From an uncultured Colwellia sp. (lineage in GTDB: Bacteria > Pseudomonadota > Gammaproteobacteria > Enterobacterales > Alteromonadaceae): 64,000 nt of DNA. A model generated the notes under the pieces. That model ran no database searches, was not told where the DNA came from, and worked only from the letters and a program-made list of their open reading frames with translations. The translations under genes and the position numbers were made by a program. Position 1 is the stretch's first letter. Each line of letters opens with the position of its first letter. Positions 1 through 64,000 of the stretch are shown in pieces. The stretch spans positions 1 to 64,000 of the forward strand of contig CAJXQI010000019.1 of assembly GCA_913058395.1 (NCBI GenBank), in the 5' to 3' direction.

Positions 1-259
1 GCAAAGGTATCGATTGTACAAAGTTAGTGGTCTGACGATAACTATTATCATAAACAATGAAAAATGTTATCAAAGGTAAAGCAAGGTTAGTTAACATCGC
101 TGTAGAAGCCAAAGCATAACGGGTTTGTGACTTCTGGTAGGAAATTAATGACAATAAAAGCTTTAATACCAGCGCAACGATAAGCCCCTGCCACAAAAAG
201 TGGATAAGAGTTATTGCTATACCGGCTAATAATGGATTATTAGTTAAGCTTTCCTGCAT
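1..259 (-). CDS. BlaR1-type M56 membrane peptidase, N-terminal part only
   Basis: The minus strand encodes an open frame from an ATG at 259 that runs off the left edge, so only about 86 residues are visible. It starts MQESLTNNPLLAG and carries HFLWQG in the first hydrophobic segment, a hallmark of the BlaR1/MecR1 membrane-sensor family (peptidase M56). At least two membrane segments are visible. The protease HEXXH motif would lie outside the window. It follows a BlaI-type repressor by 51 bases on the same strand, the usual repressor/sensor-protease pairing. The inducing signal cannot be told from this fragment. Confidence 0.8.
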   Translation of the reverse strand, partial: MQESLTNNPLLAGIAITLIHFLWQGLIVALVLKLLLSLISYQKSQTRYALASTAMLTNLALPLITFFIVYDNSYRQTTNFVQSIPL

Positions 260-310
260 CATTGAATACTTTGTTTACCGTTTAATAATTTGCGCTAGCT
301 ATGCTGCTAA

Positions 311-697
311 CTAAGATTGTTGCTCTAATTCGTTGAGTAACTGTCTAATGTCCTCAATGTCTTCTTTGCTTGTTGAGTTATCTAAAGCGCGCATGACTAA
401 CTTTGATGTTGAACCACCAAACGCTTTTGATACTAAATCTTTTAATAACGATGATTGAGTCACCATTTCGCTATTCGCAGGAGCATAAACATGAGCCCTA
501 TTCGATTCGTCGCGAATGACCAATGCTTTTTCATGCATTATTTGTAATATTTTCAATACTGTAGTATAGCCAGTTTTTTGAGTTTGGCTAACGCACTCGT
601 GAATCTGTCGAACCGTTGCAGGCCCCATTTTCCAGAGGATATTAAGCAACGTCAGTTCAGCTTCTGTTGGCTTTATATCTGATTTATCCCGTGACAT
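311..697 (-). CDS. BlaI/MecI/CopY-family transcriptional repressor
   Basis: The 128-residue protein has the BlaI winged-helix layout: LTLLNILWKMGPATVRQIHE near the N-terminus, then a recognition region with GYTTVLKILQIM at about residues 43-54, then a C-terminal dimerisation helix. Family members repress their own operon and are inactivated when the partner BlaR1 protease is triggered. A Shine-Dalgarno AAGGA lies 7 bases before the ATG. It is the first gene of a two-gene unit with the M56 peptidase, and a dyad at 744-761 upstream is a good operator candidate. In marine gammaproteobacteria such pairs often control genes unrelated to beta-lactamase, so the target is left open. Confidence 0.9.
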   Translation of the reverse strand: MSRDKSDIKPTEAELTLLNILWKMGPATVRQIHECVSQTQKTGYTTVLKILQIMHEKALVIRDESNRAHVYAPANSEMVTQSSLLKDLVSKAFGGSTSKLVMRALDNSTSKEDIEDIRQLLNELEQQS

Positions 698-743
698 TGA
701 GATTCCTTAAAACAAAATTATGATAGATGTTTGTATGATTTTA

Positions 744-761
744 ATACGAACATACTCGTAT
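744..761. promoter_or_regulatory. Dyad operator candidate for the BlaI-type repressor
   Basis: ATACGA, six bases, then TCGTAT form a perfect 6-bp inverted repeat about 50 bases upstream of the repressor start. Size and position fit an autoregulatory BlaI-family operator. Binding is inferred, not shown. Confidence 0.55.
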
Positions 762-888
762 CTTATTGCTCTTATCCTAGCTTGAGACGAATAAATGAGC
801 AATAGCATTTGCTAAATTGTTTTAGTGGTTACAAGTAAAAAAGTAATAATTTGTAATTAATCGTTGACTATATTAGCTAAAATTAAGT

Positions 889-1611
889 CTATTGAATGCT
901 TAAAAGTAGCTCGCGCGAACGCAGAGGAAAGTTGGTAAAAATACCATCGACACCATAAGACAAGCACTGCTCAATTTCATCGACACAATCAACCGTATAT
1001 ACCCAAACCGCTAATCCATGTTTGTGAGCGTCAGTGACTATTTCTTGGTTCAGGCAGTCTATTGCTAAATTTAATTGCGCAACTTTCAACGGCTGGCAAA
1101 ACTCAGCATAATTAATTGGGCAACAGGCAATAAGTGCCGCTGTACTTACGTTGGGTAGCACTGCTGATAATGGTAACAGTGCATGATGATTAAACGAAGA
1201 TAGTATTAATTGTTCTTCGGTGATAACACCTTCATTGATTACCTTTTTAATTAGCTGATTTAATTGTGCTATTTCATGTAGTAACGCTGAGCCTTGTGCC
1301 GCTGATTTTAACTCAATATTAATAAAACAATGTTTTGAAATAGTACGAAGAGCTTCTGGTAAGGTACAAATATTTTGGTTTTTAGATGGGGGTAAATCTA
1401 ATAGCTGAGTCAGCGTAAGTTGATTATAGTGAGTACGTTGACCGTTATATTGTAGGTATTGATCATGTAGCAATATAAACTTGCCACTGGCAAGGTGGTA
1501 TTGCACATCAAGTTCAATACCGTCACAGCCTTGTGTAATCGCCTGTTCAAAAGCTAATAGAGAGTTTTCTGGAAACTCTCCACTAGCGCCACGGTGGGCT
1601 ATTATTTTCAT
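889..1611 (-). CDS. Cytoplasmic glycerophosphodiester phosphodiesterase (UgpQ-like)
   Basis: The 240-residue protein begins MKIIAHRGASGEFPENS, the HRG..PEN signature of the GDPD family. It continues with GIELDVQ (metal-binding Glu/Asp, about residues 37-42) and LLHDQYL (catalytic His/Asp near 49). The length and lack of a signal peptide match the cytosolic UgpQ type, which hydrolyses deacylated phospholipid glycerophosphodiesters to glycerol-3-phosphate and an alcohol. It is third in a minus-strand run rsgA-psd-GDPD, 42 bases after psd, so it may be cotranscribed with a phospholipid-biosynthesis gene. The exact substrate is not determinable. Confidence 0.92.
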   Translation of the reverse strand: MKIIAHRGASGEFPENSLLAFEQAITQGCDGIELDVQYHLASGKFILLHDQYLQYNGQRTHYNQLTLTQLLDLPPSKNQNICTLPEALRTISKHCFINIELKSAAQGSALLHEIAQLNQLIKKVINEGVITEEQLILSSFNHHALLPLSAVLPNVSTAALIACCPINYAEFCQPLKVAQLNLAIDCLNQEIVTDAHKHGLAVWVYTVDCVDEIEQCLSYGVDGIFTNFPLRSRELLLSIQ

Positions 1612-1653
1612 TTTATGCCGTTATTAGTTATGGCAATAAATAAAAAATGATAA

Positions 1654-2562
1654 TTAATCATTATTGGTGTCGTCTTTGTCACTTGCTTGCTGTTCAAAAG
1701 CAACTAAGTCAGCATAATGCTCACCCAAGCGAGTCACGGTTTCAGGTCCTGCTTGTTGATTAAACTTCACCATGTTCGGTGCGAAAGTACTAACAACGGT
1801 TGAACCCAATTTGAATCGTCCCATTTCAGCGCCTTTTTCTAGGGTAATAGCATCAATGCCGCTTGCAGGGTATTTCCAACGAAATACATCTTTTCCAGCA
1901 GGTGGTGTTACGGTACCTGCCCACACGGTTTCAATACTAGCGACAATAGTTGCTCCGACTAATACCATCGCCATTGCGCCTTGTGCGGTATCAAAAATCG
2001 CAACCACACGTTCATTTCGTGCAAATAAGTTAGGCACATTATTCGCAGTTAACGGGTTTACAGAAAATAAATCACCAGGTACATAAATCATTTCACGTAA
2101 TGTGCCAGTAATTGGCATATGAATACGGTGATAGTCTTTAGGCGCTAGATAAATACAAGAAAACTCACCATCTTGGAATGGCGCTGCGGTGTCTTTATCA
2201 CCGCCAAGTAATGTTTCTAAACTATAGTCAAAGCCTTTTGCTTGGATAAGTTGGCCTTTTTCAATTGGGCCTTGCTGGCTTATTGCGCCATCAACAGGAT
2301 AACAAATTGTGCTTGGGTCGCTATCAATGGTGCGAGCACCATCTTCTAGTTCACGAGTAAAAAAGTCATTAAAGGTTTTAAAATCGCTAGCATTTTTTAA
2401 TTTTGCTTCCGCCATATTAATGTCATAGGCTTTGATAAAATAGCTAATTGCTTTCGTGGTTAGCCAGCCAGCCTCAGCTGCGGCAAACTTGCCAACCAAG
2501 CGTGAAATTCCATGTTTAGGCATGAGGTATTGCAGAGCGATTTTAATTTTATTGATTAACAC
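1654..2562 (-). CDS. psd: Phosphatidylserine decarboxylase proenzyme
   Basis: The 302-residue protein aligns by eye with E. coli Psd over its length ([54 protein letters not shown]). The C-terminal [10 protein letters not shown] contains the LGST self-cleavage site where the serine becomes the pyruvoyl group. The His of DYHRIHMP and the Asp of YPVDGAIS complete the maturation residues. It makes phosphatidylethanolamine at the inner membrane. Translation starts at GTG (2562), preceded by AAGGA at six bases. It lies 26 bases after rsgA, the same pairing as in E. coli. Confidence 0.97.
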
Positions 2563-2588
2563 TGTTGTTCCTTAATTTTCTTTTATTT

Positions 2589-3626
2589 TTAATTGTTAAA
2601 GCGCGTTGTTAGGGTGTTGTCACCCAAGCTTGCTAAAATTCGTTGAAAACTTGCTAGTCGTTCTGGGTGTATTTGCCCAGCATCTTTGGCCGCTACTAAA
2701 GCACAGCCTGGGTCTGTTTGGTGTTTGCAGTCTCTAAACTTACATGTGCCCAAATAGTCATTAAATTCGGTAAAGCCATTGCTGACTTGTTCAGGCGATA
2801 AATGCCATAAACCAAATTCTCGAATGCCTGGAGAATCAATCAAATCACCACCATCTTCAAAATGGTAAAGCCGAGCGACTGTTGTGGTGTGTTGCCCTAA
2901 GCCTGAGTTTTCTGAAACTACTTTGGTTACAACACCTAAATCAGGCATCAAGGTATTAGTAAGTGTTGACTTACCTACGCCTGATTGCCCAACAAATACA
3001 CTTGTATGCTGGCTAAGTTGTTTTTTGAGCTCGGCAATACCAGCACCAGTTTCATTGCTGACATAAGTAACGTGATAACCAATATCACGATAAATGCTCA
3101 ATTGCTTCTCAATGATCTCTCGGTTGCTATCGTCAAGAAGATCAATTTTATTCATCAAAATAACCGGAGTTATGCCTGTTTGTTCTGCAGCTACCAAGTA
3201 ACGGTCAATAATATCAGGGTTAAAGGCTGGTAATACTGATGAAACTATTAGGATCTGTGAGATGTTAGCGGCAATAGGTTTTACACCGTCGTAAACATCT
3301 GGTCGACTTAATACTGAGTCACGCTCATGTACGGCTTCAATAACACCAGAAATACTGTGTTGGCTTTCTTTACCTTTACGCCAAAGGACTTTGTCGCCGC
3401 AAACTAAAGAAGAAATACTGCGGCGTAAATTGCAACGACAAATTTCGCCATCATTTCCTTCAACATCAGCATGCTGGCCAAAGCGACTGATAATAGTACC
3501 TGTTTCGGCTAAACCTAGTTGGTCATCCTGCCATTGCACTTTCTCAGTAGATTTTCGTAACTTCTTGCTTTGGTTAGCTTTGATCTGTCGAGCTTGACCT
3601 TTAGTTATTTTTTTGGCTTTAGCCAC
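2589..3626 (-). CDS. rsgA: Ribosome small-subunit biogenesis GTPase RsgA
   Basis: The 345-residue protein is a circularly permuted GTPase. The order is an N-terminal OB-fold, then NKID (G4), then GQSGVGKST (G1), then DSPGI (G3). A C-terminal zinc knuckle follows, with CKFRDCKHQTDPGC. This order is diagnostic of RsgA/YjeQ, which checks late 30S maturation. The basic N-terminus (MAKAKKITKGQARQIK) is typical. The start is GTG at 3626 with GAG eight bases upstream. It is the first gene of the rsgA-psd-GDPD unit and diverges from orn. Confidence 0.97.
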   Translation of the reverse strand: MAKAKKITKGQARQIKANQSKKLRKSTEKVQWQDDQLGLAETGTIISRFGQHADVEGNDGEICRCNLRRSISSLVCGDKVLWRKGKESQHSISGVIEAVHERDSVLSRPDVYDGVKPIAANISQILIVSSVLPAFNPDIIDRYLVAAEQTGITPVILMNKIDLLDDSNREIIEKQLSIYRDIGYHVTYVSNETGAGIAELKKQLSQHTSVFVGQSGVGKSTLTNTLMPDLGVVTKVVSENSGLGQHTTTVARLYHFEDGGDLIDSPGIREFGLWHLSPEQVSNGFTEFNDYLGTCKFRDCKHQTDPGCALVAAKDAGQIHPERLASFQRILASLGDNTLTTRFNN

Positions 3627-3838
3627 AAGTAATTCTCATTTTATGTTAACTCAGAATCTGTTTTTTAATCTGCCTTGGCAAATCACAAATAAATTTAATC
3701 ATGTTGCATTCTAACGTATTATATACTCAAGCACGGCTTAAATGCATGTGTAATCGCGCCTTTTACCAGCAACATATTGTAAGGTTTGTTTGGCAAAATA
3801 GGTGAATATGACGAAGACTAATTGATGTAGGAATGATA

Positions 3839-4384
3839 ATGAGCACTAATGATAGCAATTTGATTTGGTTAGATTTAGAAATGACCGGCTTAGAGCCAAG
3901 TACGGATGTTATCTTAGAAATTGCGACAATAGTGACTGATAGTCAACTAAACATATTGGCGGAAGGCCCCGTTTTTGCTATTCATCAAAGTGATGATGTT
4001 TTAAATAATATGAGCCAGTGGTGTATTGAACATCATGGTGACTCAGGTCTCACACAGCGATGTCGAGATAGTAAAACGACATTAGCACAAGCTAGCGCAG
4101 AATCATTAGCTTTTTTCGAGCAATATGCAGTTAAAGGTAAGTCGCCTATGTGTGGTAATAGCATCGGCCAAGATCGACGTTTTATTAATAAATACATGCC
4201 AGAGTTTGAAAACTACTTCCATTATCGTAACCTTGATGTCAGTACCGTAAAAGAGCTTGCGCGTCGTTGGAACCCTGCAGTGCTTGATAAGGTAATTAAA
4301 ACTGGCGCGCACTTAGCGCTTGACGACATTCGTGAATCGATAGCAGAATTAAAAATTTACCAAGAACATTTCTTTAAATTTTAA
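3839..4384 (+). CDS. orn: Oligoribonuclease
   Basis: This DEDD-family 3'-to-5' exoribonuclease degrades 2-5-nt RNAs and pGpG. Visible motifs are [11 protein letters not shown] (Exo I, Asp and Glu), [10 protein letters not shown] (Exo II) and [10 protein letters not shown] (Exo III, His and Asp). An ATG six bases earlier (3833) is possible, but AGG lies at the right distance for the ATG at 3839. That start gives 181 residues, the E. coli length. It diverges from rsgA as in E. coli and is followed by a strong terminator. Confidence 0.96.
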
Positions 4385-4411
4385 ACGTTGTTAGCACCAA
4401 AATAAAAATTT

Positions 4412-4437
4412 AAAAAGACGCATTAGCGTCTTTTTTT
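4412..4437 (+). terminator. Rho-independent terminator after orn
   Basis: AAAAAGACGC, loop ATTA, then GCGTCTTTTT and further T residues, 28 bases after the orn stop. The stem is perfect and the T-tract long. Confidence 0.9.
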
Positions 4438-4512
4438 GATAATTAACTTGCAGGTCAGACCAGTTTATTGCAACCTTAAGGTCACTCTACTGATCATATC
4501 CCAAGGACATTT

Positions 4513-4998
4513 ATGGCTAACCGTTTTGGTCGTGCTGTTGCGTTAATCAAAAAATTCCCAACAGCTACCCACTCATTTTTATTAACAAAGTTATTTTGCT
4601 CGCAAGTTAAATATGCCAATACTTCAAAAGTCACCTTGGTTGATATTCAGCAACAAGAAGTAAAGTTAGTCATAGCAAATCGAAAAAAAGTTCAAAACCA
4701 TATTGGTGGTGTACATGCCATTGCTGCAGCGCTTCTAGCAGAGTCAGCTACTGGTATTGTTTTTGGTTTAAACTTGCCTGACAGTCATTTACCTTTGCTA
4801 AAATCAATGACAATTCATTATCAGCGTCGCATGCAAGGTGCTTTAACCGCGGTAGCGAAAATATCAGATGAGCAAATTACACAGTTAAGCCAAGAAAAAG
4901 GCAGTATGGATATTACAGTAACAATTACTGATGAGTCAGGGCAGCAGCCGATTGAATGTATTATGACCTGGGCTTGGGTAGAAAAAAGAAAAAAGTAG
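4513..4998 (+). CDS. DUF4442 hotdog-fold protein, thioesterase-like
   Basis: The 161-residue protein fits the DUF4442 family, relatives of the PaaI/YiiD hotdog thioesterases. A central HIGGVHAIAAALLAESATG helix is followed by beta strands ending in MTWAWVEKRKK. The family is assumed to act on acyl thioesters, but no substrate is known. A Shine-Dalgarno AAGGA precedes the ATG. It stands alone between the orn terminator and the large sensor-like gene. No signal peptide or membrane segment is present. The function is a family-level guess. Confidence 0.75.
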   Translation: MANRFGRAVALIKKFPTATHSFLLTKLFCSQVKYANTSKVTLVDIQQQEVKLVIANRKKVQNHIGGVHAIAAALLAESATGIVFGLNLPDSHLPLLKSMTIHYQRRMQGALTAVAKISDEQITQLSQEKGSMDITVTITDESGQQPIECIMTWAWVEKRKK

Positions 4999-5138
4999 CT
5001 ATAAGGAAAATATCTAGACCGGAGAATAAATTCTAACGGCGATTAAACGTTGCTAATTACCGTTAAATCTAACACTATTAACCACATAAATTATGCATAA
5101 TGTCTATGTATTTGACTTGTTAAGGTGTTGCCACGTTC

Positions 5139-8100
5139 ATGGATCTAACTTTGCCGCTTTATCGCCAATTATCTGGTCGATTATTGTTACTATTGTTATG
5201 CGTTGTTTTAAGTGGCTCAACCGGTGTTGCTATTTATTTTTATCAAGCACAGCAACTTGATGTATTCAGCACTGAACAATTACCTGAAATTAATAAATAT
5301 AATCAACGCCAAATATTACTGATAAACAACGAACGTTTGATAAACACAATAGTGGCGAGTAAAACTGCTACGGAGTTTAGCGGTAATTATCGAACGTTGA
5401 CTGACAATCTAAAAAAATTATTACCACTCAAAAGTGAAAATAGACAGCTACTTGAAAAGTTGTCACAACGACTTCATCTTCAAGCTGAAAATGTTATACG
5501 TTTGACGGACAGTGAACGACGCAATATTCAATTGAAAAACAACGTTATTATTCAACTGACTTTAGTGACGGACAATTTGTCAGTATTCATTTCCAAACAA
5601 ACCCAGCAGCAAAATAGTCTATACCAACAAATCACTTCTGATCAGTTATCTGACCGTATTACCGCTGTGCGGGCAAAAGCGTTGAGCAATATTGTTGTTA
5701 ATCTGAATAAAAATCGCGAATTACATCGCCTGTTAGTTAGCTGTTTGGCGATGTTTAATCATCTTGATTTACAATATGACTTACGTGAGTTCGACTTTTT
5801 ACAACAACAAACCAACTTAGCACTTGAGCAATGGTTATTGAATGTTAGTGAAATACCGAATAGAAGCTCTGACGATAAAATATTACAAGCACAAATTAGT
5901 GTCTTAAGTGACTTACTGTTTACTGAGCAAAATACCTTTGCCAAATGGCATGGGCAGTTGCGCAGGGTAGAAAATTTTCGTGCTGAATTATTAGCGCAAA
6001 AAATAGCACTAACGCCACTATTAATGACGGTATCACCTCTTGTTGAACCACAACTAACAACATTGGTACAACAACTACAATACTGGTTTGCAAAGGCAAA
6101 TATTACGATAGCGGCAAAAAATTATATTTGGTTGGTTTTGGCGATATTCACTGCTTTAGGTTTAGCTTGTATTTTTCTAATTATCAGCATGCGTTCGAAA
6201 TTAAAACGTATTGGTAATCAAAGTACTGAAATTATTACGGAATATGCTAAAAAAGGTGAAGTGTCTGGTGTGCCTCCGACACAAGAAATAGCGGATATAT
6301 TGCTTGCTTTTAAACAGCTTTCACGTCCGAAATATAATGAAAGCGATTACCTTAATCTTAAACAGCAGCATCAGTTGAATGCGTTATCGATGAGTCAACA
6401 TAGTGGTCATGTTTTCTGGCAACTGCCTGAAACATTGCCCCAGCAAAGTCAGTCCTTAGATTCGTTATTAGCTATTAACGAAACAGTAAAACACTGGCGC
6501 CATTTATTTAGCCGTAGCGATGTTAAAATAATATTAGAGGCGGCAAAAGCAGCAAAATCCGCAAAGCGTATTCAGCGCTTATCTTTAATTTCCGTACAAG
6601 AAAAAGCTATTTCGTTAACCATTGAGTATCGTAATAATAATTGGTTTGGCAGCGTTTCTTTAACTGAAGAATTACAAAGCTTACGAGATGCAAAAATTCA
6701 ATTACAGCAGCAACTGCAGCAACAGGAACAGTCAGCAAAACTTGAGACTATTACCTCGATCGAAAATACCATTAAAGTCATAGAAAACATTCTATTACAG
6801 AGAAAACTATCTTCTACAACTCAGCAAAACTTTTCTAAAGATGAAGAACAATCGTTACAAAGCTTAGTAAGTTTGTGTCAGCAAAAAAAAATCAGTGCTC
6901 AATTACGTTTAGACGATTTTCTACTGGCCTTATCCACTGTTAATATTGTTGATGAAATACATACGGCCGTTATGAATGTTACTGCGCTTGAAAGTAATAG
7001 AGATAACGCTTTGTATGTCAACATTGATAAAAACCTCAATACTAGTATCACCTTGGAAAGTGAGCTTTTCCAAGCCATGATATATGAAGTTTGTCAGATA
7101 TTACTTGCCAATCAACAGCACGCAACGCTTGATATTAGCCTTAAAGTTATTGATGTCAGCAGCGCTCAACAAATGGTTCGTTGTAGCTTTTTAGTTAGTA
7201 ATATCTTGAACCATAAAGAGCTAGTACAATCAGCTGATCATTTAGCACACATTACTGACGTAAATTCGGAAAATAGCGTTTCGAATTTTGCTTACTTAAG
7301 CGATTTAATGTTGGTGTTTAGTGTTACGAACAAAGAAAGCCAAACATTAGATAAAACTGTTAAATTTGCTTTTGACATGCCTTTAGTTGTTGCCGCAGAA
7401 AGTACTACAGGTAATAGTGTTGTTAAATTGGCTCATAAAGATATTTTAGTTATTGCGACCGATGAACATAATCGCAAAAGAATATGTCAGTCGTTAGAGC
7501 TTACACAAGCTAACATTGAAACAATGCAGGATTTAACCATGTTTCAACGTCAATTGACTGTGAAACACTTAACGAGTAACAAACTGGATGCCCTTGTTGT
7601 ATCTTCTGAAGTGTATTCTTCAGACTATGATTTAATTGCCCAGCATGTGGAAACGTTGCCTGAGGCATTACAGCCTAAAGTGTTGGTTATTCAACCTTTA
7701 ATAAATAAACATATTGCTGATACAGGTTTATTTTCTCAGTGCATGTTGCCTTGGTATGAAAATAAGTTAGCCAGTAATCTTGAACAATTATTGTTGGGTG
7801 ATAATAGAAGTAACTTATTAATTGATAGAGATGTTTTTGGTCAATATCACTTTTTACCAATCAATGTTGAAGTGTTGCTGGCGGTGGCCAAACCTAGTGC
7901 TCACCAATTTTTAATACAGCTATTATCCTGGTTAGGCTTACGTGTAACTTTAGTTTCTCAAAAAATAACCTTAGAGCAGCGCTGGAAAACAGGGCAATAC
8001 TTACTGGTGATTTCAGAATTTCTACCTTTCGACATTGAAATTCCCGAACCTGTTAGTTGTACACGTGGCGTATTTTACTTGAGTAACCAACGCCAAGTCC

Positions 8101-8777
8101 CTAAAGAGTTTATTGCATCGCTAGCCAAGGAAAAATCTTGGCAAAAAGGTAATATGCCGCCAACATTGGATATTCAAGCGATTATAAAACTACTATCGCC
8201 TTGGTTAAAACCAACACTTGGGCATATTAAATCGCAGTCAAACGCGATGAAAACAACGCAAGAAAATACTGCTGAAAACAGCACTGTTGAAAGTAATACA
8301 TTGGCTCCTGAAAACGAATTACTTCAAGCAGAAGACAATATTACTCAGCGTGTAAAAGAGGCAATTGATGTTTCACAATCATTAGACTTTCTTGAGAGTA
8401 CAGCCTTTGAAAAGCAACAATGTACAGAGCTTTTTGATTTAACCAAATATGCTCAAAATCAAGGCTCTTCAGAGTTAGCGGCATTCATGCTTGATGAATA
8501 CCTGATGGACATTGAGCAACAGGTATCGCAGTTAGAAAAGTGGTTTAATGAAAGTGATCTATTACTAGCTCAACAATGTTTAGAATGCATAATACACCTT
8601 GCAGGTGTTATAGCGGCTGAGCCTTTATTAGTGCAATGTCAAAAATGCAAAGAAATACTCGCTAATGTAAACGCAGATAATGCGTTATCATTAAAACAAA
8701 ACAAACAAGTGCAGCAACAATTAGTGCAACTTAAGTTATGCCATGCGCAGTTATTTGAATTTGCGGAATCGATATGA
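5139..8777 (+). CDS. Large inner-membrane hybrid-histidine-kinase-like protein with degenerate catalytic domains
   Basis: This 1212-residue protein has the layout of a TorS/BarA-type hybrid kinase. TM1 spans about 14-36, a helical periplasmic region 37-328, and TM2 329-351. Then come a HAMP-like linker, a Gln-rich coiled coil (about 505-535), an HATPase-like fold (about 600-755, ending VKFAFDMPL like the last strand of kinases), two receiver-like folds (about 766-880 and 905-1025) and an HPt-like helical domain (about 1095-1205). The defining residues are gone. No H-box HExRTP is seen, no N/G boxes are seen, and neither receiver-like domain has the acidic pair, acceptor Asp or Lys. Only the HPt-like His1153 (IIHLAG) remains. 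It overlaps the DUF1289 gene by 4 bases and sits upstream of a receiver-TPR protein. The domain calls rest on pattern and order, not on a search. Confidence 0.6.
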   Translation: MDLTLPLYRQLSGRLLLLLLCVVLSGSTGVAIYFYQAQQLDVFSTEQLPEINKYNQRQILLINNERLINTIVASKTATEFSGNYRTLTDNLKKLLPLKSENRQLLEKLSQRLHLQAENVIRLTDSERRNIQLKNNVIIQLTLVTDNLSVFISKQTQQQNSLYQQITSDQLSDRITAVRAKALSNIVVNLNKNRELHRLLVSCLAMFNHLDLQYDLREFDFLQQQTNLALEQWLLNVSEIPNRSSDDKILQAQISVLSDLLFTEQNTFAKWHGQLRRVENFRAELLAQKIALTPLLMTVSPLVEPQLTTLVQQLQYWFAKANITIAAKNYIWLVLAIFTALGLACIFLIISMRSKLKRIGNQSTEIITEYAKKGEVSGVPPTQEIADILLAFKQLSRPKYNESDYLNLKQQHQLNALSMSQHSGHVFWQLPETLPQQSQSLDSLLAINETVKHWRHLFSRSDVKIILEAAKAAKSAKRIQRLSLISVQEKAISLTIEYRNNNWFGSVSLTEELQSLRDAKIQLQQQLQQQEQSAKLETITSIENTIKVIENILLQRKLSSTTQQNFSKDEEQSLQSLVSLCQQKKISAQLRLDDFLLALSTVNIVDEIHTAVMNVTALESNRDNALYVNIDKNLNTSITLESELFQAMIYEVCQILLANQQHATLDISLKVIDVSSAQQMVRCSFLVSNILNHKELVQSADHLAHITDVNSENSVSNFAYLSDLMLVFSVTNKESQTLDKTVKFAFDMPLVVAAESTTGNSVVKLAHKDILVIATDEHNRKRICQSLELTQANIETMQDLTMFQRQLTVKHLTSNKLDALVVSSEVYSSDYDLIAQHVETLPEALQPKVLVIQPLINKHIADTGLFSQCMLPWYENKLASNLEQLLLGDNRSNLLIDRDVFGQYHFLPINVEVLLAVAKPSAHQFLIQLLSWLGLRVTLVSQKITLEQRWKTGQYLLVISEFLPFDIEIPEPVSCTRGVFYLSNQRQVPKEFIASLAKEKSWQKGNMPPTLDIQAIIKLLSPWLKPTLGHIKSQSNAMKTTQENTAENSTVESNTLAPENELLQAEDNITQRVKEAIDVSQSLDFLESTAFEKQQCTELFDLTKYAQNQGSSELAAFMLDEYLMDIEQQVSQLEKWFNESDLLLAQQCLECIIHLAGVIAAEPLLVQCQKCKEILANVNADNALSLKQNKQVQQQLVQLKLCHAQLFEFAESI

Positions 8778-8974
8778 ATGTAGAACAAGTTAATAAAATT
8801 AATACCGAAGTTGCCAGCCCATGTGTACGCAATTGTTGTTTAGATGAAGAGGACATATGTTTAGGCTGCAATCGCCATATTGATGAAATTATGGCATGGC
8901 GAAAACTTGGTAATGAAGAAAAACAGAGTGTACTGATACAGTGTGAGCAACGTCAGCAACGAAGAGCACAATAA
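8774..8974 (+). CDS. DUF1289 small cysteine-rich protein
   Basis: The 66-residue protein has the DUF1289 signature ASPCVRNCCLDEEDICLGCNRHIDEI followed by a W-R-K-L segment, as in E. coli YdhL and many proteobacterial homologues. Four cysteines could bind a metal or cluster. The function is unknown. Its ATG overlaps the stop of the large sensor-like gene (ATGA), so the two are translationally coupled. A 33-base gap separates it from the next gene. Confidence 0.9.
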   Translation: MNVEQVNKINTEVASPCVRNCCLDEEDICLGCNRHIDEIMAWRKLGNEEKQSVLIQCEQRQQRRAQ

Positions 8975-9007
8975 ATATCACCGAACATGATGGTCATAAG
9001 GTAGAAG

Positions 9008-10651
9008 ATGGAAAGCGTTGAAAAAAACACTTTAGCGCAGCTTGATAAGCTTAATGTTTTGATTATTGATGATAATCGACTAGTTCACGATATTTTAAAA
9101 TCAAGCTTATACGAACTTGGCATTAGAGAAATTCGCTGTGCAGAAAACGCCTATTTTGGCTTAAGACTATGCAATGAAATGCATTTTCATGTCGTTATAT
9201 GTGCCTTTAATGTTCAAAGTGATAAAGATGGTTTTCACTTATTAGAAGAGCTTAAATTTAAAGGTCACGTCACTAAAACTACCGTCCTTATCTTTCTTAG
9301 TTCAGAAACAGATGAGTCGTTAGTTAATTCAATTATTGAACTGCAACCCGATGATTTTTGGACTAAACCTTTAGCGATTAAAAAGGTACAAACACGTTTG
9401 ACGGCAACCTTAAAAGTCAAACAAGCATTGTTTAATCTTTATAGCGCCATTGATAGAAAAGCGTTTGCTAAGGCAATATATTTTGCCGACAGATACTTAC
9501 TCAATGAAAAACTGGCACCGTTTCATCCGAATATAAATCGTATTAAAGGCGATTCATTATTACGCCTATTTGAATTTCAAGAAGCCGAAGCTTTTTATAA
9601 AGAATTATTAACCCATTATCAATATTCATGGGTTTATCTTGGCTACGCCAAAGCGTTGTTAAAGCAGGGTCGTATTGACGAAATTCAAGAAATGCTTAAA
9701 AAACTGACTGATAAGCCTGAAACTCGTTTTGGTGCGCACGACATGATGGCGCAATACTATATCGAACAAGAACAATACCAACTCGCCTACGATGAAATAA
9801 AACTGGCAACGGCTCTAGCGCCGAGAAATATTGAGCGTAATAAAAAATCTTGGGATTTAGCGCGACTAACTCATGATCATAAAGGCCAATACCTTGCGAC
9901 TCGTAATATTGCTCAGCAAGCAAAAAACTCTATCCATGATTCGCCTGAATTACTACTTAATGTTATTCGCGCAGGCATAGATTTAGCATGTGCTACACCG
10001 GATGAAAGTGCTCAAGCAGTGCTAAAGCAAACCGATCGTTATATTGAGCAACTTGAAAATGACTATGAAGACATCCAATTGTTTAAACCGCAATTAGTGG
10101 TGGCGAAAGCTAGATTGCATAATGTTCGTAATGAAGAAGCTAAAGCAACCAAGTTAGTCGAAAATCATATGTCATTAAAACCGACTACGATAGTTGAAGA
10201 CAATCTTGATAAAGTAAAAGTTTTACATGAGCTGGGTATGCGTGAAGATGCTATTCATTTATTACAGGCAATTAATAATCAAATATCGGGCGACTCACTG
10301 AACTGCCAAGTGGTAAGACGTTATATTGAACAAGAAACGCAAGAGCGTGAAGACATACACTTTACAGCTAAACAGCTAAACAGTATGGCAGTTGAGCATT
10401 TTCAAAGAAATCGTTTACTGCCAGCATTAGACGCAATAGTTCAGGCATTACAATTAAGCCCTGATAATATTAAATTGATGATAAGTCAGTTAAAAATATT
10501 AATTACTATTAAGCAGCAAGATGAAGCGACGAATGAGCATGTGGTTTTAGTTGAGCAGTTGTTTAGTAAGTTTGCCAGCAAAACTCTCGAAGGGAAAACA
10601 CCTATTGTGCTAAAAGAGTTGACGGAAAAATGGCAAAAACTATGTGCTTAA
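9008..10651 (+). CDS. Receiver-TPR protein with a pseudo-receiver domain
   Basis: The 547-residue protein has an N-terminal receiver fold (about 14-131) and a long helical C-terminal part with TPR-like repeats (for example around ALAPRNIER, ALQLSPDNIK). It has no DNA-binding or enzymatic output domain. In the receiver, the acidic pair Asp21-Asp22 (LIIDDNR), Ser98/99 and Lys120 (FWTKP) are present. The acceptor position, where relatives read CDYN, reads CAFN (Ala66). It therefore probably cannot be phosphorylated in the usual way. It follows the degenerate hybrid kinase and the DUF1289 gene in one run, suggesting that these proteins work together as a scaffold or partner-switch. This is inference. 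Confidence 0.75.
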   Translation: MESVEKNTLAQLDKLNVLIIDDNRLVHDILKSSLYELGIREIRCAENAYFGLRLCNEMHFHVVICAFNVQSDKDGFHLLEELKFKGHVTKTTVLIFLSSETDESLVNSIIELQPDDFWTKPLAIKKVQTRLTATLKVKQALFNLYSAIDRKAFAKAIYFADRYLLNEKLAPFHPNINRIKGDSLLRLFEFQEAEAFYKELLTHYQYSWVYLGYAKALLKQGRIDEIQEMLKKLTDKPETRFGAHDMMAQYYIEQEQYQLAYDEIKLATALAPRNIERNKKSWDLARLTHDHKGQYLATRNIAQQAKNSIHDSPELLLNVIRAGIDLACATPDESAQAVLKQTDRYIEQLENDYEDIQLFKPQLVVAKARLHNVRNEEAKATKLVENHMSLKPTTIVEDNLDKVKVLHELGMREDAIHLLQAINNQISGDSLNCQVVRRYIEQETQEREDIHFTAKQLNSMAVEHFQRNRLLPALDAIVQALQLSPDNIKLMISQLKILITIKQQDEATNEHVVLVEQLFSKFASKTLEGKTPIVLKELTEKWQKLCA

Positions 10652-10707
10652 ACGGTTGCTCGATTTATGCGTCTAATGCTTAAATAATTTGTCGTCAGAA
10701 TTTAGCA

Positions 10708-11853
10708 TTAGGCATCGCGCGGCATACCTTTTTCTACCGAACGAATTAATCTAGCGGTTAAGCGTAGGTTTTTATCTTGATTCAGTTCTCGAAGCTTTAA
10801 TTCTTGTTGTTCAAGTGCCCAATGAATATGCTCAGCAACCATTTCATCAGCAGTAGTAAGTTTATCTGTTAGCGCTTCGACATTAGCTAACGAGTAATTT
10901 GCATTACCTAAAGCTACGGCAATATTGCGTTGCCAACAAGCAAAGCCAATACGCCTAATTGGCGAACCTTCAGTTTTATTTAAAAAGTTTGCTTCATCCC
11001 ATGAGAAAAGGGTCAATAAAGCAATATTGTCTAAGTTTTGTCGTGGTTTAAAATCATCTTCACTGCCGAGCTTTGCAAATTTATTCCACGGACAAATTAG
11101 CTGACAATCATCACAACCATAGATACGATTACCAATGAGTGGTCTAAACTCAACCGGAATTGCATCCCGCAATTCAATAGTTAAGTAAGAAATACAGCGT
11201 CTAGCGTCAACAACATAAGGCTCTACAATGGCTTGTGTAGGGCAAATTTTTATACAGGCGACACATGTTCCACAGTCATTTTCTGGCTTTGTATCGGGCA
11301 ACAATGGTAAGTCAACTAACAGCTCGCCAAGAAAAAACCATGAACCCGCTTGCTTATTGATTAGTAGTGAGTGTTTACCAACCCAGCCTAGTCCAGCTTT
11401 CTCAGCTAAAGGTCGCTCAAGTATTGGCGCTGAATCAACAAAAGGGCGGTAATTAAATGTTTCGCAGTGCTGTTGAATTTTCTCACCCAACTGCTTTAAG
11501 CGCTTACGCATTAACTTGTGATAATCGCGACCTAAGGCATAACGGCTAATGTAAGCATGATCGCGATTTTTTAATATTCGCGCGAACTTTGCCTCTGTTG
11601 GCAAATAATCCATGCGAACACTGATCACGTTTAATGTGCCTTCAACTAACTCTTTTGCGCGTGCACGCATTAAACCGTGACGCGCCATATAATCCATATT
11701 GCCGTGGTAATTATTTTCCAACCAACGAGTAAGCGCTGCTTCATGCGCTGATAAATCAACATCACAAATACCGACTTGCGAAAAGCCAAGTTCTTGACCC
11801 CAAAGCTTGATTTTTTCAGTTAATTCTTGATAGTTAATAGCAGGAGTTGTCAT
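10708..11853 (-). CDS. queG: Epoxyqueuosine reductase
   Basis: This enzyme catalyses the last step of queuosine tRNA modification, reducing epoxyqueuosine with a cobalamin and two 4Fe-4S clusters. Visible features are the N-terminal DUF1730 region (SVRMDYLPTEA), DSAPILERPLAEKAGLGWVGK, the ferredoxin-like motifs CGTCVACIKICP and CDDCQLICPWN, and a C-terminal HEAT-like part. The frame is open to 11907, but that start would overlap the divergent nnr gene. The ATG at 11853 (MTTPAINYQ) gives 381 residues, close to E. coli QueG, so it is preferred. Start confidence is moderate because neither has a clear ribosome site. Confidence 0.95.
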   Translation of the reverse strand: MTTPAINYQELTEKIKLWGQELGFSQVGICDVDLSAHEAALTRWLENNYHGNMDYMARHGLMRARAKELVEGTLNVISVRMDYLPTEAKFARILKNRDHAYISRYALGRDYHKLMRKRLKQLGEKIQQHCETFNYRPFVDSAPILERPLAEKAGLGWVGKHSLLINKQAGSWFFLGELLVDLPLLPDTKPENDCGTCVACIKICPTQAIVEPYVVDARRCISYLTIELRDAIPVEFRPLIGNRIYGCDDCQLICPWNKFAKLGSEDDFKPRQNLDNIALLTLFSWDEANFLNKTEGSPIRRIGFACWQRNIAVALGNANYSLANVEALTDKLTTADEMVAEHIHWALEQQELKLRELNQDKNLRLTARLIRSVEKGMPRDA

Positions 11854-11888
11854 GGTGGCAGTAGCTAGAGCGGTAAGGTGGGAAAACA

Positions 11889-13400
11889 ATGTCGACGAGT
11901 TTAACACATCAAGTCTATAAGGTTAATCAACTGCAGAAGTATGAAGCTGATGCAGCGCATGCTATTGGGATAAATTTATTTCAATTAATGGAGCGCGCTG
12001 GTGCAGCGGTGTTTAATAATATTCGACAATACTATCCATCGGTACGTCGAATATTGGTGTTATCAGGTAAAGGCAATAACGGCGGTGATGGATATATTGT
12101 TGCTAGGTTAGCACATCAAGCAGGCATGAATGTAACTGTTGTTGTTAATGCAGCGAGACAACAGATTAAAGGTGACGCTCTTCAGGCGCTAAACCAGCTT
12201 GAGCAATGTCCCGTATCTATAACATTTACTGCACAAGCCTCAGAAGTCAGTGATACAGTAAAAAGCTTTAGTGGCGAGCTAATTCTTGATTGTTTATTTG
12301 GTCTTGGTTTACAAGGCCGATTATCATCGGCCTTAACTCAGCTTTTTTCAGATATAAATAACAAAAACTGCCTAAGAGTGTCAGTTGATGTGCCGTCTGG
12401 CTTAAATGCTGACTTAGGTATTGCAACGCCAATTGCAGTTAAAGCCGACTTAACCATTACCTTGATTGCTTATAAACAGGGTTTACTGACAGGGCAGTCC
12501 GCGAATTATGTTGGTGAGCTGCACTTAGAAACATTAGAAGTTAATAAAACCTTTGCACAATTTGCTGCTACACAATGCTTTCGCTTAGCTAATTCTCAAT
12601 TACCTAACTTGCCCAAACGTCAGGCAGCTAGCCATAAAGGCAGTATTGGTATGCTGCTAACCATTGGCGGTCATCATGATTTCACTGGAGCTATCTGCTT
12701 AACATCAGAGGCCGCATTACGTGCTGGTGCGGCTTTAATGAGTGTTTGTTGTCATGAGCAGTCGCGAGATATTTTGCTATCACGTCGACCTGAGCTGATG
12801 GTAGCTGCTAGTAATGCAAAAGAGTTAGCCGAAGCAAGATTCTTAGCCAAAGTAAAAGCTATTGTTATTGGTCCTGGTTTAGGGCGAGATAGCTGGTCAA
12901 ATGCTTTATTTGATTTGGCGATTGATTTCCCTCAGCTAAAAGTAGTTGATGCTGACGCCTTATATTTTCTCGCGCAAAGCCCGAGAAAACAGAAAACATG
13001 GGTGCTAACGCCACATCCAGGAGAAGCGGCAATGCTATTAACTTGTACTATTGCAGATATTGAAGCTGATCGTTTTGCTGCTGTTAAAAAAATAGCGCAA
13101 GGTTACGGTGGTATTTGTGTGCTAAAAGGTGCGGGAACGTTAGTGTCAGATGGACAATCCGTTTGGATAAATACTACCGGAAATTCGGGTATGGCCAGTG
13201 GTGGTATGGGAGATGTTTTAAGCGGAATTATCGGAGGCTTAATTTTACAAACCGCTGATTTATACCAAGCTGCTCGTCTTGGTGTCTATATTCATGGCCG
13301 TGCAGCTGATATTATTGCCAAAAAGCAGGGACAAATTGGTATACTTGCTAGTGACCTTTACCCTGAAATTCAACGGTTAATTAATGCTGAAACGTATTAG
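11889..13400 (+). CDS. nnr: Bifunctional NAD(P)H-hydrate epimerase / ADP-dependent dehydratase
   Basis: The 503-residue protein repairs hydrated NAD(P)H. The N-terminal epimerase (YjeF_N) shows GKGNNGGDGYIVARL and DVPSGLNAD. The C-terminal carbohydrate-kinase-like dehydratase shows VIGPGLGRD, LTPHPGEAAMLL and GNSGMASGGMGDVLSGIIGG, the ADP/NADHX site. It diverges from queG by 35 bases and lies upstream of tsaE, the same neighbours as yjeF in E. coli. Confidence 0.97.
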   Translation: MSTSLTHQVYKVNQLQKYEADAAHAIGINLFQLMERAGAAVFNNIRQYYPSVRRILVLSGKGNNGGDGYIVARLAHQAGMNVTVVVNAARQQIKGDALQALNQLEQCPVSITFTAQASEVSDTVKSFSGELILDCLFGLGLQGRLSSALTQLFSDINNKNCLRVSVDVPSGLNADLGIATPIAVKADLTITLIAYKQGLLTGQSANYVGELHLETLEVNKTFAQFAATQCFRLANSQLPNLPKRQAASHKGSIGMLLTIGGHHDFTGAICLTSEAALRAGAALMSVCCHEQSRDILLSRRPELMVAASNAKELAEARFLAKVKAIVIGPGLGRDSWSNALFDLAIDFPQLKVVDADALYFLAQSPRKQKTWVLTPHPGEAAMLLTCTIADIEADRFAAVKKIAQGYGGICVLKGAGTLVSDGQSVWINTTGNSGMASGGMGDVLSGIIGGLILQTADLYQAARLGVYIHGRAADIIAKKQGQIGILASDLYPEIQRLINAETY

Positions 13401-13454
13401 TGGATTGGCCGATGCAGTATTTTAGAATGATAAACAAAAGTATAAAACGAAAAC

Positions 13455-13940
13455 ATGACTAATTTTGTGACAAAACAAAGCTTTATTTTAGCTGACGAAC
13501 TAGCAACAATTGCTATGGGTAAACGCATCGCTGATCTTGTAAAATCAGAGTTACAACAAGGTATTACTGTTTACCTTAATGGCGATCTTGGCGCAGGAAA
13601 AACCACGTTAACCCGTGGCTTTGTTCAAGGAATGGGACATATTGGCAACGTTAAAAGCCCAACTTATACTTTAGTTGAGCCCTATGATTTAGCGGAGTGG
13701 CAGGTTTATCATTTTGATTTATACCGGTTAGCCGACCCAGAAGAGCTAGAGTACATGGGCATTAGAGATTACTTTAATGAGCGTAGCTGTAGCTTTATTG
13801 AATGGCCTGAAAAAGGCACCGGTATGATTGCCGCACCTGATATGGTGATTGATTTGGCATATAGTGGTGAACAACGCAGTATGACTATACAAGCCGATAC
13901 CGTGATAGGGCAGAAACTTTTACTAGCTTTAAAGGCATAA
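13455..13940 (+). CDS. tsaE: tRNA threonylcarbamoyladenosine biosynthesis ATPase TsaE
   Basis: The 161-residue P-loop ATPase (GDLGAGKTTLTRGF, about residues 45-58) has the TsaE signatures SPTYTLVEPY, HFDLYRL and FIEWPEKG. It works with TsaB and TsaD in making t6A37 on ANN-decoding tRNAs. It lies between nnr and the amidase as in E. coli (yjeE). No clear ribosome-binding site precedes the ATG. Confidence 0.97.
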   Translation: MTNFVTKQSFILADELATIAMGKRIADLVKSELQQGITVYLNGDLGAGKTTLTRGFVQGMGHIGNVKSPTYTLVEPYDLAEWQVYHFDLYRLADPEELEYMGIRDYFNERSCSFIEWPEKGTGMIAAPDMVIDLAYSGEQRSMTIQADTVIGQKLLLALKA

Positions 13941-14082
13941 GCTGTATTAGCCTAGAGTTATTATTAAAGGCGAAATAAGCGGGAAAATTATCTGCTTTCG
14001 CTTTGTAAAATTGAAGAAAGTAAAACTAATAATTATAAAAATAACCAAACTAAAAGAGTTATTGATAGGGGTAAACTACTTA

Positions 14083-15402
14083 ATGCGTTTTAAGAAAACC
14101 GCACAGCACATAGTTAGTATTGCAATGCTTTGGCTATGCATAATGGTTAATGCAAACGCTATTAATAACATTAAAAGCGTTCGTGTGTGGCCAGCGCCGG
14201 ATAGTACGCGTGTAGTTTTTGACCTCAGTCAAAAGCCTGATTTTAAATATTTCTCTTTAAAGTCACCTAATCGCTTAGTGATTGACTTTAAAAACAGTAA
14301 AAATATTGCGTCATTAATGTCGGCTATTAAAGCCGATAGACGGGTTAAAAAAATTCGCTCTAGTACCTCGAAGAAAAAAGGCACGACACGTTTAGTGTTA
14401 GAAATGGCTGATAATTATAGAGTGTCAGTGTTTCCTTTAGCACCAGCAGGACAATATGGTGACCGCCTTGTTATAGATCTTTACGACAAACAAAGCAAAA
14501 CAATTGCCAAGCATGATAATAGTAAAGGTAAGCGTGATATTGTTGTGGCCATTGTTGCCGGACATGGTGGTGAAGATCCCGGTTCTATTGGCGCAGCGGG
14601 AACCTACGAAAAAAGAGTTACTTTAAAAATTGCCCAAAAGCTTGCTAAGTTAATTAATAAAAAGAAAGGCTTGAAAGCGGTTATGATCCGCAGCGGTGAT
14701 TACTACGTGAACCACAATCGTAAAACCGTTCTGGCGAGAAAGTCGAAGGCAGACTTGTTAATTTCCATCCATGCTGATGCATTTACCTCATCTAAACCTA
14801 GTGGTGCTTCTGTACTAGTACAAGCTACTCGCCGTGCCGACTCTGAATTCGCACGTTGGATTCAAAACCGAGAGAAAAATTCAGAACTGTTAGGTGGCGC
14901 CGGTGAAACTATTAAAAAAACCAAAGATGATAATTTAGCAATTGCACTCGCTGATATGAAAAAAGAGTATACCATGGCAAGCAGTTATGATTTCGCTGAG
15001 CATGTGGTTAAGCAGCTAAAGAAAGTCACCAAATTGCATAAGAAAAAGCCTGAGCGTTTAAGTTTAGCGGTATTAAAATCTTCAGACATTCCTTCGGTAT
15101 TAATTGAAACCGGCTTTATTTCTAATCCGCAGGAAGAAAAACGTTTAAATAACTCAGCTCATCAGCAAAAATTGGCTAAAGCAATTTATACCGCGGTAGA
15201 CCATTATTTCTCTCGCAATCCGCCAGATGGTAGCTTACTCGCTGCAACCAAAGTGCGTGAACACAAAATAAGTCGAGGTGAGTCGCTTTCAGTAGTAGCT
15301 CAACGCTATAAAGTGTCGATACGTGAATTAAAGTCAGCTAATAATTTAAAATCTAATGTTGTTAGAATTGGCCAAACATTAAAAATTCCACAGGCAGATT
15401 AA
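14083..15402 (+). CDS. Periplasmic N-acetylmuramoyl-L-alanine amidase (AmiB type: AMIN, Amidase_3, LysM)
   Basis: The domain order is a signal peptide ([11 protein letters not shown]...NANA), an AMIN domain ([17 protein letters not shown]), a zinc-dependent Amidase_3 domain with [12 protein letters not shown] (metal His), ISIHADAF and [11 protein letters not shown], and a C-terminal LysM ([17 protein letters not shown]...[10 protein letters not shown]). It cleaves septal peptidoglycan during cell separation, and enzymes of this type are normally activated by EnvC or NlpD. The frame is open from 14011, but the ATG at 14083 starts directly at the signal peptide and is preferred. The position before mutL is that of E. 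coli amiB. Confidence 0.93.
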
Positions 15403-15409
15403 TCTAGAC

Positions 15410-17389
15410 ATGACCATTGCAATATTACCCGCTCGTCTTGCCAACCAAATCGCTGCAGGCGAAGTGGTTGAACGCCCTGCATCTGTTGTAAAAGAATTGG
15501 TGGAAAACAGTTTAGATGCTGGCGCTACGAGCATTCGAATTGATATTGAAAAAGGTGGCGCTAAACGCATACGTATTGTTGATAACGGCAAAGGCATTGC
15601 AAAAGACGAGTTGGGGTTAGCGTTAAGCCGCCATGCCACTAGTAAAATTAAAGATCTTGATGATCTTGAATCTATTAGCAGTTTAGGTTTTCGTGGTGAA
15701 GCATTAGCTAGTATCAGCTCAGTTTCTCGATTAACGTTAACTTCTAAGCCACAGGCACAAACATCAGCATGGCAAGCAAATGCTGAAGGTCGTGATATGG
15801 CAGTGGCAGTAAATCCTGCAGCACACCCAGACGGTACTACGATTGACGTTATTGATTTATTTTTTAACACCCCTGCAAGACGTAAGTTTTTACGTACTGA
15901 AAAAACTGAATTTGGTCATATTGAAGAAGTGATTAAGCGCATCGCACTAGCCCGTTTTGATGTCGCTTTTGTTTTAACGCACAACCATAAAGTGATTAAG
16001 CAATTTCGCATCGCTAATTCTGCCGCACAGCGTAGTAAACGTGTTGCACAAATATGTGGTCAAAAATTTATTGATAATGCATTAGAAGTCGATTGCCAGC
16101 ATGATGGCTTTCATATTCATGGTTGGATAGCACAACCAAGCTTTTATCGTAGCCAAAATGATTTAACTTATAGCTATGTTAATGGCCGCATGATGCGCGA
16201 TAAATTGATTAATCATGCTATTCGCCAAGCATATGCTGAATTATTACCTAATGACAGTTACCCTGCATTTGTATTATTTTTAAAACTCGATTTTCGTGAA
16301 GTCGATGTTAATGTGCATCCTGCAAAGCATGAAGTTAGGTTTCATCAAGGGCGTTATGTTCATGACTTTATTTATTCTGTTTGTCATCAGGCATTAATTT
16401 CCGCACGCGAACCAGAGCTAGCCATTGATGATAGTACCGGTGAGATAATTCCTGCTAGTAACAACGCTTTCCATCAAAGTACAGTTAGCAGTGCCGATAC
16501 CAGTTTTGTTACGCCACTGCGGACAGAAACACGAGCAAGCAGTGAATCATCAGCAGGCCACACGTATACACGGTCGGAGCCTCAAGTTTCATCCGTAGAC
16601 TCTGTAAGTTCTGAGCAGAGTTCGATAAGGCAACACTCGGTAGGGCAACACTCGACAAGACAATATTCACCGGCGGCCACTCATTCGTATACATCAAAGG
16701 TGAGCGAACAAGCGAGTAAAGCTTATAGCGATTTAATGACACCGTTAGTAGACACTGAACAAGCACGAGAAAACCCTGTCATATCGGATGCGGAAGTAGC
16801 GGTTAATCCAGTACCGGACAACCAATTATTAAGTGATACCGAGACTAAAATTTTACATTGGCTTGAGCCACATTATTTAGTGTTTCAGCAGCAGCAAGAG
16901 CTGCGATTACTATCCGTTAAGAAAATTGATTTACTGATAAAATTGCAAACCGTGAAGCAGCGCTGGCATGAAAAACTGATTTCTCAGCCATTATTATTGC
17001 CAATAAAAATAGCGGTTAGTGAAAAAGTTGCTAATTTTGTCGAAATAAATGAAAAGCAATTTCAACATATTGGCATGGAGATTCGTCAGCTTAATAAAGC
17101 CACGTTACAAATTCGACAATTCCCCGCACTGTTGAGAAATAAAGATATTACTGGTAGTTTTGATAGATTAATTAAACAGTTACAAGTTGAAGTTCAGACC
17201 GAAGTACATTCAGAAATAGAATGGCAAATGGCATTAGCAGAACTGATGGTGAATGAAGAAGTGAGTCAGGATCAGGCTTTACAGGTGTGGCGAAACGCAA
17301 AAAGCCAGTTTAATTGTCAATTTGAACAACAGTTACGCTTGAATTCTGTCGCTATAGACCTTACATCGTCTATAAGCCAATTAGCATAA
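15410..17389 (+). CDS. mutL: DNA mismatch repair protein MutL
   Basis: The 659-residue GHKL ATPase has [25 protein letters not shown] (ATP-binding, about residues 12-36), [16 protein letters not shown] and [12 protein letters not shown] long Ser/Thr/Gln-rich linker (about 340-470) follows, then the C-terminal dimerisation domain. No DQHAxxE endonuclease motif was seen, which fits the MutH-dependent type of gammaproteobacteria. It starts 7 bases after the amidase stop and is followed 13 bases later by miaA. Confidence 0.97.
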
Positions 17390-17402
17390 ACACCAAATAA
17401 TA

Positions 17403-18359
17403 ATGACTGACGTTGTAAGCCAATTAAATGCTGAATCACAGCAACCTCCCGTTATTTGTTTAATGGGGCCAACAGCATCAGGAAAAACCGCACTAGCGAT
17501 GGCACTTTTCGATGCTTTGCCGTGCGATATTATTAGCGTTGACTCAGCGTTAGTATTTAAAGGCATGGATATTGGCACAGCTAAGCCAACATCTGAAGAG
17601 TTAGCGAAATATCCACACCAGTTAATTGATATTCGCGACCCAGCTGAAAGTTATTCTGCAGCTGACTTTTGTCAGGACGCACTAAAAGCTATTGCGGTTA
17701 GCCGAGCTAAAGGACGAATTCCTTTATTAGTCGGTGGCACTATGATGTATTTTAAAAGCTTGATAGAAGGTATTTCACCTTTGCCTGAAGCAGATGTTGA
17801 AATACGTAAAGCGATTGAAGTAGAAGCAAAACAAAAAGGTTGGCTGGCAATGCATGAGCAATTAGCCAGTTTTGACCCAGTATCGGCAGAACGTATTCAT
17901 CCCAATGACCCGCAGCGCCTAGCGCGAGCAATAGAAGTGTACCGAAAAACAGGTAATACTTTGACACAATTAACCGAAATAAAGGGTGATAAAGTCAGTG
18001 GAAATGTTTTACAGTTTGCCATAGCACCAAAAGAACGCAGTGACCTACATGCTCGAATAGAGTTACGCTTTAATCAAATGATTGAACAGAATTTTAAACA
18101 AGAAGTTGTTACTTTAAAAGCAAGAGATGATTTACATCATGATTTACCGGCGATTCGATGTGTAGGATATCGCCAAATGTGGCAACATTTACAAGGTGAA
18201 TGTGACCACGATGAAATGGTTTTTAAAGGTATTTGTGCGACACGCCAACTGGCGAAAAGACAATTAACTTGGTTACGCAGTTGGCAAAATTTACACTGGT
18301 TGCATATGGAAGATGAAAATAATTTACAAGTTATTTTATCTGCAGTAAGCAAACTTTAA
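17403..18359 (+). CDS. miaA: tRNA dimethylallyltransferase MiaA
   Basis: The 318-residue enzyme adds the dimethylallyl group to A37 of UNN-decoding tRNAs. Visible motifs are the P-loop [69 protein letters not shown] and [11 protein letters not shown]. It sits between mutL and hfq as in E. coli. Confidence 0.98.
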
Positions 18360-18472
18360 ACATTGATGTATAATTACTTTAGTTGTGCATTAACCAGCTA
18401 GTTTTATTGAATAATTTTAATAAAATATTTTGATATTTAACTTTTACTAAAAATAACAAAAGGGGCCAAATA

Positions 18473-18736
18473 ATGGCAAAGGGGCAATCTTTACAAGACC
18501 CATTTTTGAATGCGTTACGTCGTGATCGTATTCCAGTAGCAATTTACTTAGTCAATGGCATTAAACTACAAGGACAAGTAGAGTCATTCGATCAATTTGT
18601 AATTTTACTTAAAAATACCGTTAGCCAAATGGTTTATAAACATGCCATTTCTACGGTTGTTCCAGCTCGTGCAGTTACTACTATGCCAGCTCCACAATCT
18701 AACCAATCAGACTATAATCAGGATTCAGAAGATTAA
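18473..18736 (+). CDS. hfq: RNA chaperone Hfq
   Basis: The 87-residue Sm-like protein is near-identical to other gammaproteobacterial Hfq in its core. It shows [14 protein letters not shown] (proximal face), [29 protein letters not shown] (Sm1) and [13 protein letters not shown] (Sm2, with the YKHA motif). A short polar tail follows. It promotes sRNA-mRNA pairing. Its start has AGGGG upstream. The 113-base gap after miaA leaves room for an hfq promoter. Confidence 0.99.
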
Positions 18737-18769
18737 TGGAAAAAGCTAGTATTGTATGGAGTCGCTCAT

Positions 18770-20056
18770 TTGTTTGATCGGTATCAAGCAGGTGAGCAGG
18801 CGATACTTGTTCATTTAGATTTCCCTGATGATAACACTCGAGAAGATCTGCAAGAGTTTGAAATGCTTGTCAGTTCTGCAGGAGTGAGTGCGTTAAATAC
18901 CGTGACAGGTAAACGTAATACCCCACATCCAAAATATTTTGTCGGTACAGGAAAAGCACAAGAAGTTGCTGATGCTGTGCGGATGTATGATGCGAACGTT
19001 GTACTGTTTAACCACAGTTTAGCGCCGTCGCAAGAAAAAAACATTGAAGCCTTGTGCGAGTGTCGAGTGATTGATCGTACAACCTTGATCCTCGATATAT
19101 TTGCGCAACGTGCCCGAACTCATGAAGGTAAGTTGCAAGTTGAACTAGCACAATTACGCCATATGAGTACGCGCTTGATTCGAGGTTGGACGCATTTAGA
19201 ACGCCAAAAAGGCGGTATCGGCTTACGCGGCCCAGGTGAAACGCAATTAGAAACTGATCGACGTTTACTGCATGAACGTATGGTTAATATTCGTAAGCGT
19301 TTAGGCAAAGTTGAAAAGCAAAGGCAACAAGGTCGACGGGCAAGAACTCGCGCTGAAATTCCAACCATCTCTTTAGTGGGTTATACCAATGCGGGTAAAT
19401 CAACATTATTTAACCATATAACTCGAGCAGATGTTTATGCAGCTGACCAGCTATTTGCTACCTTAGACCCCACTTTACGTAAAATTGAAGTAGAAGATGT
19501 TGGCCGAGTTATATTGGCTGATACGGTTGGTTTTATTCGTCATCTTCCTCATGATTTAGTAGCAGCGTTTAAAGCGACACTGACCGAAACTCGTGAAGCA
19601 GAATTGCTTTTACATGTTATTGATATTTCTGACGAGCGACGTAGTGAAAATATTGAGCAAGTAGAAGAAGTTTTAAAAGAAATTGAAGCCGGCGATGTTC
19701 CGCAATTATTAATTTGTAACAAAATAGATTGTTTGGATGACGTTGAGCCAAGAATTGATCGTGATGAGCTTGGAATGCCAATTCGTGTCTGGTTGTCTGC
19801 ACAACAAGGTATTGGTATTGAGCTGTTATTTATTGCGCTGGCTGAACGCCTAGGTAAGCAAATAGTCCAATATCAGCTGTGTTTACCGCCAAGTGCAGGT
19901 AAATTTCGTGGTCAGCTTTATGAATTAAATTGTATTCTTGATGAGAGTTATGATGAACAAGGTAATTGTTTAGTGCAGGTAAAATTACCGCTTCGAGAGT
20001 GGAATCGGTTACTGAAACAAGACGAAGTAGAAATAGAGCACTTTATTCAAACTTAA
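18770..20056 (+). CDS. hflX: Ribosome-rescue GTPase HflX
   Basis: The HflX/ObgE-superfamily GTPase splits stalled or stressed 70S ribosomes. It shows an N-terminal HflX domain (HPKYFVGTGKAQE, DRTTLILDIFAQRARTHEGKLQVELAQL), GIGLRGPGETQLETDRR, then G1 GYTNAGKST, G3 DTVGFIRHLPHDLVAAF and G4 NKID. The frame opens at a TTG at 18752. A second TTG at 18770 has GGAG eight bases upstream and yields MFDRYQAGEQ, matching the E. coli start MFDRYDAGEQ, so it is chosen (428 residues). No ATG lies in frame upstream. Confidence 0.96.
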   Translation: MFDRYQAGEQAILVHLDFPDDNTREDLQEFEMLVSSAGVSALNTVTGKRNTPHPKYFVGTGKAQEVADAVRMYDANVVLFNHSLAPSQEKNIEALCECRVIDRTTLILDIFAQRARTHEGKLQVELAQLRHMSTRLIRGWTHLERQKGGIGLRGPGETQLETDRRLLHERMVNIRKRLGKVEKQRQQGRRARTRAEIPTISLVGYTNAGKSTLFNHITRADVYAADQLFATLDPTLRKIEVEDVGRVILADTVGFIRHLPHDLVAAFKATLTETREAELLLHVIDISDERRSENIEQVEEVLKEIEAGDVPQLLICNKIDCLDDVEPRIDRDELGMPIRVWLSAQQGIGIELLFIALAERLGKQIVQYQLCLPPSAGKFRGQLYELNCILDESYDEQGNCLVQVKLPLREWNRLLKQDEVEIEHFIQT

Positions 20057-20137
20057 CAGACTGATATATTAGACCAAATCTATTGTTTTATTGCGAATAT
20101 ATCAGTTACGCATTAATTTTTTATAGCGGAGAGCACC

Positions 20138-21283
20138 ATGGCTTGGAATGAACCGGGGAATAACGAAAAAGATCCCTGGAAAAATAAAGGTGGCAAAAAT
20201 CAAGGTCCACCTGACTTAGACGATTTACTAAAAGATATTGGCAACAAGTTTGGCGGTATTTTTGGCGGCAAAAAATCTGGTGGCGGTTCTGGAAAAAGTC
20301 TTTCTAGTGTTGGTATCATGGTATTGCTAATTGTGGCTATGTTGGTTTATGCCTTTACAGGTTTCTATACCATCAAAGAGGCTGAAAAAGGTATCGTATT
20401 GCGCTTTGGGCAGTATGCTGGCTTAGTAGAGCCTGGCTTACGTTGGAAGTGGTCGTTTGTTGAACGTGTTATCCCAGTTGATATGCAAACAACTCGTGAT
20501 TTGCCATCTGCTGGCTTTATGCTAACGCAAGACGAAAACGTTGTGCGTGTAGAAATGCAAATTCAATATCGCGTAGTTGATGCTCGTAACTATATATTTA
20601 GTGTTACTAATGCTGATGATAGTTTAAGTCAGTCGCTTGATAGCGCACTTCGTTATGTTATTGGTCATTCGAAAATGGATGACATTTTAACCAGCGGACG
20701 TGAAGAAGTACGTCAAGCCGTTTGGACAGAGCTAGATAAAATTATCGAACCATATAACTTAGGTTTGATCATTGTTGATGTTAACTTTAAAGATGCTCGT
20801 CCTCCTGAAGAAGTAAAAGATGCTTTTGATGATGCGATTGCTGCACAGGAAGATGAAGTTAGATTTTTACGCGAAGCTGAAGCTTATGCCAGAGGTATTG
20901 AACCTCGTGCACGTGGTCGAGTTAAACGTTTAGAACAAGAAGCATTAGCTTATAAAGCACAAGTTTTATTAGATGCTGAAGGTGAAGTTGCACGTTTTAA
21001 TAAGCTGTTACCTGAATATCAAGCCGCACCTGAAGTAACTCGCCAACGTATGTACTTGACAACGATGGAAAAAGTTTACAGTAATACCAGTAAAGTGATG
21101 GTTGATGTTGATGGTGGTAATAACATGATGTACCTACCGTTAGATAAGATTATGCAACAACAATCTGGTGGTCAACGTGTTATTCAGCAGTCATTACCGA
21201 GCATAAACTCGACCAATAGTACTAATACAGCCCCAGCGCTATCAGGTCGAAATGATCGCTTCAATAATAGTGGGAGAAATTAA
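20138..21283 (+). CDS. hflK: FtsH regulator HflK
   Basis: The 381-residue SPFH/prohibitin-family protein has a Gly/Lys-rich cytoplasmic N-terminus, one membrane segment (about 60-80) and a periplasmic SPFH domain (GIVLRFGQYAGLVEPGLRWK). The C-terminal tail is Ser/Asn-rich. With HflC it forms a membrane cage around the FtsH protease and tunes degradation of membrane and CII-type substrates. It is followed after 3 bases by hflC. Confidence 0.98.
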   Translation: MAWNEPGNNEKDPWKNKGGKNQGPPDLDDLLKDIGNKFGGIFGGKKSGGGSGKSLSSVGIMVLLIVAMLVYAFTGFYTIKEAEKGIVLRFGQYAGLVEPGLRWKWSFVERVIPVDMQTTRDLPSAGFMLTQDENVVRVEMQIQYRVVDARNYIFSVTNADDSLSQSLDSALRYVIGHSKMDDILTSGREEVRQAVWTELDKIIEPYNLGLIIVDVNFKDARPPEEVKDAFDDAIAAQEDEVRFLREAEAYARGIEPRARGRVKRLEQEALAYKAQVLLDAEGEVARFNKLLPEYQAAPEVTRQRMYLTTMEKVYSNTSKVMVDVDGGNNMMYLPLDKIMQQQSGGQRVIQQSLPSINSTNSTNTAPALSGRNDRFNNSGRN

Positions 21284-21286
21284 GCC

Positions 21287-22171
21287 ATGAAAAACTTTCT
21301 ACTGGCAATAATTGCTTTACTATTTGTATTAACTGTTTCATCTGTATTCATTGTTTTTGAAGGCCAACGCGGTATTGTTTTTGAATTTTCAAAAATTAAG
21401 CGTGACGGCGATAGTGGCGATATGAAAGTGTATGACCCTGGTCTACATTTCAAATTCCCATTTATTAACACCGTACGTAAACTTGATGCACGTATTCAAA
21501 CCTTAGATGAAGCACCAGATCGTTTTGTAACGTCTGAAAAGAAAGATTTAATGGTCGACTCATTTGTAAAATGGCGAATCGTTAATTTCTCTACCTACTA
21601 TTTGCGTACGTCGGGTTCAATTGATAATGCTCGCGCGTTATTAAAGCAAAAAGTTAACAACGGCCTACGTACTGAGTTTGGTACTCGTACCATTAAAGAA
21701 ATCGTATCGGGTGATCGTGATGATATCATGGCAAAAGCACTAGAAAGTGCTGCAAGTAGCCGTGAAGACTTAGGTATTGAAGTAATTGATGTCCGTATTA
21801 AGGCCATTAACTTACCGACTGAAGTTAGTAACTCAATATACGAGCGTATGCGTGCTGAACGTACTGCCGTGGCCAAAGAACATCGTTCTCAAGGTCAAGA
21901 GCAATCTGAAATCATTCGTGCAACTATTGATGCAAAAGTAACAGTAATGTTAGCAACTGCTCAAAAGAACGCACAGGAAATTCGTGGTGAAGGTGATGCA
22001 TTAGCGGCAAAAGTTTATGCTGATTCATACGGACAAGATGCAGAGTTCTTTAACTTCTTCCGTAGTTTAGAAGCCTATGAAACAAGCTTTAGTTCTAAGA
22101 ATGATATCTTAGTGGTTAAGCCTGATAGTGACTTCTTCAACTATTTGAAAAACGGTAAGAAAGATAAATAG
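21287..22171 (+). CDS. hflC: FtsH regulator HflC
   Basis: The 294-residue partner of HflK has one N-terminal membrane anchor and an SPFH domain (FEGQRGIVFEFSKI, DPGLHFKFPFINTVRKLDARIQ). The coiled region contains ERTAVAKEHRSQGQE, typical of HflC. It is the last gene of the hfq-hflX-hflK-hflC run and is followed by a terminator at 22192. Confidence 0.98.
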   Translation: MKNFLLAIIALLFVLTVSSVFIVFEGQRGIVFEFSKIKRDGDSGDMKVYDPGLHFKFPFINTVRKLDARIQTLDEAPDRFVTSEKKDLMVDSFVKWRIVNFSTYYLRTSGSIDNARALLKQKVNNGLRTEFGTRTIKEIVSGDRDDIMAKALESAASSREDLGIEVIDVRIKAINLPTEVSNSIYERMRAERTAVAKEHRSQGQEQSEIIRATIDAKVTVMLATAQKNAQEIRGEGDALAAKVYADSYGQDAEFFNFFRSLEAYETSFSSKNDILVVKPDSDFFNYLKNGKKDK

Positions 22172-22191
22172 TATCTTTTAAAAATCATTAT

Positions 22192-22221
22192 AAAAGCCAT
22201 GGCAATTGTCATGGCTTTTTT
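22192..22221 (+). terminator. Rho-independent terminator after hflC
   Basis: AAAAGCCATG, an 8-base loop, CATGGCTTTT, then more T residues. A dispersed repeat begins directly at the end of its T-tract. Confidence 0.9.
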
Positions 22222-22378
22222 ATGTACAGGATTTACGGTATAACGCGATCACATGGATGTGAAAGAGCGTATATGTACAGGATTTACGGTATAACGCGAT
22301 TACATGGTCGTTCTTTGCCTTCCATGGCATCACGACATTAATGTATCCCTACATGTCGATGTGAAAGAGCGTATATGT
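22221..22378. repeat. Two tandem copies of a dispersed intergenic repeat
   Basis: The unit reads TATGTACAGGATTTACGGTA, then TAACGCGATCACATGG, then ATGTGAAAGAGCGTA. Copy 1 is 22221-22271. Copy 2 starts at 22272 and matches to 22307, is interrupted by about 50 bases, and resumes at 22359 with ATGTGAAAGAGCGTA. The unit contains short dyads (CACAT-GG-ATGTG; GTAC..GTAC in the other copies). The same unit recurs at 39101. The region up to 22491 holds no gene. At 22390-22398 ACATCCTGT is an inverted echo of the unit start. Confidence 0.85.
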
Positions 22379-22491
22379 TTAGGCCTCTCTCATACATCCT
22401 GTGTTTCGAGGCACAAGAGCATATAACTACAAAATAAATTGACGTAATTTGATGATATTACAAAACAGGTATCATCAGGTGAGGAGCGTTT

Positions 22492-22677
22492 ATGACGACT
22501 ACATTGCTGATGGCAATTGCTATTGCATTAATCATTGAAGGGCTTATTCCTGCTTTATTCCCGAATAAGTGGCGTGCTTATGTACTCAAATTGGCTAATG
22601 AATCTATCGGCTCTATCAGACAGATTGGTATTTTTTTAGTATTTGTTGGTTTAGTGCTGCTGTGGCTGATAAATTAA
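22492..22677 (+). CDS. DUF2065 small membrane protein (YjeT-like)
   Basis: The 61-residue protein has two predicted membrane helices (MTTTLLMAIAIALIIEGLIPALF and IFLVFVGLVLLWL) and the central GLIPALFPNKWRAY motif of DUF2065. The function is unknown. GAGGAG lies just upstream of the ATG. Its position between hflC and purA is conserved with E. coli yjeT. Confidence 0.93.
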   Translation: MTTTLLMAIAIALIIEGLIPALFPNKWRAYVLKLANESIGSIRQIGIFLVFVGLVLLWLIN

Positions 22678-22781
22678 TTCATTGCTAACTTGCCTTAGTA
22701 CTTAGCTTTTTTTAATTTGGACTAAAAATCAACAATTATTGCTTGGACAAAATATTGATATTTGATAGAATCCCCGCCTAA

Positions 22782-24101
<1,320 letters not shown>

Positions 24102-24133
24102 TTAAATTTTCACAGTTTTAAGTAATTTTAAGA

Positions 24134-24157
24134 AGCCACCTTTTAGGTGGTTTTTTT
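24134..24157 (+). terminator. Rho-independent terminator after purA
   Basis: CCACC, loop TTTTA, GGTGG and seven T residues, 35 bases after the purA stop. Confidence 0.88.
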
Positions 24158-24661
24158 ATGCCTGAAATTGCGTAATTATCCAAATTATATCATCGCTACT
24201 TTAGGCTAATGATTTTTTCAGTTGGCCGTCGGCTATACTCTAAAAGAGAATTTAGCAGGTTAACCAGTTGTCGGCCAAATATAGTGAACAGCGTCGAATT
24301 TCTGTAATCTACAATGAAATGATTCGAAATAGGTTAACTTTTCAGGTAAAACGCTTGTTTTAAACTTAAGTTTTATTATTAACTCGGTTAGCCTTGTATA
24401 TGCTGATGTAAGGTCTATTAATGTATGAATACTTAGCTCTATATGCTGAATATTCAGCTAAGTTATGTGAAATATCAAAATGATAACGCTATATTATTTA
24501 TAGCTTGTAGCGAATTAATATATATAAAAAGGCTTGAAATCACCAAGCTCAATGCAATAGTATACAAATTAACAATAATGAATATAGATTTCATGAATTG
24601 TACTTTAACGATTGCAGCATTGACTCAACTTACGCATTAGCCTCATAGACTAGGAACAGAC
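24158..24661. other. About 500 bases without a convincing gene
   Basis: AT-rich spacer between the purA terminator and malic enzyme. A 65-codon frame (24443-24640) has low-complexity AT-driven composition, no ribosome site and no recognisable motif. It is not called. No tRNA or riboswitch structure was recognised. The long leader may carry malic-enzyme regulation, but nothing specific is visible. Confidence 0.6.
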
Positions 24662-25903
24662 ATGACCGATTTTCGCCAGCAGGCCCTTGATTATCACGAA
24701 TACCCAACTCCAGGTAAAATCAGTGTCGAACTTACGACACCTGCTGAAACTAGCCTAGATCTCTCGCTTGCTTATAGCCCTGGTGTTGCTGAGCCTGTTC
24801 GTGCTATTGCTGAAAACCCTGATGATGTTTATAAATATACTGGTAAAGGTAATACCGTTGCTGTTATCACTAATGGCACCGCTATTTTAGGTTTAGGTAA
24901 TTTAGGGCCAATGGCTTCTAAACCTGTAATGGAAGGTAAAGCATTGTTGTTTAAACGCTTCGCTGGTATCAATTCATTTGATATTGAAGTTAAGCATAAA
25001 ACCGTTGAAGATTTCGTTAATACCGTCGCTAACATTGCCGACAGTTTTGGTGGTATTAATTTAGAAGATATTAAAGCACCAGAGTGTTTTGCTATCGAAA
25101 AAGCGCTGATTGAACGCTGTAAAGTGCCGGTATTTCATGACGACCAACACGGTACGGCAATTGTTACTGCTGCAGGCATGATTAATGCCTTGGAAATACA
25201 AGGCAAAGAGCTTCGCCACGCCAATATGGTTTGTATGGGCGCAGGTGCCGCTGCAATCGCTTGTATGGAGCTGTTAATTAAATGTGGTGCACAGCGTGAG
25301 AAAATTTATATGCTCGACACCAAAGGTGTAATTCATACTCGCCGTGACGATTTAAATGAATACAAAAAGCTTTTTGCCAACAACACTGATAAACGCACTT
25401 TAGAAGAAGCAATTGACGGTGCAGATGTTTTTGTTGGAGTATCTGGACCAAATGTATTATCACCTGAGCATGTTAAATTAATGGCGGCTAACCCGGTAAT
25501 TTTTGCTTGTTCAAACCCAGATCCAGAAATTAAGCCTGAACTTGCCATGGCAACACGTGATGATTTAATAATGGCAACAGGCCGCTCAGATTATCCAAAC
25601 CAAGTGAATAACGTACTTTGTTTCCCATTTATTTTCCGAGGTGCATTAGATGTGCGCGCCCGAACGATTAATGACGAAATGAAAATTGCTGCAGTACACG
25701 CAATTCGTGCCCTAGCAAAAGAAGAAGTTCCGGCAGAAGTATTAGCTGCTAGCGGTAGTACAAGCCTAATGTTTGGTAAAGACTATATCATTCCAAAACC
25801 TATGGATTCACGCTTACGTTCTGCTGTTGCTATTGCCGTTGCACAAGCCGCAGTCGACTCAGGTGTTGCTGCGTTAGAAATGCCAGAAAACTATAATGGT
25901 TAG
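24662..25903 (+). CDS. Malic enzyme, short form
   Basis: The 413-residue protein oxidatively decarboxylates malate to pyruvate. It shows YPTPGKISVELTTP, LAYSPGVAEPVRAI, VAVITNGTAILGLGNLGPMASKPVMEGKA (substrate and metal region), FHDDQHGTAIV (catalytic region) and the dinucleotide site MGAGAAAIACMELL. The sequence is MaeB-like but lacks the C-terminal phosphotransacetylase-like domain of E. coli MaeB. Short forms are common in Vibrio and Shewanella. The cofactor preference cannot be read with certainty. It is monocistronic with its own terminator. Confidence 0.94.
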   Translation: MTDFRQQALDYHEYPTPGKISVELTTPAETSLDLSLAYSPGVAEPVRAIAENPDDVYKYTGKGNTVAVITNGTAILGLGNLGPMASKPVMEGKALLFKRFAGINSFDIEVKHKTVEDFVNTVANIADSFGGINLEDIKAPECFAIEKALIERCKVPVFHDDQHGTAIVTAAGMINALEIQGKELRHANMVCMGAGAAAIACMELLIKCGAQREKIYMLDTKGVIHTRRDDLNEYKKLFANNTDKRTLEEAIDGADVFVGVSGPNVLSPEHVKLMAANPVIFACSNPDPEIKPELAMATRDDLIMATGRSDYPNQVNNVLCFPFIFRGALDVRARTINDEMKIAAVHAIRALAKEEVPAEVLAASGSTSLMFGKDYIIPKPMDSRLRSAVAIAVAQAAVDSGVAALEMPENYNG

Positions 25904-25943
25904 GTATTCTTACTGAAAAATATTTATTGGTAAGTTTATTCAG

Positions 25944-25970
25944 AAGGGAAGCGAGATGCTTCCCTTTTTT
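25944..25970 (+). terminator. Rho-independent terminator after malic enzyme
   Basis: GGGAAGC, loop GAGAT, GCTTCCC and six T residues. The converging prenyltransferase ends 45 bases further on. Confidence 0.9.
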
Positions 25971-26014
25971 AGTTGATAGGTTTGATATATTCATCAAATA
26001 CGCTTTAGCATTAG

Positions 26015-26911
26015 TTAGCTTAAGTAAATTGCTAGAGCAAGTAACAATGGGCTGACAATAGCACTCATGACCGAAACTGCCATAGCGATAATAATATTAT
26101 TTATTATTGCCGCACGTTTCATTAGTACCAAAACAACTACTGGCGCAATAATCATAGGTATCAAGGTTGTATAAGCTAGTGCTGGAAAATTGTAACTAAG
26201 TAAAATAGCAAGAGTATTAATGATCGCTAATAACGCAAAGGCTAAGTAAACATAAAGGCTTTTATTGATACCATATTTTATAGGAAAGTGGTTTCGCCCA
26301 ACACTTTTATCAGGCGCTATATCGGGACACTGATTGATCAGAAGGAGATTATTAGTGAGAAAAAATGGCACTAACGCAACTAAAAATACTGCCCAAGTAA
26401 CGCCACCTGTAAGCACATAATAAGTGCCGAGGATCATTAACGGCCCAAAGGCTAAGCCACTACTGATCAAACACAGAATTGGTTTAGTATTTATCCATTG
26501 AGTATATAAAAGAATAATCGCTAGACCTAAAACGCCAATAAGAACAATGGGGAGGCCAATAGTCAAAGCAAAATATAGCCCTATTACTATCGTTATCACT
26601 AAAAATAATACCGTCATTTTACCAATGAACTTAGCCGCTGAAGGCATGATTATTAACGCGCCGCTGCCACCACTAAACGGTGTTTTTTCAGTTAGATTAT
26701 CCAAGCCACTATGAAAGTCTTGATACTCGTTGAGTAAATTGACACTAATATGTGCTGTTAGTGCTCCACACATAACGAGAACAGCGCTAGTAATAGATAT
26801 TTCAATATTAGTAGTTGTTGCTAAAGCTATGCCAAGTAAAACAACAGCAAAAGTCAGTAGTAAAAATGGCAAGCGCATGGCGGCGAGTAAGGCGGCTGAA
26901 TTATTACTCAT
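26015..26911 (-). CDS. UbiA-family prenyltransferase, MenA-like
   Basis: The 298-residue protein has about eight or nine membrane helices. It carries the first Asp-rich motif in the variant NEYQDFHSGLDN (about residues 61-72) and a second polar motif, NQCPDIAPDKSVGRNHFPIKYG. This fits MenA-type transferases, which attach polyprenyl chains to 1,4-dihydroxy-2-naphthoate, but no other menaquinone gene is nearby. A different aromatic acceptor is possible. GGAGG lies shortly before the ATG. It diverges from the sigma-54 activator gene. Confidence 0.85.
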   Translation of the reverse strand: MSNNSAALLAAMRLPFLLLTFAVVLLGIALATTTNIEISITSAVLVMCGALTAHISVNLLNEYQDFHSGLDNLTEKTPFSGGSGALIIMPSAAKFIGKMTVLFLVITIVIGLYFALTIGLPIVLIGVLGLAIILLYTQWINTKPILCLISSGLAFGPLMILGTYYVLTGGVTWAVFLVALVPFFLTNNLLLINQCPDIAPDKSVGRNHFPIKYGINKSLYVYLAFALLAIINTLAILLSYNFPALAYTTLIPMIIAPVVVLVLMKRAAIINNIIIAMAVSVMSAIVSPLLLALAIYLS

Positions 26912-27081
26912 AGGATCCCTCCTTAGTTATTGTACATATTCTAGCTTACTGGCTAGTTGTCCTAATGTGGCATGGATAAGCTCGGCAAACTATCGATTAC
27001 ATCAACATTGATTGCTGTTGCCAGAAAACCTTTGATTAAGAGAACCCTTTTCTATTTTGTTAATATCAAGGATAATACCCT

Positions 27082-27093
27082 CGACATATCGTG
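27082..27093. promoter_or_regulatory. Activator-type site upstream of the sigma-54 activator gene
   Basis: CGACATATCGTG, 41 bases before the activator ATG, is the exact reverse complement of CACGATATGTCG found at 28607-28618 before ccoG. This suggests autoregulation by the neighbouring activator. No -24/-12 element with correct spacing was found here, so it may be a repression site. Confidence 0.55.
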
Positions 27094-27133
27094 GTTGGTA
27101 TTTAAAGCACTTAATTTATCGGTGAGAAATGAA

Positions 27134-28558
27134 ATGAACAATGAAATTAAAGCCTATCTTGCAGATTCAGAGTTATTGCTTAATGCTGTCGGAGAAGGTA
27201 TCTATGGTTTGGATGCACAAGGGCGTGCTATTTTCATTAATCCGGCGGCAGAAGCGATGACAGGTTGGTCGTCAGCTGAGTTGTTGGGAAAAAACATTCA
27301 TCAATTTCATCACCATAGTTACAGTAATGGTGAGGCTTACCCCGCCTGTGACTGCAAAATTTTTAATACCGCTATTGATGGCGTTTCTCGACAAGTCAGT
27401 GGTGAAGTTTTTTGGCGTAAAGATGGCAGTAGCTTCCCTGTAGAATACACCACACAGGCAGTTTATAAGAATAAAGAAATCATTGGCGCTGTTGCGGTGT
27501 TTCGTGATGTTAGTCAGCAACAACAAATTGAATTGGCATTGCGTAGTGCGCTAGAAAACGTGCAATCACTGACTGAACAGCTTAAAGCAGAAAACACCTA
27601 TCTGCAGAATGAACTCGCGCAAGAATGGTCATCGGCGGGCTTAGTCGGTAAAAGTAAAGTGGTGACTAAAATGCTTTCGCAAGTCGAGCTGGTTGCAAAA
27701 ACCGATAGTACGGTACTAATTTTGGGTGAAAATGGCACAGGTAAAGAGCTTGTAGCACGTAATATTCATGCCTTAAGTCAACGTAAAAACTCCACTATGG
27801 TAAAAGTAAACTGCGCGGCGTTTACGCCAAGTTTACTTGAGTCTGAGCTGTTTGGTCATGAAAAAGGCGCTTTTACCGGTGCTACTGAACGCCGTAAAGG
27901 ACGTTTTGAACTCGCCAATGGCGGTACGCTGTTCCTTGATGAAATTGGTGAATTAACCATGGAAGCACAAGGAAAACTATTGCGTGTACTGCAAGAGCAA
28001 GAGTTTGAACGGGTCGGTGGCAGTGAAACATTAGCTGTTGATATTCGTATTATTGCAGCCACGAATAGAGATTTGTCGGCGATGGTTACCAGCGGAGAGT
28101 TTAGAATAGATTTGTTTTATCGACTTAATGTATTTCCTGTTACTGTGCCACCACTGCGAGATCGCCAAGAAGATATTCCATTACTCTCGCAGGCCATTAT
28201 TACGACCTTGAATAAAAAATTAGGTAAAAGTATTACCGCTATTAGTAATAAGAGTTTAACCAAATTGATGCAATATCAGTGGCCAGGTAATATTCGAGAA
28301 TTACAGAACTTACTTGAACGCGAAATGATTTTGACTAAATCATCGATTTTGAATTTCAACTTCCAAAGTTCGGTAAAGCCATTGGCAGCAGTTGAATACG
28401 AAACTTTGGCGCAAGCAGAACACAAGCATATTACTAACGTACTTAAAGCCTGTAAATGGCGCATTGGTGGCGACTTAGGCGCTGCAAAGCAGTTAGATTT
28501 ACCAGAAAGTACTTTACGTTCGCGTATGAAAAAGCTCAAAATTGTTAGACCGAACTAG
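27134..28558 (+). CDS. PAS-containing sigma-54-dependent transcriptional activator
   Basis: The 475-residue enhancer-binding protein has an N-terminal PAS sensor (about 10-127, with a Cys pair at 72 and 74), a short coiled linker, an AAA+ domain and a Fis-type helix-turn-helix at the C-terminus (GAAKQLDLPESTLRSRMKKL). The AAA+ domain shows Walker A GENGTGKE near 198-205, the sigma-54 loop GAFTGA near 245-250 and Walker B GGTLFLDEIG. The frame is open from 26972, but GGTGAG lies eight bases before the ATG at 27134 and the upstream residues are not conserved-looking. The target is inferred to be ccoG, since matching palindromes and a sigma-54 promoter lie between the two genes. The signal sensed is unknown. 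Confidence 0.93.
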   Translation: MNNEIKAYLADSELLLNAVGEGIYGLDAQGRAIFINPAAEAMTGWSSAELLGKNIHQFHHHSYSNGEAYPACDCKIFNTAIDGVSRQVSGEVFWRKDGSSFPVEYTTQAVYKNKEIIGAVAVFRDVSQQQQIELALRSALENVQSLTEQLKAENTYLQNELAQEWSSAGLVGKSKVVTKMLSQVELVAKTDSTVLILGENGTGKELVARNIHALSQRKNSTMVKVNCAAFTPSLLESELFGHEKGAFTGATERRKGRFELANGGTLFLDEIGELTMEAQGKLLRVLQEQEFERVGGSETLAVDIRIIAATNRDLSAMVTSGEFRIDLFYRLNVFPVTVPPLRDRQEDIPLLSQAIITTLNKKLGKSITAISNKSLTKLMQYQWPGNIRELQNLLEREMILTKSSILNFNFQSSVKPLAAVEYETLAQAEHKHITNVLKACKWRIGGDLGAAKQLDLPESTLRSRMKKLKIVRPN

Positions 28559-28588
28559 ATTTTTCCTCTCTATAAAATATCTTATTTC

Positions 28589-28620
28589 CACGATATATCG
28601 CGAAACCACGATATGTCGTG
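28589..28620. promoter_or_regulatory. Two tandem palindromic upstream activator sites
   Basis: CACGATATATCGCG (28589-28602) and CACGATATGTCGTG (28607-28620) start 18 bases apart. The second is a dyad CACGA-TATG-TCGTG. They lie about 80-110 bases upstream of the sigma-54 promoter of ccoG, the normal distance for enhancer sites. Confidence 0.7.
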
Positions 28621-28696
28621 CTTGTTATGTGTGGTAAATATTCCGTATAAATACATTTTTTCATTTAAAACAACGATTTATTTTTATAATTACACT

Positions 28697-28711
28697 TGGT
28701 TCGTAAATTGC
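28697..28711 (+). promoter_or_regulatory. Sigma-54 (-24/-12) promoter of ccoG
   Basis: TGGTTCGTAAATTGC contains GG and GC dinucleotides separated by exactly 10 bases, as required for sigma-54, with a TTGC -12 element. The transcript would start near 28722, leaving a leader of roughly 30 bases before the ccoG ATG. Confidence 0.72.
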
Positions 28712-28750
28712 TATTAGCGGGTATCCTGTTGTAAGTATTAGTAGTAAACC

Positions 28751-30130
28751 ATGAAGTTTGATTATAAAGCTGAAGATTTGATCATCAAGCCATACAAATC
28801 GGAATCCCCCGTCTATGTTCGTAAGCAAAAAGGGCGCTATCAACGCATCCGTCAGCTTACGGGTTTTGTTTTTGTCATGGTGTTTATATTATTGCCGTGG
28901 ATAAGCTATCAAGGCAATCAAGCGGTATTATTTGATATCGGTAAGCAGCAATTTCATATCTTTTCAGAAACCTTCTTCCCGCAAGACTTTACTTTATTGG
29001 CAGGCTTGTTGATTGTCAGTTGTTATTTATTGTTTTTTGTTACCACATGGTTGGGGCGAATTTGGTGTGGTTATGTATGCCCACAAACCGTTTGGACCTT
29101 TAGTTTTATTTGGGTTGAAGAATGGTTGGAAGGTAGTCGAAATCAGCGTATTAAGCGTGACAAGCAGCCAAAAACTTTAGACACCATTGCGCGTAAATCT
29201 GCCAAACATATTGTTTGGGGCTTGATGGCATTTTTAACAGCAACTACTTTCATGAGTTACTTCCTGCCAACGCATGAACTTTACCTCGACTTAATTGCTC
29301 TTAATTGGACAGGACTAACAACATTTTGGGTATTGTTCTTTGCTATTTGTACCTATGGAAATGCCGGCTGGCTACGTGAAAAAATGTGTATTTATATGTG
29401 CCCATATTCGCGTTTTCAATCGGCAATGTTCGACAAAAATACCCTCTTGATCGCGTATGACAAAGTACGTGGTGAAAATCGCGGTCGCCGTAAACGTAAA
29501 GATAACCCAAAAGAGCTTGGCCTAGGAGATTGTGTTGACTGTAATTTGTGTGTTGAAGTTTGTCCGGTTGGTATCGACATTCGCAATGGTCTGCAATATG
29601 AGTGCATTAACTGTGGTGCGTGTGCTGATGCTTGTGATCAAACCATGACGCAATTTAATTATGCTAAAGGTTTAATCAGTTACACCAGTGAAAATGCCTT
29701 ACTAGGCAAAAAAGCTAAGTTACTACGACCAAAAATTATTGGCTACGGCATATTATCGATATTAGCGATGATTTTTATGGCCTATACCATTCAGGTGCGA
29801 GTACCGATTGAATTCTCTGTATTACGTGATCGCGGCACCTTGTTCCAAGTTGATTTCCACGACAACGTAACGAATAGCTACTTATTAAAAGTAACTAATA
29901 AATCTCAGCTAGACCGTCACTTTAACGTTAGCGTACTCAATAGTAATGTCAGTTTAAGTGCCGATGAGAATATCTTAATTAAAGCCGGTGAAATTGCCAG
30001 TGTACCCGTGCACTTAACGATGAGGCCTGATGAGATTAAAGAGCGCGTTAGTGAAGTGTCATTGCAAGTGAGTGTTAGTGATATGCCTGATGTAAAAGCG
30101 GTAACGGAGACGAAGTTTTTTTCAAATTAA
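28751..30130 (+). CDS. ccoG: Cytochrome c oxidase accessory protein CcoG (RdxA/FixG family)
   Basis: The 459-residue membrane ferredoxin-like protein has about five membrane helices, WCGYVCPQTVW and CIYMCPYSRFQ motifs, and two 4Fe-4S motifs, CVDCNLCVEVCPVGI and CINCGACADACDQTM. A C-terminal periplasmic Ig-like domain follows. In cbb3-oxidase assembly CcoG reduces Cu(II) for the CuB site. The ccoNOQP, ccoI, ccoS and fnr genes usually nearby are absent from this window, so the gene is separated from its normal cluster and under apparent sigma-54 control. Confidence 0.95.
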   Translation: MKFDYKAEDLIIKPYKSESPVYVRKQKGRYQRIRQLTGFVFVMVFILLPWISYQGNQAVLFDIGKQQFHIFSETFFPQDFTLLAGLLIVSCYLLFFVTTWLGRIWCGYVCPQTVWTFSFIWVEEWLEGSRNQRIKRDKQPKTLDTIARKSAKHIVWGLMAFLTATTFMSYFLPTHELYLDLIALNWTGLTTFWVLFFAICTYGNAGWLREKMCIYMCPYSRFQSAMFDKNTLLIAYDKVRGENRGRRKRKDNPKELGLGDCVDCNLCVEVCPVGIDIRNGLQYECINCGACADACDQTMTQFNYAKGLISYTSENALLGKKAKLLRPKIIGYGILSILAMIFMAYTIQVRVPIEFSVLRDRGTLFQVDFHDNVTNSYLLKVTNKSQLDRHFNVSVLNSNVSLSADENILIKAGEIASVPVHLTMRPDEIKERVSEVSLQVSVSDMPDVKAVTETKFFSN

Positions 30131-30158
30131 TTTGGTGTGTAGATTGGGTTATTTAACC

Positions 30159-30186
30159 AAGGCGTCGATGGGACGCCTTTTTTTTA
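30159..30186 (+). terminator. Rho-independent terminator after ccoG
   Basis: AAGGCGTC, loop GATGG, GACGCCTT and a run of T residues. Confidence 0.92.
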
Positions 30187-30333
30187 GGTAAAATTAAGGC
30201 AAAGCCTTGTGATTCAATAAGGTCATTCCTTGCTTGGTAGTTTTCATACTGACGAAAAATCTTGCTTATTGTTTAGTTCAAAATGCAGTAAAATGACCCT
30301 ATTGCCTAACCAGAAAGTAACAGTGAAATTAGC

Positions 30334-30744
30334 ATGACAAACCCTATCGAACAAAACATTTCAAATATTGCCTTAGTTGTTGAAAGTTATGATGACGCAA
30401 TCGAATTCTATACCCAAAAGTTAAACTTCCAACTTATTGAAGACACTGACTTAGGTGGCGGAAAACGTTGGGTGCAAATATCTCCACCTAACTCTACTGG
30501 CACTAACTTACTGCTAGTAAAAGCAAGTAATGATGAACAAACTAAATCTATTGGCAATCAAGCGGGAGGACGAGTTTTTTTATTCCTACAAACTAATAAC
30601 TTTTGGCGTGACTATAAGCACATGAAAGCTCACGGCGTTGAGTTTGCAGAAGAACCACGTGTAGAAGAGTATGGCACTGTGGTGGTATTTAAAGATTTAT
30701 ACGGAACAAAATGGGATTTATTGCAGCTAAATAAGCCAAACTAG
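30334..30744 (+). CDS. VOC-family (glyoxalase/bleomycin-resistance fold) protein
   Basis: The 136-residue protein has the paired beta-alpha-beta-beta-beta units of the vicinal-oxygen-chelate fold: ISNIALVVESYDDAIEFYTQKLNFQLIEDT, then the second half ending VVFKDLYGTKWDLLQL. Metal-ligand candidates are Glu residues in strands, but no specific activity can be named. It is monocistronic with its own terminator at 30778. Confidence 0.88.
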   Translation: MTNPIEQNISNIALVVESYDDAIEFYTQKLNFQLIEDTDLGGGKRWVQISPPNSTGTNLLLVKASNDEQTKSIGNQAGGRVFLFLQTNNFWRDYKHMKAHGVEFAEEPRVEEYGTVVVFKDLYGTKWDLLQLNKPN

Positions 30745-30777
30745 TAATCAAAAAACATTCACTTATTCGGAAATAAC

Positions 30778-30799
30778 AAGGCGCTGATTGCGCCTTTTT
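30778..30799 (+). terminator. Rho-independent terminator after the VOC gene
   Basis: AAGGCGC, loop TGATT, GCGCCTT, T-tract. It lies between the plus-strand VOC gene and the converging small membrane gene. Confidence 0.88.
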
Positions 30800-30819
30800 A
30801 CTGCCATTTAGCCGGGATT

Positions 30820-31026
30820 TTATATTTTAATAAAGTAAGGTATTGCCACTAAAATAATACCGACAATAAGCAGCATAGCGACGTTCGGCATAAAGTAAGG
30901 AAATACAAAAAGTGACAAGCCTACGCATAGGGGAACAATAGCTTTTTGTTTTCTACCATACCAAAAATAGCCGATACCTATACCGCCAAATAAAATACTC
31001 CAAAGCATTATTGATTCGCTTGCCAT
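30820..31026 (-). CDS. Small two-helix membrane protein, unknown function
   Basis: The 68-residue protein has two or three hydrophobic segments, a GIGYFWYGRKQKA loop between them and an IPYFIKI end. Similar small membrane proteins with a GxGYFxYGxKQ motif are widespread in marine gammaproteobacteria, but I know of no function. It follows the next gene on the minus strand after 21 bases and may share its transcript. Confidence 0.65.
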   Translation of the reverse strand: MASESIMLWSILFGGIGIGYFWYGRKQKAIVPLCVGLSLFVFPYFMPNVAMLLIVGIILVAIPYFIKI

Positions 31027-31047
31027 TTATTAACTACCTACTTAAGT

Positions 31048-31563
31048 TTATTGCAAAAACGCTTGTGTTTTATCAATGAGACAGCTTTCAACTGGCGTTG
31101 GAGTATTTGAACGGTCAATCACCCAGCAATCTTCATAGACAGAGCAATAGCAAAGCTCAATGGTTATGCTGTCATCAATATTTCTCAAAGCTTTGGCGTT
31201 ATCGCCTTTGTATGATAGTGGTGTAATACTGTTTTGAGGTGATAGTGTACGGTTGTTTATATGTGACTGTCTTATTTCACTAAATTGCTTCACATCGCTC
31301 CAACGCTTCAGGTATTTTGATCCATTCTTTACCTTCGCATATTTTATTAGCGCAGGACCTGTTCCGTTATTTGTCACACCATAACTAAATGAATCAACGC
31401 TAACACTTCTAAATACTTCTAACCGCGGCCAAACTGATGCTCTTGAGTAAGTTCTATCAACGTAAGCCGAATAAATAGAAGTAAATGCGGTTACTAAACC
31501 AATAAATAGTGCGGAAAGTGCCACTATCATTTCTGGGTTTTTATACCATTTGAGGTTACTCAT
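31048..31563 (-). CDS. Single-span membrane-anchored protein of unknown function
   Basis: The frame opens at an ATG at 31584. The internal ATG at 31563 (MSNLKWYKNPEM) has AGGAA about 11 bases upstream and is preferred. An N-terminal helix (EMIVALSALFIGLVTAFTSIYSAYV) is followed by a beta-rich soluble domain with VTNNGTGPALIKYAKVKNGSKYL, a pattern common to proteins exposed outside the membrane. Two short cysteine-containing stretches (ELCYCSVYEDCW) could form disulfides. The family is not recognised. Confidence 0.65.
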   Translation of the reverse strand: MSNLKWYKNPEMIVALSALFIGLVTAFTSIYSAYVDRTYSRASVWPRLEVFRSVSVDSFSYGVTNNGTGPALIKYAKVKNGSKYLKRWSDVKQFSEIRQSHINNRTLSPQNSITPLSYKGDNAKALRNIDDSITIELCYCSVYEDCWVIDRSNTPTPVESCLIDKTQAFLQ

Positions 31564-31804
31564 TTTTTTGTTATTCCTGTACAAGTTTTCATAAAACTGT
31601 CTTCAGCAGCTATTGGTGTTTTTAAAAGCGTTGGAATGAAATTAGCTAATTATTTTGTTAATCAATCTTTCGTACGAATCAGTTTATTATACGTGTAATC
31701 CGACACTACCTTATATTGCTGTTTACTTTAACTACATACAAAAATAATACAAATAGCTGAAATAAAAACAATACACAATCTGCAATAATCTAACTAGCCG
31801 AGCT

Positions 31805-31833
31805 AAAAAAAAGGCGCTTAAAGCGCCTTTTTA
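31805..31833 (-). terminator. Terminator downstream of metJ
   Basis: A perfect dyad AAAAAGGCGC-TTAAA-GCGCCTTTTT. Read on the minus strand it ends in eight T residues, 22 bases after the metJ stop. Confidence 0.85.
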
Positions 31834-31854
31834 CTATTGGATTTTTACGTCCGT

Positions 31855-32187
31855 TTAATCTTCAACTTCCGTTTCGTATTCACTAAAGTCAGTCACACCT
31901 TGTGCTTCTAAGGCTTTACGAACACTTGCTGGTAGTTTTTGTGTATTGTCTTTTGCTAAGTCACTATCGTCTGGCAAAGGCTGATCAGTAAAAGCATGTA
32001 AAAACGCTTCACATAATAGTTCGCTGTTAGTTGCATGACGTAGGTTATTTACCTGACGACGTGTTCTTTCATCGGTTAATACTTTTAACACACGTAAAGG
32101 GATAGACACGGTGATCTTTTTTACTTGTTCACTTTTTTTCCCGTGTTCGGCGTAAGGGTTAATATACTCGCCATTCCACTCTGCCAT
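31855..32187 (-). CDS. metJ: Methionine repressor MetJ
   Basis: The 110-residue ribbon-helix-helix repressor has [45 protein letters not shown], near-identical in character to E. coli MetJ. With S-adenosylmethionine as corepressor it binds tandem 8-bp met boxes. It is divergent from metB, with two met-box clusters in the shared intergenic region. Confidence 0.98.
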
Positions 32188-32317
32188 GAATATTCCTCTA
32201 AACTTAAATGATTGTGATAAACCTATAATTTGCTTCTCTGGTAGTCCAGTAAGTTATAAGTTTATTCTTGACGGCTAATTTTACTGGTTGTGAGGCGTGA
32301 GTCAATAACGAATGTGT

Positions 32318-32341
32318 AGAAGCTTAGATGTCTAAAGTTCT
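32318..32341. promoter_or_regulatory. Met boxes, upstream cluster
   Basis: Three tandem 8-mers, AGAAGCTT, AGATGTCT and AAAGTTCT, in register with the MetJ consensus AGACGTCT. The cluster abuts the -35 element of the metB promoter. Confidence 0.8.
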
Positions 32342-32369
32342 TGACCCGAGGATTTAAACCGTTTAGATT
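32341..32369 (+). promoter_or_regulatory. Probable sigma-70 promoter of metB
   Basis: TTGACC (32341-32346) and TAGATT (32364-32369) are separated by 17 bases. Met boxes lie on both sides, so bound MetJ would block polymerase. Confidence 0.65.
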
Positions 32370-32404
32370 TGTAGACGTCCAAACATCTAAATATTCAAGC
32401 GTCT
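32365..32404. promoter_or_regulatory. Met boxes, downstream cluster
   Basis: Five tandem 8-mers in one register: AGATTTGT, AGACGTCC, AAACATCT, AAATATTC, AAGCGTCT. The second is nearly the perfect consensus. They overlap the -10 and the transcription start of metB. Confidence 0.85.
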
Positions 32405-32418
32405 ATACTGGAGAGCAC

Positions 32419-33576
32419 ATGAGTGAGAAAAAAATTGCTACTACCGCGGTTCGAGCAGGTATTAATAGTGACCAACATCATGGTGCTGTTGTGCCAGCGC
32501 TTCACCTCTCTAGTACCTATGCGTTAAAGGGTTTCAACGAAAAACGCCAGTTTGATTATTCACGTACGGGCAACCCAACTCGCGCCACGTTTGCACAAGC
32601 CATTGCTGATTTAGAGCAGGGGGCTTTAGGCATAGTGACCAGCACTGGTATGTCAGCGGTGCACCTTATTTGCCAATTACTTAGTACTGAAGACACCATC
32701 GTTATTCCTCATGATTGCTATGGCGGCAGTTTTCGATTATTTACTCATTTAGCCAAGCGTGGGCAATTTAACTTACTGGTGGTTGATCAAAATGATCAAC
32801 AAGCTTTGTCTCAAGCATTAGCAACAAAACCTAAATTGGTATTAGTTGAAACGCCGAGCAATCCTTTATTACGTTTGGTTGATATTGCCGCGATAGCGGA
32901 ACAAGCACATCAAGCTGGGGCGTTAGTTGCTGTTGATAACACCTTTTTATCACCAGTTTTACAGCAACCATTATTGTTGGGGGCTGATATTGTTTTCCAT
33001 TCAACCACTAAATATATTAATGGTCATAGTGATGTTGTTGGCGGTGTTTTAGTCACTAAAGAGCAAAGTTTAGGTGAAGAATTAGCTTGGTGGGCAAATT
33101 GTATTGGTATTACAGGCTCTGCTTTTGATAGCTATTTAGCATTACGAGGTTTGAAAACTTTGCCAATTCGCATGAAGCAACACCAAATAAATGCTGATGC
33201 TGTGGCTAAGTTTCTTCAGCAACACAGCGCTGTCGAGCAAGTATATTTTCCAGGCTTAGCAGAGCACCCTCAACATGCCTTGGCTAAAACGCAGCAATGT
33301 GACTTTGGCGCCATGATGAGTTTTGAAATCAAAGGCGGTGTTGATGCGGTAAAAGTGCTGTTCGATAAAGTTGAACTTTTTACCCTTGCACAATCACTTG
33401 GTGGCGTTGAAAGCTTGATCAGCCACCCATCAACCATGACACATGCCGGTATGGAAATTGAAGCGCAACTTGAAGCTGGAATTACGCAGTCATTGGTGCG
33501 ACTTTCGGTTGGTATTGAAGATATTGAAGATATTTTGGCTGACCTTTCTCAAGCACTTGAGGCGAGTCAACAATAG
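32419..33576 (+). CDS. metB: Cystathionine gamma-synthase
   Basis: The 385-residue PLP enzyme joins O-succinylhomoserine and cysteine. Motifs include STYALKGF, YSRTGNPTR, TSTGMSAVHL, ETPSNPLL, VDNTFLSP and the PLP lysine in FHSTTKYINGHSDVVGG. The frame is open from 32341, but that start lies in the operator. The ATG at 32419 (MSEKKIATTAVRAG) has GGAGAG upstream. Placement after metJ and before metL fits metB rather than a metC/metY relative. Confidence 0.96.
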   Translation: MSEKKIATTAVRAGINSDQHHGAVVPALHLSSTYALKGFNEKRQFDYSRTGNPTRATFAQAIADLEQGALGIVTSTGMSAVHLICQLLSTEDTIVIPHDCYGGSFRLFTHLAKRGQFNLLVVDQNDQQALSQALATKPKLVLVETPSNPLLRLVDIAAIAEQAHQAGALVAVDNTFLSPVLQQPLLLGADIVFHSTTKYINGHSDVVGGVLVTKEQSLGEELAWWANCIGITGSAFDSYLALRGLKTLPIRMKQHQINADAVAKFLQQHSAVEQVYFPGLAEHPQHALAKTQQCDFGAMMSFEIKGGVDAVKVLFDKVELFTLAQSLGGVESLISHPSTMTHAGMEIEAQLEAGITQSLVRLSVGIEDIEDILADLSQALEASQQ

Positions 33577-33697
33577 TTTATTCAGTCACTTGAACTTAGC
33601 TTGTTAACGCATTTGTTGTGAACGTGAAATCAGCTAATTATTTGAATAAAAGTAATTTTAAATTTTAGTTGTTTGATAGATAACCCTTGGTAATAAA

Positions 33698-36205
33698 ATG
33701 ATAGATTCAAATGTAGCGGTAAAGCTTACGCCGTCAAAAAACCAATTAGCAAAAACAGCCTGCAACGTGCATAAATTTGGTGGTAGTAGCTTAGCTACTG
33801 CGGCTTGTATTGAACGTGTGGTGGATATTATTCGTCAACATTGTCAACTCAATGACATTATTGTGGTATCAGCTAACGGCGACACAACTGATGCGTTATT
33901 TAGCATTTACCAAATTGCCATCGAGCTTGATGAAGTTAAGCAACTTAATATTGAGCAAGATAGTCAAAGTAGTAAAGTCGCAGCATTAGAAGAACAATTA
34001 TCAAACGTCATTACCGAACTAGAAGTTAATCAAGGAAATTTAATTTCTGCATTATTAAATGCAAGTAGCGCTGCGCGCCTACAAAGTTTACTGAGTGATG
34101 ATATCGAAGAAATATCTCAACACTTATCTGCGAGTCCTGAGCGTTATCAAAATGACTTTCTAGCCTTTGGAGAGGTATGGTCGGCTCGACTATTATCAGC
34201 AGTGCTCAGTGAAAGTGTTTGCCCAAGTTACATGTTAGACGCCCGAGATTTTTTACTATTAGAAAATGAAAAAAGTTGCGCCATTGATTATGTCGTAAGT
34301 GAAAAGAACTTCACAAACCTTCAACAGCCGGAACAGCTAGCAGTAGTGACGGGGTATATTGCCCGTAATCAGCAACAGCAAGCTTGTACATTAGGGCGTA
34401 ATGGTAGTGATTATTCAGCAACAATAATGGCGGCATTGACAGGTGCGAGAAACGTTACACTTTGGACTGATGTTGACGGTATTTATAGCGCTGATCCACG
34501 TGTTGTGCCACAAGCGAGAAAATTACATCGCCTGCCTAATGCCGTGGCCAATGAACTTGGTCGTTTAGGTAACCCGGTATTACATGCGAAAACATTACAA
34601 CCGTTAACTAGTCATAATACCCATTTACATGTTGCTAGTAGTTTTGCACCAGAAATTAGCGGTAGCGAAATCGGCAAGTTTGGCCAAATTGCTAAACAAG
34701 AACTATCAGTCACTTATTTAAATGATTTGATCCTCGCACAATCGGTAAGTTTACTCGGCGAGTGGGGAAACCGTGCCGTTAAAGAGTTTTCACCGGTTTG
34801 TTATAACCTTGATGAAGGTTATGTGGTGGTCACGCAGGCGCAACAAAAAGCGTTAAGCCAATGGTTGGCAAGTCACGATACTGAAGTTTCATTTAAGCCT
34901 GCCGCCATTATTGCTGTTGTTGGTTATCAAGTGGCAAAACAAGGCGGTATGCGTGCTCGGTTTAAACGAGCATTACGCCATCATCGCACTTTACACTTTG
35001 CTCATGCGGAAAATCAGCACAGTTATATCGCTGTATTACCAGAGCCTTGTACTGGCGAATTACTGAATAATATCCACGCTGATATGACTAAAGATGCTAG
35101 GAATATCGCCTTAGTTGTTGCGGGATTAGGTAACATTGGTCAGCGATTTTTAGAAATACTACCAAAGCAGTTAGCCCGTTTACCCGTTTTAGAGAATGTT
35201 CATTTAGTGGGGTTAGTTGGTTCGACTAAAGCGTTAATCAATACCGATGGCTTGGATGTTACAAAAGCTATTACGAGTTATCAGCAACAAGCAAAAGCCT
35301 ATGAAAGTGAGCAGCTTGTAGAGTGGTTAACTAATCATCCATATGATGAACTAGTGGTAGTCGATATTACGCCAAGTGAAGGCTTTAGTCAGCTATACCA
35401 ACAGTTTTTTGCGCAAGGTATTCATGTTATTGGCGCGAACAAATGGGCGGCTTCTTCAGCAACTGAAAACTACCAACAATTACTGAATACAGCTAAAGCA
35501 AGTAATAGCCTGTGGCTTGGTAATACTACGGTCGGTGCAGGTTTACCAATAAACTCTAGTATTGAAGAGTTAAATAATAGTGGTGATGTTATCAGTGAAA
35601 TTTCTGGTATTTTCTCCGGTACTTTGTCGTGGCTATTTCAGTATTATGATGGTGTAACACCATTTTCTGAATTGTTAGCCAACGCCCTTGAACAGGGAAT
35701 TACTGAGCCTGATCCTCGTGAAGATTTATCGGGCAGAGATGTACAGCGCAAGCTACTTATTCTGGCGCGAGCGGCTGGTTTTGAATTGTCCTTAGCAGAT
35801 ATTGATTGCCAGAGCTTAGTGCCAGAGCAATTACGCGATATTCCACTAGCGGAGTTTCTGCAAAGAACTGAAGAATTGAATGATTTGTTCTTAATGCGCT
35901 TAAGTGCAGCAAAAGAAAAAGCTTGTGGTATACGTTATGTGGCAAGGTTTGTTAGTGAAAATGGTAAAGTAAGTGCAAAGGTTAGTTTGGAAGAATTAGC
36001 CAATGATGATGCCTTTAGTCAATTAACGCCATGCGATAATGTTTTTCAAATTAAGAGCGAGTGGTATCAAGAAAATCCATTGATTATTCGAGGCCCGGGA
36101 GCAGGACGTGATGTTACTGCCGGCGGTATTCATGCTGATTTAGTCACAGTTTGTCAGCAACTGAGTCATCGACAGCAACAAGTGAAAATTAAAGGCTTAA
36201 ATTAG
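33698..36205 (+). CDS. metL: Bifunctional aspartokinase II / homoserine dehydrogenase II
   Basis: The 835-residue fusion has an aspartokinase N-terminus (VHKFGGSSLA, GRNGSDYSATIMAALTGA, WTDVDGIYSADPR), a central linker region and a C-terminal homoserine dehydrogenase (LVVAGLGNIGQRFLEIL Rossmann motif, GANKWAAS, GAGLPINSSI, EPDPREDLSGRDVQRKLLILAR). It catalyses the first and third steps from aspartate towards methionine. The metB-metL order is as in E. coli. Confidence 0.97.
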   Translation: MIDSNVAVKLTPSKNQLAKTACNVHKFGGSSLATAACIERVVDIIRQHCQLNDIIVVSANGDTTDALFSIYQIAIELDEVKQLNIEQDSQSSKVAALEEQLSNVITELEVNQGNLISALLNASSAARLQSLLSDDIEEISQHLSASPERYQNDFLAFGEVWSARLLSAVLSESVCPSYMLDARDFLLLENEKSCAIDYVVSEKNFTNLQQPEQLAVVTGYIARNQQQQACTLGRNGSDYSATIMAALTGARNVTLWTDVDGIYSADPRVVPQARKLHRLPNAVANELGRLGNPVLHAKTLQPLTSHNTHLHVASSFAPEISGSEIGKFGQIAKQELSVTYLNDLILAQSVSLLGEWGNRAVKEFSPVCYNLDEGYVVVTQAQQKALSQWLASHDTEVSFKPAAIIAVVGYQVAKQGGMRARFKRALRHHRTLHFAHAENQHSYIAVLPEPCTGELLNNIHADMTKDARNIALVVAGLGNIGQRFLEILPKQLARLPVLENVHLVGLVGSTKALINTDGLDVTKAITSYQQQAKAYESEQLVEWLTNHPYDELVVVDITPSEGFSQLYQQFFAQGIHVIGANKWAASSATENYQQLLNTAKASNSLWLGNTTVGAGLPINSSIEELNNSGDVISEISGIFSGTLSWLFQYYDGVTPFSELLANALEQGITEPDPREDLSGRDVQRKLLILARAAGFELSLADIDCQSLVPEQLRDIPLAEFLQRTEELNDLFLMRLSAAKEKACGIRYVARFVSENGKVSAKVSLEELANDDAFSQLTPCDNVFQIKSEWYQENPLIIRGPGAGRDVTAGGIHADLVTVCQQLSHRQQQVKIKGLN

Positions 36206-36225
36206 TCTTTAGGATTGCTAAATAT

Positions 36226-36275
36226 GGCGCGTGTGGTTGAAAGCCATGTGGAATTCACGCGCCGTATTATTTTTT
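36226..36275 (+). terminator. Terminator after metL
   Basis: GGCGCGTG (36226) pairs with CACGCGCC (36256) across a loop containing a smaller imperfect stem. An A/T stretch with six T residues follows. Confidence 0.75.
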
Positions 36276-36296
36276 AATTCGTTATTTCAATTGGTA

Positions 36297-36962
36297 TTAT
36301 AGGTCTAAATCAACGCTATAACTAACGACAAAGTTTACATCGCCATCAGCACCGTCAATATCGGTATCAGAAATGGCAAAGGTAAAGCCGTTTTTACTTA
36401 AACTAACGCCGTAGTCAACATAATCACCGCCAGCATCAAAATCATAGCTACCAACATGTAAGCCAAGTTCTAAACCTGCTGAAATTTCAAAAGCAGCATC
36501 AGCTGAAATGTAGGTATCATCGCCAAAATCACCGTCAGCGTCTGAATCAACTAAAGTGTTGTAAGTAATTGAATAGGCGTCGTACGATAAAGAAAAATTC
36601 ACTTCACTAAAATCAGCTTCTGCATCGCTGTCGTAGCTGTAATAAATATATCCAACACTATAGCCGAGCCCGTTATCTAATTCATTTGAATAGGCAGCGT
36701 AAACATCAAGCTCGTAGGTCATGCTTTCTGCCCAGTCAGCATTTGAAGCCCACGCGCCTGCTGAAAAGCCGGAAGTGGCTTCATAATCAATACCACCTGA
36801 AACGGCTGCAGCATTGGTGGTTTGTGTAACACCACGCCATAAGTAATTACTTGCTGCCGCCGCATTTGCTGACAAGCCGTCAACGGCAAGTGCAGATGTT
36901 GAAAGACCTGCTGAAATAGTTAATATTGCCGAAATTGAAAGCGCGCTAATTGTTTTTTTCAT
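36297..36962 (-). CDS. TorF-family putative porin
   Basis: The 221-residue protein begins with a signal peptide (MKKTISALSISAILTISAGLSTSALA) followed by SNYLWRGVTQTTNAAAVSGGIDYE, typical of the TorF/Gcw_chp outer-membrane family. Alternating beta strands rich in Asp, Ser and Tyr run to a terminal strand VNFVVSYSVDLDL. It is presumably an outer-membrane barrel. The acidic loops suggest cation or polar-solute passage, but no substrate is known. Confidence 0.88.
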   Translation of the reverse strand: MKKTISALSISAILTISAGLSTSALAVDGLSANAAAASNYLWRGVTQTTNAAAVSGGIDYEATSGFSAGAWASNADWAESMTYELDVYAAYSNELDNGLGYSVGYIYYSYDSDAEADFSEVNFSLSYDAYSITYNTLVDSDADGDFGDDTYISADAAFEISAGLELGLHVGSYDFDAGGDYVDYGVSLSKNGFTFAISDTDIDGADGDVNFVVSYSVDLDL

Positions 36963-37289
36963 CTTGAGTCCACTAAGTTTTTATAATTACTAACACCATT
37001 GCAAAGACAATGCCTGACTAGAATGAAATTTTATAATCTATTTAATATCATAGTGTTAAGCGGTTTGATGTTGTTATTTCTCATGGGTTGGTGTTAGCTG
37101 ATTGTGCTGAATTGGTGCAAGAATAAATACTTATGTACAAAACAAGTGCATGGCTAGTAATTACAGTAAGCGAAAAGTTTACAAAAAATGGTCAGTAAAG
37201 TGAGCTATTGGCTGATAATGTGCTGAATCTCAGTCGCATAATTTACCTAATTAAGTTAAAGTAGCGCTGATTTTATCGAGGGTCTCACT
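36963..37289. other. 327-base spacer between the TorF porin and rpe
   Basis: Divergent promoter region, AT-rich. No ORF with coding character, terminator or recognisable operator was seen. It must carry both promoters, but neither is clear enough to call. Confidence 0.6.
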
Positions 37290-37964
37290 ATGTCTGATTT
37301 TTTAATTGCTCCATCAATTTTATCTGCAGACTTTGCTCGTTTGGGCGAAGATGTTGCAAATGTACTTAGCGCAGGCGCTGATGTTGTTCATTTCGATGTA
37401 ATGGACAATCACTTTGTGCCAAACCTTACCTTTGGCTCAATGATTTGTAAGTCATTACGAGACTACGGCATTACGGCCCCAATCGACGTTCACTTAATGG
37501 TAAAGCCAGTTGATAGCTTAATTCCTGACTTTGCTAAAGCGGGTGCTGATATTATTACTTTTCACCCTGAAGCGAGTGATCATATTGATAGAACACTACA
37601 GCTAATTAAAGACAACGGCTGTAAAGCAGGCCTAGTGTTAAACCCTGCAACGCCATTACACGTTCTAGATTTTGTTATGGATAAGCTCGATGTTATTTTA
37701 TTAATGTCAGTTAATCCTGGCTTTGGCGGTCAATCTTTTATTCCGACTACCTTAGACAAATTACGCTTAGTGCGTGAAAAAATTGATGCCAGTGGTTTTG
37801 ATATTCGTTTACAAGTAGACGGTGGCGTAAAAGCCGACAACATTGCAGAAATTGCTAAAGCAGGCGCAGACATGTTTGTTGCGGGCTCAGCTATTTTCTC
37901 AAAACCTGACTATAAAGTTGCTATTGATGACATGCGTGCCGAGCTAGCAACGGTAAACAGCTAG
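37290..37964 (+). CDS. rpe: Ribulose-phosphate 3-epimerase
   Basis: The 224-residue TIM-barrel enzyme interconverts ribulose-5-P and xylulose-5-P. It shows [34 protein letters not shown] (metal His/Asp), [22 protein letters not shown] and [15 protein letters not shown] precedes the ATG. Its last residues and stop lie inside a 17-bp tandem repeat. Confidence 0.98.
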
Positions 37965-37993
37965 CAACGGTAAAAAGTTAGCAACAGTTAAAT
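37943..37993. repeat. 17-bp tandem triplication across the rpe stop
   Basis: GCTAGCAACGGTAAACA, GCTAGCAACGGTAAAAA and GTTAGCAACAGTTAAAT follow each other without gaps (37943, 37960, 37977). The stop TAG (37962-37964) is in the second unit. Confidence 0.85.
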
Positions 37994-38042
37994 AATTACT
38001 TAAACTCAAGCAATTGAAATAAAGAAAATTGAAGGATAACAA

Positions 38043-39047
38043 ATGAGCAAACCTATTGTATTAAGCGGCTGTCAGCCATCGGGCGAATTAACTATTGGTA
38101 ATTACCTTGGTGCGTTAAAGCAATGGGTAAGCATGCAAGACAGCCATGAATGTTATTACATGTTGGTTGATCAGCATGCTATTACGGTTCGTCCTGAGCC
38201 AGAAGCATTACGTAAAGCGACTTTAGATGGTTTAGCTTTATATTTAGCTTGTGGTGTTGATCCTGAAAAAAGTACCATTTTCATTCAATCGCATGTGCCA
38301 GAGCACGCGCAATTAAGCTGGGTTTTAAACTGTTACACCCAAATGGGTGAGTTAAACCGCATGACTCAGTACAAAGATAAGTCTTCAAAGTCTGAAGCGA
38401 ATATGAATTCAGGCTTGTTTACCTACCCAGTACTTATGGCTGCTGATATTTTATTATATGGTGCGAACCAAGTTCCTGTAGGCGATGACCAAAAGCAACA
38501 TTTGGAACTAGCGCGTGATATTGCAACACGTTTTAATAACTTACATGGTGAAACATTTAAGGTGCCAGAACCTTATATTCCTGAGTTCGGTGCTCGTGTA
38601 ATGAGTTTATTAGAGCCGACCAAGAAAATGTCGAAGTCTGATACTAACCCAGGTAACTTTATTGGTTTATTAGAAGATACTAAGAAAATTACCAAGAAAA
38701 TTAAACGCGCAGTAACTGACTCTGACGAGCAAGCTAATATCTATTTCGACATTGCTGAAAAGCCAGGCGTGTCTAACTTATTATCACTTTTATCATGTAC
38801 AACCGGTAAGTCAGTTGAAGCATTGGTGCCTGAGTATGAAGATAAAATGTATGGTCACTTAAAAGGCGACGTTGCAGAAGCCGTTGTTGCTTTATTAGAG
38901 CCTATTCAAGAGCGTTATCATCAATTCCGTAATGACCAAGCTTACTTAGATGAAGTCATGCGTAAAGGTGCTGAAAAAGCGTCTGCACGTGCAAGTGCAT
39001 TGCTTGCTGAAGTTTATAAAGCTATTGGTTTTATTGCTAAGCCTTAA
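38043..39047 (+). CDS. trpS: Tryptophanyl-tRNA synthetase
   Basis: The 334-residue class I synthetase has [18 protein letters not shown] (the HIGH-equivalent motif, here TIGN), [16 protein letters not shown] and [14 protein letters not shown] (the KMSKS loop). The usual gph gene between rpe and trpS in E. coli is absent. GAAGGA precedes the ATG. Its terminator at 39079 is followed directly by the dispersed repeat. Confidence 0.98.
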
Positions 39048-39078
39048 ACTTTACGGTTAAGTTGCAGTTATAAAAAAG

Positions 39079-39100
39079 CCTGAATTAATTCAGGATTTTT
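39079..39100 (+). terminator. Rho-independent terminator after trpS
   Basis: The fully self-complementary CCTGAATTAATTCAGG, then ATTTTTT, 31 bases after the trpS stop. Confidence 0.85.
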
Positions 39101-39170
39101 TATGTACAGGATGTACGGTATATCGCGATCACATGGATGTGAAAGAGCGTGTATGTACAGGATGTACGGT
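39101..39170. repeat. Dispersed intergenic repeat, one full and one truncated copy
   Basis: 39101-39151 matches the unit at 22221-22271 with few changes (TATGTACAGGATGTACGGTA, TATCGCGATCACATGG, ATGTGAAAGAGCGTG). A second copy begins at 39152 and stops after CGGT at 39170. As at 22221, the repeat starts directly at the end of a terminator T-tract. Confidence 0.85.
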
Positions 39171-39196
39171 CAGTTTTTTTGTTCCGGACAAAAACT

Positions 39197-39222
39197 AAGT
39201 ACCTACAGCTATGTAGGTACTT
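39197..39222. terminator. Hairpin between trpS and the converging FHA gene
   Basis: AAGTACCTACA, loop GCTA, TGTAGGTACTT, an 11-bp perfect stem. T residues follow on the plus strand, and a T-stretch after a short gap on the minus strand. It may terminate either side. Confidence 0.65.
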
Positions 39223-39237
39223 TTCTATTCATCATTA

Positions 39238-40206
39238 TTAATCTTTTTTGTCTTTTTCAGCTTCTTTAGTTACTTGTTCGAATAATGCCGAGCTATCGCT
39301 TACAAAAGACTGCACATCATTACTAGGCATGAACAAAAAGCTAGGTGACATGATGGTAGTGTTAAAGTGTGGACGAGGGCTAAAGTCAGGCTTTTTACTC
39401 ATCTGTACTACAAAGCTGCCACCGAACAATAACACCACTAAGCCAAATGAAACTACATTACGTCGGCGTGCTGTCATATGAAATCCGACATAACAGTTTA
39501 GCCAAAATAAGCCAAAAGCTAATACCAATGGAATGATGGTGATCAACCAAATCATTGAGAAGTTACTTGAGGTATTAAACTGGACAATATTTTCGAAAAT
39601 ATCGCTTAGCCACATTAAATTGAAGAAAACAAAACTAATGCCAATTTGCGTCCAAAAGTGGGCGTCATGCTTGGTTAAATGTGAGACCAATGCAACAGCG
39701 GCAGGCCATAGTGCAAAGCCAAGTGTTAGCCCAATAGTTGGCACCAACATTTGAGTTAGACTTACTTCCTTGGCATTATTTAAATCAATAATCCAGCAAG
39801 CAATGCTGGCAAATATAGTCATGCTTAAGGCTAAAACAAAAGGGTGACGAGCTAAATTGATTAAGTTTTCAAATGGGCTAATCGCAATACTTTCAACAAC
39901 TGGATGGCTTGGAAACACAAAGCGAACTTGGCTTTTACCAATAGTAACAATATCGCCAGATATTATTTTGTGTTGAATAATATTGTCTTTGTTGCCCTCA
40001 AGGTAGCTGCCATTAATCGAGCCCTGATCGTTAACAAACCAATGTTCGCCATTGAAATGCAGTTGTAAGTGGTCGGCACAAACATGTGGGTCACTTATTA
40101 TTACGTCATTGTCGTAACCGCGGCCGATGGTGATATTGCTCGATGAAAATTTATGGCGACCGAGTAATTTATGGCCGTAAGTGATTTCTTCAATAATTAA
40201 TTCCAT
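39238..40206 (-). CDS. FHA-domain membrane protein
   Basis: The 322-residue protein has an N-terminal FHA domain (about 20-100: ITIGRGYDNDVIISDPHVCADHLQLHF, then NDQGSINGSYLEGN). This holds the conserved Arg, the Ser/His-loop equivalent and the Asn that read phosphothreonine peptides. Five or so membrane helices follow (about 117-262) and a short tail. Its start overlaps the end of the upstream protease gene by 10 bases, so the two are translated together. No kinase is seen in the window. A role in sensing phosphorylated partners at the membrane is inference. Confidence 0.82.
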   Translation of the reverse strand: MELIIEEITYGHKLLGRHKFSSSNITIGRGYDNDVIISDPHVCADHLQLHFNGEHWFVNDQGSINGSYLEGNKDNIIQHKIISGDIVTIGKSQVRFVFPSHPVVESIAISPFENLINLARHPFVLALSMTIFASIACWIIDLNNAKEVSLTQMLVPTIGLTLGFALWPAAVALVSHLTKHDAHFWTQIGISFVFFNLMWLSDIFENIVQFNTSSNFSMIWLITIIPLVLAFGLFWLNCYVGFHMTARRRNVVSFGLVVLLFGGSFVVQMSKKPDFSPRPHFNTTIMSPSFLFMPSNDVQSFVSDSSALFEQVTKEAEKDKKD

Positions 40207-41450
40207 TTGACCGACTCCATAAACTTAGTCAAAAAGGCCAGCGAAGTGTCTTGAGCAACCCCTGAAATCGTAAAATGACTCAGCAGAGCATATTGCTCGT
40301 GGTCGATTGAAATACCGATATATATGACGTCAAATAACTCAGGAAAGTCTTTGTAAGCGCGTGTACAAAATACCGCTTTATTATTAATATTGCTGTCAGT
40401 TGGCATTACGATATCGTGATGACATTGATATTCAGTGACATCGTCTTTACCGGCTTTATTACCTGGAGCCACTTGATTAAGCTGGCGTTCAAAAATATGG
40501 TAGAACTTAGTGCTACCAATTTTATTCGACTCCATATAACGATACTCCATTTCTAAAGAACCGGTGAAAAAGTCTGAAGAAATATAGGTGTTTTCGTCAA
40601 GGTCACAGTTTGCAACGGCGGCCATAATTTGCGCATCAGCTTTATCTGAGTTCGACTCGCCCCAACAACGAATAAAAGGTACATCGATAGTGGGAATTAA
40701 ACCTCTACCTAGTTGTTTAAGTTGCCAGTCGCTATTTAATACCGTATTGATGAGCTTATCTTGACTGCGCATTAGCTGCGCTGCCATCTGTTTTTCAATA
40801 GTTTCTGGTGGGCTGACTTTATATTCTTGATAAAGCGCTAGTAATTTATCGTGCGGAACTAAGAAGCCAATTTGATTGCCTGATGTTGCAACATTGACAC
40901 CAACCACTTGGGTTTCTTTATTGACAACTGGGCCACCGCTCATGCCTGAGTTAACAGAGCCGGTAAAGTGAATGCGGTCATTAAATGATTCGTTCTTTAA
41001 ACCGTTATAAGTACCGGGAACAACTATCATGCCTAGGTCATGTGGATTACCGAGTGAATATAATTCTTCACCTTTGGTAGGAGCCACTTTGGCTATGTCA
41101 AAAAATGGCATTTCGCCAGTTACATCACGTTGAACTATGGCTAAATCATTAATGACATCGACACTTCTCAATGATAATGCAGCTTTGTTGCCTTTATTGT
41201 CTAAGAATTCAATGTTGTATTTATGTGGGTGACGAGCATAGCCTGAAATAACATGATAGTTAGTCGCTATTAAACCGTCGCTGCTTATTTGAAATCCCGA
41301 GCCGATTGATGACTTTTCACCACTCGCTTTGTCAATCAAGCGTATTTGATAAAGTGAGGGTGCTAGTTGCTTGAAAATTTCTTCAGCCTGCTCAACTGCA
41401 TAACTTATTGTGCTGATGCACATAAGTAGCAGAGCAAAAATTGCTTTCAT
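40197..41450 (-). CDS. Periplasmic trypsin-like (S1C) serine protease
   Basis: The 417-residue protein has a signal peptide (MKAIFALLLMCISTISYA) and a chymotrypsin-fold protease with all three catalytic positions: His in ATNYHVI, Asp in VINDLAIVQ and Ser in NSGMSGGPVV. No PDZ domain follows. Instead there is about 190 residues of unique C-terminal sequence containing several cysteines. It is HtrA-like in the core but not in architecture. It is coupled to the downstream FHA gene, suggesting a membrane-linked protease and regulator pair. Confidence 0.85.
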   Translation of the reverse strand: MKAIFALLLMCISTISYAVEQAEEIFKQLAPSLYQIRLIDKASGEKSSIGSGFQISSDGLIATNYHVISGYARHPHKYNIEFLDNKGNKAALSLRSVDVINDLAIVQRDVTGEMPFFDIAKVAPTKGEELYSLGNPHDLGMIVVPGTYNGLKNESFNDRIHFTGSVNSGMSGGPVVNKETQVVGVNVATSGNQIGFLVPHDKLLALYQEYKVSPPETIEKQMAAQLMRSQDKLINTVLNSDWQLKQLGRGLIPTIDVPFIRCWGESNSDKADAQIMAAVANCDLDENTYISSDFFTGSLEMEYRYMESNKIGSTKFYHIFERQLNQVAPGNKAGKDDVTEYQCHHDIVMPTDSNINNKAVFCTRAYKDFPELFDVIYIGISIDHEQYALLSHFTISGVAQDTSLAFLTKFMESVKWN

Positions 41451-41747
41451 TGAATATCCTTTTATTTTTATTACTAAGTCATTGTGCCATTGAATTCGAG
41501 TTTGTCATCTTTTATCCGATGATATGATCGTTTTATTCGATATATGACGGAGCTTATTGAACAATGTTGCAAGAAAATTGCAAAATAACTATTTATTGAC
41601 TGATTGGAGTGTTCAATTCATCGATTGTTCAAACATTGTAGCTATTACTTAATGGTTATAAATTGCTGACATTAGTGCGTTAGATCAAGTTAGGGCAAAT
41701 ACGATAATCTATTATGTTGTCGTATTACTTTTGCTTTAGTATTATCA
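41451..41747. other. Divergent spacer between the protease and feoA
   Basis: About 300 AT-rich bases with no ORF of note. Only the Fur box at the feoA side (41748-41766) was identified. No FNR box with correct spacing was found. Confidence 0.55.
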
Positions 41748-41766
41748 AATGATAATTATTATCGTT
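41748..41766. promoter_or_regulatory. Fur box upstream of feoA
   Basis: AATGATAATTATTATCGTT contains the 7-1-7 core TGATAAT-T-ATTATCG, one mismatch from a perfect Fur dyad. It lies 14 bases before the feoA ATG, consistent with iron repression of feoAB. Confidence 0.85.
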
Positions 41767-41779
41767 TGTTGGTGGCTCC

Positions 41780-42007
41780 ATGACTTTATCTGAATTACCT
41801 ATCAATCAGCAAGCTCGCATTTGTTTTCTTCCTGATAACTTTAATTTAAGCGCACAGCTTATTGAGCAAGGCTTTGCTTTAAAAACAACAATTTCTTTGG
41901 CCCATAAAGCCCCTTTTAATGGTCCTATGGCCTTTCATTTACATGGCACGAAAATGTGCATTCCACGTGATATTGCTAAGCAAATAAAAGTAGAGTTATT
42001 AAGCTAA
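41780..42007 (+). CDS. feoA: Ferrous iron transport protein FeoA
   Basis: The 75-residue SH3-like cytoplasmic protein shows LSELPINQQARICFLP and MAFHLHGTKMCIPRDIAKQIKVELL, the FeoA pattern. It modulates FeoB. The stop overlaps the feoB start by one base (TAATG). Confidence 0.93.
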   Translation: MTLSELPINQQARICFLPDNFNLSAQLIEQGFALKTTISLAHKAPFNGPMAFHLHGTKMCIPRDIAKQIKVELLS

Positions 42008-44187
42008 TGGTAGAACAAAATATTGCTTTAGTAGGTTTTGCCAATTCAGGCAAAAGCACTTTATATAATGCCTTAACAGGCGCTAAGCAAAAAACAGGTA
42101 ATTGGACTGGGGTAACGGTTGCTGCAAAACAGCAACAATGCCAACTCAATAATAAAACCACTTTGTTAACTGACTTACCCGGTGTGAGTTCGCTGACGCA
42201 ACGTAACCAGCAAGGTAAAGACTTATCGATAACGCAAGACTTTATTAAGCAACAAACAATAGATTATTTGGTAAACGTGATTGACGCAACACAGCTTAAA
42301 CGTCAACTATATTTGACTACCCAATTGCTCGAACTAGGTCTGCCGATGGTTGTGGTATTAAACAAAAGTGATCGTAAAGAAGCTGAAACCATTGATGTAA
42401 ATAAGCTATCCTTAGCGTTAGGTTGTCCAGTTGTCACTGAAAACAGCACCAGTAAAAGTGCGGGGCAAGCACTGAATAAAGTACTGGAAAATATTCCTGC
42501 AGCACGCAAAGAACAGCACCTATTAACCTTGCCAAAAATACTAGCAGATTTTCAAGGCATGCCAATCACGTTAGAGCGCCAAGCTTGTGCAAGTTCACAA
42601 ACTTGCCAATCAGGCGATGAAAAAGCGATGGCAGTTATGCAGGCTAGGTACGCCTTTATTCAGCAATTGTTAGCTGACGTGACAATTGCGCCGATTGACA
42701 ATAACAGCTTTAGCAATAAGCTTGACCATTGGATGTTGCATCCAGTATTCGGTATTCCTATTTTCCTTGGCATGATGTATTTGTTGTTTATGTTTGCCAT
42801 TAATGTCGGTAGCGCCTTTATAGATTTTTTCGATATTTTGGCGGGCGCAATATTTGTTGATTATCCACTACATTTTTTAAGTACTTTTGATTTACCTGCT
42901 TGGCTCGTCACAATATTAGGTGGTGTTGGCTTAGGTATTCAAACGGTGGCGACTTTTATTCCGGTTATTGCTTGTTTATTTATTGGCTTATCGTTACTCG
43001 AAAGTAGTGGCTATTTAGCCCGAGCAGCTTTTGTGGTTGATACCGCAATGCAAAAAATAGGCTTACCTGGCAAGGCATTTGTGCCGTTAATTGTTGGCTT
43101 TGGCTGCACCGTACCAGCGGTAATGTCGGCACGAATTTTAGATAACGAACGAGAAAGAATAACCACTGTGATGATGTCACCATTTATGTCTTGTGGTGCT
43201 CGCTTACCTGTTTATGCTTTGTTTGCCGCTGCATTCTTTCCTGAGTCAGGACAAAATATTGTATTTTTACTTTACCTTATTGGAATTGCTGCTGCGCTTT
43301 GCACCGGTTTATTGTTGAAGAAAACCATCTTAATGGGTGGTAATTCAATCAATATAATGGAGTTGCCACTTTATGAGTGGCCTAAATTGTCTTTTTTATT
43401 ACAGAGAGTTTGGCAAAGAACACGCTCTTTTGTTTTTGGCGCAGGTAAAACAATTGTTATCGTTGTGTGTATCCTAAACTTTTTTAATTCACTAGGTACC
43501 GATGGTGAATTTGGTCATCATGATAGCCAAGACTCTTTATTAAGCAAAAGCGCGCAAGTAGTTACACCTTTACTAGCGCCTATGGGCGTTAAAGAAGATA
43601 ACTGGCAAGCAAGTGTTGGTATTATTACTGGCTTATTTGCTAAAGAAGCCTTAGTGGCAACATTTAATAGTTTATATTCTCCGGCGTCTGAAGAAGCTAG
43701 CGAACCAGACTCCTTCAGCGACTTGTGGCGACAAGCTCTTGGTAGTATTTCGGATAACTTACAAGGTATAGAAGCTGACGATCCTTTAGGTACAGATATT
43801 GGTGATGTGTCGAGTATTGAAACGGCAGCGAAAGAGCAGGGCGTAGCAGAAAGTACTATTACTATTATGCAGGCTGCTTTTGCTGGCAAGATAGGTGCGT
43901 TTAGCTATTTACTGTTTATATTACTTTATACGCCTTGTGCGGCCGCAATGGGCGCTATTAAGAATGAAGTAGGTACACGTTGGGCTGTTTTCGCCGCGCT
44001 ATGGAGTTTTAGTTTGGCTTACTTAGCAGCAACAGCGAGCTTTCAAATTGCTTTATTGGCAAGCGAGCCGCTACATGCGTCAATAACCTTAGCGATTATA
44101 GTTTTAGTGTTTTTATCGATTTATGTTGGCCTAAAGCGCTTTGGAAAAAATATTTTAACGATTCCAACATTAGTGACTTATCGATAG
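42007..44187 (+). CDS. feoB: Ferrous iron transporter FeoB
   Basis: The 726-residue protein has an N-terminal G domain (G1 GFANSGKST, G2 Thr in NWTGVTVA, G3 DLPGV, G4 NKSD), a helical GDI region, then a polytopic membrane part with paired Gate motifs: GFGCTVPAVMSARIL and MMSPFMSCGARLPVYALF, then YTPCAAAMGAIKNE. It imports Fe2+ across the inner membrane. No feoC follows. Confidence 0.97.
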   Translation: MVEQNIALVGFANSGKSTLYNALTGAKQKTGNWTGVTVAAKQQQCQLNNKTTLLTDLPGVSSLTQRNQQGKDLSITQDFIKQQTIDYLVNVIDATQLKRQLYLTTQLLELGLPMVVVLNKSDRKEAETIDVNKLSLALGCPVVTENSTSKSAGQALNKVLENIPAARKEQHLLTLPKILADFQGMPITLERQACASSQTCQSGDEKAMAVMQARYAFIQQLLADVTIAPIDNNSFSNKLDHWMLHPVFGIPIFLGMMYLLFMFAINVGSAFIDFFDILAGAIFVDYPLHFLSTFDLPAWLVTILGGVGLGIQTVATFIPVIACLFIGLSLLESSGYLARAAFVVDTAMQKIGLPGKAFVPLIVGFGCTVPAVMSARILDNERERITTVMMSPFMSCGARLPVYALFAAAFFPESGQNIVFLLYLIGIAAALCTGLLLKKTILMGGNSINIMELPLYEWPKLSFLLQRVWQRTRSFVFGAGKTIVIVVCILNFFNSLGTDGEFGHHDSQDSLLSKSAQVVTPLLAPMGVKEDNWQASVGIITGLFAKEALVATFNSLYSPASEEASEPDSFSDLWRQALGSISDNLQGIEADDPLGTDIGDVSSIETAAKEQGVAESTITIMQAAFAGKIGAFSYLLFILLYTPCAAAMGAIKNEVGTRWAVFAALWSFSLAYLAATASFQIALLASEPLHASITLAIIVLVFLSIYVGLKRFGKNILTIPTLVTYR

Positions 44188-44223
44188 CTTCTAATAAGCT
44201 TAAATGCATGAGCTTATTAGAAG
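44188..44223. terminator. 13-bp perfect hairpin directly after feoB
   Basis: CTTCTAATAAGCT, a 10-base loop, AGCTTATTAGAAG begins at the base after the feoB stop. No T-tract follows, so it may stabilise the 3' end rather than terminate intrinsically. Confidence 0.6.
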
Positions 44224-44427
44224 TTGCCAAGGTAATTATTAAAGGTGAACATTAATTAAACAACTCATGTCGACTAACTTTACATCTTGATAAACATAAC
44301 TAAATAAAATATTTATTTTCATTGTATTACAGTGGGTTATTGTCGTGGCTCGGTTTTTGCCGTGTTGGTGTTTTTAAGCTAATACTTAGCTTTATTACCC
44401 CCATTAATACGCACAACGAGAGAGTCA

Positions 44428-45102
44428 ATGTTTACGAGGTTTATTAAGTTTGTAGGTACTTTATTACTGATATCATCAATGCCATTATCGGCAAATATTA
44501 TTAATGTCATCGATTTTACTGGCGATAATGAAGGCGTAGCTGAACAGTACGTTTTTACTGAAAATGGTGTCACTTTAACTATTAGTGCCTGGACCACAAA
44601 CGTTAACAGCAACCAAGAAGTTTTATCTCCATGGCAGTTACTATCTGGACAATATGGCGTTTATAAAGGTGATTCTGGTTTAGGCGTTAGATCAAATGAT
44701 CAAGATGGTTCCTATCTTGATGGCGGTCAATCTAACGACTTGACTGATCTTGATGAAGGTTTATTGTTTTCATTTTCAGAAGAAGTCAATATTTTAGGTT
44801 TTTATGCTGATTACTTGAGCGCAGGTGATGATTTAAACTTTTCTCTTGTTGAGTTTTTAACGCCTACTAGCATTGAAACTACTGATATTTTTATTGATCA
44901 GCATGCTTCATTGATGTTTGATGAAGAAGGTGTTTATTTCGCTCCTGATTATTTAATAGGCTCTGCATTTATGATTTGGGCAGATGGTAATGATGATGCT
45001 GTACGCATTGTTGATACCGCTTTTGTTAAAGCGCCAGAGCCAAATACAATGTTACTATTTTCTCTAACTTTCCTTGGCTTGGCTTTTCGACGTAAAGTTT
45101 GA
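44428..45102 (+). CDS. PEP-CTERM exported protein
   Basis: The 224-residue protein has a signal peptide (MFTRFIKFVGTLLLISSMPLSA), an acidic beta-rich body and a PEP-CTERM tail: PEPNT, a hydrophobic helix LLFSLTFLGLAF, then RRKV. Such tails are processed by exosortase (EpsH/XrtA) and usually accompany exopolysaccharide systems elsewhere in the genome. No exosortase is in this window. The body is not recognised. It has its own terminator. Confidence 0.9.
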   Translation: MFTRFIKFVGTLLLISSMPLSANIINVIDFTGDNEGVAEQYVFTENGVTLTISAWTTNVNSNQEVLSPWQLLSGQYGVYKGDSGLGVRSNDQDGSYLDGGQSNDLTDLDEGLLFSFSEEVNILGFYADYLSAGDDLNFSLVEFLTPTSIETTDIFIDQHASLMFDEEGVYFAPDYLIGSAFMIWADGNDDAVRIVDTAFVKAPEPNTMLLFSLTFLGLAFRRKV

Positions 45103-45118
45103 TTATTGTTCATTTTGT

Positions 45119-45145
45119 TAAAAACCTAGTTTGCTAGGTTTTTTT
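45119..45145 (+). terminator. Rho-independent terminator after the PEP-CTERM gene
   Basis: AAACCTAG, loop TTTG, CTAGGTTT with further T residues. Confidence 0.88.
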
Positions 45146-45202
45146 ATAACCAAATTTTGATTACAGTATGATTCATATTAATAGGAAATGTCAGGAAAAC
45201 CT

Positions 45203-45595
45203 ATGGATCACAAGCAGGCTGAAAACTATTTATTAAGCAAAATAGAAACCTCGATGTATTATCCGTTCGGTGATGACGTGAAGGTATTTCGCGTTAAAAG
45301 TAAAATGTTTGCAACTCTCGCACTTGGTAAAGGCAACGAAAAAGATACCAATGGCAAAATGGCAGGACACTATTGTATTAATCTAAAATGTGACCCTGAT
45401 GAAGCGGTGATGTTGAGAGATATATTCTCATCTGTAATTCCTGGTTACCATATGAATAAAACACAATGGAACACGATCATACTTGATGATTCAATTCCAC
45501 AAGGAGAAATTGAGCGCATGATAGATAACTCATATATGTTAGTAGTCAGTAAAATGACCAAGAAAGATCAGGCGTCAATCTTGGTGCATATCTAA
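45203..45595 (+). CDS. MmcQ/YjbR-family protein
   Basis: The protein of about 130 residues has the double-wing YjbR fold pattern: AENYLLSKIETSMYYPFGDDVKVFRVKSKMFATL, then INLKCDPDEAVMLRD, then HMNKTQWNTIILDDSIPQGEIERMIDNSYMLVV. The fold resembles DNA-binding CyaY-like domains, but the function is unproven. An ATG at 45188 also exists. The ATG at 45203 has AGGA at a better distance. Its 3' half is duplicated in decayed form at 47319-47460. Confidence 0.88.
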   Translation: MDHKQAENYLLSKIETSMYYPFGDDVKVFRVKSKMFATLALGKGNEKDTNGKMAGHYCINLKCDPDEAVMLRDIFSSVIPGYHMNKTQWNTIILDDSIPQGEIERMIDNSYMLVVSKMTKKDQASILVHI

Positions 45596-45608
45596 ATATA
45601 AAACTATA

Positions 45609-47114
45609 TTACTCAACCCATCTAATTTTGCTATAACCCATATTATTCCTCAAGTTCTCAAGATAATTAAGTGTGTCCGAGCTTAAACTATTACCATAAA
45701 TTGAGAAGTATACATTTGTATCAATAATGTTCTCAATGCCAATTACAGTTTCAATCCTATTGTCTTGAGCCCAAACTAGGTCTAAATTTGTATTTTCACT
45801 AAAATCTAAATGTTCAATTATATTTAGATGTAACCAAACTTTTATTAATTCAATATTATGTGATAAATCAATATCAGTTAATGCATTATTTCCTATATTT
45901 AAATATTTAAGGTTAATATTGTCCGTTAAATCTATAGTTGAAAGGTTATTACTCCCAAGTTCTACTTGAATTAACTCTATGTTTGCGCCTAAATTTAAAT
46001 CGCTTAGATTATTGTTACTAGCAAACAAATGAGTTAACTTTAAATTGTTACTAATATCTAAATCAGACAGGTGATTATTATAAATATGAATAGTATTAAG
46101 TGATTGTAAAGTTGAAAGGTCGATTTCCGATAAATTATTATAAATAAGGTGAAGTTCTTTAAGTTTACTAAGAAGATTCAAATCTAACGTAGTTATTCCC
46201 ATATGAGCAATCTTTATATATTCCAAAGCAGTATTTTGTTTAATGTCTATATTGTTAATTAAATCTCTGTAATTACTATCCTGAGAAATACTTAAGTATG
46301 TTAACTTGGGGAATTGTGGAAATATAACATCACCGCTTAATTTTGCTTGATGCAATTCCAATGTATTTAGATTATAAAAAGCACCTAATCCTTGAATTTC
46401 AGTTACTCCACTACAATTTAATAATATAACTTCATCAATAGTTGTGTAGTTACTAGAGTCAAGGCAATGAGCTAATTCAGACGTTTGAATATTTGCTTGT
46501 TTGGATAATGGAATTAATCGAAAAGAAGCTGTAATTTCACATGCCTCATAAATTGGAGAGGATGTATATGAATTACCGTTGAGCTCACCACTACATCCAT
46601 ATATTGATTCTATCTCGTAGTTTTCTTCTGGAATTACTGAAAATGTATAAGACTCGCCTTCTTCAATGGAAATACTAGCAGGGCTAATCATGCCATTTTC
46701 TATTGTATTTGTAGTAATGTTATAAGCTTGCAATAGGTTAAAAATAGTTACCTTATGATTTGCTTCTGCGGATAAACCCAATGGGTCTTTAACTATTAAG
46801 TTAATATTTAATTCAACATCCTCCTCTACATCAGGAGCTATAAAACTAACTTCATTGTTTTTTTTGGTAAATTTAATGTCGTAGCTTGTTGTAAATGACC
46901 AATTAAACTCGCTAATTTGATCTCCGTCAGGATCATTTACTTGTGCGGTTATCGTAATATTTTGGTTCTCATTGATATTTCCTAACCCTGTAATACTAAC
47001 GGTAGGAGGACGGTTTACTTTTTCTACAGCTTCTGATTTTCCATTTCCTCCACCACAACTTGTAATAATAAAAACGCTAAACAAGGTGGTTAAGTAAGCT
47101 TTCTTGAAAATCAT
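45609..47114 (-). CDS. Leucine-rich-repeat lipoprotein with PKD-like and bacterial-repeat modules
   Basis: The 501-residue protein has a lipoprotein signal (lipobox ITSC, Cys20) with a GGGNGK linker, an Ig/PKD-like domain (about 35-125), a Cys-containing module of the InlB_B-repeat type (about 130-205) and then about ten leucine-rich repeats of 21 residues (LxxLxLxxNxLxxIDLSxN). It is strikingly AT-rich next to its neighbours. It converges on the YjbR gene with only 13 bases between stops. It is surface- or periplasm-exposed and the partner is unknown. Composition and a decayed copy nearby suggest an accessory family that duplicates. Confidence 0.8.
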   Translation of the reverse strand: MIFKKAYLTTLFSVFIITSCGGGNGKSEAVEKVNRPPTVSITGLGNINENQNITITAQVNDPDGDQISEFNWSFTTSYDIKFTKKNNEVSFIAPDVEEDVELNINLIVKDPLGLSAEANHKVTIFNLLQAYNITTNTIENGMISPASISIEEGESYTFSVIPEENYEIESIYGCSGELNGNSYTSSPIYEACEITASFRLIPLSKQANIQTSELAHCLDSSNYTTIDEVILLNCSGVTEIQGLGAFYNLNTLELHQAKLSGDVIFPQFPKLTYLSISQDSNYRDLINNIDIKQNTALEYIKIAHMGITTLDLNLLSKLKELHLIYNNLSEIDLSTLQSLNTIHIYNNHLSDLDISNNLKLTHLFASNNNLSDLNLGANIELIQVELGSNNLSTIDLTDNINLKYLNIGNNALTDIDLSHNIELIKVWLHLNIIEHLDFSENTNLDLVWAQDNRIETVIGIENIIDTNVYFSIYGNSLSSDTLNYLENLRNNMGYSKIRWVE

Positions 47115-47318
47115 TTTAATTCCCTTTATTTTTTTGATAATTATATTTCGCGGATTGTATCTGAAAACCTTTGGTAAAAGAATATATGTTGCAGCTAAAG
47201 AGAATTAATTTGTTGAAAGCAAATACAGTACATTTTTTGAAGCCATTATAAAACCGCTTTACGTGATGGTTTTCATCATACAACTCTATATTTTTCAAGT
47301 AGGTATATTATGCTTTGA

Positions 47319-47460
47319 TATTAAAGCGCAATGAAATACGGTGATTCTTGATGGTTCTACTCCATAAGGAGAAATTGAGCGCATGATCGATAACTCATAT
47401 ATGTTAGTAGTCAGTAAAATGACTAAGAAAGATCAGGCGTCAATTCTGGTGCATTTGTAG
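47319..47460 (+). pseudogene. Decayed 3' fragment of a YjbR-family gene
   Basis: 47362-47454 matches 45497-45589 of the intact YjbR gene with 5 mismatches in 93 bases. Homology extends upstream in protein (IKAQ-stop-NTVILDGSTP-stop-GEIERMIDNSY against NKTQWNTIILDDSIPQGEIERMIDNSY). Two codons have become stops (Trp to TGA, Gln to TAA). The 5' part of the gene is missing. Confidence 0.88.
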
Positions 47461-47543
47461 TAACCAATAAATCATGGCTAAAACGTCTTGAAAAAGTAGA
47501 TGAAAAAGCGATTTATAAAGCGGCTGAGAGACTAATGTTCTAA
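47460..47543 (+). pseudogene. Possible C-terminal remnant of a coding sequence
   Basis: From the last base of the fragment's stop, one frame reads VTNKSWLKRLEKVDEKAIYK and then AAERLMF-stop without a start codon. It has protein-like composition but no recognised family. Confidence 0.35.
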
Positions 47544-47638
47544 AAGTAATTTTGCAATAATCTCAATGTTATCGCATATTTATTTACTCACTAATCACTC
47601 TTTTAGATGACAATAGCGAATTCAAAATAGGATTGAGC

Positions 47639-48526
47639 ATGCCAAATAATAATATCCCAGAAGAAGCATTTGATTGGTACGATGAATATGCCCATGGTGG
47701 CATGGACCGTCGAACATTTATGAAAAAACTAAGTGGCTTAGTTGCGCTTGGTTATTCTATGTCGGTGTTAACCTCAGCATTGCTGCCTAATTATGCATTA
47801 GCAGAGCAAGTATCATTTAATGATTCTGATATAAAGGCAAGCTATGAAAACTTCCCGTCACCGCAAGGGCATGGCGAAGGTAGGGGTTACTTGGTTGTGC
47901 CAAGTGAAAATACGCAGAAAATGCCGGTGGTATTGGTTATTCATGAAAACCGAGGCTTAAACCCTTATGTTAAAGATGTCGCACGTCGATTAGCTAAAGC
48001 GGGCTTTATTGCTTTTGCACCTGATGCATTATTTCCGTTAGGTGGCTATCCAGGTAATGATGATGAAGGCCGAGCCATGCAAAGAACACTAGAACGAGAG
48101 AAAATTCAGCATGACTTTGTTGCCGCAGGAAACTTCATAAAATCTCATTCTCGCTCGAATGGTAAATTAGGAGCTATTGGTTTTTGCTTTGGCGGATATA
48201 TAGTTAATTATTTAGCGGCAATTGATAGTGACCTCATTGATGCTGGCGTACCTTTTTATGGTACACCAGCAAAAAAATCGCTAAGAAATAATATTAAAGC
48301 TCCCCTAATGATTCAGTTAGGCGAATTAGATAAACGAGTTAATGCTTCATGGCCAGAATATGAAGCAGATTTAACTGCAAATAACGTTGATTTTGTTATG
48401 CACATGTACGCAAATGCGAAACATGGTTTTCATAATGATTCAACAGGACGATATGATGAAAAAAATGCTGAATTGGCTTGGTCAAGATCGCTAGCATTCT
48501 TTGAGTCAAAGCTACGTTCGAGTTAA
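47639..48526 (+). CDS. Tat-exported dienelactone-hydrolase-family protein (YghX-like)
   Basis: The 295-residue alpha/beta hydrolase shows the nucleophile elbow GFCFGG (Cys), an Asp region (GELDKRVN) and the catalytic His in NAKHGFHND. The N-terminus EEAFDWYDEYAHGGMDRRTFMKK contains a twin-arginine motif followed by a hydrophobic stretch, so export through Tat is likely. This resembles E. coli YghX. The ATG at 47639 is preferred over a TTG at 47633 because AGGA sits 7 bases upstream. The substrate is unknown. Confidence 0.9.
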   Translation: MPNNNIPEEAFDWYDEYAHGGMDRRTFMKKLSGLVALGYSMSVLTSALLPNYALAEQVSFNDSDIKASYENFPSPQGHGEGRGYLVVPSENTQKMPVVLVIHENRGLNPYVKDVARRLAKAGFIAFAPDALFPLGGYPGNDDEGRAMQRTLEREKIQHDFVAAGNFIKSHSRSNGKLGAIGFCFGGYIVNYLAAIDSDLIDAGVPFYGTPAKKSLRNNIKAPLMIQLGELDKRVNASWPEYEADLTANNVDFVMHMYANAKHGFHNDSTGRYDEKNAELAWSRSLAFFESKLRSS

Positions 48527-48589
48527 TGCTTTTTATCTTCCGATAAATAATTATATAAAATACGGTTTTCTGAAATAGTAGCGCTAATA

Positions 48590-48805
48590 GTTCATGATTA
48601 AAGTGCAGTGGAAGACTGTATTTTTTATGGCGAAACTTCTCTAAATAGTCAATTTTTTTAGGGATAGATCTATTGCCATACGGAGAAAAGTCTACGCTTT
48701 TAGCGATAATTGACTCAATTCTTACAACGCTTTTCAGTTTATTGTTTTTCTCTTTTATCAAAGTTAAGTTGTTATTTGCGTTAATGTTTTAAATCTTAAA
48801 CTTAT
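48590..48805 (-). pseudogene. Decayed 3' end of a second LRR lipoprotein gene
   Basis: The minus-strand frame reads NINANNNLTL, then KNNKLKSVVRIESIIAKSVD and FSPYGNRSIPKKIDYLEKFR. This parallels the end of the intact LRR protein (NRIETVIGIENIIDTNVYFS, IYGNSLSSDTLNYLENLRNN). A stop interrupts the repeat just upstream and the rest of the gene is missing. The last residues lose similarity. Confidence 0.75.
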
Positions 48806-48952
48806 TCCTAACTCAATAGATTATTTGCTAACGTTTTCGTTTCCTCATTATTTGCACATTCACTAGGTATATTTACTAACTAAGCTTTCATTTTATCTAT
48901 TCAAGTACATTGTTTGCTTTGCATCTGTCGGTAAATTTTAGGGGAAATCAAT

Positions 48953-51187
48953 ATGAGGTTTAACATGCGTTTTGTTTATTTATTCATTGTGGCGGGAGTT
49001 ATTAAACTTACAGGGTGTGGTGGTGGCGGAAGCAATGAAGAAGTTGCGACAGACAATGAAATTGTCCAGCCAACACCAATTGACGATAGTGCTGGGTCGT
49101 CGCCTGAACCAGAAGTTGATTCCGCGCCTAATATTCTTTTTATTCTTTCAGATGATCAAGGGCTTGATGCCTCAGCGCAATATAGTTTTAGCCAAGATGT
49201 ACCCATTACTCCGACGATGAATGAATTAGCTCAACAAGGTTTGGTGTTTGAAAACATGTGGGTTACACCAGCATGTACGACCACACGAGGTACAATAATC
49301 ACCGGTAAATATGGTGTAAATAGTGGTGTTGAAACAGTACCTGCAATTTTATCGACAGAACATGAAATTTTGCAGCAATATTTGAAACGCAATAGCGAAA
49401 CAGAAAGTTATCAGTCAGCGGTTTTTGGTAAGTGGCATTTAAGTACGGGTAATGGCAGTGAAACACATCCTAATGATGTTGGTGTTGATTATTATGCAGG
49501 TAGTTTATCTAATATTGACAACTATTATGATTGGTCATTAACGATCAATGGTGAAACTGAAAATACAACGGAATATCACTCAACAAAAATTACCGACTTA
49601 GCAATAGATTGGGTTAATGAGCAAACCTCGCCATGGTTTGCTTGGGTTGCCTATTCAGCGCCGCATACTCCATTTCATTTACCACCAAATTCGCTGCATG
49701 ATCGTGACTTATCAGGCACCGCTGATGATATTAGTCGTAATAAACGAGCGTACTATTTAGCGGCTGTTGAAGCCATGGATGCGGAAATTGGTCGATTACT
49801 CAACACGCTTGATGAAGCGACTCGTGATAATACAATTGTTATCTTTATTGGTGATAATGGTTCGCCGAGTGGTGTTATTGATACTTCAGTATTTGAAACT
49901 AATCATGCAAAAGGCACACTTTATCAAGGTGGCATCGCTGCTCCTTTTGTTATTTCTGGTAAAGGTGTAACACGAATAAATGAGAGAGAAGATGCTTTAG
50001 TTACCGCAACAGACTTATATGCCACTATTGCCGAAATTGCTGGCGTTAGTGAGACCAAAGTACATGACAGTAAAAGCTTCAAAGCGCTATTAACTGATTC
50101 AACCGCCGTGAGTAACAGCTATGCTTATACCGCGTTTAAGTCTGACAACGTTAGTGGTTGGGCAACTCGTTCCAATGACTACAAGTTAATTGAATTTGAA
50201 AGTGGTGAACAAGAGTTGTACTCATTATCTGATAACTTTGCTGAAACTAATGACCTATTACCTACTAATGATGCTTCGTTACTTGAGCAAGTGAGTAGTT
50301 TAGAAGCTGTAGCTGATCTTATTTATGGCACTGAAGACTCATCAGGACCTATCGATATAACTAATGTAATTTTAGTGAATAAAAGTGAGAATTGTGCTGA
50401 TTATATTGAGCAATTTACCTCGAACGTAAATGATGTGAATAACGGTATAGTTTTTCATGGCGACTTAGTTATTTCCCAAGTGGGAGATAAATGTGTGTTT
50501 CAAACTAATGCGATTCCCAATCATGACTTTAATGATGGTGGTAATGCCTTCCCCAATCATGTCAGCGAACAGAATGATCAGTTTGAAATAACCACTTCTC
50601 CTAATATTGCTAGCCAAGTAACCAGCATTTCATTGCAAATGGACAACGCTATTATGCTCAATGGTGTGAAAGTTGATTTACTGGCAGCGGGCTGTTTTGG
50701 TATTGGCAATGGTAAAGTTGGTTGTAATGATATGGCACAACCTTGGCGATATGACCCAATGCATGAGGCGAATGGCTTTGCTGTCGATTCCCACAACGCA
50801 CATGCGCAACCTGATGGAACATATCACTATCACGGCTCACCTCTTGCACTATTTGATGATAGCGACAATCAAGACTCACCAGTGGTTGGTTTTGCGGCAG
50901 ACGGCTTCCCTATCTTTGGCTCTTACTTTGATGACCAAGGTAATATTCGAAAGGCATTATCGAGTTATCGCTTGAAATCAGGAACACGTCCAAGTGGCAC
51001 TGGCGAACCGGGTGGAACTTATGATGGCGCTTTTAGAGATGACTATGAATATATTGAGGGCGTTGGTGATTTAGATGAATGTAACGGCATGACAAAAGAC
51101 GGCGTTTATGGCTATTACATTACAGAAAGTTACCCCTATGTATTAGCGTGTTTTTCAGGAACACCTGATGGTAGTTTCAATAAATAA
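48953..51187 (+). CDS. Sulfatase-like lipoprotein fused to a YHYH domain
   Basis: The 744-residue protein has a lipobox LTGC (Cys22) and Gly/Ser/Pro-rich linker, a sulfatase domain (about 57-450: NILFILSDDQGLD metal site, FGKWHLS, IFIGDNGSPSG) and a C-terminal YHYH domain (about 470-740, containing DGTYHYHGSP at 621-630 and VVGFAADGFPIFG). The formylglycine position reads C108-T-T-T-R112 rather than the usual C-x-P/A-x-R. It is presumably anchored in the outer membrane. The start ATG has GGGGA eight bases upstream. The substrate (sulfated polysaccharide or other ester) is unknown. Confidence 0.85.
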   Translation: MRFNMRFVYLFIVAGVIKLTGCGGGGSNEEVATDNEIVQPTPIDDSAGSSPEPEVDSAPNILFILSDDQGLDASAQYSFSQDVPITPTMNELAQQGLVFENMWVTPACTTTRGTIITGKYGVNSGVETVPAILSTEHEILQQYLKRNSETESYQSAVFGKWHLSTGNGSETHPNDVGVDYYAGSLSNIDNYYDWSLTINGETENTTEYHSTKITDLAIDWVNEQTSPWFAWVAYSAPHTPFHLPPNSLHDRDLSGTADDISRNKRAYYLAAVEAMDAEIGRLLNTLDEATRDNTIVIFIGDNGSPSGVIDTSVFETNHAKGTLYQGGIAAPFVISGKGVTRINEREDALVTATDLYATIAEIAGVSETKVHDSKSFKALLTDSTAVSNSYAYTAFKSDNVSGWATRSNDYKLIEFESGEQELYSLSDNFAETNDLLPTNDASLLEQVSSLEAVADLIYGTEDSSGPIDITNVILVNKSENCADYIEQFTSNVNDVNNGIVFHGDLVISQVGDKCVFQTNAIPNHDFNDGGNAFPNHVSEQNDQFEITTSPNIASQVTSISLQMDNAIMLNGVKVDLLAAGCFGIGNGKVGCNDMAQPWRYDPMHEANGFAVDSHNAHAQPDGTYHYHGSPLALFDDSDNQDSPVVGFAADGFPIFGSYFDDQGNIRKALSSYRLKSGTRPSGTGEPGGTYDGAFRDDYEYIEGVGDLDECNGMTKDGVYGYYITESYPYVLACFSGTPDGSFNK

Positions 51188-51234
51188 TTGAAGCTTTATT
51201 AAAACTTTGCATACATAGTGCAGCTTAACTTGCT

Positions 51235-52113
51235 TTATTTTTGATGCAAGAAATCAGTAATTATAGTTTGTAGATACTTGTTTCTTGCACTTTCAAAAGC
51301 TGTTTTATTCTGACAAAGGTATAAGCTTTCACTGACAGGCTTTGCTAGCGGATGAATGCAAATGTGTTCTTGCTGATGAAAGGCATTTACCGCATGTAAA
51401 GGTAAAACGGTAAAACCGATATTTCGGCTAACGGGTTCAAGAATAAGGCTAATTTGATTGGAAAATCCTTTATGTGCAAATTGGTCTATATGTTCAAATT
51501 CTTTGAAATTCTCAGTAAGCAATAAATTCGCATGATGCTCAACATCAGGATGCAAGATAAAGCCTAAATCACCCAATACTTGCCAGTTTATTTTTTTCAC
51601 CTTATTGCTGGTAACTAACACTAAAGGCTCTAAGGCTATTTTTTGGCTGGTTAATTTACTTGTTTTAGTGGTTTCCGTCATTAAGCCAATATCTATTTTA
51701 CGCTCAATTAACGCCTGTTCAATGCTCTGGTTTGGCGCAAAAGTATAGTCGAGAGACAGTTTTGGATGAGTTTTCTGAATATCAAGTAACTGAGGGTATA
51801 GCTTTAATCCAACACTACCAGGAGATGATATACGGATGTTGCCAACATAGGCGTCATCTTGCTTTATTGATGTGGCAAGGTCATCACTTGCCTGTAGTAG
51901 TTGCTTACCATTTTGATATAAGCGTACACCGGCATCGGTTAAGGTAAAAGATTTACCTTCTCTGAGTAACAGGGCTACGTCTAATTGTTGTTCAAGCTTT
52001 TGAATATGTTGACTAACACCCGACTGTGTCATAAACAGGGCAGTGGCGGTGTGGGTAAAATGTCCCAGTTCAGCTAATGTGCAATAAGTTTTTAACCATA
52101 GCGGATTTATCAT
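51235..52113 (-). CDS. LysR-family transcriptional regulator
   Basis: The 292-residue protein has an N-terminal winged helix (YCTLAELGHFTHTATALFMTQSGVSQHIQKLEQQL) and a periplasmic-binding-like effector domain (VGNIRISSPGSVGLKLYP onward). It converges on the sulfatase gene. A dyad ATGATAA-N12-TTATCAT lies 27 bases upstream of its start. The target and effector are unknown. Confidence 0.93.
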   Translation of the reverse strand: MINPLWLKTYCTLAELGHFTHTATALFMTQSGVSQHIQKLEQQLDVALLLREGKSFTLTDAGVRLYQNGKQLLQASDDLATSIKQDDAYVGNIRISSPGSVGLKLYPQLLDIQKTHPKLSLDYTFAPNQSIEQALIERKIDIGLMTETTKTSKLTSQKIALEPLVLVTSNKVKKINWQVLGDLGFILHPDVEHHANLLLTENFKEFEHIDQFAHKGFSNQISLILEPVSRNIGFTVLPLHAVNAFHQQEHICIHPLAKPVSESLYLCQNKTAFESARNKYLQTIITDFLHQK

Positions 52114-52140
52114 AATAAAACATACTCATAAAAATAGAAA

Positions 52141-52166
52141 ATGATAATTATTTCATACCTTATCAT
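52141..52166. promoter_or_regulatory. 26-bp dyad upstream of the LysR gene
   Basis: ATGATAA, 12 bases, TTATCAT is a perfect 7-bp inverted repeat with the T-N11-A spacing usual for LysR binding sites. It contains GATAATTATT, which is Fur-like, but the right half does not fit a 7-1-7 Fur box. Confidence 0.5.
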
Positions 52167-52472
52167 GTGTTCTATAGATTATCCTACTAGGTTTATACAA
52201 TTAATGGTTCATTATTTATAGTCAATATATAGGTGATGCTGATGTTGCGAAAATGTATCGCTCCCTTTGTTATTTTTCCATAGTGATAACTATATCGTTG
52301 ACCTTTATGGAAAATTATTTTGTTCAAACTTTGGTTTTATTCATACTCTGAGCAGAACTATGCCGTAGGACTACCAACCGAAGATATTCCCATCTAGCCG
52401 ATAGCAAGGTTAAGCGGATATTCCTGAATGAATAGATCATTCTGAGATTTAAAATGCGCCTAAAACTAACAT

Positions 52473-52502
52473 TGAACTTTATTGCTGATTCTTTCGTATT
52501 TA
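52473..52502 (+). promoter_or_regulatory. ECF (ChrR-partner) promoter of the small-protein operon
   Basis: TGAACT (52473-52478), 16 bases, CG, TATTTA (52497-52502). Same layout as five other promoters in this island. Start of transcription near 52509, 20 bases before the ATG at 52529. Confidence 0.6.
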
Positions 52503-52528
52503 TTAGAAATCAATATCGGAGAATTGTT

Positions 52529-52798
52529 ATGCATTCAAATTCAACATCTTGTTTACTGCCTGTGATAATTGGTGTTTCAGATTCAAGTCACTATTTAGTT
52601 GGAATGATAGACTCGAGAGATAACCTTGGCGGCTTAGAACAAAATACAAAGGCAGCAATGTTTACATCGCTAGTCGATGCTAAAGCCTATTTACGCCGAC
52701 ATAATATTTTTTCAGCATTACTTGAGTTTCAAAGTGCTTATGATGAAATGTGTGGTCAGTCTACTTTTGGTTGTTATCGTGAAAAGGTTTCATTTTAA
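52529..52798 (+). CDS. Small protein of unknown function
   Basis: The 89-residue protein starts MHSNSTSCLLPVIIGVSDSS and continues YLVGMIDSRDN and a C-terminal helix with DAKAYLRRHNIFSALLEFQSAYDEM. The frame is open to 52454, but GGAG eight bases before 52529 and a promoter at 52473-52502 make that earlier start impossible for this transcript. No family is named with confidence. The stop overlaps the next start (TAATG). Confidence 0.7.
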   Translation: MHSNSTSCLLPVIIGVSDSSHYLVGMIDSRDNLGGLEQNTKAAMFTSLVDAKAYLRRHNIFSALLEFQSAYDEMCGQSTFGCYREKVSF

Positions 52799-53064
52799 TG
52801 ATGGAAAAAAATCAAATTGTTTTAAATGATGTATTGCAGGCTTTTAATTTAGTTCTTGTTAAAGGCTATAAAGTTGATAGTTGTTATGAGTATCAGGGAG
52901 TGAAAGCTTGGCATGATTTTGATGGCTATACTTGCTTTTTAAGTTATAAAGATCTGACATTAACATTACTTTTTCATGGTCGTTATACGGTAGATTTTCA
53001 GCAACAAGAAACCTTGAGTACCTTTGTATCTAAGGTTAATAAACTATTGGCTTCAAAGGCATGA
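52798..53064 (+). CDS. DUF3081 family protein
   Basis: The 88-residue protein has a helix (VLNDVLQAFNLVLVKGYKVD) then WHDFDGYTCFLSYKDLTLTLLFHGRYTVDFQQQE, the DUF3081 pattern (FDGYT...L.FH.KY..D). The function is unknown. It overlaps both neighbours by 1 and 4 bases, so the three genes are translationally coupled. Either of two adjacent ATGs may be used. Confidence 0.82.
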   Translation: MMEKNQIVLNDVLQAFNLVLVKGYKVDSCYEYQGVKAWHDFDGYTCFLSYKDLTLTLLFHGRYTVDFQQQETLSTFVSKVNKLLASKA

Positions 53065-53276
53065 ACAGAGTAAGCCCGAAAGTGCTCTTACATAGTAAAT
53101 GGACTAAGCTGAATGTTGAAAATAGAGAAAAGCATTTTATTATTACAAAGGTTCTATTTGATGAGCAGAATAATGTTGTTGAATGCATAATAACTGCGGT
53201 TATTAATAAGCGAGAGTATTCCATTAACTGGCGAGATTTAAAAAAGCCAACACTTTGGCGGTTTGGTTGGCAGTGA
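53061..53276 (+). CDS. TIGR02450-family Trp-rich protein
   Basis: The 71-residue protein reads NRVSPKVLLHSKWTKLNVENREKHFIITKV, then INKREYSINWRDLKKPTLWRFGWQ, the TIGR02450 signature (N.I.PK.LL.SKWT...KEKHF...). The function is unknown, but homologues commonly sit near photolyase and ChrR clusters (recollection). It is last in the three-gene operon. Confidence 0.88.
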   Translation: MNRVSPKVLLHSKWTKLNVENREKHFIITKVLFDEQNNVVECIITAVINKREYSINWRDLKKPTLWRFGWQ

Positions 53277-53287
53277 AATGCTGGCGT

Positions 53288-54025
53288 TTACCACTTAATT
53301 TCTTTACCTTGCCAATCTAAAAAACTAGCCTTTTGATCAAATGCCTGTACGGCAATGATCTTTAAAAGCTGTTGCGCTACAAACTTTGCGGTAAATAATT
53401 TACCTTCCGGAACATTTTTCTGAAATGGCTTTGACAGTTTTGTGTCTGTTGTGCCAGGGTGGAAAATAATAACTTTTGTATTTTTTGAACGTCTTGAAAG
53501 CTCTATCGCAACATTTTTTAGCATCATGTTCAAAGCTGACTTTGATGCTCGATAGCTATACCAACCTCCTAAATTATTGTCTTCTATACTGCCGACACGA
53601 GCACTAAAAACAACGAGTCTACAGTCTTCTTTTGAAGTAAGTAAAGGTACTAATGCTTTTATCCAAAGTATTGGGGTTAAAGCATTTACTTGCACAATAG
53701 ATAAGAAAGATTCCGCACAAAAATCTTCGATACGTTTTTCTGGGGTTATAACATGGTTGTGCAACAAACCGTGGCAAATGTATATTTGCTTAAGCACTAA
53801 ATTTTCGACTTTCCTAATTTCATTAACTGTATTTTCGATCGTAGATGGCTGGTAATCATCAATCAATATTTTAGTCAGCTGCACAGAAGTAATATTGTCA
53901 TATGTTGAGAGATCTCGACTGATAATAATTATATTTGTGTTGGACTTCGCTGCTAAGAGTTCTAGCACCACGGCTTGAGCTATAGCGCTACTAGCCCCTA
54001 TTATTAATATATTGTCTTTAGACAT
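53288..54025 (-). CDS. Short-chain dehydrogenase/reductase
   Basis: The 246-residue Rossmann enzyme has the cofactor motif IGASSAIAQA (variant of TGxxxGIG), catalytic Ser in VFSARVGS and the YxxxK motif YRASKSALN, with HPGTTDTKLS near the end. The frame extends to 54148, but GGAG stands just before the ATG at 54025 and the extra residues are not SDR-like. It follows DUF3429 by 41 bases. SDRs of this subtype (CsgA-like) recur in ChrR/photolyase islands. Confidence 0.9.
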   Translation of the reverse strand: MSKDNILIIGASSAIAQAVVLELLAAKSNTNIIIISRDLSTYDNITSVQLTKILIDDYQPSTIENTVNEIRKVENLVLKQIYICHGLLHNHVITPEKRIEDFCAESFLSIVQVNALTPILWIKALVPLLTSKEDCRLVVFSARVGSIEDNNLGGWYSYRASKSALNMMLKNVAIELSRRSKNTKVIIFHPGTTDTKLSKPFQKNVPEGKLFTAKFVAQQLLKIIAVQAFDQKASFLDWQGKEIKW

Positions 54026-54066
54026 TATCAGCTCCTGTGATTTATGTGTTTTGAATTGAAATATTT

Positions 54067-54477
54067 TTACCACAATAAAAAGGCAATAATATGTATCAAA
54101 ATGACTAGCGCGGTTAAGTGGAAACGCATTATTAGATAATCCCTGCAATTAGGGGCATTGCGGTCAAAGAAATACTCGCAACCTAACAGCGCCGAGTATG
54201 ATGTCGCTAATACTATGATTGCAACTTGGTGAGAACAAAGTAACGAGGCAAAGGCTAGTAAGCTAAAAAGGTTACTTAGCAGTTGTCGTTTTGTATTTAC
54301 ATTACTACTTTGCTGTCGCCATAACGTTCCTGAAACAAAACTGAGGATAATAGCACTGTAGAATATAAATATTTGTGCGGGCGACTGAGTAAATAACTTT
54401 ACGTCTGTGTAATCTAAAGCCAATGTTAATGCGAAAGGTGCAAGGCCTAAATAGCCTAAATACTGTTTTGTTTGCAT
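54067..54477 (-). CDS. DUF3429 membrane protein
   Basis: The 136-residue protein has five hydrophobic segments: YLGYLGLAPFALTLAL, IFIFYSAIILSFVSGTLWRQ, LLSNLFSLLAFASLL, VAIIVLATSYSALLG and LTALVILIHIIAFLL. The SGTLW motif is typical of DUF3429. The function is unknown. It is the first gene of a two-gene unit with the SDR, with an ECF-type promoter 29 bases upstream. Confidence 0.88.
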   Translation of the reverse strand: MQTKQYLGYLGLAPFALTLALDYTDVKLFTQSPAQIFIFYSAIILSFVSGTLWRQQSSNVNTKRQLLSNLFSLLAFASLLCSHQVAIIVLATSYSALLGCEYFFDRNAPNCRDYLIMRFHLTALVILIHIIAFLLW

Positions 54478-54505
54478 AAAAATCCCTTCAAATTGTTTCT
54501 CTTAT

Positions 54506-54535
54506 GTTTTACGAAAGTTATCGGTTATTCGATCA
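54506..54535 (-). promoter_or_regulatory. ECF promoter of DUF3429-SDR
   Basis: On the minus strand: TGATCG (54535-54530), 16 bases, CG, TAAAAC (54511-54506). Start of transcription near 54500, about 22 bases before the ATG. Confidence 0.75.
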
Positions 54536-54605
54536 TAAAAGGTACTATTTAGTTATTTTTAAAGTGATTTAAATTTTAGTTTTATGATCTAAATAGCAAC
54601 TCAAT

Positions 54606-54635
54606 TAATCTAATTCAGCACCTAGTACGTATAGC
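54606..54635 (+). promoter_or_regulatory. ECF promoter of the DUF2878 operon
   Basis: TAATCT (54606-54611), 16 bases, CG, TATAGC (54630-54635). One mismatch from TGATCT at -35. The leader to the ATG at 54669 is about 27 bases. Confidence 0.6.
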
Positions 54636-54668
54636 TACTTAACATTAAAAGAAGGTAGTGATGCGACG

Positions 54669-55196
54669 ATGAAAAATTTATCCTATAGGTTGAGTAAATG
54701 GAGCATAGTTAACCTAGTCGGTTTCAATATAACTTGGCTTGGACTGATTTTTTTCGGTAATAGCTTTATTCCTTTTGCCGCTACTTTGTTTATTTTTCAC
54801 TTATATTTTCAAGCAGAAAAAAATGAGTTAGTACTTATCCTACTTGTAGCAACCATAGGTGTGTTACTCGACAGTACATTGGAGTACAACAGCATATTTG
54901 TTTTTCCTAAAACTGAATATATTCCTCTTTGGTTAATTACTCTTTGGTTCTGTTTTGCTGCGACCATTCGACATAGTTTAGGTTTTTTAGCGCAATCGAA
55001 AATACTGCAACTTTTAGTTGGTGGCATTGCCGCGCCACTAAGTTATTTGGCAGGGGCAAAATTCTCCGTAGTGCACTTAACTTTATCTACAGGCTTAAGC
55101 TACTTATTACTTGCATGTATTTGGGGGCCGTTATTAGTTGTTATTTTTTTGATGAGTGAAAGGGTAGGTATAGAGGAGAAGTGTTATGCGGAATAA
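54669..55196 (+). CDS. DUF2878 membrane protein
   Basis: The 175-residue protein has about five membrane helices. Segments such as VLLDSTLEYNSIFVFP, YIPLWLITLWFCFAATIRHSL and GGIAAPLSYLAGAKF match the DUF2878 pattern. The function is unknown. It overlaps the next gene by 11 bases. The set DUF2878, chalcone-isomerase-like, DUF3833 is a recurring trio in marine ChrR islands (recollection). Confidence 0.88.
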   Translation: MKNLSYRLSKWSIVNLVGFNITWLGLIFFGNSFIPFAATLFIFHLYFQAEKNELVLILLVATIGVLLDSTLEYNSIFVFPKTEYIPLWLITLWFCFAATIRHSLGFLAQSKILQLLVGGIAAPLSYLAGAKFSVVHLTLSTGLSYLLLACIWGPLLVVIFLMSERVGIEEKCYAE

Positions 55197-55821
55197 AATA
55201 ATTAGCCACCTAACATTGAAGACTCTTAAAATATTCTGCACTAGTCTGTGTATATCAAGCTACGTCATCGCAGATGATGCCAAGGTAAACTTAAAGGATA
55301 TTGAAATTGCCAATTCGAATAGTTGCCAAACCGTTAATGCTAAACCCTTAACCAGCAGTAATTTCGGTAAGCTAATTGAAAATAATAATTTGAAATTATT
55401 GGGAACGGCGAAGTTTTCAGTACTTTTTTGGGATATTTATGAAAGCAGATTACTCACTTCTGATGGGCAATTGCCGTTAAGTCACCCCTGTCAGTATTCT
55501 ATGTTTGAAATAAAATATTTGCGAGACATCACTAAGCAAGAGTTAATAGAGAATACTGTTGCTCAGTGGCAGCATTTAGCAATAACTGAGAAAGAATACC
55601 AACCGTATTTGGTAGCACTAAAAAATATTTGGCCTGATATTAGAGCTGGTGACCAACTTATCTTACTTAACAATGCGACAACAACTCTGTTTTATTTCAA
55701 CCAACAAAAAGTTGGTGAAATTGAAAGTGAAGTATTCGCCGATTTATTTTTACGAATTTGGTTAGATGAAAACACTAGTGAGCCAACATTGCGTAAGCAG
55801 CTTCTAGGAGAATTAATATGA
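55186..55821 (+). CDS. Exported chalcone-isomerase-like domain protein
   Basis: The 211-residue protein has a signal peptide (to about residue 30) and a body with LLGTAKFSVLFWDIYESRLLTSDGQLP, FEIKYLRDITKQELIENTVAQW and a C-terminal LRIWLDENTSEPTLRKQLLG. This is the pattern of bacterial chalcone-isomerase-like proteins, which lack known isomerase activity. It is likely periplasmic. It overlaps its neighbours on both sides (11 and 4 bases). Confidence 0.88.
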   Translation: MRNKIISHLTLKTLKIFCTSLCISSYVIADDAKVNLKDIEIANSNSCQTVNAKPLTSSNFGKLIENNNLKLLGTAKFSVLFWDIYESRLLTSDGQLPLSHPCQYSMFEIKYLRDITKQELIENTVAQWQHLAITEKEYQPYLVALKNIWPDIRAGDQLILLNNATTTLFYFNQQKVGEIESEVFADLFLRIWLDENTSEPTLRKQLLGELI

Positions 55822-56369
55822 AGAGCTTTTATAGATTGAGCATATTGCTGATAGTTCTATTATCGTTGTCGAGTTGCACGACAAAGTTAGCAGAATACCA
55901 AGCAACATCACCTACCTTCGATATCAAAACATACTTCACTGGCAATATTGTGGCTTGGGGCATGGTTCAAGATTATACCAACAATGTTACTCGCCGCTTT
56001 TGTGTAGAAATTGATGGTCAATGGCAAGGTAATAAAGGGCTACTTAAAGAAGTGTTTTATTTTGTTGATGGTGAGGTAAGTTATCGTAATTGGCAGTTAA
56101 CAAAACTTGCGCAAGGTAAATATCAGGGCAGTGCCGAAGATGTTGTAGGTCAAGCCTATGGCCAGCAGGTTGGCTTTGCTTTTCAATGGCAGTACAACTT
56201 ACTAGTGCCAATTGATGGTGACCAAATACAGTTTTCACTTGATGATTGGATGTATCAAATTGATGAATATCGTGTTTTCAATCGTACTGAAATGAAAAAG
56301 TTTGGTGTCACACTAGCTGAAATTACGTTATTTTTTGATAAGCAATTACCGGATAAAAAGTGCCAATGA
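55818..56369 (+). CDS. DUF3833 lipoprotein
   Basis: The 183-residue protein has a lipobox LSSC (Cys19). The body reads DIKTYFTGNIVAWGMVQDYTNNVTRRFCVEIDGQWQ...LLKEVFYFVDGE...YQGSAEDVVGQAYGQQ...DDWMYQIDEYRVFNRTEMKKFGV, the DUF3833 pattern. It has a lipocalin-like flavour and may bind a lipid or pigment, but that is unproven. ATGA overlaps the previous stop. Confidence 0.9.
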   Translation: MKSFYRLSILLIVLLSLSSCTTKLAEYQATSPTFDIKTYFTGNIVAWGMVQDYTNNVTRRFCVEIDGQWQGNKGLLKEVFYFVDGEVSYRNWQLTKLAQGKYQGSAEDVVGQAYGQQVGFAFQWQYNLLVPIDGDQIQFSLDDWMYQIDEYRVFNRTEMKKFGVTLAEITLFFDKQLPDKKCQ

Positions 56370-56498
56370 GCATATATTTGTTGTTGGCTACCCGACAAAA
56401 TTAAATAATTTTCGCACCAAATTACAAGCTCAGACTCTAAATTCTCTTGCGGCTCAATTTAAGCATTTTAGTTAAACTACTAGCTTAAAAACTAATTG

Positions 56499-56560
56499 AT
56501 TAATTAATTGAATAATTAATTGAATAATTAATTGAATAATTAATTGAATAATTAATTGAA
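56499..56560. repeat. 12-bp minisatellite, about five units
   Basis: TTAATTGAATAA is repeated in tandem with exact 12-base spacing of its ATTG (56510, 56522, 56534, 56546, 56558) in the spacer before the fasciclin gene. Each unit is a multiple of three bases, so it is frame-neutral. Confidence 0.9.
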
Positions 56561-56655
56561 TATATTGACTAAATTCTGCATCAGAAACGCTTTCATTTCT
56601 TCGTTCAATCCAAGCAATACGCGCATACTGATGATAAAGATCACCGGCTAAAAAT
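56560..56655 (-). pseudogene. Possible coding remnant on the minus strand
   Basis: One minus-strand frame reads FLAGDLYHQYARIAWIERRN then ESVSDAEFSQYIQ and continues into the 12-bp repeat as IQLI repeats. The composition is protein-like, but there is no start codon and no known family. Confidence 0.35.
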
Positions 56656-56679
56656 AATTAATTTTATTCAAATTATTTA

Positions 56680-56709
56680 TGATCTGTTTGATTTTTAGCC
56701 TCGTAATTC
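56680..56709 (+). promoter_or_regulatory. ECF promoter of the fasciclin gene
   Basis: TGATCT (56680-56685), 16 bases, CG, TAATTC (56704-56709). Leader about 36 bases before the GTG at 56752. Confidence 0.75.
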
Positions 56710-56751
56710 TACCTGTAATGCAAATAAGTGTTTAAATAAGAGGGTAAGCAG

Positions 56752-58935
56752 GTGAGAAATTTAAAAGTACTAGGAATAGCCGTTATAAGCTTGTTATTTT
56801 TACAAGCCTGTAACGATGATGATAAAAAAGATATTGTGGTTACGCCACCAACCGTCGTGACTAATACCATTGTTGATGTTGCAGTAGCTAATGGCAGTTT
56901 TACAACACTTGTCGCTGCTTTACAAGCAACAGGGCTAGACGCGACATTAGCCGATACGACAAGTAGTTTTACTGTTTTTGCACCAACCGATGAAGCCTTT
57001 GCCTTACTAGGGCAAGATACGATAAACGCCTTACTTGCAGATACCGATACGCTGTCTGATATTCTAACCTACCATGTTATTAGTGGCGAAGTGAATGCCA
57101 CTGCTGCTATTGCCAGCGCAGGCACTACAGTTGCCATGGTAAATGGTGATAGTGTGGGGTTATCACTTGATGGCGATAACCTATTGGTAAATACCGCAAC
57201 GGTTACCATAACCGATATTCAAGCTGATAACGGTATTATTCACGTGCTTGACGCTGTGCTACTACCACCTGCAGATAAAGGTGAATCAACAATGAATATT
57301 GTTGAAACCGCTGTAGCAGCAGGTAACTTCACTACCCTAGTGGCTGCATTACAAGCTGCAAACCTTGATAGTGCGCTAGCAGACGAAACGAAAACTTATA
57401 CTGTATTTGCACCAACTGACGCTGCATTTGCGTTGATTGGTACTGAAACGATTGCAGCACTGCTAGCTGATACCGATGCTCTAACAAGTATATTGTTGCA
57501 GCACGTGATTGATAGTGAAGTTTCTTCAGTAAGAGCATATTCATTGAATGGCATGACAGCTAAAACCTTATCAGGGGCTGAAATTACTATTGCCATTAAT
57601 AGCATTGCGGACAGTTTAATGTTTGGTGGAGCAAATATTACGGTTAAAGATATATACACAACCAATGGCGTGATTCATGTTATTGATATGGTTGTAGTTG
57701 GTGATGTTGAAGTACCGACGCCTACCAATAGCATTGTGGATGTTGCGGCAGAAAACGGTAGCTTCACAACCTTAGTTACTGCTTTACAAACAACTGGCTT
57801 AGATACTGTTTTGGCGGATCTTGAAGGTGAGTTCACCGTATTCGCACCAACAGATGCTGCTTTTGCGCTGTTAGGTGAAGAAACCATTAATGCGTTACTG
57901 GCTGACCCTGATGCTTTAGCCAATATTTTACTCTATCACGTTGTCTCAGGTGCAACAGTTTTACAAGATGCAGCGGTTACCATTGCTCAGTCTGACAATA
58001 AAATGGTTACCATGGCGAACGAGCAAATGTCGACATTATCGTTGTCTGGCTCTGCATTATTCATTAATAAATCAGCTGTATCAGCGGCAAATGTGATGGC
58101 TGATAATGGTGTAATTCATGTTGTTGACCAAGTTATTTTACCACCAACAGTAAAGGCTGAACCTACCATGAGCATTGTTGATGTAGCTGTGGGGGATGAA
58201 AACTTCTCTACCTTAGTCGCTGCATTAACTGCTGCTGACCTAGTGGACACATTAGCTGATGAAACTGCAACCTTTACTGTATTTGCACCAACCAATGCTG
58301 CGTTTGCAAAAATAGAATCTAGCACACTAAATACTTTACTCGCTGATACGAGTGCACTAACCGATGTGTTGTTAACTCATGTAGTTGGCGGTGCTGAGGT
58401 TAACTCTTTGGCTGCCTTTGCTGCAAATGGCGCTATGGTAGAAACTGCCAGTGGAGCAAATGTTGCTGTTACACTAGTTAATTTTAGTCAAACAGCTAAT
58501 TCTAGCAATGATGAAGTAGCTTATGACAGCGCCGCTGAAATATTGGTTGGTGGCATGAACTCAGCTAAAAATGGTTACACTTTATATGTATTCGACAATG
58601 ATTTAGGTACGGCGGGCAGTACTTGTAATGACGGGTGTGCCTCCAATTGGCCGCCGGTACTAGTAACGGACAATGAAGTAGACAACATTAAAGGTTTGGC
58701 AATGGTGATGCGTGACGACGGTAGCATGCAAGCAACCTATTTAGGTCGTCCACTTTATTTTTATGTCGGCGATACACAAGCCAATGATATGAATGGCCAG
58801 GGGGTGAATGATGCTTGGTGGAAGGTTTCACAAGAACAAGTAGCACTGCAAGTGCAAGGTTCAAATGTCACTGTTACTGATATTTACACAACCAATGGTG
58901 TTATTCATGTTATTGACACTGTTATTACAGATTAG
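56752..58935 (+). CDS. Four-domain fasciclin (FAS1) lipoprotein with an inserted Lipoprotein_15-type domain
   Basis: The 727-residue protein starts at GTG with GAGGG seven bases upstream and has a lipobox LQAC (Cys20). FAS1 domains span about 36-172, 178-316, 325-465 and 473-727. Each shows the H1 box FTVFAPTDxAF and the H2-like DNGVIHVVDxVILP. The fourth is interrupted at about 577-696 by a module with LVGGMNSAKNGYTLYVFDND and CNDGCASNWPPV, typical of the secreted repeat with Y-x4-D motif (PF03640-like, from memory). The protein then resumes FAS1 with TVTDIYTTNGVIHVIDTVI. FAS1 proteins mediate surface adhesion, and several bacterial ones are under ECF control. An ECF promoter lies upstream. 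Confidence 0.88.
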   Translation: MRNLKVLGIAVISLLFLQACNDDDKKDIVVTPPTVVTNTIVDVAVANGSFTTLVAALQATGLDATLADTTSSFTVFAPTDEAFALLGQDTINALLADTDTLSDILTYHVISGEVNATAAIASAGTTVAMVNGDSVGLSLDGDNLLVNTATVTITDIQADNGIIHVLDAVLLPPADKGESTMNIVETAVAAGNFTTLVAALQAANLDSALADETKTYTVFAPTDAAFALIGTETIAALLADTDALTSILLQHVIDSEVSSVRAYSLNGMTAKTLSGAEITIAINSIADSLMFGGANITVKDIYTTNGVIHVIDMVVVGDVEVPTPTNSIVDVAAENGSFTTLVTALQTTGLDTVLADLEGEFTVFAPTDAAFALLGEETINALLADPDALANILLYHVVSGATVLQDAAVTIAQSDNKMVTMANEQMSTLSLSGSALFINKSAVSAANVMADNGVIHVVDQVILPPTVKAEPTMSIVDVAVGDENFSTLVAALTAADLVDTLADETATFTVFAPTNAAFAKIESSTLNTLLADTSALTDVLLTHVVGGAEVNSLAAFAANGAMVETASGANVAVTLVNFSQTANSSNDEVAYDSAAEILVGGMNSAKNGYTLYVFDNDLGTAGSTCNDGCASNWPPVLVTDNEVDNIKGLAMVMRDDGSMQATYLGRPLYFYVGDTQANDMNGQGVNDAWWKVSQEQVALQVQGSNVTVTDIYTTNGVIHVIDTVITD

Positions 58936-58972
58936 CGCTTTCTTAACCCATTAAACAATTGCTGTGCCTTTT

Positions 58973-59010
58973 GCCCCTTACTTTTGATTATTAGTACAGG
59001 GGCTTTTTTT
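58973..59010 (+). terminator. Rho-independent terminator after the fasciclin gene
   Basis: GCCCCT (58973) pairs with AGGGGC (58998), followed by seven T residues. The last T is also the first base of the TGATCG -35 of the next promoter. Confidence 0.8.
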
Positions 59011-59039
59011 GATCGTTTTCTACCTTTGCAACGTATAAC
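59010..59039 (+). promoter_or_regulatory. ECF promoter of the LON-domain gene
   Basis: TGATCG (59010-59015), 16 bases, CG, TATAAC (59034-59039). Leader about 31 bases to the ATG at 59077. Confidence 0.78.
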
Positions 59040-59076
59040 TAGTTATCAGTTCATTTGCAGTATCTAATTCAACTTT

Positions 59077-59655
59077 ATGACAACATTTAACTTGCCCATT
59101 TTTCCTTTGCCTATTTTCTTGTTACCTCAAGGTATTACCCGCTTGCGTATTTTTGAAGCACGCTATTTAAAAATGGTTTCGCTAGCGATGAAAAATAATG
59201 GTTTTGTGATTTTGCCAAATGCAAGTGCATCTGCATCAGAGCTAAAAGCAATAGGAAGCTGGGTGGAAATTATAGACTTTGATCAAAGCGAAAATGGTCT
59301 GCTGTTGATTGATGTTCGCTGCAAATGTTTGGTTGATGTTAGTGCATTGCAGCAAGATGAAAAACAGTTACATCATGCACAAGTCAATCGCAGAGCACAT
59401 TGGTCAGAAACTCGCGTAAATGAAACTAACGACAAAATTGCATCATCACTAAAGCAGGTTTTTAGCCATAATAGTGAGTTGGATAACCTGTACGTTGATA
59501 AAAATTTTCAACTAGCAAACTGGGTTGTAGCACGCTGGTTAGAATTATTGCCAGTTAAGCTCGATGAAAAAAATGCTTTTATCGAACAAGATTCATTTCA
59601 CCACGCTATGCAATTTGTTGAGGCTATTATTCTGGCAGAAGAAAGTAATAATTAA
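59077..59655 (+). CDS. Stand-alone LON substrate-binding domain protein
   Basis: The 192-residue protein matches the Lon N-terminal (PUA-like) domain: LPIFPLPIFLLPQGITRLRIFEARYLKMVS at the start and a helical C-terminus. No AAA+ or protease part follows. Such small LON-domain proteins are common in proteobacteria, with unknown roles in substrate recognition. It has its own ECF-type promoter, which starts in the T-tract of the preceding terminator. Confidence 0.92.
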   Translation: MTTFNLPIFPLPIFLLPQGITRLRIFEARYLKMVSLAMKNNGFVILPNASASASELKAIGSWVEIIDFDQSENGLLLIDVRCKCLVDVSALQQDEKQLHHAQVNRRAHWSETRVNETNDKIASSLKQVFSHNSELDNLYVDKNFQLANWVVARWLELLPVKLDEKNAFIEQDSFHHAMQFVEAIILAEESNN

Positions 59656-59693
59656 CCCAATTTTCGCGATAAGTAAAAAGTATTAAAATAATG

Positions 59694-59723
59694 TGATCTC
59701 ATTTCAAGATTACAGCGTATAGG
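59694..59723 (+). promoter_or_regulatory. ECF promoter of the sigma-chrR operon (autoregulation)
   Basis: TGATCT (59694-59699), 16 bases, CG, TATAGG (59718-59723). Leader about 23 bases to the sigma-factor ATG. Confidence 0.75.
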
Positions 59724-59752
59724 TTGTTAAGTGGAAATAATGGATAAACGTT

Positions 59753-60379
59753 ATGCCGTCTGTTCAATCAAAGTTGCCAAGTCATCAAGCAGCTGTTACA
59801 CCTAGTAACATGACTAATAAAATTGATCATCCTCAACTTTGTCAATGGCTTAAATTAATAGCTGTTAACCGAGACAAGCAAGCGTTTACTGCTGTGTTTA
59901 AGTTTTTTGCTCCTAAAATAAAGCGTATTGCACAAAGTAAATTCAATAATGAAGCGCAAGCTGCAGAAGTGGTGCAAGACACTATGTCCAATGTTTGGCG
60001 TAAATCGCACCTATTTGATGACAGTAAAGGTGCGGCGACAACATGGGTTTATACCATTATGCGTAATGTTACTTTCGACATGTTGCGTAAAGTTAAGGCC
60101 AATAAAGAAGATAATCTCAGTGATGATATTTGGCCGCTCGCAGAGTCAATGAACACTGAGGAAGAGACTTTTACCGACCATATTCAAAATCGTAATTTAA
60201 AAGGTGTTATTGAGACGCTGCCTGAAAATCAGCAGCAAGTGGTGAAAGGGTTTTACTTTTTAGAAATGTCTCAAGAACAGCTTGCTGAACACCTTAATTT
60301 GCCATTAGGAACCGTAAAGTCGCGGCTTCGTCTCGCGCTTGGCAAACTTAAGATTAAACTAGGAGATCACCATGATTAA
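59753..60379 (+). CDS. ECF sigma factor, ChrR-associated RpoE type
   Basis: The 208-residue sigma-70 family protein has region 2 (AFTAVFKFFAPKIKRIAQSK, AEVVQDTMSNVWRKSHLFDD, ATTWVYTIMRNVTFDMLRK) and region 4 (LPENQQQVVKGFYFLEMSQEQLAEHLNLPLGTVKSRLRLAL). Region sequences and the following ChrR place it in the singlet-oxygen-type ECF group of Rhodobacter RpoE. It overlaps chrR by 8 bases. Six promoters in the island have the layout expected for this group (TGATC.. and a TA-rich -10). Confidence 0.94.
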   Translation: MPSVQSKLPSHQAAVTPSNMTNKIDHPQLCQWLKLIAVNRDKQAFTAVFKFFAPKIKRIAQSKFNNEAQAAEVVQDTMSNVWRKSHLFDDSKGAATTWVYTIMRNVTFDMLRKVKANKEDNLSDDIWPLAESMNTEEETFTDHIQNRNLKGVIETLPENQQQVVKGFYFLEMSQEQLAEHLNLPLGTVKSRLRLALGKLKIKLGDHHD

Positions 60380-61058
60380 GCACCATCCTAAATTTGAATT
60401 ATTGCAGAACTTTGTTAATGGTGATTTACCCGCTTCATTGTCTGCAGGTATCGCGATTCACGCGGATATGTGTCCTCAATGCCAAGAAAAAATTAGTCAA
60501 TTGACCGAGCAAGTAGCAGAAGCGAGTTTCGAACAAAACTTCTTACATAAGTTCGTTGTTGATGATGAAGATATGGCTGAAGTTGCTGAATTAGAATTTG
60601 ATAGCATTATTGATGAAATTACCGCTTCTGACGATATCGAGTCAGTTAAAATACATAATGAAGGGCCATCTATCGAATTTAAGGGCAGTGAGTATGTTCT
60701 ACCAAAAGCGATACGTAATATTGAATTAGGTAAAACCGCTCAAATTGGTAAGTTATCAAGAGCACGTTTGCAGTTGGATGAAGGTGAAATTCACACTAGC
60801 TTATTGCACATTGATCCCGGTGGCTCTGTGCCCGAACATACTCATAATGGTTTTGAATTAACCTTATTATTGGCAGGTTCATTTACTGATGAGCAAGGAG
60901 AATATGTTGCAGGCGACTTCATCATGCTTGATAAACGTCACCAACATCATCCGGTATCAGAACATGGTTGTCTTTGTTATACCGTTGCTAACGACTCACT
61001 GCACTTTACGCAAGGTATTAATAAGTTACTAAACCCTATTGGGTCTTTCATCTATTAG
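60372..61058 (+). CDS. chrR: ChrR-type anti-sigma factor with cupin domain
   Basis: The 228-residue protein has an N-terminal zinc anti-sigma domain (HADMCPQCQEKI gives HxxxCxxC at about 28-35, with upstream His4/5) and a C-terminal cupin (PGGSVPEHTHNGFELTLLLAGSFTDEQGEYVAGDFIML, HQHHPV, then Cys-Leu-Cys). ChrR inactivates its ECF sigma until singlet oxygen or related stress triggers its loss. GGAG precedes the ATG inside the sigma gene. Confidence 0.95.
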   Translation: MIKHHPKFELLQNFVNGDLPASLSAGIAIHADMCPQCQEKISQLTEQVAEASFEQNFLHKFVVDDEDMAEVAELEFDSIIDEITASDDIESVKIHNEGPSIEFKGSEYVLPKAIRNIELGKTAQIGKLSRARLQLDEGEIHTSLLHIDPGGSVPEHTHNGFELTLLLAGSFTDEQGEYVAGDFIMLDKRHQHHPVSEHGCLCYTVANDSLHFTQGINKLLNPIGSFIY

Positions 61059-61070
61059 TTGGAGATGGTT

Positions 61071-62030
61071 ATGTCTAATAAATTCGAAAAAGAAGATATT
61101 GTTGTTGGCATTAGTGCTTGTTTAAATGGTGAAAAAGTTCGCTTTGATGCCAGTAATAAGCCATCAAATTTTTGTATGCACGAGTTAGGGCAGCATGTCA
61201 CTTTTAAAGCCTACTGCCCTGAAGTAGCGGTTGGTTTACCCGTACCTAGACCAACCATACGTTTGATCAAAGATGAACAAATGATCAAAGTTGCACGGCC
61301 TGATGGTTCAGGCGATGTTACCGAAGCAATTAAAGCTTACGGTAAAAAAGTGGCTAGTATGTCCAAAAACCTAAGTGGTTATATTTTCTGTGCGAAAAGT
61401 CCAAGTTGCGGTATGGAACGCGTAAAGGTTTACTCGCCAGAAGGCAATCCACTGCAGGCTCATGGCATTGGTGTTTTTTCCAATGAAATTATGAAAGCTA
61501 ACCCGTTGTTGCCATGCGAAGAAAATGGTCGTCTTAATGACGCGGTTATTCGTGAAAACTTTGTCGCTCGCGTTTATGCCTATCGTCGCTGGCAGGCGCT
61601 TGAAGCTTCAGGTATTAGTAAACACAAATTAATGACCTTTCACGCACAGTATAAATATACCTTGATGAGCCATAATTTAGTTGCCTATAAAACATTGGGA
61701 CGATTATTAGCAAGGGCTGATTTGGCTGTTGATGAGATGGCGGCACAATACATTCTTGGTTTAATGACAGCATTAAAGCTTAAAGCAAGTCGGAAGAATC
61801 ATGCGAATACCTTGTTGCATATCCAAGGCTATTTTTCTAAGCATTTAAATAAAGTGCAACGACAAGAGCTTTCGGAGCAAATACATGCCTACCGTATAGG
61901 CTTGATGCCACTAATGGTGCCATTAACCTTGATTAAGCATTACTTATTACAACACCCTGAGTCATATATCGAGCAACAAGCTTATTTGGATCCTTATCCA
62001 ACAGCACTGAAATTACGCTACGGATACTAA
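61071..62030 (+). CDS. ybgA: YbgA-family DUF523-DUF1722 protein
   Basis: The 319-residue protein has an N-terminal DUF523 (VVGISACLNGEKVRFD, FKAYCPEVAVGLPVPRPTIRL, FCAKSPSCGMERVKVY), with several conserved cysteines, and a C-terminal DUF1722 (HAQYKYTLMSHNLVAYKTLGRLLA). The frame opens at TTG 61059. The ATG at 61071 has GGAG six bases upstream and is preferred. E. coli ybgA is also next to phrB. Its biochemical role is unproven. Confidence 0.92.
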   Translation: MSNKFEKEDIVVGISACLNGEKVRFDASNKPSNFCMHELGQHVTFKAYCPEVAVGLPVPRPTIRLIKDEQMIKVARPDGSGDVTEAIKAYGKKVASMSKNLSGYIFCAKSPSCGMERVKVYSPEGNPLQAHGIGVFSNEIMKANPLLPCEENGRLNDAVIRENFVARVYAYRRWQALEASGISKHKLMTFHAQYKYTLMSHNLVAYKTLGRLLARADLAVDEMAAQYILGLMTALKLKASRKNHANTLLHIQGYFSKHLNKVQRQELSEQIHAYRIGLMPLMVPLTLIKHYLLQHPESYIEQQAYLDPYPTALKLRYGY

Positions 62031-62096
62031 TAAACGGATTTGCTAGGCTATTTCCTCTAAGTTTTAATATTCATTAATAAGTACTAAGGAAAGTCA

Positions 62097-63482
62097 TTGT
62101 TACTTTGGTTTCGCAACGACATTAGAATAAACGATAATCCAGCTTTACATTATTTCCTTGAGCGGCATCATGGCTCTGAAGTGGGTAAAGCTGTTTTTTT
62201 TGTCAGTGAAAAACAGTGGCAAAAGCATGATTGGTCGCCGATAAAGATTGATTTTATTAAACGCCATGTCAATGCTCTTGCACAGCAGTTATTGTCGCTC
62301 AATATTGTGTTGCAAGTAGAGTATTGCGATGACTTTACTGATCAAGTTGCGTTTTTAAAGCACTATTGCCGTCAGCATAATATTGATGAAGTTGTTGCCA
62401 ATAAAGAACTAGAAGTGAATGAAAATTTACGCGATAAAGCCTGCCTGGAACAGGGGCTTAAACTACGCTTATTTGAAAGCGATGTTATTGTTGAAAAAGG
62501 TAAGGTACTTAATAAAACTGGCGATATGTATAAGGTATTTACACCTTTTAAACGTGCCTGGCTTACCTATGTAAAACAGCAAGGGTTTAGCTACTTAGGT
62601 AAACCGGTAATATCAAAATCAAGCCAAGTATCAAGCGAACTTCTAACACCTATTATTTGTTCTGGTGAATCGAATGCATGGCCATTAGTTTCGCAAGTCG
62701 AGCAACAAGTTATTCCAACGTTCTTTCAAGACAAAGTGCAGTGTTACGGACAAGAGCGTGACTTTCCGGCTATCAAGGCAACGTCTGGCCTCTCGCCATA
62801 CTTGGCTATTGGCGCCATTAGCCCACGCTATCTTTTAACCTTGATGATACAACGTTTCCCCGATATTTTACTTGCCGCTGATAGTGACGAATTTGTATGG
62901 TTGAACGAAATAATCTGGCGCGAGTTTTATCGTCATCTAATGTTTCATCAAGAAAAATTATCAAAACATCAATCTTTTAATGATAAATACAGTGCGACTG
63001 TGTGGCCTAATAACCCCCAATATTTCCGAGCATGGTGCGAAGGGCGAACAGGTTATCCTTTGGTCGACGCGGCCATGGCACAACTTAACCAAACGGGCTG
63101 GATGCATAATCGGCTGCGCATGGTTGTTGCAAGTTTCTTAACCAAGCACTTATTAATTGATTGGCGCTGGGGCGAGAAATACTTTATGGAAAAACTTATT
63201 GATGGCGACTTAGCAGCCAACAATGGTGGTTGGCAATGGGCTGCTAGTACTGGTTGTGATGCTCAACCGTATTTTCGTGTTTTTAACCCTATTCGCCAAA
63301 GTGAAAGATTTGATCCTGATGGTGAGTTCATTCGTAAGTATCTACCAGAGCTGGCGGATTTACCAAGTAAGCAAATTCATTTTCCACATGCTTATATTGC
63401 CAAAGAAAATTTAGATGTTTACTGGCCGGCGATTGTAGAGCATAAAGCCGCCCGATTAGCTGCCATTGAGTTTTATCGATAG
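62097..63482 (+). CDS. phrB: Deoxyribodipyrimidine (CPD) photolyase, class I
   Basis: The 461-residue protein has an N-terminal antenna-binding domain (LLWFRNDIRINDNPAL) and a C-terminal FAD domain (ATSGLSPYLAIGAIS, IIWREFYRHLM, GRTGYPLVDAAMAQLNQTGWMHNRLRMVVASFLTK, DGDLAANNGGWQWAASTGCDAQPYFRVFNP). These match E. coli PhrB closely, including the Asn-Asn-Gly-Gly-Trp-Gln-Trp lesion pocket. It repairs UV dimers with blue light. Translation starts at TTG with AAGGA six bases upstream. Confidence 0.97.
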   Translation: MLLWFRNDIRINDNPALHYFLERHHGSEVGKAVFFVSEKQWQKHDWSPIKIDFIKRHVNALAQQLLSLNIVLQVEYCDDFTDQVAFLKHYCRQHNIDEVVANKELEVNENLRDKACLEQGLKLRLFESDVIVEKGKVLNKTGDMYKVFTPFKRAWLTYVKQQGFSYLGKPVISKSSQVSSELLTPIICSGESNAWPLVSQVEQQVIPTFFQDKVQCYGQERDFPAIKATSGLSPYLAIGAISPRYLLTLMIQRFPDILLAADSDEFVWLNEIIWREFYRHLMFHQEKLSKHQSFNDKYSATVWPNNPQYFRAWCEGRTGYPLVDAAMAQLNQTGWMHNRLRMVVASFLTKHLLIDWRWGEKYFMEKLIDGDLAANNGGWQWAASTGCDAQPYFRVFNPIRQSERFDPDGEFIRKYLPELADLPSKQIHFPHAYIAKENLDVYWPAIVEHKAARLAAIEFYR

Positions 63483-63533
63483 CGAGTATCAATGCCTTAA
63501 CGGGCTGTGGTAAATAATTAATAAAGAGTCATT

Positions 63534-64000
63534 ATGCTAAATCAACAAATGAAGCCAATTGATGAAATAAATAATGTAGCTAAGCACGCACCTTGGCTGG
63601 CTAATTTCATCAATGTTTATCAAAAGCTTTCAACTGATAATTTACATCTACTTGCTGATATTTATCACCAAGATATTGTCTTTATTGATCCTATGCATCA
63701 GCTGACAGGTTTAGAGCATTTACAACATTACTTCAATAACCTTTACCAACAGCTTAGCTATTGTGAATTTAAAATTGAAAATGTGATTGAACAAAATAAT
63801 GAAGCGGCAGTTTATTGGCAGATGAGCTATCAGCACCCACGCTTAAATGCTGGAAAAATTGTCAATGTGCAAGGTAGTTCACATATTAAAGGCTTAAATG
63901 ACAAGGTTATTTATCATCGTGATTACCTTGATTTAGGCGCGATGTTATATGAGCAACTACCGTTATTAGGACGCATTATTTCTTGGCTTAAAAATAGGGC
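63534..64000 (+). CDS. NTF2/SnoaL-like protein, 3' end outside the window
   Basis: An open frame of 155 codons from the ATG at 63534 runs off the right edge. It reads NFINVYQKLSTDNLHLLADI, YHQDIVFIDPMHQLTGLEHL, then NNEAAVYWQMSYQHPRLNAG and IKGLNDKVIYHRDYLDLGAM, the cone-shaped NTF2-like fold. Members of this type follow photolyase in many ChrR islands (recollection). It starts 51 bases after phrB on the same strand. The ligand or activity is unknown. Confidence 0.88.
   Translation, partial: MLNQQMKPIDEINNVAKHAPWLANFINVYQKLSTDNLHLLADIYHQDIVFIDPMHQLTGLEHLQHYFNNLYQQLSYCEFKIENVIEQNNEAAVYWQMSYQHPRLNAGKIVNVQGSSHIKGLNDKVIYHRDYLDLGAMLYEQLPLLGRIISWLKNR

Follow-up and report, generated by a model that had tools for sequence, protein, structure and literature searches.

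A probable ECF11-type RpoE-ChrR photooxidative-stress regulon, clustered at one locus of a Colwellia-type gammaproteobacterium

Does a single stress switch control nearly all of the genes that surround an ECF sigma factor gene at the right end of the window (the whole 64,000-nt stretch of DNA analysed here)? The first-pass annotation proposed that the sigma operon regulates itself and five neighbouring transcripts. Our analysis bears this out by genome position, by conservation in relatives, by a control genome that lacks the sigma factor and by published promoters, and we put at roughly 0.88 the probability that a photooxidative-stress regulon of the ECF11 RpoE-ChrR type is clustered at this locus.

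The best PDB match of the sigma factor is Rhodobacter sphaeroides RpoE (2q1z chain A, E 1.8e-32; the next match has 2e-11), and it scores over the NF009178 cut-off. The adjacent protein reaches 169 bits against TIGR02451 (cut-off 124.5), which places the two in the ECF11 RpoE-ChrR pair. All eight zinc ligands of R. sphaeroides ChrR have aligned counterparts in it (positions counted by hand in the alignment): H141, H143, E147 and H177 align to H156, H158, E162 and H192, and H6, H31, C35 and C38 to H5, H30, C34 and C37, the N-terminal alignment being weak. The genes of the operon (Table 1), which are probably co-transcribed, continue past the window edge with SDR, FAD amine-oxidase-like, DUF1365 and CFA genes to about C19:68097 (the last three identified by Pfam). 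The ECF11 regulon core comprises, besides rpoE and chrR, phr, cfa, the FAD gene RSP_1091, RSP_1090, the SDR gene RSP_1087 and the lipoprotein gene RSP_1088; we take RSP_1090 to be the DUF1365 gene, and phr, cfa, FAD, SDR and DUF1365 are the core-type genes in the operon here. The FAD, DUF1365 and CFA proteins may be Ufa (UfaO/UfaM-type) enzymes of the furan fatty-acid pathway.

Table 1. Genes and candidate promoters of the sigma-ChrR locus, in window coordinates
Feature	Coordinates	Strand	Basis
Candidate sigma-ChrR-type promoter of DUF6482-DUF3081-DUF2389	52473..52502	+	TGAAC-N17-CGTA
DUF6482 small protein, 89 aa	52529..52798	+	PF20090 E 1.7e-8; GGAG before ATG 52529
DUF3081 small protein, 88 aa	52798..53064	+	PF11280 E 2.2e-24
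DUF2389 / TIGR02450 Trp-rich small protein, 71 aa	53061..53276	+	PF09493; TIGR02450 over cut-off
Short-chain dehydrogenase, second gene of DUF3429 unit	53288..54025	-	PF00106 E 3.8e-16
DUF3429 protein, 136 aa	54067..54477	-	PF11911 E 4.7e-22
Candidate promoter of DUF3429-SDR	54506..54535	-	exact TGATC-N17-CGTA
Candidate promoter of DUF2878-CHI-DUF3833	54606..54635	+	TAATC-N17-CGTA
DUF2878	54669..55196	+	PF11086 E 8.7e-34
Chalcone-isomerase-like protein (CHI)	55186..55821	+	PF16036 E 1e-12
DUF3833	55818..56369	+	PF12915 E 1.6e-62
Candidate promoter of fasciclin gene	56680..56709	+	exact core
Lipoprotein-like protein, GTG start	56752..58935	+	PF02469 E 4e-118, PF03640
Candidate promoter of LON-domain gene	59010..59039	+	exact core
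LON substrate-binding-domain protein	59077..59655	+	PF02190 E 1.8e-11
Candidate autoregulatory promoter of sigma operon	59694..59723	+	exact core
ECF sigma factor (RpoE of RpoE-ChrR type)	59753..60379	+	PDB 2q1z chain A, NF009178
ChrR zinc anti-sigma factor	60372..61058	+	TIGR02451, zinc ligands
YbgA-type protein (2-thiouracil desulfurase-like + DUF1722)	61059..62030	+	PF04463, PF08349
PhrB-type DNA photolyase	62097..63482	+	PF03441, PF00875
SnoaL-like protein, cut by window edge	63534..64000	+	PF12680

The 30-mers at 52473, 54606, 56680, 59010 and 59694 on the plus strand and at 54535 on the minus strand have the letters first reported for them, and they do share one layout, but the literal motif TGATCK-N16-CG-TAWWWV fits only three of the six and occurs at five places genome-wide, three of them here. 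The core that our analysis supports is TGATC-N17-CGTA, exact at 54535-, 56680, 59010 and 59694 and with one -35 mismatch at 52473 (TGAAC) and 54606 (TAATC). Start codons lie 26-42 nt from the end of the -10, near the proposed 20-40 but not exactly that range. By these features the six sites are predicted promoters. Two more exact cores in the region lack promoter placement: 56643-, which is intergenic with no ORF downstream, and 63311+, within the phr coding sequence. Of the 87 motif peaks in Pseudomonas syringae, 54 fall inside genes, which means that binding may extend to non-promoter sites. We considered and rejected a seventh promoter, upstream of snoaL; all 37 family loci matched there, mostly through the photolyase coding motif FDPxGxFIRKY, and the window match is coding. 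Among the exceptions is one locus (L081) with an exact match in a non-coding-looking stretch 93 nt upstream of snoaL. Scans for sigma-70-like and terminator-like sequences gave chance numbers (35 vs 41.6 and 9 vs 9.0, respectively).

The 95.9-kb contig holds 8 exact matches at spacer 17, whereas each of ten other spacers between 12 and 22 gives 0-1. Over the whole genome the raw count is not enriched, because there are 31 matches at spacer 17, 31 in the reversed control and 18 at spacer 16. Enrichment shows instead in the placement of the matches. By ORF tiling (no gene caller), 25 of the 31 are coding and 6 intergenic, and only four in the genome have an ORF starting 33-47 nt downstream, every one of them in this cluster. 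For the seven 100-nt upstream stretches here, under a Markov background and with stretches chosen by the finding itself, the probability of at least four exact matches is ~6e-14 and that of at least six with one mismatch or fewer ~2e-13; among real 100-nt windows from positions 1-51000, 2 of 2040 have an exact match and 11 of 2040 one with at most one mismatch. Placement classes for one-mismatch matches covered the variants TGAAC and TAATC only, each with CGTAWW; a set of 105 genome matches carries no such class, and weaker distal targets may exist elsewhere in the genome. Three one-mismatch sites before ORFs found no further support (C3:119948, lipoprotein-like; C2:272711, DnaJ-like; C24:27696, outer-membrane-like; names read from sequence), and the intergenic exact match C16:78893 was rejected as a target, being present also in the sigma-less genome and having no downstream ORF and no Rfam match. 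In that same-genus genome (G091, the one sigma-less control) none of the 22 exact matches is promoter-placed; 21 are coding and the remaining one has no ORF.

Could another of the genome's ECF sigma factors, one with a similar CGTA -10, read these promoters? The genome has eight matches to the sigma query, and CGT-type -10 elements are common to many ECF sigmas. Nevertheless, 79 of the 80 named loci have TGATC-N16..18-CGTA ahead of this sigma gene, as expected for autoregulation (the 59694 site is exact), promoter-placed exact sites are absent from the one examined genome without this sigma, and the sites published for the homologous sigma agree with those here, so we consider that reading very improbable. 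The core TGATC-N17-CGTA is the RpoE/SigmaE-ChrR (ECF11) promoter published for Shewanella oneidensis (PMC4336711), Vibrio cholerae (PMC5241685) and P. syringae, where it has been mapped or found bound.

In relatives the motif and its spacer are kept before the sigma, LON, fasciclin and DUF2878 genes and seldom before others. The relatives are not independent, and some loci of separate sets are identical DNA. Among named loci, the exact motif at spacer 17 precedes sigma in 67/80, LON in 55/71 (61/71 with at most one mismatch) and fasciclin genes in 8/12; internal genes score low (CHI 5/52 exact, others 0-2, apart from the snoaL artefact). DUF2878 has it with at most one mismatch in 20/49, the misses including loci where it follows cfa; many Vibrio, Shewanella and Pseudoalteromonas loci have the DUF2878-CHI-DUF3833 genes in one block with cfa, downstream of it. 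Among DUF2878 family loci the figure is 23/25, often with TAATC there too. Linked fasciclin family loci carry the motif (one mismatch or fewer, within 400 nt) in 14/15, and five of nine unlinked fasciclin genes lack it. The lipoprotein-like protein here has five fasciclin (PF02469) and two Lipoprotein_15 (PF03640) stretches. An initial doubt that LON and fasciclin membership is established falls away, as both are known elsewhere: S. oneidensis SO_1987 (Lon-domain) is induced by RpoE2 (PMC4336711), and for R. sphaeroides the table of RpoE regulon members lists the fasciclin gene RSP_1409 (PMC6852236, PMC7074977).

The small-protein and DUF3429-SDR units are less familiar, and our literature search found no published report of the DUF6482-DUF3081-DUF2389 / SDR-DUF3429 block in the regulon. 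Perhaps the real targets are only the sigma operon, LON and possibly fasciclin and DUF2878, the other sites being neighbourhood or chance matches. The -35 mismatch at 52473 is in keeping with this, as are a same-genus relative (G119) in which the block lies elsewhere and its DUF6482-DUF3081 unit has no motif, and the DUF3081 homologues outside the module described below, only 2 of 21 of which (order-level loci) follow a motif. The block adjoins sigma in this genome and in three of the five relatives from the same genus; in those three, TGATC or TGAAC versions stand 28-59 nt before the DUF6482-DUF3081-DUF2389 unit. In the other genera examined the block is found apart from sigma, where it makes up a convergent module together with CIA30, DCC and flavin-reductase genes (DUF6482-DUF3081-CIA30-DUF2389 facing SDR-DCC-DUF3429-flavin reductase), and there unlinked DUF3429 loci keep the motif or a variant in 13/14 cases, against 0/13 outside that context, at exactly spacer 17 and never at other spacers; all DUF3429 loci in module context have it within 850 nt in 15/16. 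Among the best 29 non-window loci of each family, it occurs within 450 nt of DUF3081 in 18/29 (unlinked 15/26, leaving 11/26 without) and of DUF3429 in 10/29 (unlinked 8/27), 12 other spacers giving 0-1. Both families also co-occur with the sigma factor (DUF3081 in 104/129 genomes with it vs 2/18 without, DUF3429 in 83/129 vs 1/18). A restriction to the smaller target set is therefore improbable. We lean towards the view that in marine Gammaproteobacteria the RpoE-ChrR regulon includes an undescribed second branch, the convergent two-promoter module, of which a reduced form joined the sigma locus in this genome and some Colwellia relatives; the detectable regulon would for that reason be one island. 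From its complex-I-assembly-like, thiol-disulfide and flavin-reductase domains, the module would seem to mend flavin or respiratory proteins that light has damaged.

In the regulon as we picture it, zinc-bound ChrR would keep the sigma factor inactive, and upon ChrR loss sigma-RNA polymerase would read the TGATC-N17-CGTA promoters, driving its own operon (sigma-chrR-ybgA-phr-snoaL-SDR-FAD-DUF1365-cfa) in positive feedback together with DUF6482-DUF3081-DUF2389, DUF3429-SDR, DUF2878-CHI-DUF3833, the fasciclin lipoprotein and the LON-domain protein. By homology the signal would be singlet oxygen, organic peroxide or blue light. The outputs are probably DNA repair (photolyase) and membrane-lipid modification (CFA/FAD/DUF1365), with envelope or redox repair probably added by the small-protein/DUF3429 module. 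A real regulon whose main inducer is not singlet oxygen, with peroxides, nitrosative or other stress acting on ChrR, is a less likely but serious alternative: ChrR systems respond to organic peroxides, the title of a Vibrio paper names nitrosative stress, and in Shewanella hydrogen peroxide raises the levels of the rpoE2 and chrR transcripts, and the mutant shows sensitivity to both peroxide and paraquat (PMC4336711). The photolyase and lipid genes, on the other hand, point to light, as does the blue-light response of V. cholerae (PMC5241685).

Such a regulon is compact and testable: six transcripts share one promoter class on a single island, and a relative in the same genus lacks the sigma factor. 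Through it, several families whose function is unknown (DUF3081, DUF6482, DUF2389/TIGR02450 and DUF3429) become linked to a defined stress response, in keeping with the ECF11 review, which calls for functions of extended regulon genes. The separate conserved module may reveal which cell parts light harms in non-phototrophic sea bacteria.

Three known systems come closest to this one. S. oneidensis RpoE2-ChrR (PMC4336711) shares TGATCC-N16-CGTA promoters, autoregulation, a ybgA-phrB-cfa operon and, by locus number, a Lon-domain gene adjoining sigma; unlike the single cluster of sites found here, its units are scattered by locus number (SO_1986, SO_3386, SO_3349, SO_4169), and its pgpD-hemH2 are absent from the window's locus. 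The V. cholerae SigmaE-ChrR blue-light regulon (PMC5241685), in which light-induced genes are under ChrR and SigmaE control, has a TGATC-N16-18-CGTAW promoter and a reported 159 ChrR-dependent genes, whereas promoter-placed exact matches here lie in this cluster only. The ECF11 founder, R. sphaeroides RpoE-ChrR (PMC6852236, PMC7074977), has a zinc ChrR with the same ligands, has SDR, FAD, phr and cfa among its core genes and counts RSP_1409 as its fasciclin member; its rpoHII and folE2 are absent from the window's locus, which in turn contains LON, DUF2878-CHI-DUF3833 and the small-protein/DUF3429 module as additions. The switch is of a known kind, and the small-gene block under it may be an unreported branch.

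All six promoter-like sites proposed in the first-pass annotation were found in the sequence exactly as it gave them. They precede the gene units listed in the table below, among them the operon of an ECF sigma factor of the RpoE-ChrR (ECF11) type and its zinc anti-sigma factor ChrR. This operon continues beyond the window edge with SDR, FAD amine-oxidase-like, DUF1365 and cyclopropane-fatty-acid-synthase-like genes and ends near position 68097 of the contig (C19). An over-long ORF from 52454 would make site 52473 coding, but the Pfam match, a GGAG before 52529 and the relatives all favor a later start. A GCCCCT/AGGGGC inverted repeat with a T-run (58973-59015), which the terminator scan did not flag, lies 3' of the fasciclin gene and leads directly into the -35 of the LON promoter.

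Gene units of the window and the promoter-like site before each
Unit	Strand	Site	Basis
DUF6482-DUF3081-DUF2389	+	52473+	Reading frames, Pfam
DUF3429-SDR	-	54535-	Reading frames, Pfam
DUF2878-chalcone-isomerase-like (CHI)-DUF3833	+	54606+	Reading frames, Pfam
Fasciclin protein (5 fasciclin and 2 Lipoprotein_15 stretches)		56680+	Reading frame, Pfam
LON-domain protein		59010+	Reading frame, Pfam
Sigma-ChrR-YbgA-photolyase-SnoaL		59694+	Reading frames, Pfam

The consensus that the annotation had drawn for all six sites, taken literally, occurs at five places in the genome, three of them in the cluster. The exact motif TGATC-N17-CGTA has 31 matches in the 4.39 Mb genome, as does its reversed control (spacer 16 gives 18), and the count alone is therefore no proof; it is the placement of the matches, not their number, that separates the motif from chance. 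By ORF tiling, 25 of the 31 lie within long reading frames and six are intergenic. Four of these six stand 33–47 nt before a correctly oriented ORF, and all four belong to the cluster. No ORF follows the other two, at 56643 (minus strand, also in the cluster) and at C16:78893. The former (56614-56643) faces no ORF between the DUF3833 and fasciclin genes, and is contained in an open stretch, LAGDLYHQYARIAWIERRNESVSDAEFSQYIQL, that resembles a gene remnant and adjoins 5.8 copies of a 12-bp tandem repeat, TAATTGAATAAT (56493-56562). One-mismatch forms with TGAAC or TAATC (and CGTAWW) were also sorted by place; they have 25 and 16 genomic matches, respectively, and apart from sites 52473 and 54606 their intergenic matches are three before an ORF elsewhere and one without an ORF.

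In the one control genome, G091 of the same genus, there is no sigma orthologue (best E 2.6e-10), and 21 of its 22 exact matches are coding. The single intergenic match has no ORF and is the counterpart of C16:78893 in the window's genome; this motif, kept without sigma, has no Rfam match (L118 and L379). Neither DUF3081 nor DUF3429 has a match in G091, nor does fasciclin at E<=1e-60. Among 147 family genomes, 18 of which were scored as lacking sigma (best E >1e-25), DUF3081 is present in 104/129 with sigma vs 2/18 without (p 1e-8), DUF3429 in 83/129 vs 1/18 (p 2e-6) and fasciclin (E<=1e-60) in 24/129 vs 0/18 (p 0.045), p-values that are weakened by shared ancestry and incomplete assemblies.

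The motif is conserved before the orthologous genes of relatives. In 40 family loci (L062-L101; at most one mismatch, spacer 17, within 400 nt upstream) it precedes sigma in 31/40, LON in 28/36, fasciclin in 14/15, DUF2878 in 23/25, DUF6482 in 3/3, DUF3429 in 2/2, and SDR in the one locus scored for it (1/1), which had no detected DUF3429; DUF3081 scores 3/3 because it sits directly 3' of DUF6482. Controls gave 3/25 (CHI), 1/25 (DUF3833), 1/40 (ChrR), 4/36 (YbgA), 3/36 (photolyase), 0/7 (LysR) and 0/3 (DUF2389), and letter shuffles 0–8% (15% for the single SDR locus). A second, overlapping set of 80 named loci, the best 80 of 549 (Colwellia, Psychromonas, Thalassotalea, Vibrio, Pseudoalteromonas, Shewanella and others; exact, spacer 17, within 250 nt), gave sigma 67/80, LON 55/71, fasciclin 8/12, DUF3429 2/2, CHI 5/52 and DUF2878 2/49 (20/49 with at most one mismatch), and 0–2 for the remaining genes except SnoaL. 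Other spacers in these best 80 are near zero except 16 (nine sigma, four LON, 0–1 elsewhere), 18 (three sigma) and 21 (six DUF2878), and spacers 16–18 together account for 79/80 sigma genes. An apparent SnoaL promoter (37/37 and 63/77 loci) was rejected, being in most loci the photolyase coding motif FDPxGxFIRKY; the exact match within the window's photolyase gene (63311-63336, plus strand) is kept in relatives through this motif and is a trap for motif scans. The DUF2878-CHI-DUF3833 unit follows cfa in numerous loci of Vibrio, Shewanella and Pseudoalteromonas. In Colwellia, Psychromonas and Thalassotalea it is often placed before LON instead, and some of these loci carry the fasciclin gene between the two. 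Of nine fasciclin genes away from sigma, four have an exact motif within 60 nt and five do not. Fasciclin genes on G139:C25 and G087:C1 (L355, L357, L359-L361) align as a series of consecutive segments, a pattern suggestive of internal extension or duplication.

DUF6482, DUF3081 and DUF3429 were not detected in the 14–20 kb around sigma in 36 loci of other genera. Within the genus, all or part of this block is beside sigma in G007, G143 and G056, and in G119 it is on contigs other than sigma's. Among the best 29 non-window loci of each gene (105 matching genomes for DUF3081, 83 for DUF3429; TGATC, TGAAC, TAATC or AGATC, spacer 17, within 450 nt), a motif or variant precedes DUF3081 in 18/29 and DUF3429 in 10/29, with 0–1 at 12 other spacers. 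It is present at all same-genus loci beside sigma (three DUF3081, two DUF3429), and their removal from the best 29 leaves 15/26 and 8/27. Within 850 nt, those of the best 29 DUF3429 loci that have module genes or lie in a sigma cluster carry it in 15/16 cases (13/14 where unlinked, that is, on a different contig from sigma or at least 0.2 Mb away), and those without module context in 0/13 (three matches at spacer 11, one at 14). Twenty wider regions, chosen after the first motif counts at such loci (Pfam on examples, other genes recognized by eye), have a convergent layout, DUF6482-DUF3081-CIA30-(HAD)-DUF2389 facing SDR-DCC-DUF3429-flavin reductase; manual reading found a motif or variant at 14/19 forward units (G119's is among the five without) and 18/20 reverse units. 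The window holds a reduced module, with CIA30, DCC and flavin reductase missing at this place. Across the order, manual counts gave an exact match upstream of DUF3081 in 4/8 loci with module context and 2/21 without. In G124 (L268), about 0.6 Mb from sigma, a LysR-DUF6482-DUF3081-DUF2389 group ordered as in the window has an AGATC-N17-CGTA variant upstream, and in L322 and L323 the flavin-reductase gene is set apart with its own exact motif.

On the observed parts, sites, placement and conservation a mechanism may be built in which loss of ChrR would free sigma, the freed sigma would drive its own operon and the five neighboring units, and their products might serve in DNA repair, lipid modification and the recovery of redox or envelope proteins; the inducing signal is presumed by analogy with homologues. 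Titles and abstract openings retrieved by family name, or by Colwellia with ChrR, hold no link of DUF6482, DUF3081, DUF2389 or DUF3429 to ChrR, which weakly suggests that their association is new.

The kind of regulon and its LON and fasciclin members are already known. The annotation knew of no established membership of the fasciclin, LON and small-protein genes in a singlet-oxygen response; the first two have precedents in R. sphaeroides RSP_1409, in the RpoE regulon table (PMC6852236, PMC7074977), and S. oneidensis SO_1987 Lon, reported as induced by RpoE2 (PMC4336711), and for the small-protein genes no link was found in the retrieved titles and abstract openings. A citing paper also describes an Azospirillum fasciclin as under RpoE-ChrR. 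The window's ChrR passes TIGR02451 with all eight zinc ligands kept, the nearest solved structure to its sigma is R. sphaeroides RpoE, and the named relatives closest by sigma are Colwellia records. By sequence, the predicted promoter equals those published for RpoE/SigmaE-ChrR systems: a TGATCC-N16-CGTA type with two mapped starts in S. oneidensis (PMC4336711), TGATC-N16-18-CGTAW in V. cholerae (PMC5241685), and TGATCC-N16-CGTA in P. syringae, from a ChIP-Seq study that places 54 of its 87 motif peaks within genes.
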